Positions 1 through 64,000 of a DNA stretch of 64,000 bases are shown here, piece after piece. Position 1 is the first letter of the stretch; every line of letters starts with the position of its first letter. A program made the translations under genes and the position numbers. Source of the DNA: Cordylochernes scorpioides (taxonomy: Eukaryota > Arthropoda > Arachnida > Pseudoscorpiones > Chernetidae); NCBI GenBank assembly GCA_030710605.1, contig CP092880.1, positions 12,379,639 to 12,443,638 of the forward strand, read 5' to 3'. The notes beneath the pieces are model-generated. The model saw only the letters and a list, made by a program, of their open reading frames with translations. It searched no databases and had not been told where the DNA came from.

Positions 1-299
1 AACTTGGTTATCTCGTGTGTCTCAATAAAGGTCACTGTAATATCTTTCAGAGTTATTGTCTGAATCCCGATATACATGCTAAAAGGTACAACTTGGTTAT
101 CTCCTGTGTCTTCAATAAAGGTCACTGTGTATCAAATATATTTCAGATTTATCGTCTGAATCCTGATATACATGCTAAAAGGTACAACTTGGTTATCTCC
201 TGTGTCTTCGATAAAGGTCGCTGTAATATCTTTCAGAGTTATTGTCTGAATCCCGATATACATGCTGAAAGGAACAACTTCCTTAAGTTTTGTCCATGA
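1..299 (+). repeat. Three-unit tandem repeat, about 89-96 bp per unit
   Basis: Units start near 1, 90 and 186; each opens with AACTTGGTTATCTC and contains a 'GATATACATGCT' block. The middle unit has a short insertion that makes it longer. The same unit occurs in reverse near 33107-33318 and singly near 32205-32290, at the outer ends of the large palindrome centred at 32716. It may therefore be the terminal repeat of a foldback element that continues to the left of the window. The reading frame open through it encodes only the repeat and is not taken as a gene. Confidence 0.85.
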
Positions 300-579
300 A
301 TGAGTGTTTGTGTGGAGTTTGGTCTTTATAAAATTATTTTAAAAAAACCTTTTCAGATCGTATAACTAACCTTGTGCTGAATGAGTTTCCTGGTAAATCA
401 AGAAAAGTTAATCTTATATGCGTTCCGGGATGTTGGCCTTTATCAGAGTGAAATATTCTTATATTTAGAATACAAAAGGCCTATATTGAGCTCTGAAAAT
501 ATATGTTTTAATGCTTTAATAAGTGCTGGCGTTCATATCCAATCGAAATATCAGTAAATAAAACAATATTGTGGTCTAA
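300..579. other. No recognisable feature
   Basis: AT-rich sequence with no convincing ORF, repeat or RNA signature. Confidence 0.5.
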
Positions 580-712
580 TACACACACACATACAGCTTT
601 ATTAAGACCGCCGGTCTTAAACAAATTCACCACAGGAAGGAAGCATAGAGGGAGCTCCTATACTCCAGGCAGCACAGAACCCAACAGCCTTCAGGTTCAA
701 CACATGTCCAGT
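580..712 (-). mobile_element. SINE-like element S3 with (TG)n tail
   Basis: Read on the minus strand it ends in 'CTTAATAAAGCTG' followed by a TG-dinucleotide run (plus-strand CA run at 580-592). Related copies lie at 23190-23325, 28691-28740 and 30592-30697 and share the block 'TATAGGAGCTCCATCTATG'. The 28691 copy sits between perfect 15-bp duplications, so the family is retrotransposed. No tRNA head is obvious. The simple-repeat 3' end is typical of SINEs that borrow LINE machinery with microsatellite tails. Confidence 0.6.
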
Positions 713-769
713 GGCCACAGAATCCACCGTGCTTAGGTTAGCGTATTACTGAAAAGGCGAGGGTGGAAT

Positions 770-1840
770 CAGCCGCGTTTTAGTCTTCGCTTTCCTCATT
801 CAAATGGACCACGAAAATTGGCGATTCTATTAATCTCCTCCGAACGGTGACTAGGTTCTTGTAGAATTTATATGAACCAAAGAGAAGACCTTGATCAAAA
901 ATCATTGTATTCATAAATATTTGCTAACTATCGGATTGAGACAAGGATAAGTCGCCCAAGACTTCTTTTATAAGATTCTCCGATAAACAGCAACCAAAAA
1001 TTGTATGCATGATTCCATCTTATATTCTGCTATTACACAGATCACAAGTTAAAGGACAATCAGTCTTCCAGCGCTTTGAACAATTTACTGGAAAGAACAC
1101 CCATAGGAATCTCAGTTGCGCGAAAAGTATTTTAATTACCAGAGGAGTATTTGTGAGTAGATATAGTTCTGCTGTTATTGAATTATTCGAGTGTTTGAAG
1201 TGACTGTAATGAGAGGTATTTAAGATTTGCGCTTTGTCGTTTTGAATGCTTTGTTCAGTTTCTAGTTGAATAAAACCGGGTATTTCAGTATGTATATCAG
1301 TATAGTCCGTACAACCTTTCAAGGATGAAAAGCCCTTTGAGTCTAAAATAGTTGACAGGTTTTCAACAAATTTGCAGCCTGTTCTTTGGTGGTTGCGCAA
1401 TGTCCAGAGGTGTGCCAATCATACGCGAGGCAACCTGCTCTCTTCCATTTTCATGATCCTCACTCAAAATCTCAAAATCTGTTCAATAATAACAACTTCC
1501 AGGGATACTCGTCCGCACACCATTCTCAGCATAAATCTCGGAGTATATTTTGGTAAATTCAGGTAGCATCTTAGAAAGATATTCTGAACTTGGTCAACTA
1601 CTTTTATTTTGTCAAGTGCCCAAAAGGGGGCGGCGTATAGCATGTGAGGCAAGATTGTCAAGTCAAGTAATTTCATTACCGCATTTAAAGAGTTCATCTT
1701 GGATTTTGTCAAGATCTCCCATACGGCACCAATTGCTGCTATGGCTTTGCTCTTATAATATATGCCTTTTATTACCCCTATAGGTTTAATTATGAATTGT
1801 TTGGTTATGAATCCAGTCTTATATTTGTGTTTCTTCAATT
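770..1840 (-). pseudogene. Non-LTR retrotransposon ORF2, 3' part, disrupted
   Basis: Minus-strand reading from about 1838 to 770 gives the region after the reverse transcriptase fingers and palm of a LINE ORF2. A 'LLDLTILPHMLYAAPFW' segment is followed by a 'QVQNIFLRCYLNLPKYTP' segment, the usual post-RT pattern of LINE polymerases. After in-frame stops near 1460 and 1020 comes a C-terminal zinc-finger-like stretch (CDLC, then H and C about 12 and 17 residues on). The catalytic YxDD part is missing. It differs from the R1-like copies at 3.2-7.1 kb, so it is a separate, older insertion; the clade is not assigned. Confidence 0.65.
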
Positions 1841-2394
1841 TTAAACATTACAATTTAGAAAGGAGGACAGTTTAAAGTGTAATGAGCAGTTCTTGATGTG
1901 ATTGGGGATGTGAAATCAATTTATTTTCCATCTTGTGTGCGCAGCTAACTGACTCAAATTCCCATCACCGTATCCAAGGAAATGAATCCCTCAATAGAAG
2001 ATGCCAATCTATATAGACTGACGACATGATAACAAAGATGTATTTAAGCCACGGGAAGCGAAAATGAAAAGCCATATTGGAAAAACCACTTTAAAAACCT
2101 AAAGTCACGTTTTATCTATTAGAATTGTAATTTTAAACTATTAAAAGATGTTCGAAAAGTCAATGTGCAATCAGAACTAACAAAGAATATATTAAGAAAA
2201 AAGCTATTTCCTGATCGTACAACTAAATTTGCTGATGGTTTGCCCAATCTATCTTAATGAATGTCTACACCGACCCAGCTCTGGTCATCGAGGCGATAAA
2301 GAGGCATGGCCTTTAGGATCTAGTCTAGACTTGAAGTCCAGACATGGGATAAGAGAAAAATAATCTTAATAAATATGGAATGACTGAAGTATTA
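1841..2394. other. Unassigned intergenic sequence
   Basis: No ORF of interest and no repeat shared with the rest of the window that I can see. Confidence 0.4.
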
Positions 2395-2580
2395 GAGCTC
2401 TGAGGTCTGGTGGATTAAATTGGCGAAACCGCTGGGATTCACCACTGATGAGCCAAGCCCTCCCAATATATTTTTTCATCGCAGTAAGGACAGTAGAAGT
2501 TTGTATTGTATATAAAAGAAACATTAGTGCTTTTAAATCCTTTCATTTTATGTATATAGATGGCGCGTAATTGCTTTGTG
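2395..2580 (+). mobile_element. Hh3 element copy, ribozyme-like block damaged
   Basis: Contains the Hh3 strands in plus orientation: GGTC then TGGTGG, TTGGCGAAACCGCT, and CACCACTGATGAGCC. The linker that should form one arm of the extra helix has lost several bases, so the 67-nt block is shortened. It continues into the family's conserved 'GCAGTAAGGACAGTAGAAG' block and the 'GATGGCGCGT' end. See 37069-37135 for the intact motif. Confidence 0.7.
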
Positions 2581-2793
2581 TTAATTATATAGTTAAAAAG
2601 AAAAGTAGCGTTAAAATATATTTGTAATTCTCAGAGATAAAAATGGTGGTAAATTGATGATGTTTGGAATTCTTTGTTCTGTAGACGTTTGATTCAACCT
2701 GGTCAAGTGTAGAGTAAAGATTTCGCCAACTATCAAGTGCTAATACTGTGAAGAGTGTCTTATACACATGTATTAGCAAATTTATTTCTCTTA

Positions 2794-3152
2794 CTTCTTC
2801 TTCTTCCTTATCTCCACTCAATCATATTAGGGTATCAAGCTTGTAAAGCTTGACAACCATCATGACTGGGTGAAGTAGAATGCGTCTGCCTTTGTCATTA
2901 AGACTGGGAGCACTACTCAGTGGCAGGTCGACTTAGCTCCAAAAGAAATGGCCGCCTCTTACATGAGGAACAGATGCCATATGCAGCCGCTCCTAACATG
3001 GAGTACAAACGCTGCTCATTCTGTATCCATGGATTAGGAGCCCTTACAGGGTACTATCAGCCGGACCAGCTGAGCCCAGGTTTTTTTTAGCGAGCTTGTT
3101 ACTGCTCCCCCTTCTCCTTTTTTATCCGGGCTTGGGACCGGCAAAGGCAGAG
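2794..3152 (-). mobile_element. RTE-type LINE 3' end, 5' truncated
   Basis: Flanked by a perfect 12-bp target duplication, TTATTTCTCTTA, at 2782-2793 and 3153-3164. On the minus strand it runs from 'CTTTGCCGGTCCCAAGC' to a tail of GATAAGG followed by (AAG)n repeats. The 'CCGGTCCCAAG' block and the microsatellite tail after an 'ATATGATTG' motif are usual for RTE-like 3' ends. Copies at 13675-14060 and 14075-14180 share it. No coding capacity is left. Confidence 0.7.
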
Positions 3153-3223
3153 TTATTTCTCTTATTGATGGGATTGAATGTGTACAAAACATAAGTATTT
3201 TTTACACACATATAAGAAATATT

Positions 3224-4220
3224 ATTAATATATTTATTTGACATATCGGACGCGATATCCCAGCTCGGGATACTTGCGCCTAAATACATTTTAGTAGATT
3301 ATATACAATTAATTTTATACAATTTAATAACCGGACTAAAAACATAATTGAAACTTAAACGATGGTATTCTAAAACAGAAGAGAAAATCTAAAATGGATT
3401 ATTTTAGCAACCTATATACAATTCATTATATACAACTCAATAACCGATTAAAAACACAATTAAAACTGAAACGATGGTTTTCTCAAACAGAAGAGAAAAT
3501 CTAAAATAAATTATTTTAGCAACCTATATACAATTCATTATATACAACTCAATATTCGACTAAAAACACAATTAAAACTGAAACAATGGTTCTCTCAAAC
3601 AGAAGAGAAAATCTAAAATGAACCTACAAAAATTATTGAATTTTACATAAGTGTCTTTGTTATATACAAATTCGCAAATTTCTTCGATGGGATAAAAATG
3701 ACTACTTCTGTAGCTGTGAAATATCGGACATTCTATTAATAAATGTATTGAGTCTTGGTTTTCTTTTCCACAGAAGTAGCTAGGATCATCCGTTGCTCCG
3801 ATTTTCGACAGAAATTCTCCAAAATTACCATGATTTGTGATGAACTGTGAGTTATAAAAATTCGGACGAAAATAAAAAGGAATTCCAAATGGGAAAGATT
3901 TTCGGAATGTTTCATTAGTGTTAGCTATTGTTTCAGCCATTCTTGATTCTATGAAGTTATGAATTATAGTTGGGGCATGCGGTCTAAATAAATCAATTTA
4001 TTCTTTTGATAAATTGGCCAATTCGTATTATATTATCAACGATTCTATATGATCTGTGAGAATAGTTATTTTTGCCAAACTCTGAATACAATTTGATGAG
4101 GTCGTTTTATAGGCTCTCACTACCCAAAGAAGTATCTGATATTGCTGAGAATTTAATCTTTGCTTACTTCTTTTATTAATAAATTTATACCATATTTCAG
4201 ATCCATAGGTTAGTATAGAA
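3224..4220 (-). pseudogene. R1-like LINE copy A, 5' truncated
   Basis: Bounded by a perfect 14-bp duplication, ATATAAGAAATATT, at 3210-3223 and 4221-4234. It aligns with the last third of the intact copy at 4600-7117: a 3' UTR (3224-3571), then the C-terminal coding region with the zinc-finger-like Cys/His segment, broken by stops and small indels upstream of about 3940. Truncation at 4220, just inside the sequence encoding the post-RT region, fits abortive target-primed reverse transcription. The 3' UTR itself contains near-duplicate blocks of about 120 bp. Confidence 0.85.
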
Positions 4221-4230
4221 ATATAAGAAA

Positions 4231-4555
4231 TATTGGATTAAAAAAATAATTTGTTTTACCCATATTTCAGTTAACTGAACGCCAACCTTTATCAAGGTGT
4301 TATAACATATTAATGTGTGTCAACAACAAACTCAGCGCCACATAACGTCAACAGAATTAAATTTTAAAAATATTTTTGCTTATATTCAATGGGGAGAAAA
4401 AAATGATATATACATTTAAATTAGGGACAAAATAAATTTTGTAAAATAAGGGTGCGAAAAATTTGAATATTAACAATAATGCCTATTTTATTTTGAATCT
4501 TTTTGAAATATTGGTAAAATAAATGTTTTAATCCAATATATGCCTTTTTAATTAA
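4231..4555. mobile_element. Fb4 foldback element
   Basis: Inverted arms: 'TATTGGATTAAAA', then a TTTCAG block and 'CCAACCTTTATCAAGG' on the left, answered by 'TATTGGTAAAATAAATG' and 'TAATCCAATATATGCC' on the right. Other copies are at 31490-31690, 34755-35035 and 46925-47160. Each intact arm carries CCTTGATAAAGG, a 5-bp hairpin (TTGGC/GCCAA) and GAAA, an arrangement that resembles a decayed hammerhead or Penelope-type terminal motif. The R1-like copy A is inserted at its left edge. Confidence 0.65.
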
Positions 4556-4599
4556 ACTATTTGAAAAAAAATATATGAGAAATACTATAAAATTTTACA

Positions 4600-7117
4600 T
4601 CTTTTTATTTATTTATTTTATTTGACATATCGGACGCGATATCCCAGCTCGGGATACTTGCGCCTAAATACATTTTAGTAGATTATATACAATTCATTTT
4701 ATACAATTTAATAACCGGACTAAAAACATAATTAAAACTTAAACGATGGCACTCTAAAACAGAAGAGAAAATCCAAAATGGATTATTTTATCAACCTATA
4801 TACAACTCAATAACCGACTAAAAACACAATTAAAACTGAAACGATGGTTTTCTCAAACAGAAGAGAAAATCCAAAATAAATTATTTTAGCAACCTATATA
4901 CAATTCATTATATACAACTCAATAACCGGTTAAAAACACAATTAAAACTGAAACTATGGTTTTCTTAAACAGAAGAGAAAATCTAAAATGAACTTACAAA
5001 AATTATTGAATTTTACATAAGTGTCTTTGTTATATACAAATTCGCAAACCTCTTCGATGGGATAAAAATGATTACTTCTGTAGCTGTGAAATATCGGACA
5101 TTCCATCAATAAATGTATTGAGTCTTGGTTTTCTTTTCCACAGAAACAGCTAGGATCATCCGTTGCCCCGATTTTCGACAGAAATTCTCCAAAATTACCA
5201 TGACCCGTGACGAACTGTGAGTTATAAAAATTCGGACGAAAATAAAAAGGAATTCCATATGGGAAAAATTTTCTGAATGTTTCATTAGTGTTAGCTATTG
5301 TTTCAGCCATTCTTGATTCTATGTAGTTATGAATTATAGTCGGGGCATGCGGTCTGAATACATTAATTTCTTCTTTTGATAAATTGGCCAAATCGTATTT
5401 TATTATCAACGATTCTATTTGATCTGTGAGAATAGGTATTTTTGCCAAACTATGAATACAATTTGATGAGGTCGTTTTATAGGCTCTCACTACCCAAAGA
5501 AGAATCTGATATTGCTGAGAGTTTAATCTTTGCTTACTTCTTTTATTAATAAATTTATACCATATTTCAGATCCATAGGTTAGTATTGGCCTGAAAAGAG
5601 TTTTATATAAAATTAATCTTTTTTTAGCATCCAATCCCCACATCTTCCCACAGAGTGAAAATAAAAGATTTTTCATACGGTTGATTTTACAAAGAATATC
5701 ATTAATGTGGGGTGTGAAGTTAATTTTTGACTTAATTCTGTGATTAGAAAATTTTATACCTAAAATTTTTACTTCTTCCACTGGTTTTATTATGAAATTT
5801 GGAGTTCCCATTGGAATATTTTGTTTGCCGTGCATATGTATTAAGCCGGTTTTCTCCGGGCTTAGCTTTAGCTTATTTCTTGTACACCATTGTATTACAT
5901 AATTTAAAGTTCTTTCTGTTTCATTTTTTAACCCTTCTATGGTCTTGTGCCAGAAAACAATCGAAACATCATCCGCATAACAGATTATTTCAGAATTTGG
6001 GGATGCGAAGTTGATCAACAAATCATTCAGGACTATATTCCACAATAAAGGTGATAATGGTCCGCCTTGAGGACATCCCTTTGATAAATATTTCGAAATT
6101 GTTGTATTCGAGAAGGTGAGACTTGTTTTTCTTCTCCGATTTAAAAATGATTGGATAATTTTTATAAGAACTGCTGGGACGTGGTCTTCGTCCATTCTTT
6201 TTATTAAGGCAGGCCACCACGCATTATCAAACGCACCACTTATATCAATGGCAATCAATGCAACCAATACGTTTTGTTTGTGTTTCAGTATGGTCTCGGT
6301 TATTTTGTCCAATGCCGTTATTGTAGATTTTCTTTTCGAAAATCCATGTTGTCTATGGCTCAGTAAGTTATTATGATTATAATAATTGAGTATTTTATTT
6401 TTAATGATCGTTTCAAATATTTTTGAGAAATTTGATGTTAGTGAAATTGGGCGATAGCTATTAATTGCTTCGTAGTCAGCTTTTTGCGGTTTCGTAATAA
6501 TTTTTAATACCGAATGTTTCCAGCTTTCAGGATAGTAACCCAGCACCAGACACTCATTAAAGAGTTTGACTAAACTGGGTAGGATTGATAATAATGAGTG
6601 CTTAATCATATAATTACTCACGTTATCTGGACCAGGAGCCTTTCTGATATTAAGATTCGAGCACAAATCCTTTATTTCCTTTTCAGTAATAAAAATGATT
6701 TCCCTGTTGGTAAAACTTGGGATGTGATTTCTAATTAAAGTGTGTTCTTCATTGTCCAACCGCACATCATCATCAGGAAAAAATGCTGTTAGCATTTCCT
6801 TCATCTTTTGCTCTCTCATGCATTCTGTAGTTTTATTCAGTAATGGTATGCCCACTTGAATATCGGCCGTTCTTAACCGTTTAAAAATCCTGTATGCATT
6901 CCCGAAAGCATTCGTAGACTCATTTTCTTCAATAAATATTTTCCACGACGTCTTTTTTGCTCTATTGATGGCTCTTAAGTATTTATTTCTTGCCGCTCTG
7001 TAAATACTCGGATTCAGGTTACCCCCTCTATAATACAAATTCCTGAGATAATGTAAATGTTCTTTTAATTGTTCAAGCTCTTTAAAGCTTTTCGTGTTCC
7101 AAAATGGATTCAGATGC
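4600..7117 (-). mobile_element. R1-like LINE copy B (3' part, including 3' UTR)
   Basis: The 3' UTR (about 4600-4953) ends in an AAAT-type repeat on the minus strand. It contains three diverged copies of a block with 'AACAGAAGAGAAAATC'. The coding region follows upstream to 7117, where an in-frame stop and loss of similarity mark the 5' truncation. The copy is less decayed than copy A, whose 3' UTR begins with the same 'CATATCGGACGCGATATC' block. I found no clear target duplication. Confidence 0.85.
4954..7117 (-). CDS. R1-clade LINE reverse transcriptase, 5' truncated but uninterrupted
   Basis: About 720 codons are open with no frameshift. Numbering from the codon at 7038, residues 1-130 are the linker before the RT. 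The RT domain spans about 135-430: PGPDN at 136, YRPISL at 195, the first catalytic Asp in 'AIDISGAFDNAWW' (265), 'KGCPQGGPLSPLLWN' at 320, and the YADD active site at 354-357. A thumb-like region follows. Residues 631-648 form the C-terminal zinc-finger-like motif (CFC, HLL, CP) common in R1/LOA-type elements. The protein primes cDNA synthesis at a nicked target. The endonuclease domain and ORF1 are absent, so this copy cannot be autonomous, though the RT may have been intact recently. The family is R1-like by motif pattern; insertion here is outside rDNA. Confidence 0.9.
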
Positions 7118-7163
7118 TACAAATAAAATAGCTATTGAGACTTCTAGAAAACAATTATAGAAC

Positions 7164-7336
7164 AGTCGGTGGACGAGTAGGTAACACCCTCGATTCCCGA
7201 CAGTCATGAACCGGAATCCCACGTTAACATTTTGTTTAATATGTGAATAACCTTCACATATTATTCATTGTTGCAAATAACATAAACTAGGTTGCTCTTT
7301 TTGAGCGGTACCTAATAAAATGATTTCAGAACAATA
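7164..7336 (+). mobile_element. tRNA-derived SINE S2
   Basis: A perfect 11-bp target duplication, AATTATAGAAC, lies at 7153-7163 and 7337-7347. The head GTCGGTGGACGAGTAGGTAA resembles a pol III A box, and a degenerate B box ('AACCGGAATCCC') follows about 45 bp on. Further copies: 40453-40627 (minus) and 46464-46635. The body ends in 'GGTACCTAATAAAATGATTT' rather than a long poly-A. Confidence 0.75.
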
Positions 7337-7347
7337 AATTATAGAAC

Positions 7348-7870
7348 TGATAATATGGAAAATAATACAGTTTTTCTTCCATGAACAGCTACAATCTGAG
7401 TGAGCATTTCTCTCAGCGATCACCTATTCAAAATAAAATAAAAAGATTTGAATTGACATTGACCAACTTCTAACGATTTTTTATTTTTTTATTTTATTTT
7501 TACAGAAGCACGAAGTCTATCAGACCGGTCAGGCAGCCTATATCTTTACTATTCTCAAATTCTATTTGTCCTTCGAAATTTAAGTGAAAAACACATTACT
7601 ACGTGAATTGATTTAAATGCTAAGCCTACTAGCCATCAAAATCTTCTAATTCATCTTTATTTGAGTAATTAAGCAAATTGACAAATCCTCTGCAACGTAT
7701 TTCCTTATGATTAAGGAAAATTCTTAAATTCGCGTTTGGTAATTATAAATTCTAATTAATGCATGGCTTCTAACAAATTAGGGAAATTATAAGGAGTGCA
7801 TTTTATTTAATTCTCCACATTCCAAAGTTTATAGAGCTGTGATAAACTTGTTTTTATCATTCGTAGAAGA
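7348..7870. other. Unassigned AT-rich sequence
   Basis: No repeat family, RNA gene or credible ORF recognised. Confidence 0.4.
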
Positions 7871-7872
7871 TC

Positions 7873-8169
7873 CTACGGCCGGATGTTTTCTCGAAGATTC
7901 TTTCTTTTACGTTTCACATCGCCATCTCTTTCTTTCTGGTGTTTGCCTCCTGCGAAGTGCCCCTGTATCTGCAGGCATGGCTCTTCGGCGTCGGCCTCCA
8001 TTCCGAGGCAATGACAAGTGTGGCAAAGGCTACCATCTACAAGTACCATCTTGGTCTTGAGTTGGGTAACACCAACCATCACCTCGACCTGCCCACTCTG
8101 TGGGAGAGAACTATCGTAGTCCACCGGTGGCGGAGTCTTTCCCGCGGTGGGCGCCACCAATGAAGACAT
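7873..8169 (-). CDS. Hypothetical ORF, 98 codons
   Basis: Unusually GC-rich for the neighbourhood and starting with an ATG. The product is hydrophilic: an N-terminal PTAGKTPPP stretch, a Cys/His group (CHTCH) near residue 50, and a basic C-terminus (KRKRKNLREN). I do not recognise the family. It could be a captured exon, a transposase fragment or chance. No splice sites or neighbours settle it, and a shorter antisense frame is also open. Confidence 0.25.
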   Translation of the reverse strand: MSSLVAPTAGKTPPPVDYDSSLPQSGQVEVMVGVTQLKTKMVLVDGSLCHTCHCLGMEADAEEPCLQIQGHFAGGKHQKERDGDVKRKRKNLRENIRP

Positions 8170-8254
8170 TGTATATAAATTTTATATATATGTATATTTA
8201 TAAATTTTTATTCATAATATATTTTATATATTTATCTTTATTATATATACATTT

Positions 8255-8545
8255 ATATTAAAAATAAAAAAGGCATTCCTGACCAGGAGCACATGTGCTT
8301 TTCAGAAGGCAGACCGCCATCTGGTGGAATAGAAATCAACTATTCATTGATTTAACCTGTTACCTGATATTTGGCCAACCCAATGTCTTGATAAATCAAG
8401 AAAAGCCATCCACGAACGCGTTTCGAGCTGTTGGCGCTCGTCAGCGTGAAGTAAGCTGTACCACTGCGACCAAAAAGATTTTTGGTCCTAGTGGCTTCCC
8501 GAAAAACCAAGAAATAGGTATTTAAGGCCAAACTTATATATATAT
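8255..8545 (-). mobile_element. Hh1 element copy with slightly damaged hammerhead
   Basis: Contains the Hh1 landmarks: 'GCCATCTGGTGGAA', 'ATTTGGCCAACCCAATG', 'TTGATAAATCAAGAAAAGCC', then a hammerhead on the minus strand at 8410-8448. CTGACGA and GAAA are present and stem I pairs. Stem II has one mismatch (GCGC against GCTC), so activity would be weakened. The copy ends in AT-repeat sequence on both sides. Confidence 0.75.
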
Positions 8546-8931
8546 TTTAAAAAGATGCATATATTGGATTTCTAATTATTTTAATGTTCCAATATTTCGA
8601 GGGGCAACTCGCTTCTCTTTATCGAGAATGTTTGTGTTTTTTACTAGAACATGCGCGCACGCGTACACCACTCTCGTTCTACAAGGCCAATGAAAGAATT
8701 GTATATTTGATTTAACTATTGTATTCAGTATATATACAGCATACATTTTTCTCAAATTAATTTCCAAATCTTCAAAAAAAAAAAATATATATATATATAG
8801 AAGCAATGGGCGCCTCTCCCGTCAAAATAAACGTCAAAAACTGACGCCATCCATTGACCGTCGCCGCAACTAGCGGCCTCGGGTCGGTGACAAAGCCACA
8901 ACACTAGCTTTGGCAAACTGAGAAGCGTCCA

Positions 8932-8975
8932 CCTAGAGACCATGGTTTCGGGCTAATGGCCCTCGTCAGTCTAGG
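8932..8975 (-). ncRNA. Hammerhead ribozyme, type I, complete (Hh2)
   Basis: Read on the minus strand: stem I CCTAGA; core CTGACGA; stem II GGGC, loop CATTA, GCCC; core GAA; stem III ACC, loop AT, GGT; cleavage nucleotide C (a GUC site); stem I return TCTAGG. All three helices pair perfectly (6, 4 and 3 bp) and every invariant core base is present. It should self-cleave after the C, leaving a new 5' end at TCTAGG. The short stem III resembles hammerheads of Penelope-like elements and retrozymes. Activity is inferred, not shown. Confidence 0.9.
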
Positions 8976-9080
8976 GCGGACTTTATTCCATGAGATCCAC
9001 ACGGGATCTTATGGAATCTTCACAATCTACCAAAGAGGTGTTTTGCTGGCAATGTGGCTGGGCCAAATCTATGGCTAGAA

Positions 9081-9265
9081 TATAGATGGAAAATTTGCCG
9101 GGAGGAAATTAATCCATAGAAGCAATGGGCGCCTCTCCCGTCAAAATAAACGTCAAAAACTGACGCCATCCATTGGATGGCGTCAGTTTTTGACGTTTAT
9201 TTTGACGGGAGAGGCGCCCATTGCTTCTATGGATTAATTTCCTCCCGGCAAATTTTCCATCTATA
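9081..9265. repeat. Perfect 185-bp palindrome
   Basis: Two 91-bp arms are identical in reverse complement around a 3-nt centre (ATT, 9172-9174). It is the junction of two inverted Hh2 unit ends. Perfect identity implies a recent origin or gene conversion; such palindromes are often unstable in cloning and assembly. Confidence 0.9.
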
Positions 9266-9579
9266 TATATATATATATTGAATCTTAAAGATTTCTTATA
9301 TGAACATTGAAATAAAGTGATTTCTCTCGATCTCAATCTTTCTCTCTCTTAACATTTTGAAACTTTTTAACAGGAAGTCTCCCTCTCTTTAAATCTCTTG
9401 TGATCTATACAATGGGTAAAATGGTCTCTTTTAACCGATTCTTGTCTTAAACGGAATCTTGTTGTTCTGTTGCTACAGCTCAAATCTTTTCTGTATCGTA
9501 GTTCTTAGAACCTACACTTGACCCTGTAGCAAGCGACAAACTGTGCTATCCAACAATTTTGCTTCGATCATTTTAGTGG

Positions 9580-9711
9580 CTATTTGAGTTTGATTTTTCT
9601 GTTTATATTGCCACATCTAATTGTTGCACCAAGTTGCGGCTTGGCAGACTCTTCAACCTTGATTCTCTCCTGTGCCGGGTCTTGCATCTTACCAGAGCGT
9701 GTTTCAACCAT
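9580..9711 (-). pseudogene. LTR-retrotransposon gag-like N-terminus, fragment
   Basis: An ATG-initiated 43-residue frame begins MVETRSGKMQDPAQERIK and stops. A homologous frame begins identically at 52333 (MVETRSGKMQDASEERIK). Starts of the form M-V/A-x-TRSGK are common in Gypsy-type Gag polyproteins. Sequence beyond the stop looks like the same protein shifted in frame, so this is a decayed fragment. No LTR or pol is attached. Confidence 0.4.
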
Positions 9712-9724
9712 CCTACAAATTTAT

Positions 9725-10330
9725 ATAAGGGAATAATGAGATAACTCTACTTTAAGTAGCCTCCAGAATCCTCTATTTATTTCTCACATAAAAGAGAGCA
9801 GTGAAGTCACACAGTGTACCAAAATACAAATGGTGATTCTATAATACATATATTCTGTTTATAATACATATATTCTCTTTAATAAAATAAGTAAATATAA
9901 AATATAAATTTGAATTTAAAATATATGAAAAATAATATTACAAATTAAAATAAAATAGGTTCATTAGCCATGATGCAACAATATTTGATTGTCATGATAC
10001 AGCAATATCTTAGAATTTAAAAAAAATATTTAGCCATTACGGATAGTTGGCGACTTAGTACGTGTCTCCAGGAATCCGGATAACCTAGAAAGAGAGAGAT
10101 TTAGTCATTGTAACAATTAGTTGTTAAATATTTTTCACTGATATATATTTCCGACAAAGTATATAAATATCCAATATACAGTTACGAGCGTCATGCGTTC
10201 TTCATCTCTTAATTCCTCAGTTTTCATCTCTGTCACCGTTTGCTTTTTTATTGGAATGGCGCTCTCCTATTGGTTGGCTACGATCACGCCACCTTTGCCC
10301 CCCCCCCACTCGCTTTTTCGTTTTTGTAAC
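9725..10330. other. Unassigned sequence
   Basis: A short duplicated block ('ATAATACATATATTCT' twice near 9841-9875) and AT-rich sequence; nothing else recognised. Confidence 0.4.
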
Positions 10331-10339
10331 TATTGTGTT

Positions 10340-10586
10340 GGAGCGGGTCGCTCCTTAAATAAATGCATATATTAGTTAATAACTAAATGGAATCCTCTCT
10401 TTCTTTTTCCCAGTAAGAGACGCCTACGGAAGCCAACAGTACATAGACAGATAAAGCACATAGGCTATAGTTATTAACTAATATATTCATTTATTTAAGG
10501 CGCCAATTTATAATTGTAACAAAGAGTATTTGAATAAAAACATTCAATCGGGTAAAACACGGGCGTTGCCCGGGTCATTCGGCTAG
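10340..10586 (+). mobile_element. Helitron 3' end with internal inverted repeat
   Basis: Ends in the hairpin CGGGCGTTGCCCG, about ten bases, then CTAG at 10583-10586 followed by T: the Helitron 3' signature (hairpin plus CTRR, insertion between A and T). Inside, 10349-10388 and 10457-10500 form an inverted repeat around 'ATATTAGTTAATAACTA'. The GGCGCCAATTTATAATTGT block recurs reversed in the element at 60808. The 5' TC end was not found, so the left limit is approximate. Confidence 0.65.
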
Positions 10587-10709
10587 TTATTTATATTCAC
10601 GGCCACGCTCTGTCACGACTTCACATAACTTGGAAGGTTGACATGGGGAGAGAACAAGAGTTATCAGGAGTAACTAAAGGCCCCTGGATCAGATTGTATT
10701 CTTCAAGAA

Positions 10710-11455
10710 AATAAATAATAATAATATAAAATAACAACTTTATTTTTCAAAAAGGTTACAAGTTTTTCTCTAAAAAGTGTAACGAATGGTCTGTCTATTT
10801 ACAAATTTTTATTTACCACTTCAATAAATAATAACTGTAAAAGTAAACAAAGATATTTACATTCTTGACTCCTGGTCAGTGCTGTGGCCCTCGTAGATAT
10901 GGTCCCCTGATGTCCTGCAGCTCTCCAGCAGTCTTTCTATGGCTGGTGGTTCCTCGATAAAATGGTCCCCTGTTTCTCACATCCATTCTTCTCTGTCAGG
11001 TCTCCTGTCATCTATAATAATAATATGTCATATATAATAGTAATTATTATTTATTTTTCAAAAAGGTTACAAGTTTTGCTCTAAAAAGTGTAGCGAATGG
11101 TCAGTCTATTTACATATTTTTATTTACAACTTCAATAAATAACAACAATATAAGTAAACAAAGATATTTACATTTGCTATCTTGACTCCTGGTCAGTGCT
11201 GTGGCCCTTGCCGTTATGGTCCCCTGATGTCCTGCAGCTCTCCAGCAGTCTTTCTATGGCCTCTACTAGTGGCTCCTCGATAAGATGGTCCCCTGGCCTT
11301 GATCCATTCTTGTCTGTCAGGTCTCCTGTCATCTGCTCTAGGTCGTTCTCCTGGATCTCTTCTATGGTCGTCGTATCCCTGTGCTCCATGTCCGGTGTTC
11401 CACCTTCCTCGTCATCATATGCCAGCTCCCTACATCGTTCCAACAATCTATAATA
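10710..11455 (-). repeat. Direct duplication of an exon-plus-3'-UTR-like segment
   Basis: Two copies of one segment (about 10725-11014 and 11050-11455) follow each other. Each has, in minus orientation, an ATT-repeat tract ending in TAG (acceptor-like), a short coding-like block, then a similar AT-rich tail with AATAAA-type signals. The left copy has a frameshift and an internal deletion relative to the right copy. It could be a captured host terminal exon later duplicated, or a satellite. Confidence 0.6.
11177..11447 (-). CDS. Putative terminal exon of an unknown gene
   Basis: Open from an acceptor-like TATTATTATAG (ending at 11448) to a TAG stop. It has no ATG, consistent with an exon rather than a whole gene. 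The 89-residue product is acidic (AYDDEEGG; TTTIEEIQENDLEQM) and not recognised. Downstream, within about 60 bases, lie AATAAA-type polyadenylation signals. The decayed duplicate at 10862-11013 retains 'ERLLESCRTSGDH' and the final 'GHSTDQESR' in a shifted frame. Confidence 0.35.
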
Positions 11456-11691
11456 ATAATAATAATAATAATAAATAGAATAACTAATTTGTAAGGTAAT
11501 TGTTTTATTGTTATCTTTTTATTGTTCTCTCTATCTTGATAAAGAAAACTTGCTAGGGAAAGATAATCAATAAATGTGAAGACATGAGTGAGGAACTTGT
11601 TAAGCAGCGCAAACTTGTGTAACTATATCTCTACTTTATGTTAGTTTTAACAGCAGAACAAGTTGTGGGAACTAAGGGTTGTCTATTTCGA

Positions 11692-11905
11692 AAATATAAT
11701 TTGTCAAAATTCAAAACTATTATAGACGCGTATGATTCTTTTTTAAATTAAACAATTTCTACTGTCCTTACTGCAATGGAAAAATTAATGGTAGGGCCTG
11801 GCTCATCAGTGGTGAACCCTCCCAGCGGTTTCGCCAGTTTAATCTACCATACCGCTGTTATATTGAATTTTTGGAACCTCCTTTTATAGTGATACTGATG
11901 CTAGA
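11692..11905 (-). mobile_element. Hh3 element copy (variant)
   Basis: Begins 'ATAGACGCGTATGATTC', has the conserved 'TTTCTACTGTCCTTACTGC' block, then the 67-nt ribozyme-like block at 11790-11856. It is paired head-to-head with a partial copy at 11997-12150, so the two could fold into one large hairpin. Confidence 0.75.
11790..11856 (-). ncRNA. Permuted hammerhead-like motif, variant with covariation
   Basis: Minus strand: AGCGGT, cleavage nucleotide A, TGGTA; then CTGGC GAA ACCGCT; then CACCA CTGATGA GCCAG. Stem II is CTGGC/GCCAG here against TTGGC/GCCAA in the standard copy, a compensatory U-A to C-G exchange. Stem III is perfect (6 bp). Stem I keeps 4 bp with one outer mismatch. The core is complete, and the extra helix (GGTAGGG/GGGAGGG complement) has one mismatch. 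Confidence 0.65.
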
Positions 11906-11996
11906 CTCTTGGAATGGGTATTTTAGATGAACTATGGACATAATCTTTGAGGACAGCAGAATTACAAAAAATTAAAAATAAATAAAATGCTTAAAA

Positions 11997-12150
11997 CCGC
12001 TGGGAGGGTTAACCACTGATGAGCCAAGCCCTCCCATTAATTATTAAATTGCAGTAAGGACAGTGGAAATTGTTTTATTTCAAAAAGAATCATACGCGTC
12101 TATAATAGCTTTGAATTTTGATAACATATGGCGCACTAATGCAAAATAAT
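11997..12150 (+). mobile_element. Hh3 element fragment, inverted partner
   Basis: Starts inside the motif at 'ACCGCTGGGAGGG', retains ACCACTGATGAGCCAAG and the conserved 'GCAGTAAGGACAGTGGAA' block, and ends in the GCGTCTATAATAG and 'ATGGCGCACTAATGC' terminal sequence. It lacks strand 3 and half of strand 2, so it cannot form the ribozyme alone. Confidence 0.7.
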
Positions 12151-12362
12151 ATAATTTGTGCTTAATTAAAAAAAAAAGGGTCAATGATCAATGAAATAAA
12201 ACTATAAAAATATAGAAATAAATAATTGGCTAATCATTTAGCAAAATTACTATACTATGTTGGCGACTGACATTTATTTGAACTCTAGAATTCGAGAAAT
12301 GGAGAGGGGTGTGTATGTGCGGGTGTCCGAATTAAAGCAGAGATTTATATATAATACAAAAT

Positions 12363-12779
12363 AAAGAGACAAGGGTCGCCTCTCCCGTCAAAATAGACGT
12401 CTAAAACCAGACGCCATCTATTGACCGTCGCCGCAACTAGCGGCCTCGGGTCGGTGACAAAGCCACAACACCAGCTTTGGCAAACTGAGAAGCGTCCACC
12501 TAGAGACCATGGTTTCGGTCTAATGGCCCTCGTCAGTCTATGGCGGATTTTATTCCAGACGTTATATAGACTGACGAGGGCCTTTAGCCCGATACCATGG
12601 TCTCTAGGTGGATGCTTTTCAGTTTGCCAAAGATGATGTTGTGGCTTTGTCATCGACCCGAGGCCGCTAGTTTGCGGCGACGGTCAATAGATGGCGTCTG
12701 GTTTTAGACGTCTATTTTGACGAGAGAGGTGACCCTTGTCTCTTTAGATCAATATCCTCCCGGCAAAATATCCATCTAT
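12363..12779. mobile_element. Hh2 foldback element, two inverted arms
   Basis: Arms of about 190 bp, each with the terminal 'GTCGCCTCTCCCGTCAAAAT', a 'CGTCGCCGCAACTAGCGG' block and a hammerhead, meet at about 12553. The flanks TACAAAAT (about 12355) and TTACAAAAT (12781) may be a target duplication. Left-arm hammerhead (12499-12542, minus): core complete, but one stem II mismatch and a shortened stem I. Right-arm hammerhead (12565-12607, plus): good stems, but GAAA has become GATA, which should abolish cleavage. Confidence 0.8.
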
Positions 12780-12984
12780 ATTACAAAATGTTATAGAAAA
12801 TAATCCTGACAATCCTCCGTATCTCTCCTACTTCTGATATTGAGAACGTCGCCTTCCTTTAACCGCGTCTTCCACCTCACCGGCCGATCTAAGATTGTGT
12901 TTTATTAAGAACTTTAAGGACATAGAGGCGCTTGAGAAAAATATAGACAATTGAAACTTACTCAATTTGTCACTTAGAAACCTA

Positions 12985-13110
12985 GTCAAAGCTGGTGTTG
13001 TGGCTTTGTCACTGACCTGAGGCAGCTAGCTTATGGCGACGGTCAATAGATGGCGTCTATCTTTGACGTATATTTTAGCGAGAGAGAGGTGGTGGCCTTT
13101 TATCTTTATA
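12985..13110 (+). mobile_element. Hh2 fragment
   Basis: Right-arm portion only: 'GGTGTTGTGGCTTTGTCAC', the GGCGACGGTCAATAGATGG block and a degraded 'TTTTAGCGAGAGAGAGG' end. No ribozyme. Confidence 0.65.
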
Positions 13111-13674
13111 AACTTCGTAAATTGTTACAAAAAATGTGAACTATAAATTATGATGATAAATGATATTATTTACAATTTGGTTGTAAAATGTACATATTTA
13201 ATCTCAGGAAGAGAGGCTCCTCCATCTTGTCCTCCTCCAGACAAGGACAGGATCTCTCAGTTCAATGTTGAGATGATACTTATATAGACAACTCTTGTAT
13301 GGCTAGGATGGCGTGGTCATCCAGGTCATGCCTGAAGACCTAGCCCTGCAGGTCAGGGGGTCGCTGGATGAAGGTAAAGGCCTCCCGTATGAGAGGTCTG
13401 ATATAGCGGCAAGACCTGGGCTAGCGACAGGTCGCTGGACCCATCTAGACGTTATGGAAAATAGTACAAAACTTCCCAATTTCTTACTACGATATTCATA
13501 GTCGCCTCGGCGATATAAGAATGAACGTTGACAAATAGAAATTCAAACTTTAGTGTCAACAACCTAGGTATCCTGTTGTTTATATTCACATGGTGTTTTC
13601 GAAATGTTTGTCCCAAACTATTAGGGTTATTTGTAATTAAACGTGAACAACGTTGACTGTATTGATTCATCCAT
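13111..13674. other. Unassigned sequence
   Basis: Contains a GC-richer block (13200-13450) sharing 'TCCTCCTCCAGACAAGG' with 54072-54090; no convincing gene. Confidence 0.35.
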
Positions 13675-14060
13675 TGATGAAACTCCGCCTTTGCCGGTCC
13701 CAAGCTCGGACGAAAAAGGAAGAGGGCGAGCAGTAACAAGCTCACTAAAAAAACCTGGGCTCAGCTGGCCCGGCTGATAGTACCCTGTAAGGGCTCCTAA
13801 TCCAGGGATACAGGATGAGCAGCGTCTGTACTACATGTTAGGAGCGGCTGCACATGGCATCTGTTCCTCATGTCAGAAGTGGCCATTTCCTTTGGGGTTA
13901 AGTCGTCCTGCCACTGAGTAGTGTTCCCAGTCTTAATGACAAAGGCAGACGCATTTTACTTCACCCAATGATGATGGTTGTCAAATCTTCCCCGGCAGAC
14001 ACCGTTCAAAGTCTCAAGCTTTACAAGCTTGATACCTTAATATGATTGTGCGGCGATAAG
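13675..14060 (+). mobile_element. RTE-type LINE 3' end (copy B)
   Basis: About 85% similar by eye to 2794-3152 in the opposite orientation: 'CTTTGCCGGTCCCAAGCTCG', 'GGGCTCCTAATCCAGGGATA', 'AAGCTTTACAAGCTTGATACC', then a (GAA)n tail. The 13727-13741 stretch adds GAGCAGTAACAAGCTC. Non-coding remnant. Confidence 0.65.
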
Positions 14061-14074
14061 AAAGAAGAAGAAGA

Positions 14075-14180
14075 TCCATTGATGAGCTCTACTCGGCAGA
14101 CACCATCAAAAGTCTCAAACTCTACAAGCTTGATATCTTAATATGTTTGAATGGAGATAAGAAAGAATAAGAATAGCAGA
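14075..14180 (+). mobile_element. RTE-type LINE tail (copy C, short)
   Basis: Repeats only the last 100 bp ('GGCAGACACCATCAAAAGTC', 'CTACAAGCTTGATATC', 'GATAAGAAAGAATAAGAA'). It lies directly downstream of copy B, either as a second truncated insertion or a tandem duplication of the tail. Confidence 0.6.
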
Positions 14181-14640
14181 AACATGAAGAAATGAAACAA
14201 CGATATGTCCCCGATAATCACATTTCCCAAACATTTCAGAGAATACATAGAGGAACCACATTTCTTTGGTACCTATACACTTGAGAGTAGACACTGTTCT
14301 CTACCCATAATGGCTACACCATGTTCAAAAACCAGTCACTATACGTTCCTTGAAGTCAATATCTTATGTATCGAATCGTCGAAATTGAACGATTTATTTT
14401 TAGCTTGCTATTCAGGAGTAAGGTTACGATGTTCCATTCAGTACATTTTTGGCCTCCCTTGATCAGAATAATATATACGGTTCCTACGAGAGTAAAAATG
14501 ATCCTGTAGACAGATTAGTATCAGTATTAGTATTAGTATTAGTATCCTGTAGACTTATTTAGACAATTAAAATAATTTTATTGTCATCTTGTCAATACAT
14601 GCAAAGTGCACAGTCTGCACTATTAAAAGAAAAGATAATA
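14181..14640. other. Unassigned sequence with an AGTATT microsatellite
   Basis: About 14517-14543 is (AGTATT)n. The 85-codon frame at 14205 has no recognisable features. Confidence 0.4.
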
Positions 14641-15764
14641 TGCATTATATACACTATTTATTTATTTATTTATGCTTATGAGGTGATACAGCAACGTCTT
14701 TACAATAAGAGAGGAGACAAAATGAATCAAATCTAGAAAAAAGAAGTGAGGACTTCTCGGTCATTAAAGTCTGCGACTATGTACAATAAATATGGCGCCT
14801 CTGCCAGCGCTGCAGAGTTTGGTGGAGAATCGCCAGTGGGTCTCCAGCGACACCACGTATTTCGTGATCTACAAAGAATACGTAGATCGCGTACTTCGCC
14901 ACTGAAGAGATGGTGATGGCGGGGTCCTCGAGACCAACTGGAAAGATCCAGGACTGCATGATCCTGTAGAATGATTGTAAAACCCGAAAGATTGAGAAGA
15001 ATTTTTAATAAAGAGCAAGAAACTCCTACTCAGAAGCTGCGTTTTGCTTATTATTTTATATTATTATTATTATTAGATTATTATTTCAAATATTTTATCA
15101 CACAACATATTATTATTGCCTATCTGTTCTCATGTGTGAACAAGGTTGCATTATTTGTGTTCAAAAGAAATTGTATTGTTATCTTTTTTGGTCTTTCCTC
15201 ATTTTTAACATGACAATATTTGTATTGTGGGACATACTATTTTTTTAGGATACAAGAGCACGTTTTAAGAAACTAACAAAATCATATTCGAACCATTTTT
15301 AAGGCTGTAAACAATATATAAAATATAATCGTTTTTTTTTTCATTAAATAAATAATTTTCTTTAATTATCAAAAGTTTCGTCAAACCTTTGTTATTGTTG
15401 TCAAGAGATTTTATTATTAATATTTCAAATAATCTTAAATGTGTTAAATATAATTGATTGCAAAAATAAATAATATAGATATACATTTTTGAAATAACTA
15501 TTTTGATTTAAGTTCAAATCAAAATTAGTTTGCTCACAATAAATCTACTTTAAGCACACAATTTAATTTCTTGTGCATATTATTTAAATATACAGATATA
15601 TAATATAGGTACTTTTATCTTTCATTAGGTGTCTGTGTTCTTAGCGGGACAGTGCGCTTTGTTGTTGTAGCTGATTAAAAAGATATATTGAACCAACCCT
15701 TTTTAAGCGAACAAAACCTTTAAAATCCGTGATAGGGATCACAGAAATGTTTGGAAAACGAATA
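14641..15764. other. Unassigned AT-rich sequence
   Basis: A GC-richer patch at 14780-14960 gives a 60-codon minus-strand frame of unknown nature. The rest is AT-rich with short ATT repeats. Confidence 0.35.
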
Positions 15765-15767
15765 ATA

Positions 15768-16160
15768 TTATGAAAAAACAATATAAAAAAAAATAAAAGA
15801 TAAGTGGGTCAGGTGTTGATATTAAAAATAAAGAAGGCATCTCCTGACCACGAGTACATGTGCTTTTTTTAGATGGCAGAGCGCCATCTAGTGGAGCAAA
15901 AATAAACTAAACGTTTATTTAGCTTGCTCCTTGATATTTGGCCAACCCAATTTCTTGATAAATCAAGAAAAGCCATTCACGAACGCGTTTCGCGCTGTTA
16001 GCGCTCGTCAGCGTGGAGTAGGCTGTAACCACTGCTACCAAAATGATTTTTGGTCCCAGAGCCTTCTTGAAAAATCAAGAAATGGGTATTTAAGGCCAAA
16101 TTTGCGTAAATACGCTTAACACATGAAAAAAAATAGAAAAAAAAAGTTAAGTGGGTCAGG
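15768..16160 (-). mobile_element. Hh1 element, slightly more than one unit
   Basis: The block 'ATGAAAAAA' to 'AAGTGGGTCAGGT' occurs at both ends (about 15768-15815 and 16124-16159), 344 bp apart, so the copy is a unit plus a short direct repeat. That is the pattern expected from a circular or concatemeric template. It holds a complete-core hammerhead at 15977-16016. Confidence 0.8.
15977..16016 (-). ncRNA. Hammerhead ribozyme, type I (Hh1)
   Basis: Minus strand: CCACG; CTGACGA; GCGC, loop TAACA, GCGC; GAA; stem III AC, loop GC, GT; cleavage nucleotide T; CGTGA. Stem II is perfect. Stem I has 4 bp and an outer C/A mismatch. Stem III is only 2 bp, as in minimal hammerheads of Penelope-like elements. 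The core is fully conserved. Confidence 0.82.
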
Positions 16161-16644
16161 TATATATAATATATATAATTATAATGAATATATTATATAT
16201 ATTTATATGAAGTAAACAATTTTAATAACAAAATTTATCACACATAAGGTGAGTGTATCTTGTAGACAGGCCCTAGCAACTCCAAAACCCCCGCCTTCCG
16301 TGCATTCTAGCCATTTTTTTTGCATCAAGCATTTGATTGGTTGGTTGAAATTGCCACGTGACCCCATAACGTGTTCCGTATCTAATTACTACTAGTACTT
16401 CAGCATACTAATCACTAGAGTTCAATTTCCTAAAAGCTATGTATGTAGTAAGGTTAGCTAGCGTTTAGAACAGGCCACTTAAGTCCTGGATTGAGAGCAT
16501 GCGTCACTGTGATTACTTCTATGTAATCATACTAAATTGACTTATTATTGAATTTTAGAGAAAGTTTTACAAGGTTGTCTCACAAAAGTTTGTAAACACT
16601 TGCAAAAAAAATTTTGAAATTCTAATATTATTCTCCGTTATAAT

Positions 16645-16771
16645 ATGATGCACTAACCCGCCATCTGATATCAAAATTCGAAACTATTATAGACGCGTAT
16701 GATTCTTTTTTAAAATAAACAATTTCTACTGTCCTTACTGTAATGGAAAAATTAATTGGAGGGCCTGGCTC
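16645..16771 (-). mobile_element. Hh3 element fragment
   Basis: Terminal and conserved blocks ('ATTATAGACGCGTATGATTC', 'CTACTGTCCTTACTG') are present, but the copy stops inside the ribozyme block after 'GGGCCTGGCTC'. Confidence 0.7.
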
Positions 16772-16783
16772 CGTTATATATAA

Positions 16784-17057
16784 CTAGACGAATGGCCCGG
16801 GCAACGCCCGGGTTTTACCCGAGTGCGTATATATTTTAAAAACGTTTTAATTCAAATACTATAATTAACTTTATGAACGGAAAAATATGTCCAGGGTAGC
16901 CTAGTGGCCATGGCATCTGCCCGGTAAGCGGAAGGTCGTGGGTTCGATTCCCATCCCTTGACACTTTTTTTTATTTTATCCATTCTGACCAAAATCTATC
17001 CGTGAACTTCACACAGTGAACTTCACACAGACAGAATAAGGCAATTATATAAGTAGA
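16784..17057 (-). mobile_element. Non-autonomous Helitron carrying a tRNA-like sequence
   Basis: Both ends are visible on the minus strand: 5' TCTACTTATATAATTGCC (from 17057) and a 3' hairpin CCCGGGCGTTGCCCGGG followed by CATTCGTCTAG, ending at 16784. It sits between A and T as Helitrons do. The same ends bound the larger element at 21740-22802. It encloses a tRNA-like sequence in the opposite orientation at 16889-16963. Confidence 0.85.
16889..16963 (+). tRNA. tRNA-like sequence (Thr-like, GGT), likely a SINE head or pseudogene
   Basis: A cloverleaf can be drawn: acceptor GTCCAGG with CCTTGAC (one mismatch), D arm GCC/GGC, anticodon stem TCTGC/GCGGA with loop CCGGTAA, T arm GTGGG/CCCAT around TTCGATT. 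The loop has C instead of the invariant U33, there is no CCA, and a T run follows at once. The T-arm end with 'GGACAC' and a T run recurs in the foldback repeats at 19.9 and 32.7 kb. So it is better read as a tRNA-derived SINE head captured by the Helitron than as a working tRNA gene. Confidence 0.5.
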
Positions 17058-17218
17058 TGTCTTTGTATTATGTATTATTATATATTCGCTGTAATAATAT
17101 TATTCGCCAAGTAATAAGAAGAAAAAAAAACGTTTTAAGAAAATACAAATTTTTGAAACAACGTTATATTATACACGGTGATGTGATGTCGCTTTTTGTA
17201 TACATATACACGAATTTA

Positions 17219-17635
17219 GATGGAAATTTGCCGGGAGGAAATTGATCTGAAGAGACAAGGGTCGCCTCTCCCGTCAAAATAGACGTCTAAAACCAGACGC
17301 CATCTATTGACCGTCGCCGCAACTAGCGGCCTCGGGTCGGTGACAAAGCCACAACACCCGCTTTGGCAAACTTAAAAGAGTCCACCTAGAGACCATGGTT
17401 TCGGGCTAATGGCCTTTGTCAGTCTAGGGCTGACTTTATTCCATGAGATCCACACGGGATCTAATGGAATCTTCACAATCTGCCAAAGTTCTCTAGGTGG
17501 ACGCTTTTCAGTTTGTCAAAGCAGGTGTTGTGGCTTTGTCACCGACCCGAGACCGCTAGTTGCGGCGACGGTCAATAGATGGCGTCTGGTTTTAGACGTC
17601 TATTTTGACGGGAGAGGCGACCCTTGTCTCTTTAG
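17219..17635. mobile_element. Hh2 element with perfect 13-bp target duplication
   Basis: ATACACGAATTTA lies at 17206-17218 and 17636-17648, exactly flanking the element. A left unit with hammerhead is joined to an inverted partial arm. The join lies at about 17487 ('AAAGTT', then CTCTAGGTGG), within 1-2 nt of the position where the complete ribozyme would cleave (before TCTAGG). The left hammerhead (17385-17428, minus) has CTGACAA instead of CTGACGA, which should inactivate it. Confidence 0.85.
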
Positions 17636-17754
17636 ATACACGAATTTATCTTCGCATTTGTGATGGTATGGACAAAATTACAGTTAAACCTCCACGATAG
17701 ACCAGAGATATTGTAGTTACCTTCCTGAGGTAGTCACTTTTTAGAGATAAGATT

Positions 17755-18029
17755 TAGATATAAGGTCTTAAATACCCATATCTTGATTTCTCAAGAAACC
17801 TCTGGGAACATAACATTTTTGGTCATAGAGGAACAGCCTGCATCACTGACGAGAGCCAACAGAACGAAACGCGTTCGTGATTGACTTTTCTCGAATTATC
17901 AAGAAATTGGGTTGGCCAAATATCAGTGAACAAGTTAAATCAACGTTTAGTGGATTTCTGTTCTAATAGATGGCGCTTTACCATCTAAAAAAAAGTCTAA
18001 TGTGAGCGGGCAGGATATGCCAATTTTAA
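17755..18029 (+). mobile_element. Hh1 element with perfect 15-bp target duplication
   Basis: TTTAGAGATAAGATT lies at 17740-17754 and 18030-18044. The element runs from 'AAGGTCTTAAATACCC' through a degraded hammerhead (about 17844-17883: CTGACGA and GAAA kept, stem II lost) to 'GGCAGGATATGCC'. The long duplication argues for target-primed reverse transcription rather than a cut-and-paste MITE. Confidence 0.85.
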
Positions 18030-18289
18030 TTTAGAGATAAGATTGTAAAAAAAAAAACATATTTTTTTCATTTTCAGTTTACTTATTGTGGAAATTCTCA
18101 CTTTATAATACTAAAAAAGCATTAATTGAATCCATTCAAAGCCCACAGAGTTCAAAATGTGTATATTTAACTTATTTTACATGAAGAGGCTGTGTTTTAT
18201 TTGATTTCTTGCTCATTAAGAAGAACTTTGCTTGAAGTTGAAATATTTGTCAAATGACTATACAAATACAGAAGTATCCTTTCATAGTT

Positions 18290-18624
18290 TCGTTGAATAC
18301 CATCATTAAAAATACTTTATAAATCAAGAAAAATCAACCACGAACTCTTTTCGAGTTGTTGGCCCTCATCAGCGTGGTGCGTATATACGCTAAACATATT
18401 TTATCTTATTTTTCACATGTTAAGCGTATTTACGCAAGTTTGGCCTTGAATACCCCAATTTCTTAATTTCTCAAGAAACCTCTGGGACCAAAATATTTTG
18501 GTCGTAGAGGTACAGCCTACACTAGGTTGACGAGGGCAAACAGCTCGAATCGCGTTCGTGGATGGCTTTTCTTGATTTATCAAGAAAATGAGTTGGACAA
18601 ATATTAGAGAACAAACTTATCAAC
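18290..18624. mobile_element. Hh1 element, inverted pair of units (5' part of a nested complex)
   Basis: A minus-strand hammerhead at 18337-18378 (CTGATGA and GAAA kept; stems II and III mismatched) faces a degraded plus-strand one near 18520-18565. The copy is interrupted at 18624 by the hairpin element and continues at 18838 ('CGTTTAGTTGATTTCTGTTC'). Confidence 0.7.
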
Positions 18625-18825
18625 TAAAACAGGAAGTAGGTAAACAGCGTGGTAAGTTTCTTTATTGGGAACTACGAGCTTTCGGACATCAGCTGCCCTT
18701 CATCAGGTACACTTTGATACATTGTACCTGATGAAGGGCAGCTGATGTCCGAAAGCTCGTAGTTCCACGCTGTTTACCTACTTCCTATTTTAATTTATTG
18801 AGCGTGGCTATATTATGTCTGATCC
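18625..18825. mobile_element. Hairpin element inserted in Hh1, with 12-bp target duplication
   Basis: AAACTTATCAAC is duplicated at 18613-18624 and 18826-18837. The insert is a near-perfect inverted repeat: AGGAAGTAGGTAAACAGCG, then 'ACTACGAGCTTTCGGAC' and 'CTGCCCTTCATCAGG', answered by their complements. The left arm has 17 extra bases after GCGTGG. Each arm reads CCTGATGAAGGGC, TGTCC, GAAAGC: the hammerhead-like terminal motif of Penelope-type elements, but with one surplus base after CTGATGA. A related motif is at 53600-53640. Confidence 0.75.
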
Positions 18826-18862
18826 AAACTTATCAACGTTTAGTTGATTTCTGTTCCACTAT

Positions 18863-19390
18863 GGGAGGTTGGTGGAAGGATGGTATGAACCATTGGTTAT
18901 CGACCGCTACGACCCGGGATTGAATCCCGCATTGGGCACTTTTTTCTGATTAAAATAAATGCTCCAATGGTCTCTGTTTCTTGCAAAGTCCAACCCAACC
19001 AGTGAGTGCAAGTAATCAAACGGGGCTCTGGCACATTTGTAAGTGCAAAGTCGAAGTGTTTTTCACATGTGTAGACATGTGCTGGAACAGAAATCAACTA
19101 AACGTTAGTTAAGCCTGTTCCCCGATATTTGGCTAACCCATTTTCTAGATAAATAAAAAAAAAGCCAACCACGAACGCGATTCGAGCTTTTATCCCTCGT
19201 CAACTTGGTGTTGGCTGTAACTCTACGACCAAAAATATTTTGGTCCCAGAGGTTTTTTGAGAAATCAAGAAATTGGTATTTAAGAGAGGCCAAACGTACG
19301 TAAATACGCTAAACATGTGAAAAATAAACTTCTACCCACCATGATTAACATGGCCTGTACCACGTGTACTAGGGATAAGCAAAAAAAAAA
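18863..19390 (+). mobile_element. tRNA-derived SINE S1 split by an Hh1 insertion
   Basis: The SINE head begins GGGAGGTTGGTGG; a B-box region 'GGGATTGAATCCC' and 'TGGGCAC' with a T run follow. The 3' end 'GTACTAGGGATAAGC' plus A-run is reached at 19390. The near-duplicate TTCCACTAT / TTTCACTAT (18854-18862; 19391-19399) marks insertion into the Hh1 body. Between 19082 and 19325 the SINE is interrupted by another Hh1 copy. Confidence 0.7.
19082..19325 (-). mobile_element. Hh1 element nested inside SINE S1
   Basis: Has 'GAAATCAACTAAACG', the 'AACCACGAACGCG' ribozyme flank and 'AAGAAATTGGTATTTAAG', with a heavily mutated hammerhead. ACATGTG stands at both junctions, either a short target duplication or microhomology. 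Confidence 0.6.
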
Positions 19391-19718
19391 TTTCACTATA
19401 TCGCGCTCCGCCATCTAAAAAACGCTCATGTTAATGTCAGGATATGCCTAATTTGATTTTAACGACAATAATAGTTAGAATTTAAAATTACTTGATTCAC
19501 CTCTTTCAAAAGTTTCCTAATGTCAACATTCCATCCATACTTATGCAGATTGTTCCTTTGTTGCACAAAATATGAAGGCCAAATGCAAATTCTGCGTGAT
19601 ATTTCAATAACAGCGTTGTTATCATCTTCTTCAGCCAAACGTACTGACTCTTGTTACCATGGATTCTATTGACAGAACCTTTCTCTGAAAATGGTAGTAC
19701 CATTATATATAATACAAT

Positions 19719-20045
19719 ATAATGTGGCTTATGATTGTAGAACAAAGCTTGACAATTATACCGCAAATGTTTCTATTGAACGAAAAATCGAAATTTACTT
19801 TAAGGAGAAATATCGATTATTTCTAGTCTTAGGGATGAAGTATGAAAGGATGAATTGTGAAGAGTAATGATAAACGTATAAAATAAAGGGTACCATCCCT
19901 GGACACTTTATTTTTCCGTTTATCATTACTCTTCACAGTTCATCCTTTCATACTTCATCTCTAAAGTTAGAAATGATCGGTATTTCTCCCTATTTCGATT
20001 TTTCGTTCAAAAGAAACATTTGCGGTATAATTGACAAGCTTCGTT
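19719..20045. repeat. Head-to-head inverted pair of SINE-like S4 units
   Basis: Arms of about 150 bp ('GAACGAAAAATCGAAAT', 'GGGATGAAGTATGAAAGG', 'AGAGTAATGATAAACG') are reverse complements around a short centre containing 'CCATCCCTGGACAC'. The centre matches the T-arm end of the tRNA-like head at 16889, so each arm may be a tRNA-derived SINE body. The same pair, with longer flanks, is at 32204-33237. Confidence 0.7.
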
Positions 20046-20209
20046 TCATCATTATATATATCACAGAAAGGTTAAGTATAGTTTATTCATTTAGAATTAG
20101 TCTTAATACCTTATGTTTTTTATTTAGAATCCAAATTGTACCATATTACTTTTTCATTGAAAATATATGTTCTTATCCTGTACGTATCTTCAATTGTTTT
20201 TTGACGTGA

Positions 20210-20530
20210 CAACGTCTTAAATTAGGTTGCGGCTGGGAGTCACTTATGAAAAAGTGTAACGCCCGGTAACGTTACGATGAGTCATCGAACGAGAGTGCTG
20301 CGCGCGCAGCTGCGCGCGCAGCGCTAGAGAATTAGGCCGCATTGAATCGGCGCATGCTTGTCTCTGTCTTTGTCTTTCTCGAACGTTCTTGGCGTTGGAA
20401 AAACAAGAAAGCGTCATAATACAAGTTCACACGTGTGGTTGAAGTATCGTCAGCTGTGTCTGTAGTGAAAATGTGGAGTGCTTAGATTCGTCATTTACAA
20501 CAACTACAACAATAAAGGTAAATAATTGTA
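20210..20530 (+). promoter_or_regulatory. GC-rich, motif-dense block with a CGCGCA palindrome
   Basis: Differs sharply from its AT-rich surroundings. It contains GTAACGTTAC (self-complementary), TGAGTCA (AP-1-like), a perfect 26-bp palindrome of alternating CG/GC at 20297-20322, and ends at AACAATAAAGGTAAAT, which looks like a 5' splice donor. It lies about 440 bp upstream of the EEP ORF in the same orientation, so it may be the promoter and first exon of that element. This is inference; no TATA box stands out. Confidence 0.35.
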
Positions 20531-20965
20531 CACTGATATTTCATTATCGTAAACTATGATTGATTGATTAATTGTTAGATTGACACAAAAGTTGAGAAAC
20601 TGAGTTTATAGGTTATGTCATACTATTGATAAATGTTGATAGTGTTAAGTAAATTATTAGTTTAAAATTAATTAATTAATTAATTATTATTTTACAAATT
20701 TTAAATAGTTTCAAATTTATTTAGCAAAAATTTGAACCTTCGATCTGAATAAATGTTTTGATTTTCGAATTGATTCTTTAAAATTACAAATATTAAGAAA
20801 AAGTGGCAGATATAAGAAAACTTTATTTAAACTGTGTTGAGCAAGAATTTTAACATCTAATTTAAGTAAATGTTTTAATTTTCAACTTCATCATTTACAA
20901 TTACAAATTTTATTTAATTTCAAATTTTTTAGCAAAAATTTGAACCTTCGATCTGAATAAGTGTT

Positions 20966-21518
20966 TTGATTTTCAAATACCAACGCGGCTGGTGGAGTGG
21001 CGATCTATCGTAAATTATCATCGACATCTACGGCGGAAGTGTTCCAAGTTGCGATTACAGACGTAACTCGTGTCATTAAAACCAAGGGTGACATGTGCAT
21101 GACTGAAGTTACTTGCTTCGCCGCTAATACTAGCTTCAAGTTTATACTCGGTGCTGTATATATTCATCCAGGAGCTAGTATGCAGGATATTGGAATGTTA
21201 CTATGGCAAGGACTCGGTCCGTACATTCACAACAGCCAGTACGTGCCACCGTTCGTGCAAGTTGATTCTAGTATACCGATTCTTCTGTGTGGTGATTTTA
21301 ACAAAAACGTAAAGCCTGACAACTCGTTTCTTAAATTCATGAAAAATACGTATAATCTTGATTGCGTATCAAACGTTTCTAAGTCAACTACGTTAAAAGG
21401 AACAACTATCGACTTGACTTTCGCAAGACACATTACAGCAGAAACACTTCCTTTCATTTCATATTTCTCCTATCATCGTCCTATCCTCAACAAAATCACT
21501 CAAATAGGAATTAGTTAA
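20966..21518 (+). pseudogene. EEP-domain endonuclease fragment of a mobile element
   Basis: Open for 184 codons after a TGA, with no start ATG of its own. It matches the C-terminal two thirds of an endonuclease/exonuclease/phosphatase domain: GGVAIYR at the start, a strand 'FILGAVYIHPG', the catalytic GDFN ('ILLCGDFNKN'), 'TTIDLTFAR', and SYHRP at the position of the usual SDHxP. These are metal-binding and catalytic residues of nucleases that nick DNA. The N-terminal catalytic Glu region is missing. This EEP style occurs in LINEs and in helicase-containing Helitron-type elements; no RT or helicase follows. A direct repeat ('TTTGAACCTTCGATCTGAAT' at about 20730 and 20939) precedes it. Confidence 0.65.
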
Positions 21519-21739
21519 GTTTAAGTTTACATGTACAATGTTTTAGTAAACAAAATATATTTCTATAGTTAAAATTTGTGCAATTCTTATTTTCATTCAA
21601 TTCCTTGTTCCTATTGTGCAATTTAATTATATTCATATCAATAAATATTCTACCGTTGTCACGTAAAATCTTCGCCCGTAAAACCGACTTTACAGGCAAC
21701 CATTTTTTTTTTATTTGTGAATTTAGAAATATAGGATTA

Positions 21740-22802
21740 TCTACTTATATAATTGCCTTATTCTGTCTGTCTGTCTGTAAGTCTGAAGCTCACGGATAGA
21801 ATGCGCGCCCATTGGCTGCCAGGGAACACGTGTCCTCCCTGCCCCCCTCTAGACAACCCTGTTATCAGCAGTGTGTTACATCCACCTGTCTATAGCGGCC
21901 ATTCTAGACAACCCTGTTATCAGCAGTGTGTTACATCCACCTGTCTATACAGGTCACCCCGTCTATAGCGGCCACTCTAGACACCTCTGTTATCAGCTGT
22001 GTGATACATCCACCTGTCTATACAGACCACCCTGTATATAGCGGCCACTCTAGACAACCCTGTTATCAGCAGTGTGATACATACACCTGTCTATACAGAC
22101 CACCCTGTCTATAGCGGTCACTTCACGCAACCCTGTTATCAGCAGTGTGATACATACACCTGTCTATACAGACCACCCTGTCTATAGCGGCCACCCAAGA
22201 CAACCCTGTTATCGGCTGTGTGATACATACACCTGTCTATAGCGGCTACTCTAGACAACCCTGTTATCAGCAGTGTGTTACATCCACCTGTCTATACAGA
22301 CCACCCTGTCTATAGCGACCACTCTAGACAACCCTGTTATCAGCTGTGTGATACATCCACCTGTCTATACAGACCACCCTGTTATCATCAGTGTGTTACA
22401 TACACCTGTCTATACAGACCACCCTGTCTATAGCGGTCACTTTAGGCAACCCTGTTATCAGCAGTGTGATACATACACCTGTCTATACAGACCACCCTGT
22501 CTATAGCGACCACTCTAGACAACCCTGTTATCAGCAGTGTGATACATACACCTGTCTATACAGACCACCCTGTCTATAGCGGTCACTTCAGGCAACCCTG
22601 TTATCAGCAGTGTGATACATACACCTGTCTATACAGACCACCCTGTCTATAGCGGCCACCCTAGACAACCCTGTTATCGGCTGTGTGATACATACACCTG
22701 TCTATACAGACCACCCTGTCTATAGCGACCACCCAAGACAACGTGTTTAAAATATATTCGCACTCGGGTAAACCCCGGGCGTTGCCCGGGCCATTCGTCT
22801 AG
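21740..22802 (+). mobile_element. Non-autonomous Helitron filled with a 73-bp minisatellite
   Basis: 5' end TCTACTTATATAATTGCC directly after A; 3' end hairpin CCGGGCGTTGCCCGG, then CATTCGTCTAG before T. These are the same termini as 16784-17057. Inside are a TCTG repeat, a GC-rich segment 'GCCCATTGGCTGCCAGG', and the tandem array at 21854-22740. No helicase is encoded. Confidence 0.88.
21854..22740 (+). repeat. Minisatellite, 73-bp unit, about 12 copies
   Basis: Unit core 'CAACCCTGTTATCAGCAG', then 'CACCTGTCTATACAGACC' and CTATAGCGGCCAC. Spacing is 73 bp for most units, 55 bp for the first. TCTAGA and CCCAAGA variants alternate. Reading frames over it are by-products. Confidence 0.9.
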
Positions 22803-23189
22803 TCATTTTATATCGACTTAGAGCGCTATATCCTCCTAGGGACACTAGCACTTAAAAGGTAAACTGAACATTGATATAAAAGAAAGAAAGATATTTGAAA
22901 TATGTACAAGAAATAGTATGCAAATTAGTTAGACGAAAATAGAAAAATATATCAACACAATTGAAATATGTACAAAGGGTTGGTATGTAAATTTAGTTAA
23001 ATGAAATCAAATTGTATTGTGTGTATTCGAGGAAAACAATTTACAGATTGAAGAAAGTTTTATGGAATATTTTATAATGAAAATATGCAATATTTTAGAA
23101 AATTATTCAATTAAAACTATGCTAAACATAGTTAAAATTTTCGTAAAAAAGGATTATAGGTATTTATTGGTGGGGTTTATGAATATCTG
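22803..23189. other. Unassigned AT-rich sequence
   Basis: The 67-codon frame at 23017 is AT-rich and partly reads into SINE S3; not taken as a gene. Confidence 0.4.
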
Positions 23190-23325
23190 GAAATGCGTCG
23201 GACCTGTAGGCTGTTGTTGAGATCTGTGCTGACTGGAGTATAGGAGCTCCATCTATGATTGCTTTCTTCCTGTTGTGAATCTGTATAAGACCGGTGATCT
23301 TAATAAAACTGTGTGTGTGGTTTCT
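23190..23325 (+). mobile_element. SINE-like element S3
   Basis: Complete-looking copy: GGACCTGTAGGCTGTTGTTG, 'TATAGGAGCTCCATC', 'AAGACCGGTGATCTTAATAA', and a TG-repeat tail. Confidence 0.65.
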
Positions 23326-23391
23326 GAATAGCTAAAACAACGTATATCGTGCCAGACTATAGATTTGAATATTTCAGGCTCTGAACTTGAC

Positions 23392-23531
23392 ATTTTTTTT
23401 CTTATCCTTAATATACGTGGTACAGGACAAGATAATCATGGTGGGTAGAGGTAGGTGACTGCTTTTATTGTAAGTGCCTACACATGTGAAATGCAGTTCG
23501 ACTTTGCACTTACAAATGTGCCAGAGCCTCA
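23392..23531 (-). mobile_element. SINE S1, 5' truncated
   Basis: The T run and 'CTTATCCTTAATATACGTGG' are the S1 3' end in reverse. AACTTGAC flanks it at 23384-23391 and 23532-23539. The tRNA head is missing. Confidence 0.75.
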
Positions 23532-23539
23532 AACTTGAC

Positions 23540-24383
23540 GTGAAAACTGTTTATCCATATGCCAGACATGGTGAGGATGTGACTTGCTATGATTTTAACT
23601 GTCGCTTAATGAGTCCATAGTTATATAAATCAACACTATCTTCATTATTTTTAGAGAACAAAGATTTTAAATGACCAATATTGAATCTGAAGATATATTC
23701 TTTCCGAATATTTCTCTAGAAGAAACGATTTTTTTCCGAATTCCGCTATAAGTGAATTTACGAAATATGTATGTATTCAGAATCAATTTTAAATTGGAAT
23801 TTCAATTTGACGTTCATAGTTTTAACTTCGCTTTACAGTTTTCATATTTTATTTACCTCAGTTTCAGCTTAAAGATTGAATATGACTATTTTTATCTGTT
23901 CATATCTTGTGCTCGATTTTTACTTGAAGAATGGAGTACTTGTTTGAATGCTCGTCGAGTTTGAATAAATAAATTATTGGGAGATTCGGGAAATATTGAT
24001 TCTCTGTGGCTGGTAAAACTTCCCAACTTGATTATTCAAATTTTGAAAAGTATTTTCACGACTGTTAAAAGGACCGGCTTACGGTTATATAAAGAAGAAT
24101 GCTATGTACTTAAGGTTTTGACCATCACCTACCAGACATATTGTGGAGTTTGAGAGATTAGGAGAGCTAGGCTGGTATCGTTTGTGCGTGGTAGGACTGC
24201 GACGGCTGGTTACGTGGATCGTCCACGAAGGGCAGTCATAATGATGATCATCCAGAGCAGCTGCCTCCACCTCTACAATTAGGATCCGAGCTAATTGTTG
24301 GCGATCCATTGTTGGCCGATCTGCTGTAATTGCGCCGTTGACGTTCTGATGGGTGGGTCGCTGGTGTTGGTGGGTCGTCTGAC
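23540..24383. other. Unassigned sequence
   Basis: No element recognised. 24085-24383 is somewhat GC-richer and is open on the minus strand, without familiar motifs. Confidence 0.35.
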
Positions 24384-27251
24384 TTATTTGTCTTGTAGAT
24401 CATCTGGCATCCTTTTACATGGACTGATTGTATATGTTGGGGTTGTTTTACTTTGTCTTGTATGTCATCTGACATCCTTCTACATGGACTGATTGTATAT
24501 GTTGGGGTTGTTTTACTTTGTCTTGTATGTCATCTGACATCCTTCTACATGGACTGATTGTATATGTTGGGGTTGTTTTACTTTGTCTTGTATGTCATCT
24601 GACATCCTTCTACATGGACTGATTGTATATGTTGGGGTTGTTTTACTTTGTCTTGTATGTCATCTGACATCCTTCTACATGGACTGATTGTATATGTTGG
24701 GGTTGTTTTACCTTGTCTTGTATGTCATCTGTTTTCCTTCTACATGGACTGATTGTATATGTTGGGGTGGTTTTACGTTGTCTTGTATGTCATCTGACAT
24801 CCTTCTACATGGACTGATTGTATATGTTGGGGTTGTTTTACTTTGTCTTGTATGTCATCTGACATCCTTCTACATGGACTGATTGTATATGTTGGGGTTG
24901 TTTTACTTTGTCTTGTATGTCATCTGACATCCTTCTACATGGACTGATTGTATATGTTGGGGTTGTTTTACTTTGTCTTGTATGTCATCTGACATCCTTC
25001 TACATGGACTGATTGAATATGTTGGGGTTGTTTTACTTTGTCTTGTATGTCATCTGACATCTTTCTACTTGGACTGATTGAATATGTTGGGGTTGTTTTA
25101 CTTTGTCTTGTATGTCATCTGACATCCTTCTACATGGACTGATTGAATATGTTGGGGTTGTTTTACTTTGTCTTGTATGTCATCTGACATCCTTCTACAT
25201 GGACTGATTGTATATGTTGGGGTTGTTTTACTTTGTCTTGTATGTCATCTGACATCCTTCTACATGGACTGATTGTATATGTTGGGGTTGTTTTACTTTG
25301 TCTTGTATGTCATCTGACATCCTTCTACATGGACTGATTGAATATGTTGGGGTTGTTTTACTTTGTCTTGTATGTCATCTGACATCTTTCTACTTGGACT
25401 GATTGAATATGTTGGGGTTGTTTTACCTTGTCTTGTATGTCATCTGACATCCTTCTACATGGACTGATTGTATATGTTGGGTTGTTTTACCTTGTCTTGT
25501 ATGTCATCTGACATCCTTCTACATGGACTGATTGAATATGTTGGGGTTGTTTTACTTTGTCTTGTATGTCATCTGACATCCTTCTACATGGACTGATTGT
25601 ATATGTTGGGGTTGTTTTACTTTGTCTTGTATGTCATCTGACATCTTTCTACTTGGACTGATTGAATATGTTGGGGTTGTTTTACTTTGTCTTGTATGTC
25701 ATCTGACATCTTTCTACTTGGACTGATTGAATATGTTGGGGTTGTTTTACTTTATCTTGTATGTCATCTGACATCTTTCTACTTGGACTGATTGTATATG
25801 TTGGGGTTGTTTTACTTTGTCTTGTATGTCATCTGACATCCTTCTACATGGACTGATTGAATATGTTGGGGTTGTTTTACTTTGTCTTGTATGTCATCTG
25901 ACATCCTTCTACATGGACTGATTGTATATGTTGGGGTTGTTTTACTTTGTCTTGTATGTCATCTGACATCCATCTACATGGACTGATTGTATATGTTGGG
26001 GTTGTTTTACTTTGTCTTGTATGTCATCTGACATCCTTCTACATGGACTGATTGTATATGTTGGGGTTGTTTTACTTTGTCTTGTATGTCATCTGACATC
26101 CTTCTACATGGACTTATTGTATATGTTGGGGTTGTTTTACTTTGTCTTGTATGTCATCTGACATCCTTCTACATGGACTGATTGTATATGTTGGGGTTGT
26201 TTTACTTTGTCTTGTATGTCATCTGACATCCTTCTACATGGACTGATTGTATATGTTGGGGTTGTTTTACTTTGTCTTGTATGTCATCTGTTTTCCTTCT
26301 ACATGGACTGATTGTATATGTTGGGGTTGTTTTACTTTGTCTTGTATGTCATCTGACATCCTTCTACATGGACTGATTGTATATGTTGGGGTTGTTTTAC
26401 TTTGTCTTGTATGTCATCTGACATCCTTCTACATGGACTGATTGAATATGTTGGGGTTGTTTTACTTTGTCTTGTATGTCATCTGTTTTCCTTCTACATG
26501 GACTGATTGTATATGTTGGGGTTGTTTTACCTTGTCTTGTATGTCATCTGACATCCTTCTACATGGACTGATTGTATATGTTGGGGTTGTTTTACCTTGT
26601 CTTGTATGTCATCTGACATCCTTCTACATGGACTGATTGTATATGTTGGGGTTGTTTTACCTTGTCTTGTATGTCATCTGACATCCTTCTACATGGACTG
26701 ATTGTATATGTTGGGGTTGTTTTACCTTGTCTTGTATGTCATCTGACATCCTTCTACATGGACTGATTGTATATGTTGGGGTTGTTTTACCTTGTCTTGT
26801 ATGTCATCTGACATACTTCTACATGGACTGATTATATATGTTGGGGTTGTTTTACCTTGTCTTGTATGTCATCTGACATCCTTCTACATGGACTGATTGT
26901 ATATGTTGGGGTTGTTTTACCTTGTCTTGTATGTCATCTGACATCCTTCTACATGGACTGATTGTATATGTTGGGGTTGTTTTACTTTGTCTTGTATGTC
27001 ATCTGACATCCTTCTACATGGACTGATTGTATATGTTGGGGTTGTTTTACTTTGTCTTGTATGTCATCTGACATCCATCTATATGGACTGATTGTATATG
27101 TTGGGGTTGTTTTACTTTGTCTTGTATGTCATCTGACATCCTTCTACATGGACTGATTGTATATGTTGGGGTTGTTTTACCTTGTCTTGTATGTCATCTG
27201 ACATCCTTCTACATGGACTGATTGTATATGTTGGGGTTGTTTTACTTTGTC
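24384..27251 (+). repeat. Minisatellite, 65-bp unit, about 44 copies
   Basis: Unit 'TACATGGACTGATTGTATAT', then 'GTTGGGGTTGTTTTAC', 'TTTGTCTTGTATGTCATCTG', 'ACATCCTTC'. Variants (TTTTCC for ACATCC; GAATATG; CTTGTC versus TTTGTC) recur in blocks, suggesting segmental amplification. One unit near 25480 lacks a G. The unit length is not a multiple of three, so the 64-codon frames that recur every 195 bp are artefacts. Confidence 0.95.
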
Positions 27252-27255
27252 CTTT

Positions 27256-27645
27256 ACTGACGAGGGATATAGGAAGATACCTTGGTCTCCAGAAGGACGC
27301 TTTTCAATTTGCCGAAGCTGTTCTCGTGGTTTGTCACCGACCTGAATCTTTTAGTTTGCGGAGATGGTCAATAGAGGAACCAATGTAGAATAGTAATGAA
27401 TATTTTAATATTTATCTTCAATTACTATCATGTTAGCTGGCTTGATTAGCTTTTTTAACCTTTTGTGACTATGATAATGAAATTAGTCTGGTTCATCTAT
27501 GCTTCTATAGTCTGCATTTAACCGTTCTAGCAATTCTGCTGGAAGGGTTGATCACTGCTGATAGTCAATAGATGACGCTTATGTTTAACGTTTATTTTGA
27601 AGGGAGAGGCGACTTCTATTTTATAAATCATTTTTCTCACGGAAA
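27256..27645 (+). mobile_element. Hh2 element, degraded right arm
   Basis: Abuts the minisatellite. Starts at CTGACGAGGG, the ribozyme core, but GAAA and stem II are lost. 'AGAAGGACGCTTTTCAATTT' and 'GTTTGTCACCGACCTGAAT' match Hh2. The terminal 'GAAGGGAGAGGCGAC' lies after an interruption (about 27385-27560). Confidence 0.65.
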
Positions 27646-27784
27646 AAAATCATTTACATATGATATCACCTGCATCGGAATTCTCTTTTTCGCTAGCGCA
27701 ACTCACAAAAAAGCAATTAAACTTATATAAATACTTCTTATATATTCTTGTCTGCTAATGCTTTATATACCTATATATATTAAA

Positions 27785-27905
27785 TAAAAAGAGGGATTAC
27801 TGACCAAGCCACATGAGCATTTCTAGATGGCAGAGCGCCATCTAGTGGAGCAAAAATAAACTAAACGTGTATTTAAGTTGCTCCGTGATATTTGGCCAAC
27901 CCATA
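27785..27905 (-). mobile_element. Hh1 fragment
   Basis: Contains 'GGCAGAGCGCCATCTAGTGG' and 'GTGATATTTGGCCAACCCA', and ends just before the ribozyme. Confidence 0.75.
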
Positions 27906-28119
27906 TGTATATATTGACCTGACCTTACCAAATCTCCAATGCTTGACCACATTTCGATGAGACCAGAAAGAATGTTTATATTTTAGAAGATTTTAATATT
28001 AGAGATTTATGTTTGGTTAATATTATTATTGCACAATCTATATAATTTTGTTCCGGGAGGTATATGTTAATATGTAAAATAAAAATCTCGTCCGTTCAAA
28101 ATTGTATCTGAACAATAAA

Positions 28120-28275
28120 TTTTGTTTTTAACCTTGTCTCCAGATTGTACAGTTGTGAGATAAATAATGAACCACAACATGGCATTTGGCAAATTGCGAA
28201 CAAATTCCATGTATATCTTATTATCAGTCTATGTCCCTCATCAGTATAGGTGCAACTTTGATTATAGATCCTGTA
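28120..28275 (-). mobile_element. Hh2 element, very old copy
   Basis: Retains 'GGCATTTGGCAAATTG' and, on the minus strand, CTGATGAGGG, but the second core half is destroyed. Confidence 0.45.
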
Positions 28276-28589
28276 AAACATTCTACGACAGGAATTATTA
28301 AATTAGTTGAATCTGCCATAAAGTTATAAAATCTAGTCAAATATTAGTACTGAACTGTATATATATAACTTTTAAAAGCGCATATTGCAGCAACATGTTT
28401 TAATTCTTCTATATTTGATGGCTGTTCAGTAAAGAGGTCCAAAGGAAACAAATTTGTCCTTCAGAATCCCATTTTGAGCTCTCCAATTATTCCATCTATC
28501 CATGCAACTGCCATGAAAGTTTAAATATATACAAAATATTTTACGAAAATTCCAAAAGCTTGATAAAAAAAAACAATTTAATAAACAAT

Positions 28590-28900
28590 TAAAAAGATTC
28601 CTGAAGATGATTTTATTTTTATTCTAAAACCGTCTTAAGCTTTCGGTCATTTCTGTCCTTTTACAAGAGAACATATATAATGAATAAAACACGGAGAATC
28701 TGTATAAGACTAACGTCTTAATAAAGGCTTTGTGTGTGTGTATAATGAATAAAACGCTGCGTGATGGCAAACACTTTGGCAACAGGCGACGTTTTATTCT
28801 TTATTTATGTTCTCCTGTAGAAAAACAGAAATGTCCGAAAACTTGAGACGGTTTTAAAATAAAAAGAAAATCATCTCCGGAAACATTTTTATTTTTAATT
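28590..28900. repeat. Inverted repeat of about 100-bp arms, disrupted by SINE S3
   Basis: Left arm 'GAAGATGATTTTATTTTTAT', 'AAAACCGTCTTAAGCTTTCG'; right arm carries the complements at 28790-28895. Each arm has an 'AGAAATG..CCGAAA' stretch like the other hairpin families. A short S3 copy lies in the left half. Confidence 0.7.
28691..28740 (+). mobile_element. Severely truncated SINE S3 with 15-bp target duplication
   Basis: TATAATGAATAAAAC at 28676-28690 is repeated exactly at 28741-28755. Between them are only the last 50 bp of S3, ending in (TG)n. It fixes the 3' end and orientation of the family. Confidence 0.88.
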
Positions 28901-28909
28901 AAAATCCAA

Positions 28910-29917
28910 GATATTTAAATCAATTGATGTTAAGAAATCACTTTCCATACACCTAAGGTAGCTAGCTATCCAAGAAGATATTCTAGGAAGGAACAAGCCT
29001 GTGGGAAAGTCAATTTTGGTATTCCAAGTAGAATGCCGTCATGAAAGGGAGTGTTTCATGATGACAGATCGTTAATTAGCAAAAGTCAATTAACACCATT
29101 GTATAGAAAATACAATATTATTAATTTCTCCTTCTGAAAGAAAAATGAACTTCTTCCTCTTCTATAAAAAGTATGGAAGGCTTAATTTGGTGGTTTCCTC
29201 TGGTAGTACAATGGTGTCTGTTCCTTGGGCCGAAATAGAACACTTAATGGATTACCCTACTTGCATATTGATCAGGTTATGCAAACTCTTCGTCCAGAAA
29301 ACTACGAGGCTACTCGCATGTTGAGGAATATTGAGGCAAAGTCTTTGCTGGTTGGAAAGTACTTTGTTATTAGTCAAAGTTTATATTTATGTCAGTACAT
29401 CCCCCACAAACTCCTAATTTTATTTCAACTTAGATGAGTGAAGGTGGGAATATAGACTTGATGTCTGAATATCTATCTATTTACATACTCTTATTAGAGC
29501 TTGATGCTTGAAACCCTTTTCGTGAAAAAAATAAGAATTAAGTTGTTAAACGAGTTTTTGTGTCAAATGTCTATAAATATATATTGTCAAGTAGCTCTAC
29601 AACCACAGGAAGCTCCATGGGACACCTGTCCATGATCACTGGACTCCGGGACCACAGGTGTGAGGGGTTCGCGGAATCTTATCGGCAAATAAGGAAAACG
29701 GGACGGTGGCTGACCACTCTCATTATTTTTTTTTTTTTTACCTTGGGATAAGTTGTTATATTATCTGACTGTCTCTCCCTATTGTATATAATTTTATTGG
29801 AGAATTAAAAGGTAAATACCCTTTATAATAAATTAATTATTCCCAAATTTGCCCTTGCTTATTATCTCCGCGACAATATTAACGGCACATCTTGAAGAAA
29901 AAAATAACTGCGTTTTT
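28910..29917. other. Unassigned sequence
   Basis: The 70-codon frame at 29225 ('MQTLRPENYEATRMLRNIEA') may be a fragment of something coding but I do not recognise it. A GC-rich patch at 29600-29710 is likewise unassigned. Confidence 0.3.
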
Positions 29918-30062
29918 TTTTTTTATTGTATGATATTTCCTTGATCTGAAGTTTCGTCTTTTTCAAAAACTTCTGAAATGGTAATGACAACAAATTTCTT
30001 GTCATTTCAGAAGCTTTTGTAAAAGACAAACGCTCTGATGGTCGAAATATTATACAATAAAA
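29918..30062. repeat. Inverted repeat, about 65-bp arms
   Basis: 'TTTATTGTATGATATTTCC' and 'CAAAAACTTCTGAAATG' are mirrored by 'CATTTCAGAAGCTTTTG' and 'GAAATATTATACAATAAAAA'. A 'CTGATGGTCGAAATATT' stretch recalls the Fb4 arm end. Confidence 0.65.
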
Positions 30063-30591
30063 ACACCATTTTTTCGATTCAAAATGTGCCGATTTTATTC
30101 GAACGTTTAATCTTATTGCGATATTTTTAGAAATATATTGACAAATGATCCTTTTTTACGGGTTCTTCACAATTTTCATATGTTTTCTAGATGATGAAAT
30201 TCTAAGTTTTATAAATTATTTATTGGAAATATTTTTCTGAAATTTATATAAAAGAAAAAAAGAGAGGAGAGACGGAAAGACTGTGTTTTAATAATAAAAA
30301 AAGGCCAATATACTGATTAACAAAGTTTTAAAAACTTTTCACTGATTTTGAACGTGACCTGTGACAAGATGTCGCGAAATTTTGATGGCGTCATCAATTT
30401 GAGCTTGGATAGCCGCGCCCATTTTGTATCGACTCAGCAGGCGCTACTGCTCCTCTCTCTCTATGGACCTATTTCCATAAAAGTTGGTTTTCTCCATGGG
30501 GATAATCGTTTAGTATTTTATAACTGGCTCATTACACACTCGCCTGTTCAGTGATACGCTGACCATGACGTATGCACGAAGGAACATGTGG

Positions 30592-30697
30592 CTTCTGGAC
30601 ATACGTCGGACCTGGAGGCTGTTGTTGGGTTCTGTGCTACCTGAAGTATAGGAGCTCCATCTATGCTTCATTTCTTCCTGTGGTGAAACAAGGTTAA
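30592..30697 (+). mobile_element. SINE-like element S3, 3' end lost
   Basis: 'GGACCTGGAGGCTGTTGTTG' to 'TTCCTGTGGTGAAAC'. The TG tail is missing and an Hh1 fragment follows immediately. Confidence 0.6.
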
Positions 30698-30790
30698 ATC
30701 AATATTTAGTTGATTCATCTTCCATTAGATGGCGCTCTGCCATCTTAAAAGTTCATATGGGCGGTCAGTAAATGCTTACTTTTGTTTTTA
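30698..30790 (+). mobile_element. Hh1 end fragment
   Basis: 'TTAAATCAATATTTAGTTG', 'TTAGATGGCGCTCTGCCATC', 'GGGCGGTCAG': the ribozyme-distal end of Hh1. Confidence 0.65.
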
Positions 30791-30827
30791 TATATGTATA
30801 TACAACATGAAGTTGCGGGAGGATTAT

Positions 30828-31487
30828 ATTGTAACGAGGTATTTATTAATTTTATTATTTTTATTAACAGAGTGGTCATTTTATGTTTATATTTTACTAC
30901 TCTGTAAATTTCCGTTGTGGAATATCTTTTGTTTACCATTCATAGTTTGTTCTTGCCTGAAATAAATTGCCGCCTCATCCCGAAGTTGGTCAACCCTAAT
31001 TTTCCACGTGGCATTTTGTGAAAATGCTGGGTAAGTTAGGGAAGACAAACTGAAGATCGCCGAGAAGAATTTGAAGCCATGGGTGCTGTGATCTACATTT
31101 TCAGAGACTGACACCAGGATTCCACCGCCGTGTCAAAGACAAAACTTCCTTCCAAGATGATGATGTCCCTATAGACGACGATACGACGACAAAGCCGCTC
31201 TTCACGCCGCAAGAAAAAGGACACAAAGGTACTAGGGACAATGTTCCAAGACTTTCGATGGAATCCTTGGCAGAAGCACGTCAGATCCATGTCAGTATCT
31301 ACAATAATTGCTAGCTGTGGGTCACAGCTCCCATAGGGAAGAAGCTATGTAACAAAGTATTTATTAATTTTATTATTTTTATTAACAGAGTGGTCATTTT
31401 TTTTATGTTTATATTTTGCTACTCTGTAAATTTCCCTCGTGGCTTATCTTTTGTTTACCATTCATAGTTTGTTCTTGCCTGAAATAA
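30828..31487 (+). mobile_element. LTR-like direct repeats around 380 bp (possible TRIM)
   Basis: Nearly identical repeats of about 140 bp at 30828-30967 and 31348-31485 begin TGTAAC and end 'GTTCTTGCCTGAAATAA'. A purine-rich stretch (AGGGAAGAAG) stands just before the right repeat, where an LTR element has its polypurine tract. The inside is GC-richer with a short open frame (DDDVPIDDDTTTKPLF) and no gag or pol. It may be a terminal-repeat retrotransposon in miniature or a captured exon between duplicated flanks. Confidence 0.4.
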
Positions 31488-31489
31488 TA

Positions 31490-31690
31490 AATTTTACCAA
31501 TATTTCAGTTGGCTGAACACCAACCTTTATCAAGGTATTATAACATTTTAATGTTAATGTTATAATATGTTAAAATATGTTATAAATCTTAAAAATGTTA
31601 TAATGCCTTGATAAAGGTTGGCATTCAGCAAACTGAAATATTGGTAAAATAAATGATATTTTTTATCCAATATATACCTTTTTATTTGAA
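31490..31690. mobile_element. Fb4 foldback element
   Basis: Left arm 'ACCAATATTTCAGTTGG' and right arm 'CTGAAATATTGGTAAAATAA' enclose a short TTA-rich loop. Both CCTTGATAAAGG-type motifs are present. Confidence 0.75.
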
Positions 31691-31699
31691 GATTTATTT

Positions 31700-32035
31700 A
31701 TGGATTGCTCTATTTGCTAATCTTAAGATATATTAAGACTTGATTTCTACGCTACAATATTTAGGGCATTTTTGGTAATAGTGTTTGCGCGCTGACTGTC
31801 TCTATATCTCTATATATTCTAGGGTTTCAAACTGAGTGTTCTGGTGTTGTTAACACTTCACTGGAATGCTAATCCATCCGTAGAACCCTGGTAATTTGTG
31901 GGGAGACCACGCCTAGTATGTCAGGGTGTGTGACCCATCTTTGCTGAGGACATTGATGGAGGACAGGGTTTTAATCATTCCAAGTCCAATAGGGTGGAGC
32001 TACACACCTGTTAGAAAATAAATTGTTTTCTTTTC
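31700..32035. other. Unassigned sequence
   Basis: A GC-richer patch at 31850-32000 has no recognised homology. Confidence 0.35.
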
Positions 32036-32039
32036 TAAA

Positions 32040-33330
32040 TGACAGCATCAAAGCTATCAGAACACATACATAACTTTGATAATATTATTAATAAGGTATT
32101 CTTGTAGAACGACATTTTCGATTCCTTTCGTGTATAACTTTCTATTTTTCGTCAAAAACCTATAAATTACCTAAACCTATAAAATGTACAACGTCCTAAA
32201 ATTTTGTCCATGAGTGTATATTTCAGAGTTATTATCTAAATCCCGATATATACATTCAAAAAGGTATACACCTTCCTTGAGTTTTGTCCTTCAGTGTATC
32301 TTAAAAGGTTTTATAGTTTTTTTTAGATACCATAATACCATTCGAATTAATCAATATAAAGAGATGGCATTTTCGATTCCTTTCGTGTACAACTTTCTAT
32401 TTTTCGTTAAAAACTTATAAATTGAGGCATCTCCTATTAAATAATCTCTTCACAAATAGCCATTTCTTGATAATAAATGATATACTTGTTCCAAAAAGGT
32501 ATTATACCACAAAGCTTTAACTAGAGAATAAATTATTTATAATACAGTATAATACGGATTATGATTGTAGAACGTAATTTTAAAATTATCTCGCATGTGT
32601 TTCTTTTGAACGAAAAATCGAAATATATTTTAAGGAGAAATAACGATTATTTCTAACCTTAGGGATGAAGTATGAAATGATGAATTGTGAAAAGTAATGA
32701 TCAACGGAAAAATAAAGTGTCAATTCCTGGCCTATCCTTTCACAATTCATCCTTTCATTCTTCATCCCTGAGGTTAGAAATAATCGTTATTTCTCCTTAA
32801 AATAAATATCGATTTTTCGTTCAAAAGAAACACATGCGGGATAATTTTCAAATGTTGTTCTACAATCATAAGCCGTATTATATTGTATTATAAATAAGTT
32901 ATTCTCTAGTTTAAACTTTGTGATATAATTCTTTTTTGGAACAAGTATATCATTTATTAGCAAGAAATGGCTATTTTCGAAGAGATTATTTAAAAATTAT
33001 TTATAAGTTTTTGACGAAAAATATAGAAAGTTCTAAACTACAGGAATCGAAAATGCCATCTCTTCATATTGATTAATTCGAATGGTATTGTGGTATCTAA
33101 AAAATACTATAAAAACCTTTTAAGATACACTAAAAGACAAAACTCAAGGAACATGTACCATTTAGCATGTATATCGGGATTGAGACAATAACGCTGAAAG
33201 ATACACTCATGGATAAAACTCAAGGAACTTGTACCTTTAGCTTGTATATCTAGATTCAGACAATAACTCTGAAAGATATTACAGTGACCTTTATTGAAGA
33301 CACATGAGATAACCAAGTGTAAACAACCTC
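32040..33330. repeat. Large imperfect palindrome, arms about 500 bp
   Basis: 32204-32695 and 32737-33237 are inverted copies of each other around a short centre. The inner 150 bp of each arm is the S4 unit; the middle has 'AATGATATACTTGTTCC' and 'CGAATTAATCAATATAAAG'; the outer ends carry the roughly 90-bp repeat found at window position 1-299. A repeated outer end is reminiscent of Foldback-type elements. Confidence 0.75.
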
Positions 33331-33785
33331 TGTTTCCTTCAAAAAAAAAAAAAAAACAGACGATCGGTGTTAATTAAAGACTTTCAACCTCATAAGTTCT
33401 GTCTATGAGTGTGTATTTAGGTTCAAACCAACTTTTTAAAAAATGATATAAAGATATTTTATAATGTAATATTAACATCACCTACGCACAGAAGGTTGAA
33501 CTATACAAGAAAAACGCTCTAAAATCGAGACTAATTTCACTAATAAAGAGTGAAATAAAAATATGATACATTTTAAAAATATGCATAACTATCTTATGAT
33601 AAGTAATTGTTTTAAATTACACTTACATAACTAAAGAAATCAAGTTTGAGAGATTAAAGACGATTAAATTTACAACCCAAAAGAAGATAAAAAATAATTA
33701 AATTTAGTATATCAATCGTTTTAATAGTAAATCATTGTTAAATATATTCATTAGAATCATTATAAAAATATTCAAATCAGTTTTT
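33331..33785. other. Unassigned AT-rich sequence
   Basis: Nothing recognised apart from an A run at 33342-33357. Confidence 0.4.
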
Positions 33786-33797
33786 AGTAGGGCAATT

Positions 33798-33968
33798 TTT
33801 TTTTTTTTTTGCTTATCCCTAGTACACGTGGTACAGGCCATGATAATCATGGTGGGTAGCTAGCGACTGCTTTTTCTGTAAGCGCACCACATGTCTACAC
33901 ATGTGAAAAGCAGTTCGACTTTGCACTTACAAATGCCAGAGCCCCGTTAGTATACTATACCCTATATA
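33798..33968 (-). mobile_element. SINE S1, 5' truncated, with target duplication
   Basis: AGTAGGGCAATT (33786-33797) is matched by AGTAGGACAATT (33969-33980). The reverse 3' end 'TTGCTTATCCCTAGTACACG' is intact and the tRNA head is missing. Confidence 0.8.
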
Positions 33969-34373
33969 GTAGGACAATTTGAATATTTTAAGTGATAAAA
34001 GGATAATATATAACCTATTTCTTATCACCACAATTGTTATTAAATTTTATGGTGTTTATCTTCATTTCGACTATAAGATCTACCTAGATGAATATGTGTA
34101 TGTCAAACTTGCTTTATTTGAATATGAATAAAGCTTTTTCATTATTTTCATCAATAAGAGAATTAAGTGTATTAAAAAGGTATAATCTCTGTTCCACTTT
34201 TTGCATTAAGAACCTAAAGTCATTCTAGAATTAGGAATTTTATAGAAAATTCATATGAAAGAATGTGGAAGAACAACTTTAATCGAAAGATTATCTAAAT
34301 TTCAATAAAAAAAAACTTAAATGATATACAATTAGCGCTGTTATAAAAGGAAAACAGACCAATACAATAATAC

Positions 34374-34440
34374 AGCGGTATGATAGATTAAACTGGCCAA
34401 ACCGTTGGGAGGGTTTATCAATGATAAGCCAAGCCCTCCC
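34374..34440 (+). ncRNA. Permuted hammerhead-like motif, stems covary, core lost
   Basis: Stem I is TGATA/TATCA against TGGTG/CACCA in the standard copy: two complete compensatory base-pair changes. Stem III stays paired (AGCGGT with ACCGTT, one G-U pair) and the extra GGGAGGG helix is intact. The core has changed (ATGATAA; CAA in place of GAA), so cleavage is not expected. Pairing outlived, or changed before, the catalytic core. Confidence 0.6.
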
Positions 34441-34540
34441 ATTATTTTACCATTGCAGTAAGGGCAGTAGAAAATTGATTCATTTTGAAAATAAAAAACA
34501 TGCGCGACAAATATAGTTGTATTTTCTTATAAAAATAAAA
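34374..34540 (+). mobile_element. Hh3 element, diverged copy
   Basis: The 67-nt block (34374-34440) aligns without gaps to the standard block despite many substitutions. 'TTGCAGTAAGGGCAGTAGAA' follows. Confidence 0.75.
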
Positions 34541-34754
34541 ACACATTATCAATTATATAAGTTTTATAAAATCCCTTTTTTAAAATGTTATCTTGAGAAT
34601 ATACTATATAAAGCCCTAATTGATTTTTAAAATACAAAACCAAAATATAATATTCATCTATTTTAATTTTAACACTCTTGACTCCTTCTCTTATACTAAT
34701 TTTCTTTCATATATTATAAATATATCTCTACATTATTATATATTAGATAGTAAA

Positions 34755-35035
34755 AAGGCATATATTGGATTTAATAAAAGATTTATTCGCCAATATTTCG
34801 GCTGGCTGAGCGTCAACCTTTATCAAGGCATTACATTTTTGTATACACAACCTCAACGCCGCATAGTGTTATAATATCACAGTTGAGATCATTTAAAATA
34901 CAAATTAGGTGGTGGAAAATTTGTGCATTTGTGTATACAAAAATGTAATGCCTCGATAATGGTTAACATTCAGACAGCCGAAATATTGGCAAATAAATCT
35001 TTTATTCAATCCGATATATGCCTTTTTATTATCTA
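34755..35035. mobile_element. Fb4 foldback element, most complete copy
   Basis: Terminal inverted repeats 'AAAAAGGCATATATTGGAT' and 'ATCCGATATATGCCTTTTT' extend into about 90-bp arms. Each arm has 'GCCTTGATAAAGGTTG' (or a variant), CAGCC and GAAATATTGGC; the centre is about 110 bp. Confidence 0.75.
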
Positions 35036-35039
35036 ATGA

Positions 35040-35395
35040 TTTAAAAATGGATTGATCTACTTTCAAAACAATTATTATATATTGTTAACCTAAGTTATAT
35101 CTATTTTTCATATTGTATATCTGTTCACACATCAATATTTGCACTTCCATGATGAGAAAGGAAGTGTGCAAAGTTGTGTAAAGACCAAAAGTGAAATCTA
35201 ACGAGATATAAATGAATGTTTTCAACACTTCACAATTCTAGCAATTACCTCTAGTAGATTAATGGTATGTGTAGCCTTCTGAAATTACAACATCATTTCT
35301 ACATCAATCTACAGGGAACTGCTTTCTCCTCAATTACATTTGTTACTTACACACACTCATCAGTATGGTTGTGCTAATGCCTTAATAGAAGTACG
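35040..35395. other. Unassigned sequence
   Basis: No feature found. Confidence 0.4.
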
Positions 35396-35399
35396 TATT

Positions 35400-35838
35400 T
35401 ATAAGTGTTATCAGGGATTCAGAAATTCATTCACCTTTGGTTAAAAGAAACGTTATTGGCCAAATACCCTTTCTTGATTATTCAAGAAAAGCTAACCACG
35501 GACGCGTTTCGGGCTGTTGGCCCTCATCAGCGTGGTGCAAGCTGTACCTCAACGATCAAAAAACAGGTCATTCAGACATCCTGAAAAATCATGAAACGGG
35601 TAGTTAAGGCCAGAATTGCGCGAAATCGCGACACAATATGAAAAAAAAAGTACAAATGTGATATTGTACTGGGATAAGGTGCATAAATTAAGAAAAAGGC
35701 ATCTCCTTATCATGCAACTGAAAGTTGCTGAGGGCTTGCGCCATCTATCGGAATAAATATCAACTATTCTCGTTGATTTTTAATTATTCCAGAATCGGCC
35801 AAATACCCATTCTTGATTAATCAATAAAAGCTAACCAC
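35400..35838 (-). mobile_element. Hh1 element: one unit plus a partial repeat ending at the cleavage site
   Basis: 'GGCCAAATACCC' to 'AAGCTAACCAC' occurs at about 35457-35499 and again at 35797-35838, 340 bp apart. The right copy stops at CCAC, one base short of the point where the ribozyme at 35495-35536 would cut. On the transcribed minus strand this means the inserted RNA began at a ribozyme-generated 5' end. Confidence 0.8.
35495..35536 (-). ncRNA. Hammerhead ribozyme, type I, complete (Hh1)
   Basis: Minus strand: ACCACG; CTGATGA; GGGC, loop CAACA, GCCC; GAA; stem III AC, loop GC, GT; cleavage nucleotide C; CGTGGT. Stem I 6 bp, stem II 4 bp, stem III 2 bp, all perfect; GUC cleavage triplet. 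Fully consistent with an active minimal hammerhead. Confidence 0.9.
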
Positions 35839-35839
35839 T

Positions 35840-36187
35840 AATTTATATGCATGTAAATTATCTTGTTCTTTTCAACCATACAAAACTATAGCAAGCTAGA
35901 CATATATAGTATTATTCCTATTCAGAACATTTACTCATTTTCTTTATTTTACATTTCATAGAGTAATTTAGTTTTTATTTAATTAAAGAAAAAAAAACAT
36001 AATTGGATTATAACAATTACAACTTCTTTTTTCAGCTGTTACAGTACTCATAGGAGAATTTCCCTTCAAAACTTGTATAATATCTTTTTATTACAAAACA
36101 CGCGATATATTCTATGTAAATATTGGTGTTTAAATGTTTAAACTAGTTTATGTACATAGTTTCAATATACAAATTATTTATAGTTTT

Positions 36188-36227
<40 letters not shown>

Positions 36228-36984
36228 AGTTATTCAAATTTATATTTTAGAGCAAACTTGTACCATATGCTTTTTCGAATTTTGTTCGTGGTATATTATT
36301 GATAAGTTTCTTTTATAGGGTGACGATTAATAGTGAAAGTTAATTTATAAGAAATTGCACTTTATATTTAGATATCTTTAAAAGAAAAATAATAGATACG
36401 AAATTTTATACTACTATAATTATTTTATTATTTCACAATTCTTGTACACATACACATTATAAACAAAGCCTTTAATAATGCTGATATACATTCAATTATC
36501 TCAAATCAAAACGGAGTAAAGTGATAATATAATATATAACTGATATATTATCTTAAACAAAACAGATCAGATCAATTGTCACGGCAGAGAAGATATAAAT
36601 ATTCTAAAAGTATAAGTTAAAAAACATTCTATTAATAAAATCTATAGAATGCAAAAAAAACGTGATAATATATTTACAAGTGATAATTATTTATTAAGTT
36701 GACAGCCAGTAGGTTCAGGGAGCCACGTACAGAAGTCACCAACTACCCTCTTCTTGGTTTTATCTACAATGTCAGTGGAATTACTGAGGTGGGCAGATTT
36801 ATTTCTTGGGATATTTTCTAGGGATGTTGTACTTAGGTTGGTGATCTCTAGGAGGGTGGCCATCAGGAATCTTTGGTATTGGAAGGTTGGGCAGAGAGGT
36901 GAAGTGGTCCATGGTTTGGTCTACAAGAGATAATCTACAAGAATTGTAAGGGATAGTGACGTAGCTAAATATTTTAGTTAATAT
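35840..36984. other. Unassigned AT-rich sequence with a (GA)n tract
   Basis: (GA)n microsatellite at about 36188-36222; otherwise no feature apart from short AT repeats. Confidence 0.45.
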
Positions 36985-37300
36985 AAAATGAAAGGATTTA
37001 AAAGCACGAATGTTTCTTTTATACATAATACAAACTTCTACTGTCCTTACTGCGATGAAAAATATATTGGGAGGGCTTGGCTCATCAGTGGTGAACCCTC
37101 CTAGCGGTTTCGCCAATTTAATCCACCAGACCGCTTCTCAGAGCTCTAATACTGGACAATTCTGCTCATATACGCAGCACTGAAGGGTGGAATCTCAGAA
37201 ATGGGTTTCAAGAAGACTATGGACATAAGCTTATAGGACAATAGAATTACATTCAAATATTTGCATCGAGCAATGCTCTTCCGCAAACAATAAATACAAT
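36985..37300 (-). mobile_element. Hh3 element, near-complete
   Basis: Runs from 'AAATGAAAGGATTTAAAAG' through 'CTTCTACTGTCCTTACTGCG', the intact 67-nt block, 'CAGAGCTCTAATACTG', 'ACTATGGACATAAGC' and 'TTGCATCGAGCAATGC'. The full unit is about 340 bp. Confidence 0.8.
37069..37135 (-). ncRNA. Permuted (reverse-order) hammerhead-like ribozyme motif, intact
   Basis: Minus-strand order: strand 3, AGCGGT then C then TGGTG; 7-nt linker GATTAAA; strand 2, TTGGC then GAA then ACCGCT; helix strand GGAGGG; strand 1, CACCA then CTGATGA then GCCAA; helix strand CCCTCC. Hammerhead pairing is complete: stem I CACCA/TGGTG, stem II GCCAA/TTGGC, stem III ACCGCT/AGCGGT, with all core bases and a GUC site. But the strands follow 3-2-1 instead of 1-2-3, so stems I and II are joined at their far ends and the fold is a pseudoknot with an extra helix. 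Catalysis is inferred only. Confidence 0.65.
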
Positions 37301-37304
37301 ATTA

Positions 37305-38500
37305 TAATGTACTCTGACAAAATAATTATCAATAAAAATATTTTGTAACTAATTTTTACAATGACTAAATTAATAGTTTCAATATTTTAAGATATAATAT
37401 TGTTATATCATGTCATGATGCATCAATATATATATATGAAATAAGTAGAAGTTCTGGTAAGCCTTGTGTAGAGAATCCTGTCGATTAACTTTGTGATGAT
37501 GAAGTGTCGACTCTCGCTATACTGTGTTAACCGAGAGGAACAGTCAGGATGTAGAGTTTTCCAGTACCTCTCTGCACCTTGGAAGACCTTTAAAAGTTCT
37601 CACAAAATACAGGCAGTCGTGGTCGAGGCAGAATGGAAAGCTTGGGAATGTCCACACAAAAAAACGAAGACACAATTGCACTAAGAAAGTTCCGTTAACA
37701 GATAAAAGTTGAGCTAGGAGCGAAAGATGAAGAGTTCTTACTAACTACATGTTAGTTGAGATCGACATAAGGTACGACCGACGCGGGTTTGCACTGAGGG
37801 TGAACTAAACTGTCAAGTCACTGTAAAGTGATTGTATTTATAGGTTAAAGACGGGGGCCTTATGCGCCAGGGGCGTTTCTGAGAAAAAGGGGGCCTTTAC
37901 CTGTCACCAGGTGTGAGAGGGGGCTTTGCATTCCACCAGCTGTGAACAGTGTGGGTGGTCTTGTTGTGGGAATTGTAAATCTATCTGATTTTGACGTTAT
38001 GACTTCCATCTCTTGCTTAGCTCAACTCTTAAATCTATTAAAGATTTTTATTTATTTATCCTGTTTGTACAAATTACATTACATATGATGATGTAAAGAC
38101 ACATGTCAATAATACGTATAATCATTTACAGATGTTTTTCTATTATACAACATTAAATCTTATTATAAGTTATATACACAATATGGGGTTGTTGGTTTAA
38201 ATTACCATATATATATGAAGTAGGACACCAGACATCTATGCAGTAATCCTGGAAGTGGTACTTGGCAGTTCGCAGAGGTCCTTGATGGCTGAAGAGATAG
38301 CGAGAGGACAAAGGGAAGTCCGAGATATATGGGCGAGGTCACGGCAAGGGATCTTTCACCACTTCCAATCTCCAGTCGAATGCCGTGTTCTTGAGACATC
38401 TTCTCTTTCTAGGCCTCGATTCCTAGCAGCTACTCACAATCTGTAGGAATAACCGATATTGAACATGAAGTAGGCCAATTAGGGATCTTTACTAATGAAA
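37305..38500. other. Unassigned sequence
   Basis: GC-richer patches at 37490-37960 and 38220-38450 give overlapping short frames on both strands; none is recognised, and no splice pattern is evident. Confidence 0.3.
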
Positions 38501-39110
38501 AGGCGAATGTCGCTCTTGCATAGAGGCAGCAGTTGTAAAATATGGATCCAGAAGGATGTAAATAAAGACAGATCAAGGTTGATTCTTGTACTTATTCCAG
38601 GCGGGAATTGCCTCTAAGGTAAAAAAAATCCAAATTTTGCACAGAGGCTGCAATTGTAAACCACATTGGAGTATAAGTCCAGACTGATATGAATGTACAG
38701 ATCAAGGTCGATTCTTGTATTTATTCCAGACGGGGATTGTCTCTAAGGTAAAAAAAAAAGCCAAATTTTGCACAGAGGCTGTAATTGTAAACCACATTGG
38801 AGTATAAGTCCAGACTGATGTGAATGTAGAGATCAAGGTCGATTTTTATATTGATTCAAGGCGGTGATTGCTGCTAAGTTAAAAGCACATTCCAAATCTT
38901 GCACGGAGAATGCAATTGTGAAATTTATTGGAATACATGTCCAGACGGATGTAAATTAACACAGATAAAGACCAATTCTTATATTGATTCTAAGCGGGGA
39001 TTGCCAATAATGTAAAAGCAAATTCCAAATTTTGCACGGAGGCTGCAATCGTTAAATTCAGTGGAATACAGGAACAGACGAGTGTAAATTAACTAAACAA
39101 GATCGATAAA
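38500..39110 (+). repeat. Degenerate tandem repeat, about 127-bp unit, five copies
   Basis: Each unit has 'TTTTGCACAGAGGCTG', 'CAATTGTAAA', 'AGATCAAGGTCGATTC' and 'CTCTAAGGTAAAA'. Divergence increases to the right. Confidence 0.8.
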
Positions 39111-39284
39111 AAGAGTGAAAATGCAAAAATCTCAAGAATTTTTTTTGTTTATATTATTTCAACGTAAAGAACTAATTTTCTTTTGAACTCCCCTTAAATA
39201 TAAAAGTTACAAGAGATTGAAGTAAGCATCAAGTGACATTTTATTCCCATCAAAGTGCAAATAGAGAGACATGGAAGGATATGA

Positions 39285-39900
39285 TGTATTGATAGATTTA
39301 TTTACAATATTTATTTACAAAAGAAAGATCTCTGAATGAATAGAAGAAAGGGTATATCACTATGAAAACATTAAATGAGGTTAGAAAATCACGAAAAGGA
39401 TTCTAATATATAGTTCTACATTTCCTATAAAAGATCATTAGATATTATCTATTATTTCGTCTATTGTCACAAACATCTTTGTTAACTATCTTAAGACAAA
39501 CGTGGTAGAGGCTATGATAAATCATTTTGAGTAAAAGGCGACTGCCTTTTACCGTAAAAGGACAACATGTCTACATATTTTATTGAAAATAGAGAGGCAA
39601 GATAGCATATGAGGTATATAAATAGATTTATTTACAAGATATGCGAATATTTACTTACAAAAGAGAAAGGTCTAAAGAATAGAAGAAAGCGGATATCGCT
39701 ATGAAACTATTAAATGAGGTGAAAATCAGGGAAAAAAATATAATTCATTATTCTATAATTCCAATAAGATATAATTTGATATTATCTATTATTTAGTCTA
39801 TTATCGCATACAACTTTGTTACCTATTTAAGATTAAGAGGCCATGATAAATCATGTTGGGTAGAAAGCGACTGTATTTTACCATAAGAGAACTACATGTG
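39285..39900 (-). repeat. Tandem duplication of about 330 bp including SINE S1 tails
   Basis: 'TAGATTTATTTACAA', 'TGAATAGAAGAAAGG', 'AAATGAGGTTAGAAAATC' and 'ATATTATCTATTATTT' are repeated in the same order at 39615 onward. Both copies run into a diverged S1 3' end ('GGCTATGATAAATCA'). The S1 insertion predates the duplication. Confidence 0.7.
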
Positions 39901-40075
39901 AAAACAACAGTTTATCTTTAGCTTTTACAAGTAGCCATATCCCTGTTTGGTCACTGCACTCACTGGTAGGATTGGACTTGTGCAAGAATAGGAGGCCATT
40001 AAAGAAAGAAAAACTGCCCAAGCGGGATTCGATCTCAGGACATAGTGGTCAAATATCGACATTGTGTCCACTCTT
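39830..40075 (-). mobile_element. SINE S1, old full-length copy
   Basis: Includes the tRNA-like head in reverse ('GCGGGATTCGATCTCAGG', 'GTCCACTCTTCC') and the body 'GGTCACTGCACTCACTGG'; strongly mutated. Confidence 0.65.
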
Positions 40076-40149
40076 CCATTAACCTCCTATTATATTACAG
40101 TTACACAGAAATAGGTAATATTGAAAGAGGTACTCTATATTAAATGTGG

Positions 40150-40360
40150 AAAAATAATAACCACCCTGACGAGAGCCAACAGCACGAAACGCGTTCGTAG
40201 TTGGTTTTTCTTGATTTATAAAGAAAATGGGTTGGATAAATATAAGGGAACAGGCTAAATCAACGTTTAGTTAATTTTTGTTCCACTAGATGGTGCTCTG
40301 CCATGTAAAAAACTCATGTGCTCGTTGTCAGCATATGCCTTCTTTGATTCTTCATTAAAT
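40150..40360 (+). mobile_element. Hh1 element beginning at the ribozyme
   Basis: Starts in the stem I region. The hammerhead (40159-40204) has CTGACGA and GAAA but mismatches in stems I and II. Then come 'GAAAATGGGTTGGATAAAT' and the Hh1 end 'GTCAGCATATGCC'. Confidence 0.7.
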
Positions 40361-40452
40361 ATACTTTTATTTCATGAGGCTCATTTTAGTTTTAAGTCGA
40401 TTTTTTTTATTAAAGCTCTATTATGACGAGCATCGTGTTTATCAAAGGAACT

Positions 40453-40627
40453 TGTTCCAAAATCACTTTATTAGGTACCGCTCAAAAAGAGCAACTTAGT
40501 TTATGTTATTTGTAACAATGAATAATATGTGAAGGTTATTCACATATTAAACAAAATGTTAACGTGGGAGTTCGGTTCATGGCGGTCGGGAATCGAGGGT
40601 GTTACCCACTTGTCCACCGACTCTTTC
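40453..40627 (-). mobile_element. tRNA-derived SINE S2 with 12-bp target duplication
   Basis: ATCAAAGGAACT at 40441-40452 and 40628-40639 is exact. Full-length reverse copy from 'AGTCGGTGGACAAGTGGGTA' to the AATAAAG-type 3' end. Confidence 0.88.
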
Positions 40628-40669
40628 ATCAAAGGAACTCGATAAAATAACGTAAACATAAAGTAATTC

Positions 40670-41030
40670 ATATAAAATGGAAGGATTTAAAAGTACGAAT
40701 GTTTCTTTTATACATAATACAAACTTCTACTGCCCTTACTGCGATGAAAAAATATATTGGGAGTGGTGAACCCTCCCAGCGGTTTCGTCAATTTAATCCA
40801 CCAGACCGCTTCTCAGAGCTCTAATACTGTATTGGACGATTCTGCATATATACGCAGCACTGAAGGGTGGAATCACAGAAATGGTTTTCAAGAAAACTAT
40901 GGACATAAGCTTATAGGACAGTAGAATTACATTCAAATATTTGCATCGAGCGCAATGCTCTTCCTCAAACAATAAAGACAAGGTCAGTTAGCATAAATTA
41001 ACACAAAGCAATAACGCGCCATCTCTCTCT
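40670..41030 (-). mobile_element. Hh3 element with the ribozyme block deleted in part
   Basis: All landmarks of the family to the 'AACGCGCCATCT' end, but strand 1 is removed (GGGAG joins TGGTGAACC). The U6 copy follows at its end. Confidence 0.75.
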
Positions 41031-41040
41031 CTCTCTCGCT

Positions 41041-41137
41041 ACACGCTTGTTCGGCGGTACATATACTAAAATAGGAACGATACAGAGAAGATTAGCATGG
41101 CCCCTGCGCAAGGATGACACGCAAAATCGTGAAGCGT

Positions 41138-41139
<2 letters not shown>
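41041..41139 (+). pseudogene. U6: U6 snRNA retropseudogene
   Basis: 'CGGTACATATACTAAAAT', 'GATACAGAGAAGATTAGC', 'CCTGCGCAAGGATGACACGC' and 'TCGTGAAGCGTTC' match the nearly invariant spliceosomal U6 RNA. It is flanked on both sides by CT repeats, probably a target duplication of a (CT)n tract, and has no upstream U6 promoter elements. It ends before the oligo-U tail. A retrocopy, not a working gene. Confidence 0.85.
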
Positions 41140-41144
<5 letters not shown>

Positions 41145-41173
<29 letters not shown>

Positions 41174-41814
41174 ATGAAAGGATATATGTATAGATGGCGC
41201 GTTATTGCTTTGTGATAAAGTAATACGTGTAAAATCCAGAATAAAACTACTGAAATAACATAGTACGTTCTGTAGATTTCAATATATTCCATACGTAGAG
41301 CTTAAAACCGTATAACTGCCGTATCAACAGTTTAGTGATGACTTTGGACACTAGGGGCGAGTTTATTGTTTGAGCAAACTCCAGGTGAATTCAACGGGAG
41401 TCAACATTTAGATGGGGAATAAGTGAAAAAAACATTGTTTTTCTTTTCAATACACTTTAAAATATATTGATGTCGTTGTGTTTGGTGTTTCTTTTAACAG
41501 CTTTCTTTTAGTGTCCACTAAACAGTTTATATATATAGATAGAAAATTGTATTTGTCCTGTGTGTGTTTTTTAAATTTATATTTTCTGCAAGTTCATTCG
41601 TGGTATTTATAACTCATATAGAGCATTTAGAAAATAGAGTGATAGTATGACATATATTTGAAATATGTTAGGAATATGACCCAAGTACAATTCCAGATTT
41701 GCCTCGCTCTCTCCCGAGTACATTTTACTAACTTTACGTAGAATAAAAACTTGTTCTTTTTATTCTATTGTTGTGTATGTTTGTTTTTGCGTGAGTGTGC
41801 GTGTGAAAATAAAA
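41145..41814. other. Unassigned sequence
   Basis: Begins with a CT/AT microsatellite and an Hh3 end fragment (to about 41220); nothing else recognised. Confidence 0.4.
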
Positions 41815-42330
41815 TAAATCAAAAAGGTCAGGTGTTGATATTAAAACCAAAAGAGACATACCCCAAACGCTCACATGAACATTTTAAAAAGCAGAGCGCC
41901 ATCTAGTGGAACAAAAATCAACTAAATATTAAATTCAGGCTTATACTATATTTGACCAACCCACTTCTTACACGCTTGTTCGGCGGTACATGTGCTAAAA
42001 TTGGAGCGATACAGAGAGGATTAGCGTGGCCCCTGCGCAAGGATGACACGCGGTATCGTGAAGCGTTCCAACCCACTTCTTGATGAATCAAGAAAAGCCG
42101 ACCACGAACGCGTTTCGGGCTGTTGGCCCACGTCAGCGTAGTGCATGCTGCTCACATGAACAGCGTATTTATACAAATTTGACCTTAAATGCCTATTTTT
42201 GATTTCTGAAGAAGCCTCTTGGATCAATATTTTGACGTTGAGATATATATGGAACAAAATTAAATTAACGTTTAGTTGATTTTTGTTCCACTAGATGGTG
42301 CTCAGCCATGTGAGCGCTCAGGATATATCT
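41815..42330. mobile_element. Hh1 foldback element interrupted by a U6 copy
   Basis: The left half (41815-41969) has 'AGAGCGCCATCTAGTGG'. The right half resumes at 42070 with the hammerhead (42101-42142, minus) and ends with an inverted end copy ('TCCACTAGATGGTGCTC'). The ribozyme has perfect stem II, but CTGACGA is CTGACGT, so it should be inactive. Confidence 0.8.
41970..42069 (+). pseudogene. U6: U6 snRNA retropseudogene with 12-bp target duplication
   Basis: AACCCACTTCTT at 41958-41969 and 42070-42081 is exact. The U6 sequence is full length to GCGTTCC with several substitutions (for example GCGTGG in place of GCATGG). It shows LINE-mediated retrotransposition of a pol III RNA into an Hh1 element. 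Confidence 0.92.
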
Positions 42331-42331
42331 A

Positions 42332-42839
42332 TCTATATATATAAAAATGAATGTTTGTATGTTTGTCTGTTGGTCTGTTGGTTTGTATGCACAGTATACA
42401 AATTCGCAGTAGTTCACTTATTCAAACCAAAATTTCCATACATAGGTAAAAAATAACGGGGATGACGATAGACTATTTTAAAAAATATATAAATTAATTA
42501 TTAAAACTATATATTCAAATTATTCTACTTAGCTCACGAGCAGCGCTCTCTAGAACACGGGCGATCTGACGGCGGCTCGCGCCCGTTGGCTGCCGGCGAG
42601 CACGTGACTTCCCTGCCCCCTGCCCCCTCGAGAAAATGTAATCGTCCGGCTGCCGGCCGGTTGGACAGTCCAAGTTCCCACCGACCAATCAGAGGGATCA
42701 AGAGGTCCTGGCGCGCGGGGGCAGAGTTGGTGACACAGAAAAAAGCCTCGCGGGTGACCTCCGGGAACTACGTCCATCTTCCATATGTAATATACATTTA
42801 ATCGTGTAAACCCGGGCGTTGCCCGGGTCATTCGTCTAG
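42332..42839 (+). mobile_element. Non-autonomous Helitron, complete
   Basis: TCTATATATATAAAAATGAA after A; 3' hairpin CCCGGGCGTTGCCCGGG, then TCATTCGTCTAG before T. The 5' part 'GTTTGTATGCACAGTATAC' is shared in reverse with 50817-51175. The inside has a GC-rich segment (42540-42780) with CACGTGAC; frames there are open on both strands but not recognisable. Confidence 0.88.
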
Positions 42840-42859
42840 TCTGTTATATATACGTGTGT

Positions 42860-43190
42860 AAGAAATGGAAACATTGACGCACGAATGTTTCTTTTTAAAT
42901 ATAAAACAAACTTCTACTCTCCTTACTGCAATGAAAAAATATTGGGAGGGCTTGGCTCAACAAGGGTGAACCCTCCCAGCGGTTTCGCCAATTTAATCCA
43001 CCAGACCGCTTTTTAGAGCTCTAATACTGTATTGGACGGTTCTACTTATATATGCTACAATGAAGGGTGGAATCTCAGAAATGGTATTTAAGAAAACTAT
43101 GGATATAAGCAGAATTACATATAAATATTTGCATCTGTCAATGCTCTTCAGTAAACAATAAGGACAAGACCAGTTAGGCATACTTAATTA
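42860..43190 (-). mobile_element. Hh3 element, ribozyme core mutated
   Basis: Family landmarks are complete; strands 2 and 3 are intact, but strand 1 reads TTGTTGA in place of CTGATGA and stem I has a mismatch. Confidence 0.78.
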
Positions 43191-43297
43191 GGCATGTGCG
43201 TGTATGTGTGTGCATATAGAAACAGAAATGCCTGATCTACGAACAGATTTATCACGACAGCGAAAAAGTTTTGTTTTAAATATCCTTTTATGTAATT

Positions 43298-43321
43298 CCC
43301 CCCCCCCCCCCCCCCCCCCCC
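43298..43321 (+). repeat. Poly-C tract (24)
   Basis: Uninterrupted run of C. Confidence 0.95.
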
Positions 43322-43324
43322 TAA

Positions 43325-44125
43325 TCCTTCTCGACTTCAGATTCCCTGAAGAATATTTTAACCATGTAATATGTAGAATTAATTATGAATAGTTTGAATC
43401 ATTATCGAGTGTGTATCATATGCCTATTTTTAGATTGGCATAAAGCCAACCTTTCAAAGTAAATCATAGTATATTTTCATGAAATATAAAACATTGAATT
43501 AATACTTTGCTGTACGCTGGTATAAAGATTGATGTTCTGCAAATCGAATTATTAATTATAAATATATAAATACGTTTTAAGATTGATCAATATATTTGTA
43601 TTTTTTATTATAAAAATTTTAGAATAATTTCCATGCAATATATCTCAAAATATACAGTAAATAAAACATTAAATCATGAATGTTTATTTTATACATAAAA
43701 CGAACTTCTACTGTCCTTACTGTGATGAAAAAGGATATTTTGAGATATCTCAAAATACGCAAGTTTCATGTTTATGAATTAAGGTGTTTTTCGTAAATAA
43801 TAAATAAATTCCCTTTTTAATATTAAAAATAAATTTTCAACTACACGTTGACAAAGGCAAAAACTCTAATAAAATATATATTTTTATAAATTTATAGTTA
43901 TTTAAATAATTTTATCAACATATTATACCACGAAAAAATGCCAACATTTCAATTTATTCTTTCTTGTAAAAAATCAAGTCATAAAGCGTATTAAATATGG
44001 TCATATATTTGTCTTATTCTTTATTCTATCTGTGAAAACTTTAAGTATTCTCCGAAAGAGCTTAAAATAAAGCAAACTTTAGTGTCTTCATAAAACTATG
44101 TTTTATTTGTGTTTCGATTTGGTAG
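43325..44125. other. AT-rich sequence with a small Hh3 fragment
   Basis: 43675-43740 holds the Hh3 block 'CTTCTACTGTCCTTACTG' without the ribozyme; otherwise nothing recognised. Confidence 0.45.
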
Positions 44126-44127
44126 AT

Positions 44128-44315
44128 CAATTAATCCACCAGACCGCTCCTCAGAGCTCTAATACTGTATTGGACGATTCTGCTTATATACGCAGCACTG
44201 AAGGGTGGAATCTCAGAAATGGTTCTCAAGAAAACTATGGACATAAGCTTATAGGACAGTAGAATTACATTCAAATATTTGCTTCGAGCAATGCTCTTCC
44301 GCAAACAAAAGACAT
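44128..44315 (-). mobile_element. Hh3 fragment, ribozyme-distal half
   Basis: Begins at 'TTAATCCACCAGACCGC' (strand 3) and runs to 'GCAATGCTCTTCCGCAAAC'; strands 1 and 2 are absent. Confidence 0.75.
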
Positions 44316-44319
44316 CCAT

Positions 44320-44955
44320 TGATGAAATATCATCTAAAAATATTTAATGAGTTTGTTCTTTTATGAGGATGATCTTTAATAAAGAATTGTCCTAGTTCAG
44401 GTTAAGGTTAGATTTTTTTAAATTTAGAAAATTGGTCGCCTTAGAAGGTTTATCTCATCAGATAGTCGTACATGAGAGGTTTCGATGTCTATGTATATAA
44501 TTTATTACTGATATGTAAAAATGTTATATTCATTCATATGTGTGGATAATGTTGCAATTGGAATGTATGGATATAGCTACAAGATTGTCCCAAAAAAGTT
44601 CGTAAACACTTGCAAAAAATTGAAATACCAATATTATTCGCCATTATGTATAATGTCTTTGTATTTATGTATAAAGTAATTGTATTATGTATTCGCCGTA
44701 ATAATATTATTCACTAAGTAATACGAAAAAACGAACCTTTGGAACAACCTTACAGAAGAAATCTAAGTTATTACTAAATGAAGAACCTAAGATATATTGA
44801 CATGCCATCTATGCATAGAAGTTGAGGCTGATTAGTCCGATTTTGGCTATTTTTTTTTAAATAAATAAAACAACTCTTTCTACTGTATTTACAACGATAG
44901 AGAACTATGTATATTGGTTTGTTGATTCGCTTTGTTCAACAATGCCAAATATATA
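44320..44955. other. Unassigned sequence
   Basis: No feature recognised. Confidence 0.4.
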
Positions 44956-44959
44956 ACAC

Positions 44960-45075
44960 CAGAATAGTCCAATGATATATGAGAGGTTGAATAAACTGGC
45001 GAACCTGCTGGGAAAGTGAACCTCTGATGATTCAGGCTTCTTTAAAGACAGAAGGAGAAATTTATTTATTCAAAA
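44960..45075 (+). mobile_element. Hh3 element, highly diverged copy
   Basis: From 44981 to 45040 it aligns base for base with the standard block. Stem I is AGGTT/AACCT (two compensatory pairs). Stem II's outer pair changed from T-A to C-G, and two pairs of the extra helix changed from G-C to A-T. CTGATGA and CGAA are kept, but stem III and the cleavage site are lost. Confidence 0.6.
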
Positions 45076-45129
45076 ATGTGAAAGAACGAGTTAAATAGTT
45101 CACATCTGATACAAATGAGGATTTAAAAG

Positions 45130-45420
45130 TTTGAACAAAAGTTTATTACAAGTAGCTTTAAGGTTTCAAACTTGGCTAAACTATCTGAGGTCGTTGTTGA
45201 GCAGGTCCGTTGAAAGACAAGCTGGCGACATGTCCAACCGTGGCTGTGACACAGGGCGAGTGTCAAGACGACGGCCCGGGGAGCGGAAAAACTGCGCGGT
45301 TTCTAATTACGTCTCCCTTTCCGGACGATTTGAACGTGAAATTGGCGTCAGCTGGGCCGGACAGCGCAAGATTGTGTTCCTCGGCCTAATTAGCTGGTGT
45401 CAACCCTGCCGCCACCTTGG
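45130..45420 (+). other. GC-rich block with a 111-codon open frame, unrecognised
   Basis: Open from 45131 to 45466, basic in the middle (GRVSRRRPGERK). The composition stands out from the neighbourhood. It could be a captured exon or part of an LTR. No domain recognised and no donor or acceptor pair that convinces. Confidence 0.3.
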
Positions 45421-45770
45421 ACTTCTTCTTGTTGGATTGGTGTTCCTACACCCTGCCTTAGTGTAACACTTTCTTAACTCTTTCTTGTTGGATTGGTGTT
45501 CCTACACCCTGCCTTAGTGTAACACTTTCTTAACTCTTTCTTGTTGGATTGGTGTTCCTACACTCTGTTTTACTGTAACACCTTCTTAACTATTTCTTGT
45601 TGGATTGGTGTTCCTACACTCTAGATTTCTCTAACACGTTCTTATGTTGGATATGTGCTCCAACACTCTAGCTCCCTCTTACGCGTTTTTATTATATGTT
45701 GGATTGGAGCTCCTCCTCTCTATAGAGCTCCCTCTAACACGTTCTTAACTCTTTTTCTGAGAATGATATT
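45420..45770 (+). repeat. Minisatellite, about 55-60-bp unit, five to six copies
   Basis: 'TTGTTGGATTGGTGTTCCTA', then a CACCCTG variant and 'AACACTTTCTTAACTC'; decays to the right. Confidence 0.85.
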
Positions 45771-45774
45771 ATTT

Positions 45775-46460
45775 TCGCTGTATTCACTATATTCACTTTC
45801 TACCAAAATTCTCGAAAACTTATTTCTGTTGAATTGGTATTACAATTGTTGCTCCCCAAAATTCTATATTCTTCCAACTTTGCCCTTGAATATCTCGATT
45901 TTCTTATTGTTTTTATTTCTATTTCAACTCTATCCCGCTCAGTCATTTCCTTTATGGCTGTAGTCATGGAGATGTGTATATTATTTATCTTGTTTGCGCC
46001 CATAATCAATATATTGGTGCTTTGTAACCAGTAGAGTTTCTGTTCTTGTTTAATGAACCTATACTTTCGTTATTTCATTGTATATTTCTTACCTTCTTCC
46101 TTCTTTTTATTCTAATTACATTCATAGTGTTGATTTCATTTATTATTTTTTCATCATTTACGTCCTAAAATCCTTTTTCTTTTCCGTGTTTATTGTTTTC
46201 TTATTATTGATCCTTTATTTTCTTAAGGCATTTCTATCTTTGTATGATTTAATTTCATGTGTGTGGTGATAATTTATTTTCAATATTCTTCTAACTTAGT
46301 ACATAAGGTATCTCTCTTTCTCAATTGGAATCTATAGGAAACTTTATGAATTTTGGAGTAAAAATACGACCGTAGATAGCAAGGCACATATATATTCTAT
46401 TTTCATATCCTTACATAAGCTTCTCTTCTGTTTTATCAATCTGCTTTGTAATAATATTGT
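45775..46460. other. Unassigned T-rich sequence
   Basis: Several T-rich frames look membrane-like on translation but are compositional artefacts. Confidence 0.4.
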
Positions 46461-46463
46461 GTA

Positions 46464-46635
46464 GATATACGTTGGTGGACGAGTGGGTAACATCCTCGAT
46501 TCCCGACAGTCATGAACCGGGATGGAATCCCGCGTTAACATGTTTGTTTAATATGTGAATAACCTTCACATATTATTCATTGTTTCAATCATCATAAACT
46601 AGGTTTCTCTTGTTGAGCGGTATCTAATAAAGTGA
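46464..46635 (+). mobile_element. tRNA-derived SINE S2
   Basis: Begins GTTGGTGGACGAGTGGGTAA and ends 'CTAATAAAGTGAATTTGG'; AGATATA may be a short target duplication. Confidence 0.72.
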
Positions 46636-46924
46636 ATTTGGAACTGAAGATATATGTTTCTCTAATTGATTCTTAATCTCATTATTTCATACACAGGCTT
46701 CTTTGTTGAATTCGGTCTATTACCATCTCTTTCCACGATACATCTTATTAGAGAAATTTCCTTTTTTAAGAAAACAACTCTAAAAGGCTTTCTGATCAAC
46801 TTCTTATAGTTTTTCTTTTATATAATCCAACCTCCTCATACAGTTTTCTTTATTTTATCTTCCTCTTATTTTTATTTTTCCTTCTAAGTATATATTCTGG
46901 TTTATATATATCGATATTTAATTG
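46636..46924. other. Unassigned sequence
   Basis: No feature recognised. Confidence 0.4.
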
Positions 46925-47160
46925 AAAAGACATATATTGGATCAAAATATCATTTATTTTACCAATATTTAAATTGGCTGAACGCCAACCTTTTTCAAGG
47001 TATTATAACATATTAATTTTTGTCAACAACAAACTTAGCGTCACAAAATTTAAGATGTTATATTACCTTGAAAAAGGTTGGCGTTCAGCCAACTGAAATA
47101 TTGGTAAAACAATTTATATTTTGATACAATATATACCTTTTTAATTAAAGATTTATTTAT
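46925..47160. mobile_element. Fb4 foldback element
   Basis: Left arm 'CATATATTGGATCAAAATA' with 'CCAACCTTTTTCAAGG'; right arm 'CCTTGAAAAAGGTTGGCG' with 'CTGAAATATTGGTAAAAC'. Confidence 0.72.
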
Positions 47161-47194
47161 GGATTGATCTATTTTCACAAAAATATATCGATTG

Positions 47195-47370
47195 CAGTTA
47201 AACCTCTCTATAGCGCCCCCTCTAAATAGTGTATTCCTCTCTATAGCGCCTATTTTAAATACGCAGTACGATGCAATTAACATTAAAAGTGACCTGTCTA
47301 TAGCACCCCCTCTCTATAGCACCCTATTTTGGTGAGTCCCAAAAGGGAGCGCTATAGACAGATTTAACTG
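47195..47370. mobile_element. Short DNA-transposon-like MITE
   Basis: Terminal inverted repeats CAGTTAAACCTCTCTATAGC and (right end) GCTATAGACAGATTTAACTG. The type CAGTTAAACCTC recalls pogo/Tigger MITEs. A TA follows the right end; the left flank is TG. Confidence 0.55.
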
Positions 47371-47399
47371 TATGTGAAAATATAATAGAAAAAATAATA

Positions 47400-47515
47400 T
47401 TAAAAGGTCAAAGTTGATATCAAAAACAAAGTAGGCATATCCTGACCAATAACATAGCTTTGCCATCTAAATAACGCTCATGTTAGTAGTGAGGATATAC
47501 CTACTTTGTTTCCAA
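47400..47515. mobile_element. Hh1-end palindrome
   Basis: 'AAAGTAGGCATATCCTGACC' is mirrored by 'GAGGATATACCTACTTTG'; 'TTTGCCATCTAAATAACG' between them. No ribozyme. Confidence 0.55.
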
Positions 47516-47574
47516 TATATATATATATATTATATTAAAAAAAAAAGAGTAGATATTTCCTGCTTGAATTTAGA

Positions 47575-47865
47575 ATCATGTTGAGGATTATACTATGGTG
47601 GTGCAGTCTGGCATGAATCTTCTTGAAAGTAAAATAATAAAAATAGTATAGATTAAAAATTGCTTTAATTGTGCTAAAGGGAATATATAAAAACATAATT
47701 TGGTAAAAAGTAATGCCTGTCTTAAGGCGAGTAGAATAAGAAAACAAAAGAATATTTACATAATGTACAAAAGTTTTGGGTCGGCCCACGGGGAAGAACA
47801 ACAATGATTATTTATAGAGAAGGCGTGACCTCTGGCGGTCGATTTAACAGTATTTAAATCTATGA
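47575..47865 (-). repeat. Dispersed repeat shared with 51597-51810
   Basis: Shared blocks: 'AATTTGGTAAAAAGTAATGC' (51597 copy: AATTTGATAAAGTACTGC), 'TTAAGGCGAGTAGAATAA', 'GGTCGGCCCACGGGGAA', and 'ACCTCTGGCGGTCGAT'. Likely an LTR or 3' end of an unidentified element. Confidence 0.55.
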
Positions 47866-48370
47866 AATTATAATTTTAAATAAAATATTTTAATATAACA
47901 TTTTAAATAATATCTTAATATAACATTTTAAATAATACTTTTATATAACATATATATATATATATGTAGTAATTTAGTTTATGCTGTTGGATGAATGCAG
48001 TGTGGCATGTTGGTTAGAAGCAGTCGTGGTGGTTGAGTGATGGGTGGTAAGGACACACAGGAGACAGTATCCAGAGGCAAAACCCCGTGAGGAAATTGAT
48101 CGGGGAGGAAAGATTGAAGGTTCCAGAACAACCCCTAGAACAACTGGCGTCGAGACCACCTCGGTGAGAACTGAACTTTGATCATCCCGTCTAGCCGCTT
48201 TTAAGCCGCTTTAAGTAAGATAAGTCCCCTAGGGGAGAAAGAAGTCGTGATACTTGTTTACCAAGGGGGTTGTTTGTTAGCCTGGCTATCTTCCCTTGTA
48301 CTCCCACACAGGCCATTTTATTTTACGTATTTCCAAATATTATTATATATATACATATATATATAGATAT
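47866..48370. other. Unassigned sequence
   Basis: AT repeat followed by a GC-richer patch (47980-48300) with no known homology. Confidence 0.35.
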
Positions 48371-48655
48371 ACATATAAAATGAAAGGATTTAAAAGCACG
48401 AATGTTTCTTTTATACATAATACAAACTTCTTTTGCCCTTACTGCGATGAAAAAATATATTGGGAGGGCTTGGCTCATCAGTGGTGAACCCTCCCAGCGG
48501 TTTCGCCAATTTAATCCACCAGACCGCTTCTCAGAGCTCTAATACTGTATTGGACGATTCTGCTTATATACGCAGCACTGAAGGATGAAATCTCAGAAGT
48601 GGTTTTCAAGAAAACTATGGACATAAGCTTATAGGAATTCGTGCTTTTAAATCCT
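48371..48655 (-). mobile_element. Hh3 element with intact ribozyme-like block
   Basis: Standard landmarks. The right end joins an inverted second copy at 'GGAATTCGTGCTTTTAAATC'. Confidence 0.8.
48462..48528 (-). ncRNA. Permuted hammerhead-like motif, intact
   Basis: All three strands, core bases, GUC site and the GGGAGGG/CCCTCCC helix are present with perfect pairing; same 67-nt length as at 37069. Confidence 0.65.
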
Positions 48656-48985
48656 TTCATTTTATATGTATAGATGGCGCGTTATTGCTTTGTGTTAATT
48701 TATGCCTAACTGGCCTTGTCTTTATTATTTGCGGAAGAGTATTGCTCGATGCAAATATTTAAATGTAATTCTACTGTCCTATAAGCTTATGTCCATAGTT
48801 TTCTTGAAAACCATTTCTGAGATTCCATCCTTCAGTGCTGCGCATATAAGCAGAATATATTTTTCCATCGCAGTAAGGGCAGTAGAAGTTTGTATTATGT
48901 ATAAAAGAAACATTCGCGCTTTTATATCCTTTCATTTTATATGTATAGATGGCGCGTTATTGCTTTGTGTTAATATATATATACA
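48656..48985 (+). mobile_element. Hh3 element lacking the ribozyme block
   Basis: Runs from the 'GATGGCGCGTTATTGC' end through all landmarks, but the sequence jumps from 'ATAAGCAGAA' to 'TATATTTTTCCATCGCAG', removing about 120 bp that include the whole 67-nt block. It forms an inverted pair with 48371-48655. The second 'GATGGCGCGTTATTGC' at its right end shows a head-to-tail unit joint. Confidence 0.75.
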
Positions 48986-48987
48986 TA

Positions 48988-49252
48988 TGTGGCGACTACA
49001 CTTTGCTTCAGCGAGCCGAACTAAGACGGCATCGGTGGGCGTCAACACTTCACTACGCATGCGCGTGGGACGTCATCAGAGACGCTGGCGACTTAGCGGT
49101 AAACAACAAGGCTAGTGCAGCGGCCGTTATCTCAACCGTTGCTTCTTTTCTCTTTATAATTTCTTGCTTTAAATAAATTAATTTTAATTATAATTTTATC
49201 AGCAGCCTTTCCACAAGCCACACCAACACAGCACATCAACAACCATCCTACA
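48988..49252 (+). mobile_element. Solo LTR
   Basis: Starts TGTGGCGACTACAC, ends AACCATCCTACA (TG...CA), and is flanked by the 4-bp duplication CATA (48984-48987; 49253-49256). It has a GC-rich first half and AATAAA near 49172. A 4-bp duplication suits Gypsy-type elements. It lies at the end of an Hh3 copy. Confidence 0.65.
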
Positions 49253-49342
49253 CATATAAAATATAAAGTTGCGGAAGGATTATATTCAAGTACCTATAGA
49301 AACATCTCTCCCTTTAATTATACATCATAACGATGTATTATA

Positions 49343-50647
49343 CAAGGTATGTCCCATAAGTTCCCGGACTGGGCCCATAAAAAAATAAATAAATGAAAAA
49401 TGTAAATAAATTTGACAGTTTATTATAGATAAAATATCTGGCAACACGATGGTACCAATATCGAGGCGGTACGTGCGCGTGCGCCAAAGTTATTCTAATT
49501 TATTTAAAGGTTACACCTTGCGCTGCGGCGATTTTACGATGGAACAAAAATTGAAGCAGAGGATTTGCATAGAAATTTGTGTGAAACTTCAAATATCAGC
49601 AACCGAAACTTTTAAAATGCCTAATAAAGCATTCCCCAATGACCCCCCAAAAAGAACAACTGTTTTTTAATGACATTCTAGATTTAAAGCTGGCAGAATT
49701 TCTATTGAAGATGATCCTCGGCAAGAACGCCCAAAATGTGCTAAAAATCACCGATTTGATAAAAGAAAATCCTCGAACCGCTTTGCTGGAGCTAGAGCAA
49801 GACACAGGCATCTCTAAAACAACGATTGGAAGGATCGTAACCAAAGATTTGAAGCTCAAAAAGACTCCTGCAAAATTCATCCCAAGATTCCCCACTAATG
49901 AGCAAAAACTGTGTCGGCTTGCAACCTGTGAGAACATGTTGGAAATGACAAGAACGGATCCGGAATGGAAAGACAAGATAATCACAGGCGACGAGACATG
50001 GGTCTATGACTATGACCCTGAAACCAAGCGTCAATATGCCGAGTGGAGAGGTCAGGGTGAGCCTAGACCAAAAAAATCCAGGATATTGAAATCCAGAAAC
50101 AAGGTGTTGCTGGTCGCTTTTTTGGATAACAAGGGCATTATTCATCACGAGTATCTTCCTGCAGGCCAAACGGTTATTAAGGAAATGTATTTGGACATTC
50201 TTCGCCATCTAAGGGAAGCGATTCGAAAAAAAATGCCAGAAAAATGGCCTAATGGTGACTGGATCCTACACCATAACAATGCCCGCCCTCACACAGCGCA
50301 CTTGGTGACGAGTTTTTTTGGCTAAAAACGGGACAGAAATCCTACCTCAACCACCCTATTCCCCAGACATCGCACCAAATGACTTTTTCCTGTTCCCCAA
50401 ACTTAAAGCAGTTCTAAAAGGAAGACATTTTGACACCAGGGATGACATAATAGAAAAATCGCTGTTGGCATTGAAGAGCATTCCAAAAGAGCTCTATAAA
50501 AACTGTTTCGACAATTTGGGGAAACGATGGCGCTGGTGCGTTGAAGCAAGGGGGGATTACTTTAAAAAGTTTTAATAATTTTTTTAAAAAATATCTTATC
50601 TTTTTTTTTTTATGGACCCAGTCCGGGAACTTATGGGACACACCTTG
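49343..50647 (+). mobile_element. mariner-type transposon, complete ends
   Basis: TA duplication at 49341-49342 and 50648-50649. Terminal inverted repeats of about 40 bp: 'CAAGGTATGTCCCATAAGTT' and its complement, 'CCCGGACTGGG' further in; 1305 bp in all. Confidence 0.93.
49539..50575 (+). pseudogene. mariner transposase, inactivated
   Basis: The N-terminal helix-turn-helix part starts MEQKLKQRICIEICVKLQ. Small frameshifts near 49640-49725 and a further one in a T run near 50312 break the frame. The DDD motif: first Asp present in GDETWVYDYDP; second position reads HHNNARPH, so Asp is replaced by Asn; third Asp present in YSPDIAPNDFF. Length and order match a cut-and-paste transposase of about 345 residues that would bind the terminal repeats. 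It is dead both by frameshift and by the lost catalytic Asp. Confidence 0.92.
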
Positions 50648-50816
50648 TATTTAGTACCCTAGTAAAAACCTTTACTGGTGATGATAAAGAAATTTACATA
50701 CCAGGGTGTTAAACATAAGGCAATCGTTCTGTTTCATAATTATAGGGAGATATATCTCTCTGGGTTTAAAACAACGTTATATATATTATATTAAAAATGT
50801 TCTGTTTTATTGAATA

Positions 50817-51175
50817 CTAGACGGGTGACCCGGGCTTCGCCCCGGGATTGACCCGTGTGCATATCTACCCGAGTGATATATATTTAGATAATATTTTTTT
50901 AAATAATTGTTTGTTATTAGCATTATCTATTTGTTTGCATCAGCATAATTTAATCTAATCTTTGATAGAGGGCGCTGTTCGTGAGCTAAATAGAATATTT
51001 TGAATATATAGTTTTAAAAATTGATTTATATATTTTTTAAAATAGCCTATCGTCCTTCCCGTATTTTTTTACCTATGTATGGAAATTTTGGTTTGAATTA
51101 GTGAACTACTGCGAATTTGTATACCGGACATACAAACAAACAAACAAAAATACAAACATTGATTTATATATATAT
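50817..51175 (-). mobile_element. Non-autonomous Helitron
   Basis: 3' end on the minus strand: hairpin CCCGGGGCGAAGCCCGGG, then TCACCCGTCTAG ending at 50817. The 5' part 'CAATGTTTGTATTTTTGTTT' reaches AT repeats near 51175. Same family as 42332-42839. Confidence 0.8.
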
Positions 51176-51596
51176 ATTATATAATCTAAAATACAAATAT
51201 TTTATTTTTTTTAAAAACATATATTTTATTTTTTCATTCATTGACTGTTCTGCATTTTTGACTATATATGCAAAAAATATCACTTTTTAATTATTGTTGT
51301 TGTAAATATGTATATTTAACCCTACCTATATTTTATCCACGATTATAGAATTCATTATATAAATTCTATATTCCTGTGATATAAATAATTTTATGTATAT
51401 TTTACTTCAAGAGATTCAAAATAAAAATCTGCTTGAAAGGTAAATAATTATTTTTATTTTTTCCACGACTGCACCTCTTTTCAACAATCAAACGCACAAA
51501 AAATTTCTAATCTATAATATATATATAGATTATTTATAGAATTATTGATCCTTTGCTTGATACATGGAAATGTTTTTTTTTTTTTGATATAATAAT
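51176..51596. other. Unassigned AT-rich sequence
   Basis: No feature recognised. Confidence 0.4.
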
Positions 51597-51810
51597 AATT
51601 AAAATAGTTTAGATCAGAATTAGCTTTAATTGAGCTTATGGAATATATATAGAACAGAATTTGATAAAGTACTGCCTGACTTAAGACGAGTAGAATAAAT
51701 AAAAAAGAAAGACTTATTTACATAATTACAAAAGGTTTGAGCCGGCCAACGGGAAACAACAACAATAGATTTATTTAGGGAAAGCCGCCACCTCTGGTGG
51801 TAGATATAAA
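51597..51810 (-). repeat. Dispersed repeat shared with 47575-47865
   Basis: See 47575-47865; here GAGCCGGCCAACGGG and 'CCACCTCTGGTGGTAG' are the matching blocks. Confidence 0.55.
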
Positions 51811-52332
51811 CAATAATATGTTCTAGGATCTATAATTTTAAAATAAAATATAATTTTTATATAACATATTTATCCTTCTTTTTTAAATATTCTCTCTGTT
51901 GATTTTATTTATAAGCTTTTGTATTTATAAGTGGCGCAAATTGTATATAGAATAAACATATATGATTTATGATTGGATACAGTGTTCAGTTGTCTCTCCG
52001 TATGTTTCAACCCTAGTTTTCTTTCTTATTTGCTTCCTTGCGTTTAGATATCGGATGGAGGAAATATATTGTTGCATCATGGTTAATGCGCCTAATTTAA
52101 AAATTATTTATAATATTATTTTTCATATATTTCAATTTTAAATTTTTTATTCATTTATTTTTATGAGGCAAATTATTTTTGTGTGAAATATTATGTACTA
52201 TAAAACGTTTGTATTTTGACACACTGACTACACCACCTGCTTTAAACTTTGATGTGATAAATGAAGAGATATTCTAGGTTCTACCTAAATATATAGTTGT
52301 CTTATTATTGACTGGTTTAACCTTGTAGGATG
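51811..52332. other. Unassigned sequence
   Basis: No feature recognised. Confidence 0.4.
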
Positions 52333-52430
52333 GTTGAGACACGTTCTGGAAAGATGCAAGACGCGTCTGAGGAGAGAATCAAGACTGAAGAACCTTCCAA
52401 ACCGCAACCTGATGCAACAATATAAGACAC
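52333..52430 (+). pseudogene. LTR-retrotransposon gag-like N-terminus, fragment
   Basis: Begins MVETRSGKMQDASEERIK and is about 75% identical by eye to 9580-9711. It stops after some 30 codons (PQPDATI then stop) and the similarity ends. Confidence 0.4.
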
Positions 52431-53585
52431 CAAGGTTTCAATAAAAAAGACTTTTGTGAGTTAAAAATTTCAACACCTCCTTGAAAGACCAAGAGAAATA
52501 ATATCATTGGGCAGTCTCTCATGGGAGGTATCATAGAAACAAAAAGTAAAAAGGAGCATTGACAACTTAACCTGTAGGTCCTTCCCATTCTCAAATGACT
52601 TCCGCTCGTTCTCGCTTCTATGGAGCACCCTAGAGGAACGTTCACAAAGAAGAGCCAAAGGAAACTCAACAAAAGTAATCAGTAACTATAAATAAGTCAT
52701 TTGGACATTTGAATATGTAAATAGATGCTAAATTGCCATCCGGTCCCATGGGCGGAGTCGGGATCACCCGAGCGTACCCTGGTAGATGGCTGGCTAGGTC
52801 AGGAAAAAAACGGTAGACATGTCCCCAAACTGTCTGAGCCTTTGGAATGTTTCGACATTGAAGAGTTTTTGTCATTGGGGTTACTAGTCTTTTATATATC
52901 GTTTAGAAATGGAAAGTGTCTGTACAGTATAACCTCCCATGAGTGACCCAACCACTAAGCAACCACCTCCCTGAACGACCTACTTTGTAAATTATTGTAA
53001 ATTAAGACTATATCTCTAACTCTATCTTCAATTAACGATTGCCTTCAAATAAGAAACCAGAGATATCCATATATTTATATACTATTGTATCTTATGATAG
53101 TTAGCTGTATAAATAAAGATAAATGGTTTATTTTGTGTATGCAGATGTGTGTATACTGAAATTAAGAAGAGTATTTTTGAAAATATTTTCATAATATATC
53201 GCGGTAATTTTTATCAAGATATAGAATCATTTGAGTTTTCTTTTTTTTTTTTAACTCGTATGGAGCAATAGGAGGATGAGTAAATAGCATCGTCTCCTTA
53301 CCATCTGCGTCATTATAACTGAATGTGTTTGTTCCCGTATAGGTTTCACAATACTTTACCTATCCAGCTGAATTTTGACGCGATATAGAACCCTCTCTCC
53401 TTATATGGAGCTATATTGACAATTTAAACAATTTATTGATTCTTCTAATCATACTGTTACATAAAGAAAGAATAAAGGAGTAAATAAAGAGTAGATAAAA
53501 TGTAGATGAAATATACAGTTATATGTATAAGCGAGAGAACTCTTCCTGTTTAGATAATCAAATAAAGTAAAGAACGAAGAAAGAT
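52431..53585. other. Unassigned sequence with a MITE-like end
   Basis: 52927-52985 starts CAGTATAACCTCCCATGAG, a pogo-like terminal sequence; its mate may be at 58530-58575 (complement of GGGAGGTTTTGCTG). The rest is unassigned; ORFs at 52379-52946 lack familiar motifs. Confidence 0.35.
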
Positions 53586-54100
53586 GAGTTTCTTTTTAAT
53601 AAACGCGAGCGAGCTTTCGGGCCACACGCCCTTCTACTGGCAAAAAAACTAAGAGATTCAAAGAGATACAAGCCTATTTATACTATGGTAAGCAATAATT
53701 TAGCATATTTACATTTTTCTTATAGACGGAGAAACAAAATACAACTATGATTACAATTAAGATATGCAAATATAGGGAAAAGACAATGAGGTAAATTCTA
53801 AATCTGACACATTAGGGAAGACCGGAATGTCACTGTGAAGGGAAGACAGAATAAACAGGTCAGGACAGGAATACTTTATAAATATCTGGTATGTCTATTT
53901 TTCTATTAAAACTGTTCAGATTGACAGAGGTTATAGCTTCCAACACCAATCTTTGATGCTGGTTTGGAACGTGATGGTAGTGAAAGGTCGGCTGGCTGAG
54001 GTTGAATGTGTGGCCTGTGGTATATGTGTACAAATTTATTCAGCAAGGAAGGCTTCCCCACCTTGAGTGAGTCCTCCTCCAGACAAGGTCTTCTTGGAAA
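53586..54100 (-). mobile_element. Possible Penelope-like element 3' region
   Basis: The minus strand contains AGTAGAAGGGCGTGTGGCCC, GAAAGCTCGC, close to the hairpin-element arm at 18625-18825, followed by 'GTTTATTAAAAAGAAAC'. Further upstream on the minus strand a coding-like stretch ends in 'PDIYKVFLS' and a stop. I cannot assign the protein; the family is a guess from the terminal motif. Confidence 0.35.
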
Positions 54101-54454
54101 AATTTACAAGAATTTACTTGTATATGGAGCTTTATAGCAAATGAATTAAATAGCAACGTCTCCTTCCCGTCTGCGTCACTGCGTCATATGTAACTGTATA
54201 TTCCGCATATAGGTTTCCCAATACTTTACCTATTCTGCTGAATTTTGATACAATATAGAACCCTCTCAACTCATATGGATCTATAGCATATAGAGTAATA
54301 TAATAATCTTCTTGATTATTGTTATGACATTTTCATTGCTGATCTCCATCGATGAGTCCATGTATTAGCATTATTCGGCGACAGTACCACATCTAGGAGG
54401 GCTGTAGTATTACCATTCCTGTATTTCCAAGTGACAAGCTCTCGAAGGCATATA
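54101..54454. other. Unassigned sequence
   Basis: Shares 'TAGGTTTC' and 'AATACTTTACCTAT' blocks with 53340-53400, so part of this is a diverged duplicate. Confidence 0.4.
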
Positions 54455-54790
54455 TACACATGTTAACACAAAGCAATAAGAGCATTGCTCGAAGCAAATA
54501 TTTGAATGTAATTCTACTGTCCTATAAGCTTATGTCCATAGTTTAGTTGAAAACCATTTCTAAGATACCATCCTTCAGTGCAGCATATAAAAGCAGAATG
54601 ATCCAATACAGTATTAGAGCTCTGAGAAGCGGTCTGGTGGATTAAATTGGCGAAACCACTGGGAGGGTTCACCACTGATGAGCCAAGCCCTCCCAATATA
54701 TTTTTTCATCGCAGTAAGGACAGTAGAAGTTCGTTTTATGTATAAAAGAAACATTCGCGCTTTTAAATCTTTTATTCTATATGTACACAT
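54455..54790 (+). mobile_element. Hh3 element, near-complete
   Basis: From 'AACACAAAGCAATAAGAGC' to 'GCGCTTTTAAATC' with the ribozyme-like block at 54628-54694. Confidence 0.8.
54628..54694 (+). ncRNA. Permuted hammerhead-like motif, one stem III mismatch
   Basis: Same as 37069-37135, except strand 2 ends ACCACT, giving one mismatch against AGCGGT. Core, stems I and II and the extra helix are intact. Confidence 0.6.
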
Positions 54791-54904
54791 GTACTCCAAA
54801 TGAATCTAAAAATAAAATTCAGATTGCTTCTCGAATATCGATGGCATTAATATTATTACAACTGTCCTAGTGTGGAATTAACACCTACCCACATATTCTC
54901 ATGC

Positions 54905-55860
54905 TCAGAAATGGCCGCGGCCTTGCAGAAAATTGACATGGACGCAGAGCAGCTTCATAGCCCAAGATAGGAGGACATTGCGACTGCTGTGATAGAAATG
55001 TATGGAGACATCTGAGGCTCTTCATTGGACACAACAACAGAAAATTAACATGGACCCAGAGCAGCAGCTTTAGACACCGAAGATAGAGAACATTACGACT
55101 GCTGTGAAAGAGATGTATGGAGATATCTGAGGCTTTCATTGGACACGAAAACGACAACAGAAAATTGGCATGGACCCAGAGCAGCAGCTTTAGACGCCGA
55201 AGATAGAGAACATTGCTGTGAAAAAGATGTATGGAGACATCTGAGGCTTTCATTGGACACGACAACGGAAACAGAAAATTGACATGGACCCAGAGCAGCA
55301 GCTTTAGACACCGAAGATAGAGAACATCACGACTGCTGTGATAGAGATGTATGGAGACATCTGAGGCTTTCATTGGACACGACAACGACAACAGAAAATT
55401 GGCATGGACCCAGAGCAGCAGCTTTAGACACCGAAGATAGAGAACATTACGACTGCTATGAAAGAGATGTATGGAGACATCTGAGGCTTTCATTGGACAC
55501 GACAACGACAACAGAAAATTGGCATGGACCCAGAGCAGCAGCTTTAGACACCGAAGATAGAGAACATTGCTATGAAAGAGATGTATGGAGACATCTGAGG
55601 CTTTCATTGGACACGACAACGACAACAGAAAATTGGCATGGACCCAGAGCAGCAGCTTTAGACACCGAAGATAGAGAACATTGCTGTGAAACGGATGTAT
55701 GGAGACATCTGAGGCTTTCATTTGACACGACAACGACAACAGAAAATTGACATGGACCCAGAGCAGCAGCTTTAGACACCGAAGATAGAGAACATTTCGA
55801 CTGCTGTGAAAGAGTTGTATGGAGACATCTGAGGCTTTCATTGGACACGACAACAAAATA
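54905..55860. repeat. Minisatellite, 111/120-bp units, eight copies, open on both strands
   Basis: Unit 'GGACACGACAACGACAACAG', 'TTGGCATGGACCCAGAGCAG', 'AGACACCGAAGATAGAGAAC', an optional 9 nt, 'GATGTATGGAGACATCTGAG'. Units differ by multiples of three (9-bp loss of a TACGACTGC-type segment), so a 323-codon minus-strand frame (period 37-40 residues, 'MKASDVSIHLFHS') and a 125-codon plus-strand frame stay open. Without a start context, splice site or non-repeat coding sequence I do not call it a gene. Confidence 0.85.
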
Positions 55861-55919
55861 ATATCATTAATATGATACCTCAGCGCGCAATGTTAGACAA
55901 AATTTGAACTATTTTTAGA

Positions 55920-55990
55920 CGTTTGATTTCTATCATTGCAGTGAGGGCAGTAGAAAATTGTATTACTTCAAAAAGAAACACACGCGATAA
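55920..55990 (+). mobile_element. Hh3 fragment
   Basis: Only the conserved block 'TTGCAGTGAGGGCAGTAG' and the ACACGCG end. Confidence 0.55.
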
Positions 55991-55994
55991 AATA

Positions 55995-56739
55995 GGTAAT
56001 TATCCTTTTAAAAGTAAAAGGACGAATTGCAATGGGCTTTTCTATTAAATATTAAGCGAGATTTCTAACGTGATACTATTCTCAGGCCTGAAACGCTCGA
56101 AAGCCTTCGAATATTTAATAAAAAAGGACTTTGCAAGTGGTATTTTTACTTTATTTATGTATTTGGAAGTATTTTTTCAAACCTATATAAATCGAATAAC
56201 TTTATTAAAATTGAAAATATATGTAGTTCTAATAGTGTAAAATATAAAATTAGCTCTCTCAGGACGCCCTATACTTACATAGGTAAGGCCAACCATGAAC
56301 GACTTGACGAAAACATGGATATAAACAATAAAATAAAGGGAAAATTACATAGTGATAGATAAAATACTTGGGCATATTTTTTTATTAATTTTTTTTTATT
56401 TAATATTAACCAGACGCGATGTTGAAATATTTGCGCCTAATACAGAGGAAACAAAACAACAAACAAATTAGAACTTAGATATAAATATTTACAAATTTAC
56501 ATGTATTATTCTACAGAGTTGGGAATTTGGTTTCTAATTATTATGGTAACCTTTATTGAAAAGGAGGAGATTTGTGTTATATCATAGACATAATTGGGTG
56601 AAGTAGTTTTATATGTATCAATAGATCATAGAATAGTTTTATACTGCAGAGTATTTATTCGGTACCCAAGTATGACTTGGCATTTTTTTCCGGTTAGAAA
56701 ATCTAATGAAAATGAAACAAAATTGTTATAGACATTTAT
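55995..56739. other. Unassigned sequence
   Basis: No feature recognised. Confidence 0.4.
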
Positions 56740-57759
56740 TTAAAATAATTGACTTGTTAGATACAATATTCTCCCAAAATTTGGGTAGTTTATGAATGCC
56801 ATCATAAAAAGTTTTGGTTTTGAGGCAATCCAATCATCAAGCCAATTTTCAACTTCGCGATTCTGGAATCGCTAGTCAGCCAGCCCATGTACCATTGCCC
56901 GAAGGGGTGATCATCCGATGGAGCGATGTCTGGAGAGTATGGTGGATGACTTCCCATTTAAAGTCTTTCAGGTTGTCTTTTACCGATTATGCGACATGTA
57001 GCCTTGGCATTGTCATGAAGCAGTATCAACTTGCCATGTTGTTGCGCCAATTCTGGTCGATTCACTGCGATTTCTTGGCGTAACTGCGTTGATTGTTGCT
57101 TATAGCGATGATCGGTGACGCCTGGTTGCAGAAGTTCGTAGTAAGGTATGCCGTGCTGATCACACAAGATGCGCAGAAGAACCTTCTTGACGTGGATATT
57201 GGGTTTGGCGGTCGAAATTGTCGGCTGTCCTGGGTTTACCCATGAGTTCTTGAGCTTCGGATTGTCAAAATACATCCATTTTTCATTCCCAGCCAAAATA
57301 CGATAAAGAAAATAGTTTCTTTTAAACCTTTCCAGCAGGATGTCAAATATCGTACTTCGAGATTACCCTTGTTCTTTTCACTCAATTCGTGAGGTAACCA
57401 TTTTCCTTCCTTAAGATCTTTCTCTTGGAGATGCGAACCAAGTGAAACAGCCTATCGAGTGAATTTGAGAGAACTGCTGACTGTTCTAGTGTTTGAGAAT
57501 CGTCTTCATCCAATAATGCTAAAGTGTCCCATCCTCGAACCTTTTGACGGCTTTCCGTGTTCCTTGTCGTAGACGTAAAAATCTCCAGTTTTGAATCATT
57601 TAAATCACTCTTGACAGGTTCTTAATGAAGGAGCATTGTTTTGATAGGCGCTATATAAAGCATTTGATGAGCTTCGGTTGGGCTTTTCCTGATATTAAAG
57701 ATGAAAAGCGAAGCTTCCCGCAAATGAGACTTTCCAGGCACAAACACAGAGGTAGACAT
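56740..57759 (-). pseudogene. mariner transposase (second subfamily), inactivated
   Basis: Full-length remnant, about 340 codons. It starts MSTSVFVPGKSHLREA; an in-frame stop follows near 57625 and later frameshifts. GNEKWMYFDNPK replaces the usual GDEKW, so the first catalytic Asp is Asn. The second Asp is present (LLHDNA) and the third in 'YSPDIAPSDDHPF'. It ends 'WLDDWIASKPKLF...NYPNFGRI'. Clear terminal repeats were not found. The sequence differs throughout from the mariner at 49343, so two lineages invaded. Confidence 0.88.
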
Positions 57760-57964
57760 CTAAAATTCTTGAAATAAAAAAATGCGCATAATATTTTATA
57801 TCAAATGTATATATATATATATATATATATATATTACATATAAATATCTAGAGTTTAATAGGCAGAAATCGTTGCAAAACGAAGCAATAATTAAAGTTTG
57901 TTTAAGCATATTTATATTGGATTAAGTGAAAATGCGGAGTGATTTTTGAGTACCATTAATTTCT
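57760..57964. other. AT-rich flank with (AT)n
   Basis: Microsatellite at about 57808-57835. Confidence 0.5.
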
Positions 57965-57969
57965 ATTTA

Positions 57970-58160
57970 CATATGATATTCAAAACTATTATAGACGCGT
58001 AATGATTCTTATACAAATTAAAAGAAATTCACCACTGATGAGCCAGGCCCTCCTAATAATTTTTCCATTGCAGTAAGGACAGTAGAAATTGTTTAATCTG
58101 AAAAAGAATCATACCCGTTAATAATAGTTTCGAATTTGCATAACAGATGACGCGCTAATG
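57970..58160 (+). mobile_element. Hh3 element, internally deleted
   Basis: Terminal 'ATTATAGACGCG', then a jump into strand 1 (TTCACCACTGATGAGCCAGG) and the other half. Strands 2 and 3 are missing. The GCCAGG form matches the 11790 variant. Confidence 0.7.
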
Positions 58161-58164
58161 CATC

Positions 58165-58765
58165 ATGACATATGATATTGATAAATTTTTACCAAATTTT
58201 TCTTATCATATAAGAAAATATCAACCTTCAATAGAAAGCAATCGCTAGCTACCCACCATTCTTATCATGGTATGTACCATGCGTATTTGAGATAAGTAAA
58301 AATAGACACCTATTATCTTCTCTCGTGTCTACTGCGGAGTTATTTTCTTGGAAATTTGTTGAGATTGAAACAAATATATTTTAATTGAGAAAAGGACAGT
58401 TAAAGTTTACTTGATTTGACAATAAATCGCGCTTAATAGTATTATTTTAGATATATAGATGACGCGTTGTTGCTTCATAAAAAGTTTTTTAAAAATCTTT
58501 CAGGTCACAGCGGTGATCGCCACTCAGTGAGGTGATCAGACGAGTCTGTCACTAAGGGAGGTTTTGCTGTAAGTTGTCGATAAGAAGTCTAAGGTCAGGA
58601 GTTGCTGCTATCGTTGTTGCATCACCAATTTCCTTATTAGAAGGGGGAGGGTATCTCCAGACCGCGCTGTTTACAGGGCGGCTGGCGTCGTCTTGTCCGA
58701 TCAGTCGCGGATCTTAGATAGCTCGATGGTGTGGAGTGAGGTGCCTGGGAGACCTAGCCATGTCT
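58165..58765. other. Unassigned sequence with SINE and MITE scraps
   Basis: 58235-58303 is a decayed S1 3' end ('GCTAGCTACCCACCATTC'). 58530-58575 has a pogo-like terminal sequence. 58560-58765 is GC-richer and unassigned. Confidence 0.4.
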
Positions 58766-60345
58766 GCCTTCCCCATCATACCTACACTTACCTAGCCATG
58801 TCTGCCTTCCCCATCATACCTACACTTACCTAGCCATGTCTGCCTTCCCCATCATACCTACATTTACCTAGCAATGTCTGCCTTCCTCATCATACCTACA
58901 ATTACCTAGCCATGTCTGCCTTCCTCATCATACCTACACTTACCTAGCCATGTCTGCCTTCCCCATCATACCTACACTTACCTAGCCATGTCTGCCTTCC
59001 CCATCATACCTACACTTACCTAGCCATGTCTGCCTTCTTCCCCATCATACCTACACTTACCTAGCCATGTCTGCCCTCTTATTCCCCATCATACCTACAC
59101 TTACCTAGCCATGTCTGCCTTCCCCATCATACCTACACTTACCTAGCCATGTCTGCCTTCTAATTCCCCATCATACCCACACTTACCTAGCCATGTCTGC
59201 CTTCCCCATCATACCTACACTTACCTAGCCATGTCTGCCTTCTAATTCCCCATCATACCTACACTTACCTAGCCATGTCTGCCTTCCCCATCATACCTAC
59301 ACTTACCTAGCCATGTCTGCCTTCTAATTCCCCATCATACCCACACTTACCTAGCCATGTCTGCCTTCCCCATCATACCTACACTTACCTAGCCATGTCT
59401 GCCTTCCCCATCATACCTACACTTACCTAGCCATGTCTGCCTTCCCCATCATACCTACACTTACCTAGCCATGTCTCCCTCTTATTCCCCATCATACCTA
59501 CACTTACTTGGGAGACCTAGCCATGTCTGCCCTCTTATTCCCCATCATACCTACACTTACTTGGGAGACCTAGCCATGTCTGCCCTCTTATTCCCTATCA
59601 TACCTACACTTACTTGAGAAACTTAGCCATGTCTGCCCTCTTATTCCCCATCATACCTACACTTACTTGGGAGACCTAGTTAGCCATGTCTGCCTTCTTA
59701 TCCCCCATCATACCTACACTTACTTGGGAGACCTAGCCATGTCTGCCTTCTTATTCCCCATCATACCTACACTTACCTAGCCATGTCTGCCTTCTTATTC
59801 CTCATTATACTTACACTTACCTAGCCATGTCTGCCTTCTTATCCCCCATCATACCTACACTTACTTGGGAGACCTAGCCATGTCTGCCTTCTTATTCCCC
59901 ATCATACCTACACTTACCTAGCCATGTCTGCCTTCTTATTCCTCATTATACTTACACTTACCTAGCCATGTCTGCCCTCTTATTCCCCATCATACCTACA
60001 CTTACTTGGGAGACCTAGCCATGTCTACCCTCTTATTACCTATCATACCTACACTTACTTGGGAGACCTAGCCATGTCTATCCTCTTATTCCCCATCATA
60101 CCTACACTTACTTGGGAGACCTAGCCATGTCTACCCTCTTATTACCTATCATACCTACACTTACTTGGGAGACCTAGCCATGTCTACCCTCTTATTCCCC
60201 ATCAAACCTACACTTACTTGGGAGACCTAGCCATGTCTGCCCTCTTATTCCCTATCATACCTACACTAACTTTGGAGACCTAGCCATGTCTGCCCTCTTA
60301 TTTTCCATCATACCTACACTTACTTGGGAGACTCAGCTAGCCATA
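58766..60345 (+). repeat. Minisatellite with 38-bp and about 57-bp units, about 35 copies
   Basis: Core 'CCTAGCCATGTCTGCCTTC', 'CCCATCATACCTACACTTA'. The left half has the short unit; the right half has longer units adding 'CTTATT' and 'CTTGGGAGA'. The unit starts match the non-repeat GGGAGACCTAGCC at 58748. Confidence 0.92.
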
Positions 60346-60807
60346 TATGCCCTTACAGTTTTTTCTGCCCCGTAATAACAACATTAAATTGTAAACCCAT
60401 CTGTCTTCACAGTGTTTCCTTCTCGTCATAGCTACATTTAATATCATTTATCCATTCCTTTCGTCGTTTAAATTTAATGATGTTACTATAGAGAAAATAT
60501 CGCATTATCCTGGATAATTACATATGATCTGTTGTTTGGAAGAGATAACCCTAATCAGGTATTTCGCTTCGAAAACCTAATAGTTTTTTTATTAATTTAT
60601 AACGACAGTTCACTTTGTCCTGCCTATTTTCACAGAGCAGGTTCTCAAGTAGAGGAAACCCTTAATAGGGCATCAGTTCTATGGCGTCTGAACCATGGTG
60701 ACGTTATTTTCTATTCATTTAGATGCTTCGTTTCACTTTACAGGATTTACTGTTGCGCATAGCTTCTCTTTGTCCTAGATATTCATATATGTCACATTTA
60801 TAGCAGA
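60346..60807. other. Unassigned sequence
   Basis: No feature recognised. Confidence 0.4.
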
Positions 60808-61060
60808 CTAGCGGATGTGTACCCGGCTTCGCCCGGGTTTTATCCGAGTGAAAGTTTGCCTAACGAATATTATTGATAAAAATATTCGGGAACACACAGA
60901 ATATTATGATAATATAATTCGTTATGTCATATATTTATATAATACAATTATAAATTGGCGCCATGGATGTCACTCTTGTGAAACGTCCCGTTCCAAACTG
61001 TGTGTTTTTAAAATGTTTTAATTAAAATACTATTCGTTACAATTATAAATTTGAACGATA
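60808..61060 (-). mobile_element. Helitron 3' end
   Basis: CTAG at 60808-60811 and hairpin CCCGGGCGAAGCCGGG on the minus strand. ACAATTATAAATTGGCGCC links it to the element ending at 10586. The 5' limit is not clear. Confidence 0.65.
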
Positions 61061-62720
61061 GGCTCATTATTTCTTTATACCGTTATTATACCGTTATATT
61101 ATATATATTATATTATTATATTATATATATATTACACGTTATTTGTTTTCTTGGCCGACTGTTTTACATATGGTGTTATCTTAAAATTGCTTGTTTTGAA
61201 TATTTTTTAGATTGAGATTATTAGCTAGTATGTAAAAAAATTAACTCTGTTGAAATTTAATTTTGTATTTATATATAAATAAAATTAACTCTGTTGATTT
61301 TTTTTCTATTTAATCGATAACAGCGAAGTTACGCATGTTAACGTTAGGGAAAAATATTTTTATGTTAAGCAAAACCTGCTCCATCTCGTTTTACATAAAT
61401 GTTGAAAATTTGGTCGAAATTGATGCATTGTAACGAAAGTTTTTAGTGAACAACACTTATGAAATTTGCATTTTATTAATATAGATGTGTTCCCCAAACA
61501 AGTTATCAGGTATATTGCGCCGAAAATATGATAATTTTTATTTTTTCATTCACTTCGCCTTAGTTTACAAGTGTTGCATTCGAGCGCAGCTCACTTTATA
61601 CTGGATATTCAAACATAGCGATTTGCTTGGTGGAATCGGCCCCCAAACATGACACAGCTGATATGATCCTATTTAGGAATCGTTCGGAACCCCCATGATT
61701 ACAGTAATCTCACATTTTATTCTACCAGCTGGTCGTTCATTTGTATAATCACACCATTCGAGTATATTATAGGGAAATAATTTCGGTAAAGTTCGGGCAA
61801 CAAGCCCAGCTTGGGCGAAATAACAAAATGAAAAATAACATTGCTTTTAAGGAGAACTATAGGCCTTCCAGAGATAAAATAAATATTTTTTTGAGATTTT
61901 ATTAATTTCATTTAGCATTTTCTCTCTTTCTTTCTTGTGCTTTAAAGCCATTTAACAGAAAAATCAAATAAATCTGAAAAATTGATGATACAAAAAAACT
62001 CTTCAACTTTATTTTGAAAGATATTCTTAAGGAAGACACATACTTACAAGAGGGCCTAATAAGACTCTAAGACATCGAGTTTTATATCTTTGTAGAGTTG
62101 CCTTGGTACATTCTAGCCATATTACTTGATATATACTTTATACAGTGAGAGCGTCTCTGGTTTACATTGTATTTTCGATGGTGATTCTTTAATAGGAGAC
62201 ATTTGGATTTTCTACAGAAATTATGCATAAGAAATATATTTTATTCGAGTTTGTATTTTGCATTTGTTTAATTGAATATCAAGTGTTTTACTGCCATTAA
62301 TCATAAGACCTGAATAATTAGTCAAAAGATTTCTATGCCACTCAGGAGGTACCTGTCATAATCGTTAGCCTTTTATAGTTTCACCTTGCCTCCGTAGGAT
62401 CCCTATTCCACTATTATGACAGAACTGGATCATTGAAATCGCTCGAGTAGATCCACCTACATGCTTTTTTTTTTCTGGGATGACTCAACCGAGCTAGATG
62501 GTCCAATCCCAACCAGTAACTGGTAGCCTCAATATATGTAGCAGAAAATATTTTAAATTGAGTCCAAAAGCAGACCTGACTAATTAACCTATTGTTGTTA
62601 TTGCATTTAAGACCATATTTTTAGTTGAAGCACATATTCAAATTTAGATCATAACAATTATTAAATTATATTGTATTCCATCCATCTCAAGTAATGTAGA
62701 GTGGAGTAACCGTTGTTCTC
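61061..62720. other. Unassigned AT-rich sequence
   Basis: Longest stretch with nothing I can name. TA repeats at 61085-61135 and a near-duplicate 'AAAATTAACTCTGTTGA' (61237, 61281). No credible ORF. Confidence 0.4.
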
Positions 62721-62724
62721 ATTG

Positions 62725-63031
62725 TTTTTTTTTTTTGCTTATCCCTAGTACACGTGGTACAGGCCATGATAATCATGGTGGGTAGTTAGCGACTGCTTTT
62801 ACTGTAAGTGCACCACATGTCTACACATGTGAAAAGCAGTTCAACTTTGCACTTACAAATGTGCCAGAGCCCCGTTTGGTTACTTGCACTCGCTGGTGGG
62901 GTTGGACTTTTGCAAGAATCGGGGGCCCTTGGAGCATTTTTTTAAACAGAAAAAAGTGTCCAATGCGGGAATCGAACCCGGGTCGTAGTGGTCGAAAACC
63001 AAACGGTTTAACCAGCCTTCCACCGACCCCC
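62725..63031 (-). mobile_element. tRNA-derived SINE S1, full length, 10-bp target duplication
   Basis: GTTCTCATTG at 62715-62724 and 63032-63041 is exact. On the minus strand: head GGGGTCGGTGGAAGGCTGG, B box GGGTTCGATTCCC, 'TTGGACAC' with a T run, body 'CCACCAGCGAGTGCAAGTAA' and 'CACATGTGTAGACATGTGG', and end 'GTACTAGGGATAAGC' plus an A run. The reference copy of the family. Confidence 0.92.
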
Positions 63032-63139
63032 GTTCTCATTGTAAATAAGACCCCCGTGTCTTTGTACATAATAAGCCAATTTGATATTAATACCTTTCTT
63101 GGTCAATAAAAGGTAGAATAATCTTTATTATAAAATAAA

Positions 63140-63705
63140 GGTAACCTCTCCCTTGAAAATATATGTCAAAACTAGACGCCATCTATTGATCGTTGCCGCA
63201 AACTAGCAACCTCAGGTCGGTGATGAAGTCACACACTACATTATCTTTGACAAACTTCCAAACTTCCACATGGAGACCATGGTTTGGAGCTATGGCCCTC
63301 GTAAGTTCAGGGCGGGCTTTAATTCCATGAAATTCACAAGGGGTATCTAATGGAATCTTCACAATTTGCCAAAGAGGTGTTTAGCTGGGACAGTGGCAAG
63401 ACCAAATCTATGGCCAAAATTGGCCAAGCCACTTTGTAAGCTAAACACCTCTTTGGCAAATTGTTAAAACCTTATTTGATCCCTTGTGTAAACATCATGG
63501 AATAAAGCCCGCCTCGAACTGAAGAGGGTCATAGCCCGATACCATGGTCTCCATGTGGAAGTTTCTCCGTTAGTTAAAGGTGGTGTTGTGGCTTTGTAAC
63601 CGACCCGAGGCCGCTATTTTGCAACGACGGTCGTTAGATGACGTCTAGTGTTGACGGGAAAGGTGACCTTTATTTTTATAAATCCATATCCTCCCGTCAA
63701 AATTT
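63140..63705. mobile_element. Hh2 foldback element, longest arms
   Basis: Arms of about 280 bp meet at about 63426. The left-arm hammerhead (63272-63315, minus) has lost CTGACGA. The right-arm one (63518-63562, plus) reads CTGAAGA with GATA in place of GAAA. Both are inactive by inspection. Termini: 'AACCTCTCCCTTGAAAAT' and 'GACGGGAAAGGTGACC'; then 'TCCTCCCGTCAAAATTTCC'. Confidence 0.78.
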
Positions 63706-63754
63706 CCATATATGTATTTGTTCGTGTTTAAATATTTACGAAATACTGATTATA

Positions 63755-64000
63755 AATATACATGTATATTAAAAATAAAGAAGGCATCTCCTGACCACGA
63801 GCACATGTGCTTTTTAGATAGCAGAGCGCCATCTAGTGGATCAAAAATAAACTAAACGTTTATTTAGCTTGCTCCGTGATATTTGGCCAAATTAATTTCT
63901 TGATAAATCAAGAAAAGTCATCCACGAACGCGTTTCGCGCTGTTGGCGCTCGTCAGCGTGGAGTAGACTGTAACCACTGCGACCAAAAATATTTTTGGTC
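63755..64000 (-). mobile_element. Hh1 element, cut by the window end
   Basis: 'AAATAAAGAAGGCATCTCCT', 'AGCAGAGCGCCATCTAGTGG', 'TTGATAAATCAAGAAAAGTC', then an intact hammerhead and 'ACTGTAACCACTGCGACC'. Very similar to 15768-16160. Confidence 0.85.
63921..63962 (-). ncRNA. Hammerhead ribozyme, type I, complete (Hh1)
   Basis: Minus strand: TCCACG; CTGACGA; GCGC, loop CAACA, GCGC; GAA; stem III AC, loop GC, GT; cleavage nucleotide T; CGTGGA. Stems I (6 bp), II (4 bp) and III (2 bp) are perfect. Stem II is GCGC/GCGC here and GGGC/GCCC at 35495: two pairings of different sequence preserved. Confidence 0.9.

What the first reader, a model, noticed from the sequence alone, without database searches (positions are those of the whole stretch)
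37069..37135. A hammerhead whose three strands are joined in reverse cyclic order (Hh3)
Hammerheads have three core strands: I-CTGANGA-II, II'-GAA-III, and III'-H-I'. Natural types I-III are circular permut­ations of the order 1-2-3. In Hh3 the order is 3-2-1, yet all core bases, a GUC site and three helices of 5, 5 and 6 bp are present. Stems I and II are bridged at their far ends by GATTAAA, and strand 1 is held in the loop of a GGGAGGG/CCCTCCC helix. The block is 67 nt in five copies (11790, 34374, 37069, 48462, 54628). Tandem repetition of the unit cannot restore the ordinary order. If active, this is a new topology for the motif.
Basis: partly seen in the sequence, partly recalled or inferred. 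Interest (0 to 1): 0.95.

Follow-up and report, generated by a model that had tools for sequence, protein, structure and literature searches.

The report
Reversed-order hammerhead ribozyme in a retroelement
A repeated DNA element in an animal-like genome carries what looks like a self-cutting RNA (a hammerhead ribozyme) whose three strands run in a reversed order; this order was already known from environmental RNA, but here it sits inside a small mobile-looking genomic element.

Summary
On the minus strand of 37069-37135 all hammerhead core bases, a GUC site and stems I (5 bp), II (5 bp) and III (6 bp) are present in the order site - GAAA - CUGANGA, and the block recurs in the window. Chance is a poor explanation: 0 of 374,627 shuffles of the block gave a hammerhead in any order.

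The topology is not new. Eckert et al. 2023 (PMC10085705) described and tested it as the type-SGC hammerhead, with a short stem I-II linker and a fourth stem tying I and II. Both are present here.

What looks new is the setting. That paper reports no type-SGC in genomes of known organisms. Here it lies in a 373-nt, 39% GC, dispersed element in eukaryotic DNA, with a head-to-tail junction in two copies, 5'-truncated copies and a 12-bp helix bracketing the ribozyme. In four older copies the ribozyme is the best-kept part, and three stem pairs show double changes. I read it as a retrozyme-like retroelement using a type-SGC instead of a type I hammerhead. Cleavage, circular RNA and mobilisation are inferred; host unknown.

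The parts
37069..37135 (-). type-SGC-like hammerhead ribozyme, 67 nt
   Evidence: architecture matches the four-stem type-SGC of PMC10085705
37129..37135 (-). block S, first part: stem III 5' strand AGCGGT (37135-37130) and site base C (37129); predicted cleavage between 37129 and 37128
37124..37128 (-). block S, second part: stem I strand TGGTG following the cleavage site
37117..37123 (-). linker GATTAAA joining stem I to stem II
   Evidence: invariant in the 8 aligned copies
37103..37116 (-). block G: stem II TTGGC (37116-37112), GAA (37111-37109), stem III 3' strand ACCGCT (37108-37103)
37096..37102 (-). 5' strand of the stem tying stems I and II (AGGAGGG in this copy)
   Evidence: joined to stem III with no intervening nucleotide
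37077..37093 (-). block C: stem I CACCA (37093-37089), CTGATGA (37088-37082), stem II GCCAA (37081-37077)
37069..37075 (-). 3' strand of the tying stem, CCCTCCC
36981..37299 (-). retrozyme-like element copy holding this ribozyme (unit positions 18-342 of 373)
37235..37246 (-). 5' arm of the 12-bp helix bracketing the ribozyme
37036..37047 (-). 3' arm of the bracketing helix, inside the motif GCAGTAAGGRCAGTAGAA
48368..48636 (-). element copy with the best ribozyme (48462-48528): core and all four stems complete
48637..48978 (+). head-to-tail element copy (unit 312-373, then 1-158 and 254-373 and a few bases more); ribozyme deleted
40666..41024 (-). element copy running from unit 347 through the junction to 346; block C deleted
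54478..54791 (+). element copy; ribozyme 54628-54694, core intact, one C.A in stem III
42879..43182 (-). element copy; ribozyme 42944-43010 with broken CUGANGA
11727..11966 (-). older copy; ribozyme 11790-11856 with intact core
34374..34506 (+). old decayed copy: core broken, stem I kept through two double changes
2388..2586 (+). 5'-truncated copy; core intact, deletions in stem III and the tying stem
11994..12142 (+). older copy whose match begins inside the ribozyme (unit 212)
58028..58112 (+). older copy whose match begins inside the ribozyme (unit 227)
16650..16771 (-). older copy whose match begins inside the ribozyme (unit 239); a 10-nt direct repeat (16633-16642, 16769-16778) flanks it
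44131..44314 (-). copy ending inside the ribozyme (unit 19-204)
43678..43739 (-). piece of the element 3' of the ribozyme (unit 254-315)
55934..55986 (+). piece of the element 3' of the ribozyme (unit 266-318)
44985..45030 (+). very divergent piece of the ribozyme region (unit 195-240)

Best explanation
The block is a type-SGC hammerhead ribozyme encoded in a 373-nt non-autonomous, retrozyme-like retroelement. Proposed cycle: RNA of the ribozyme strand is made from head-to-tail copies. The two outer hairpins (stem III and the tying stem) fold first, and their loops then pair as stems I and II, which builds the hammerhead core with stems I and II held side by side by the GATTAAA linker and the tying stem. 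The RNA cuts itself after the C of GUC (between 37129 and 37128), giving unit-length RNA that a host ligase could close into a circle. A reverse transcriptase supplied in trans copies it back into DNA, giving tandem and 5'-truncated copies. Shown: sequence anatomy, match with the published architecture, conservation, limited covariation, dispersal, head-to-tail junction. Inferred: cleavage, transcription, circularisation, and mobilisation by a Penelope-like or LINE-type enzyme.
For: Core and stems in SGC order; four stems, short I-II linker and direct joining of stem III to the tying stem match the published type-SGC. Chance tests; 0 of 374,627; random flanks give a tying stem >=7 bp within 2 nt in 0.8-1.0%. 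Descriptor control on 121 IMG/VR loci, 1.07 Mb: 36 matches, 31 in the type II order, 1 in SGC order, which shares strands with a type II match and has no tying stem. Conservation: in four older copies the ribozyme is 141/150 identical to the young unit against 222/299 in 5' part plus tail, Fisher p 1e-7; with the decayed copy 34374 added 198/217 against 243/327, p 4e-7. In copy 11790 the five ribozyme differences spare the invariant core: an allowed C-to-A at the site, a compensated stem II pair, one stem I and one tying-stem mismatch. Pair count over 8 copies: 95.3% of cells paired, 3 pairs with double change, 4 of 500 shuffles as high, slid controls 0-1. Tandem junction and truncations. 12-bp bracketing helix in 5 of the 6 copies that hold both arms (8 examined), its variants being G.U on the ribozyme strand. 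The minimum-energy fold of the 48462 67-mer is the two-hairpin scaffold, z -2.46.
Against: No cleavage data. 3 of the 8 aligned copies lack an intact core, and only 48462 is complete in core and all four stems. Double changes come from two older copies, one of which (34374) has a broken core; 'further pair types' are no better than in shuffles (500 of 500). The stretch just after the ribozyme is also well kept: the ribozyme exceeds it at p 0.02 in four copies and p 0.08 with 34374 added. The lone 67-mer of copy 11790 is predicted to fold otherwise than the tying stem requires (z -1.23). In the closed 373-nt unit stem III has pairing probability of about 0.1. No relative outside the window was found (the 20-nt match is taken as chance), and the host genome could not be searched. 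A target-site duplication above its shuffle limit was seen in 1 of 12 copies. The 3' end is not sharp: matches end at unit 313-319 (6 copies), 342-351 (4) or 363-378 (4).
Confidence: 0.75

Rival explanations
1. The block is a conserved structured RNA of the element (for example a binding site for the reverse transcriptase); its likeness to the hammerhead is partly accidental and it does not cut.
For: Two adjacent hairpins with complementary loops and high conservation would also fit; the neighbouring stretch is conserved nearly as well.
Against: It does not explain why every invariant hammerhead base is present and spared in copy 11790, nor the match with the published four-stem type-SGC.
Confidence: 0.14
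2. The ribozyme works as an ordinary hammerhead only across two tandem units (for example GAAA of unit 1 with site and CUGANGA of unit 2).
For: Head-to-tail copies exist and a dimer contains the strands in cyclic order (by inspection).
Against: The partners would be more than 300 nt apart, while the local 67 nt hold all partners plus a tying stem that has a known place in the local SGC fold.
Confidence: 0.05
3. Chance resemblance within a repeat.
For: The copies count as one independent event; a large scan will meet rare coincidences; 3 non-cyclic matches with all stems >=5 bp in 3358 simulated windows.
Against: 0 of 374,627 shuffles; the tying stem adds a factor of about 0.01; preferential conservation.
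Confidence: 0.05
4. A tRNA-type SINE read on the plus strand, with the block as an A/B-box promoter.
For: TTGGCTCATCAGTGG and GGTTTCGCC on the plus strand loosely recall A and B boxes (recalled consensus, by eye, not scored).
Against: The spacing looks too short (recalled), ARAGORN, in bacterial mode, sees no tRNA there; truncation mostly removes the side 5' of the ribozyme strand, and variants of the bracketing helix pair only on the ribozyme strand.
Confidence: 0.02

Closest known systems
Type-SGC hammerhead ribozyme (HRIMA-1 motif and variants; Eckert et al. 2023, PMC10085705)
   Same: Strand order, core bases, stems I-III, short I-II linker, fourth stem tying I and II, direct joining of stem III and that stem as reported for a few members; 67 nt.
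   Different: The paper reports no type-SGC in genomes of known organisms and calls almost all its motifs exclusive to metatranscriptomes (the exceptions it names are type CSG and HRIMA-5); here it is in eukaryotic DNA in a dispersed element. The linker is 7 nt here, typically 3 there. Sequences could not be compared (supplement not available).
Metazoan retrozymes (Cervera and de la Pena 2020, PMC7229834)
   Same: Short (150-450 bp there, 373 here) low-GC repeat with a hammerhead and head-to-tail copies.
   Different: They carry type I hammerheads; this one carries type SGC. Long tandem arrays were not seen here and circular RNA could not be tested.
Penelope-like elements with hammerheads (mentioned in PMC7229834)
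   Same: Hammerhead plus tandem arrangement; 5' truncation (recalled).
   Different: The 373-nt unit is too short for their reverse transcriptase (inference).
Rfam Hammerhead_II (RF02276)
   Same: Best Rfam match of the 48462 block, through shared core strands.
   Different: 12.2 bits against a cut-off of 37: below membership.

Membership tests
type-SGC hammerhead ribozyme | blocks in order site, GAAA, CUGANGA with the conserved core bases | tested here: met
   intact in 5 of 8 aligned copies
type-SGC hammerhead ribozyme | stems I, II, III, plus a stem tying the other sides of I and II | tested here: met
   complete in 48462, one outer pair short in 37069
type-SGC hammerhead ribozyme | covariation in the stems | tested here: inconclusive
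   3 pairs with double change in 8 related copies; too few distant relatives
type-SGC hammerhead ribozyme | self-cleavage at the predicted site, lost in the CUGANGA G mutant | not testable with these tools
   needs in vitro transcription
metazoan retrozyme | short repeat of 150-450 bp, GC below 50% | tested here: met
   373 nt, GC 0.386
metazoan retrozyme | no coding capacity, no LTR | tested here: inconclusive
   ORFs of 112 aa (36799-37137) and 138 aa (48699-49115) overlap two copies; only the second was scanned, no Pfam family; LTR features were not searched for
metazoan retrozyme | tandem copies | tested here: inconclusive
   head-to-tail junction in two copies; no long array of it listed
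metazoan retrozyme | type I hammerhead | tested here: not met
   order is SGC; no ordinary-order match in the element
metazoan retrozyme | target-site duplications longer than 4 bp, when present | tested here: inconclusive
   1 of 12 copies (16650-16771, 10 nt) above its shuffle limit; 79 of 20,000 random flank pairs outside tandem repeats share 10 nt, 991 of 20,000 draws with repeats included
metazoan retrozyme | expression as linear and circular RNA | not testable with these tools
   no RNA data
type I, II or III hammerhead | cyclic order of the three strands within the motif | tested here: not met

The most novel reading that the evidence does not exclude
A family of animal retroelements runs on a non-circularly permuted (type-SGC) hammerhead: the first genomic, mobile home for a ribozyme known from environmental RNA, implying that the metatranscriptomic type-SGC RNAs and an animal retroelement share a ribozyme by descent or by convergence.
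Probability: 0.6. Interest if true: 0.8.

Novelty: new variant of a known kind. Interest (0 to 1): 0.66.

Why it matters
If the RNA cuts, a reversed-order hammerhead is not confined to unplaced environmental RNAs but is carried as DNA by a dispersed element in a eukaryote. That gives a genomic source of copies with which to study how such permuted ribozymes arise, how they co-vary and whether they make circular RNAs, and it would extend the retrozyme idea to a non-circularly permuted hammerhead.

Tried and rejected
Rfam: no match to the block at gathering score in the whole window; at E<=10, SNORD74 at 17 bits and Hammerhead_II at 12.2 bits, both below their cut-offs of 41 and 37. Patterns of the block in IMG/VR and in the prokaryote collection gave no match; the one hit of the 18-nt motif matches the unit over 20 nt only and is taken as chance. 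A match in ordinary order at 8969 is an artefact of the second scanner, which sets no minimum loop; the first scanner does not list it. tRNA-SINE reading rejected. A first try to locate the bracketing helix used too loose a pattern and misplaced the 5' arm in most copies; corrected. In one search the unit was printed but the BLAST step failed; rerun. A TATA-like box starts 32-42 nt upstream of the ribozyme in 7 of 9 copies examined (TATAWAA in 6, TATATAT in 1; absent in 37069 and 2400): suggestive only.

Rows dropped: from the pair count, the copies at 11985, 58010, 44975, 16750 and 44110 (slices), which lack half of the block or are too divergent; from the 16 copies counted, three short tail pieces (41159-41186, 41183-41218, 58444-58475); from the Fisher tests, copy 34374 (added), the young copies, and all gap columns. 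Positions in related copies are not independent, so these p values are rough. Pfam was run on 7 of the 40 ORFs.

Papers: PMC10085705, parts 1-6 of 8 of the whole text (figures and supplements not seen); PMC7229834, outline, abstract and sections 13 and 17; all others only as search listings and abstract starts. Among the papers none but PMC10085705 holds 'type-SGC' or uses HRIMA for ribozymes; two searches were read as listings only. The library is open-licence PMC.

Full report
What is there. The 67-nt block at 37069-37135 reads as a hammerhead on the minus strand. In ribozyme-strand order: stem III strand AGCGGT and site C; stem I strand TGGTG; linker GATTAAA; stem II strand TTGGC; GAA; stem III strand ACCGCT; AGGAGGG (GGGAGGG in copy 48462); TT; stem I strand CACCA; CTGATGA; stem II strand GCCAA; G; CCCTCCC. 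Every conserved hammerhead base is present, with the A15.1-U16.1 and G10.1-C11.1 pairs (numbering recalled).

Is it chance? A scan of both strands in all six orders, with full core and stems of at least 4 bp, found only three copies of this element in the window (other copies fall out through one broken pair or deletion). In 3358 first-order Markov windows there were 131 matches in any order at 4 bp and 7 with all stems at least 5 bp, 3 of these in the three non-cyclic orders; that scanner sets no minimum loop and so overcounts. None of 374,627 dinucleotide shuffles of the block matched in any order. Random flanks supply a tying stem of at least 7 bp within 2 nt in 0.8-1.0% of cases. The one SGC match shares its strands with a type II match and lacks the tying stem. 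So the descriptor finds what look like real hammerheads, and SGC is rare in background.

Known topology. Eckert et al. 2023 (PMC10085705) name six possible orders of blocks S, G and C, and show that type SGC exists in nature: 583 predicted members, five tested that cleave, and a need for four stems shown in one of them by breaking and restoring each. They describe a short linker from stem I to stem II, a stem joining the other sides of I and II, and in a few members a direct joining of that stem to stem III. All are seen here. [quoted passage not shown] Searches of the open PMC library showed me no later paper with type SGC in a genome; two searches were seen as listings only, and subscription papers and preprints were not searched.

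The element. The block is part of a dispersed repeat. A mapping unit stitched from two window copies is 373 nt, GC 0.386, with the ribozyme at 187-253 and the predicted cut after 193. BLAST finds 16 copies or pieces, not counting three short tail pieces. Fourteen of the 16 reach into or past the stretch just 3' of the ribozyme; 44131-44314 and 44985-45030 do not. Six begin only at unit 169-266 (2388, 11994, 16650, 43678, 55934, 58028), as expected of 5' truncation if the ribozyme strand is the sense strand; the match of 34374 also begins at 187, but a TATA-like box upstream of it suggests that its diverged 5' part goes on. Two copies read through a head-to-tail junction, and 48637-48978 goes round from unit 312 past the junction twice, although its ribozyme is deleted. 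Copy 40666-41024 runs from unit 347 through the junction to 346, one full circumference, which is what one round on a circular template would leave, but it may be coincidence. Matches end at unit 313-319 in 6 copies, 342-351 in 4 and 363-378 in 4, so the 3' end is not sharp; some of the first class may be divergence rather than an end.

RNA-level constraint. In four older copies (11727, 11994, 16650, 58028) the ribozyme is 141/150 identical to the young unit, the stretch just after it 120/141, and the 5' part plus tail 222/299. Ribozyme against 5' part plus tail gives p = 1e-7, and against the stretch just after it p = 0.02. With the decayed copy 34374 added, 198/217 against 243/327 (p = 4e-7) and against 150/176 (p = 0.08). 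Gap columns are left out and copies are related, so these are rough. In copy 11790 the five differences in the ribozyme spare the invariant core: the site base is C to A (allowed), the outer stem II pair changes on both sides, one stem I pair and one tying-stem pair are lost. Copy 34374 has lost three core bases yet keeps stem I through two double changes; copy 42944 has a broken CUGANGA. Over 8 copies 95.3% of pair cells are standard, 3 pairs change on both sides against 0-1 in slid controls, and 4 of 500 shuffles reach that count, while 'further pair types' are no better than in shuffles. This is support, not proof.

Bracketing helix. The unit has a 12-bp helix between a 5' arm and the motif GCAGTAAGGRCAGTAGAA, which brackets the ribozyme. 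Of 8 copies examined, 6 hold both arms; it forms in full in 5 of these (36981, 40666, 48637, 54478, 11727). The variants in four of them are G.U pairs on the ribozyme strand (three distinct sites), which would be A.C on the other strand; the sixth, 42879, has a deletion in the 5' arm.

How it most likely works. The two hairpins, stem III and the tying stem, are the minimum-energy fold of the 48462 and 37069 67-mers (z -2.46 and -2.12) and of 34374 (z -3.34); for 11790 (z -1.23) the second hairpin is predicted otherwise. Pairing of the two loops makes stems I and II and so the type-SGC core. In tandem transcripts cleavage would free unit-length RNA that could be ligated to circles and copied by a reverse transcriptase in trans, as proposed for metazoan retrozymes (PMC7229834). 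The window holds a reverse transcriptase ORF (4954-7116, RVT_1) and two mariner-type transposase ORFs (Transposase_1) (7 of 40 ORFs scanned), but nothing found ties them to this element. In the closed-circle fold of the unit stem III is mostly out-competed (pairing probability about 0.1), which speaks against easy cleavage of the circle, or for protection of it once closed.

Verdict. The structure is real, and the topology is published. The genomic setting, a retrozyme-like element with a type-SGC instead of a type I hammerhead in what is probably an invertebrate animal (inferred from U6 sequences, mariners and the reverse transcriptase; species unknown), looks unreported in what I could search. 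Activity remains to be tested.

Noticed in passing
41043-41148 and 41972-42077 (+): Two U6 snRNA-like sequences (96 and 77 bits). The first is flanked by CT repeats and by pieces of the element's tail (element to 41024; 41159-41218), suggesting a chimeric insertion.
   Followed up: partly
window, 14 sites such as 37036-37053 (-): Motif GCAGTAAGGRCAGTAGAA, 14 matches with up to 3 mismatches against 0.08 expected; it holds an arm of the helix bracketing the ribozyme.
   Followed up: yes
12 sites, e.g. 2558, 15881, 27835, 41896, 63826: AGATGGCGC occurs 12 times against 0.18 expected in base shuffles, partly in the element's tail and partly in another repeat with CCACTAGATGGCGCTCTGC, which resembles the CTCF site (recalled).
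   Followed up: no
24387-27251: Satellite-like array of a 65-bp unit, 44 copies, 97% matches.
   Followed up: no
3300-3622 and 4684-4992, beside 4954-7116 (-): A 112-bp tandem repeat occurs twice on the 3' side of a 720-aa reverse transcriptase ORF.
   Followed up: no
L027, L085, L058 (IMG/VR contigs): Arrays of hammerhead matches in the type II order: 9, 5 and 4 per locus.
   Followed up: no
16633-16642 and 16769-16778: 10-nt direct repeat flanking a 5'-truncated copy, a possible target-site duplication.
   Followed up: partly
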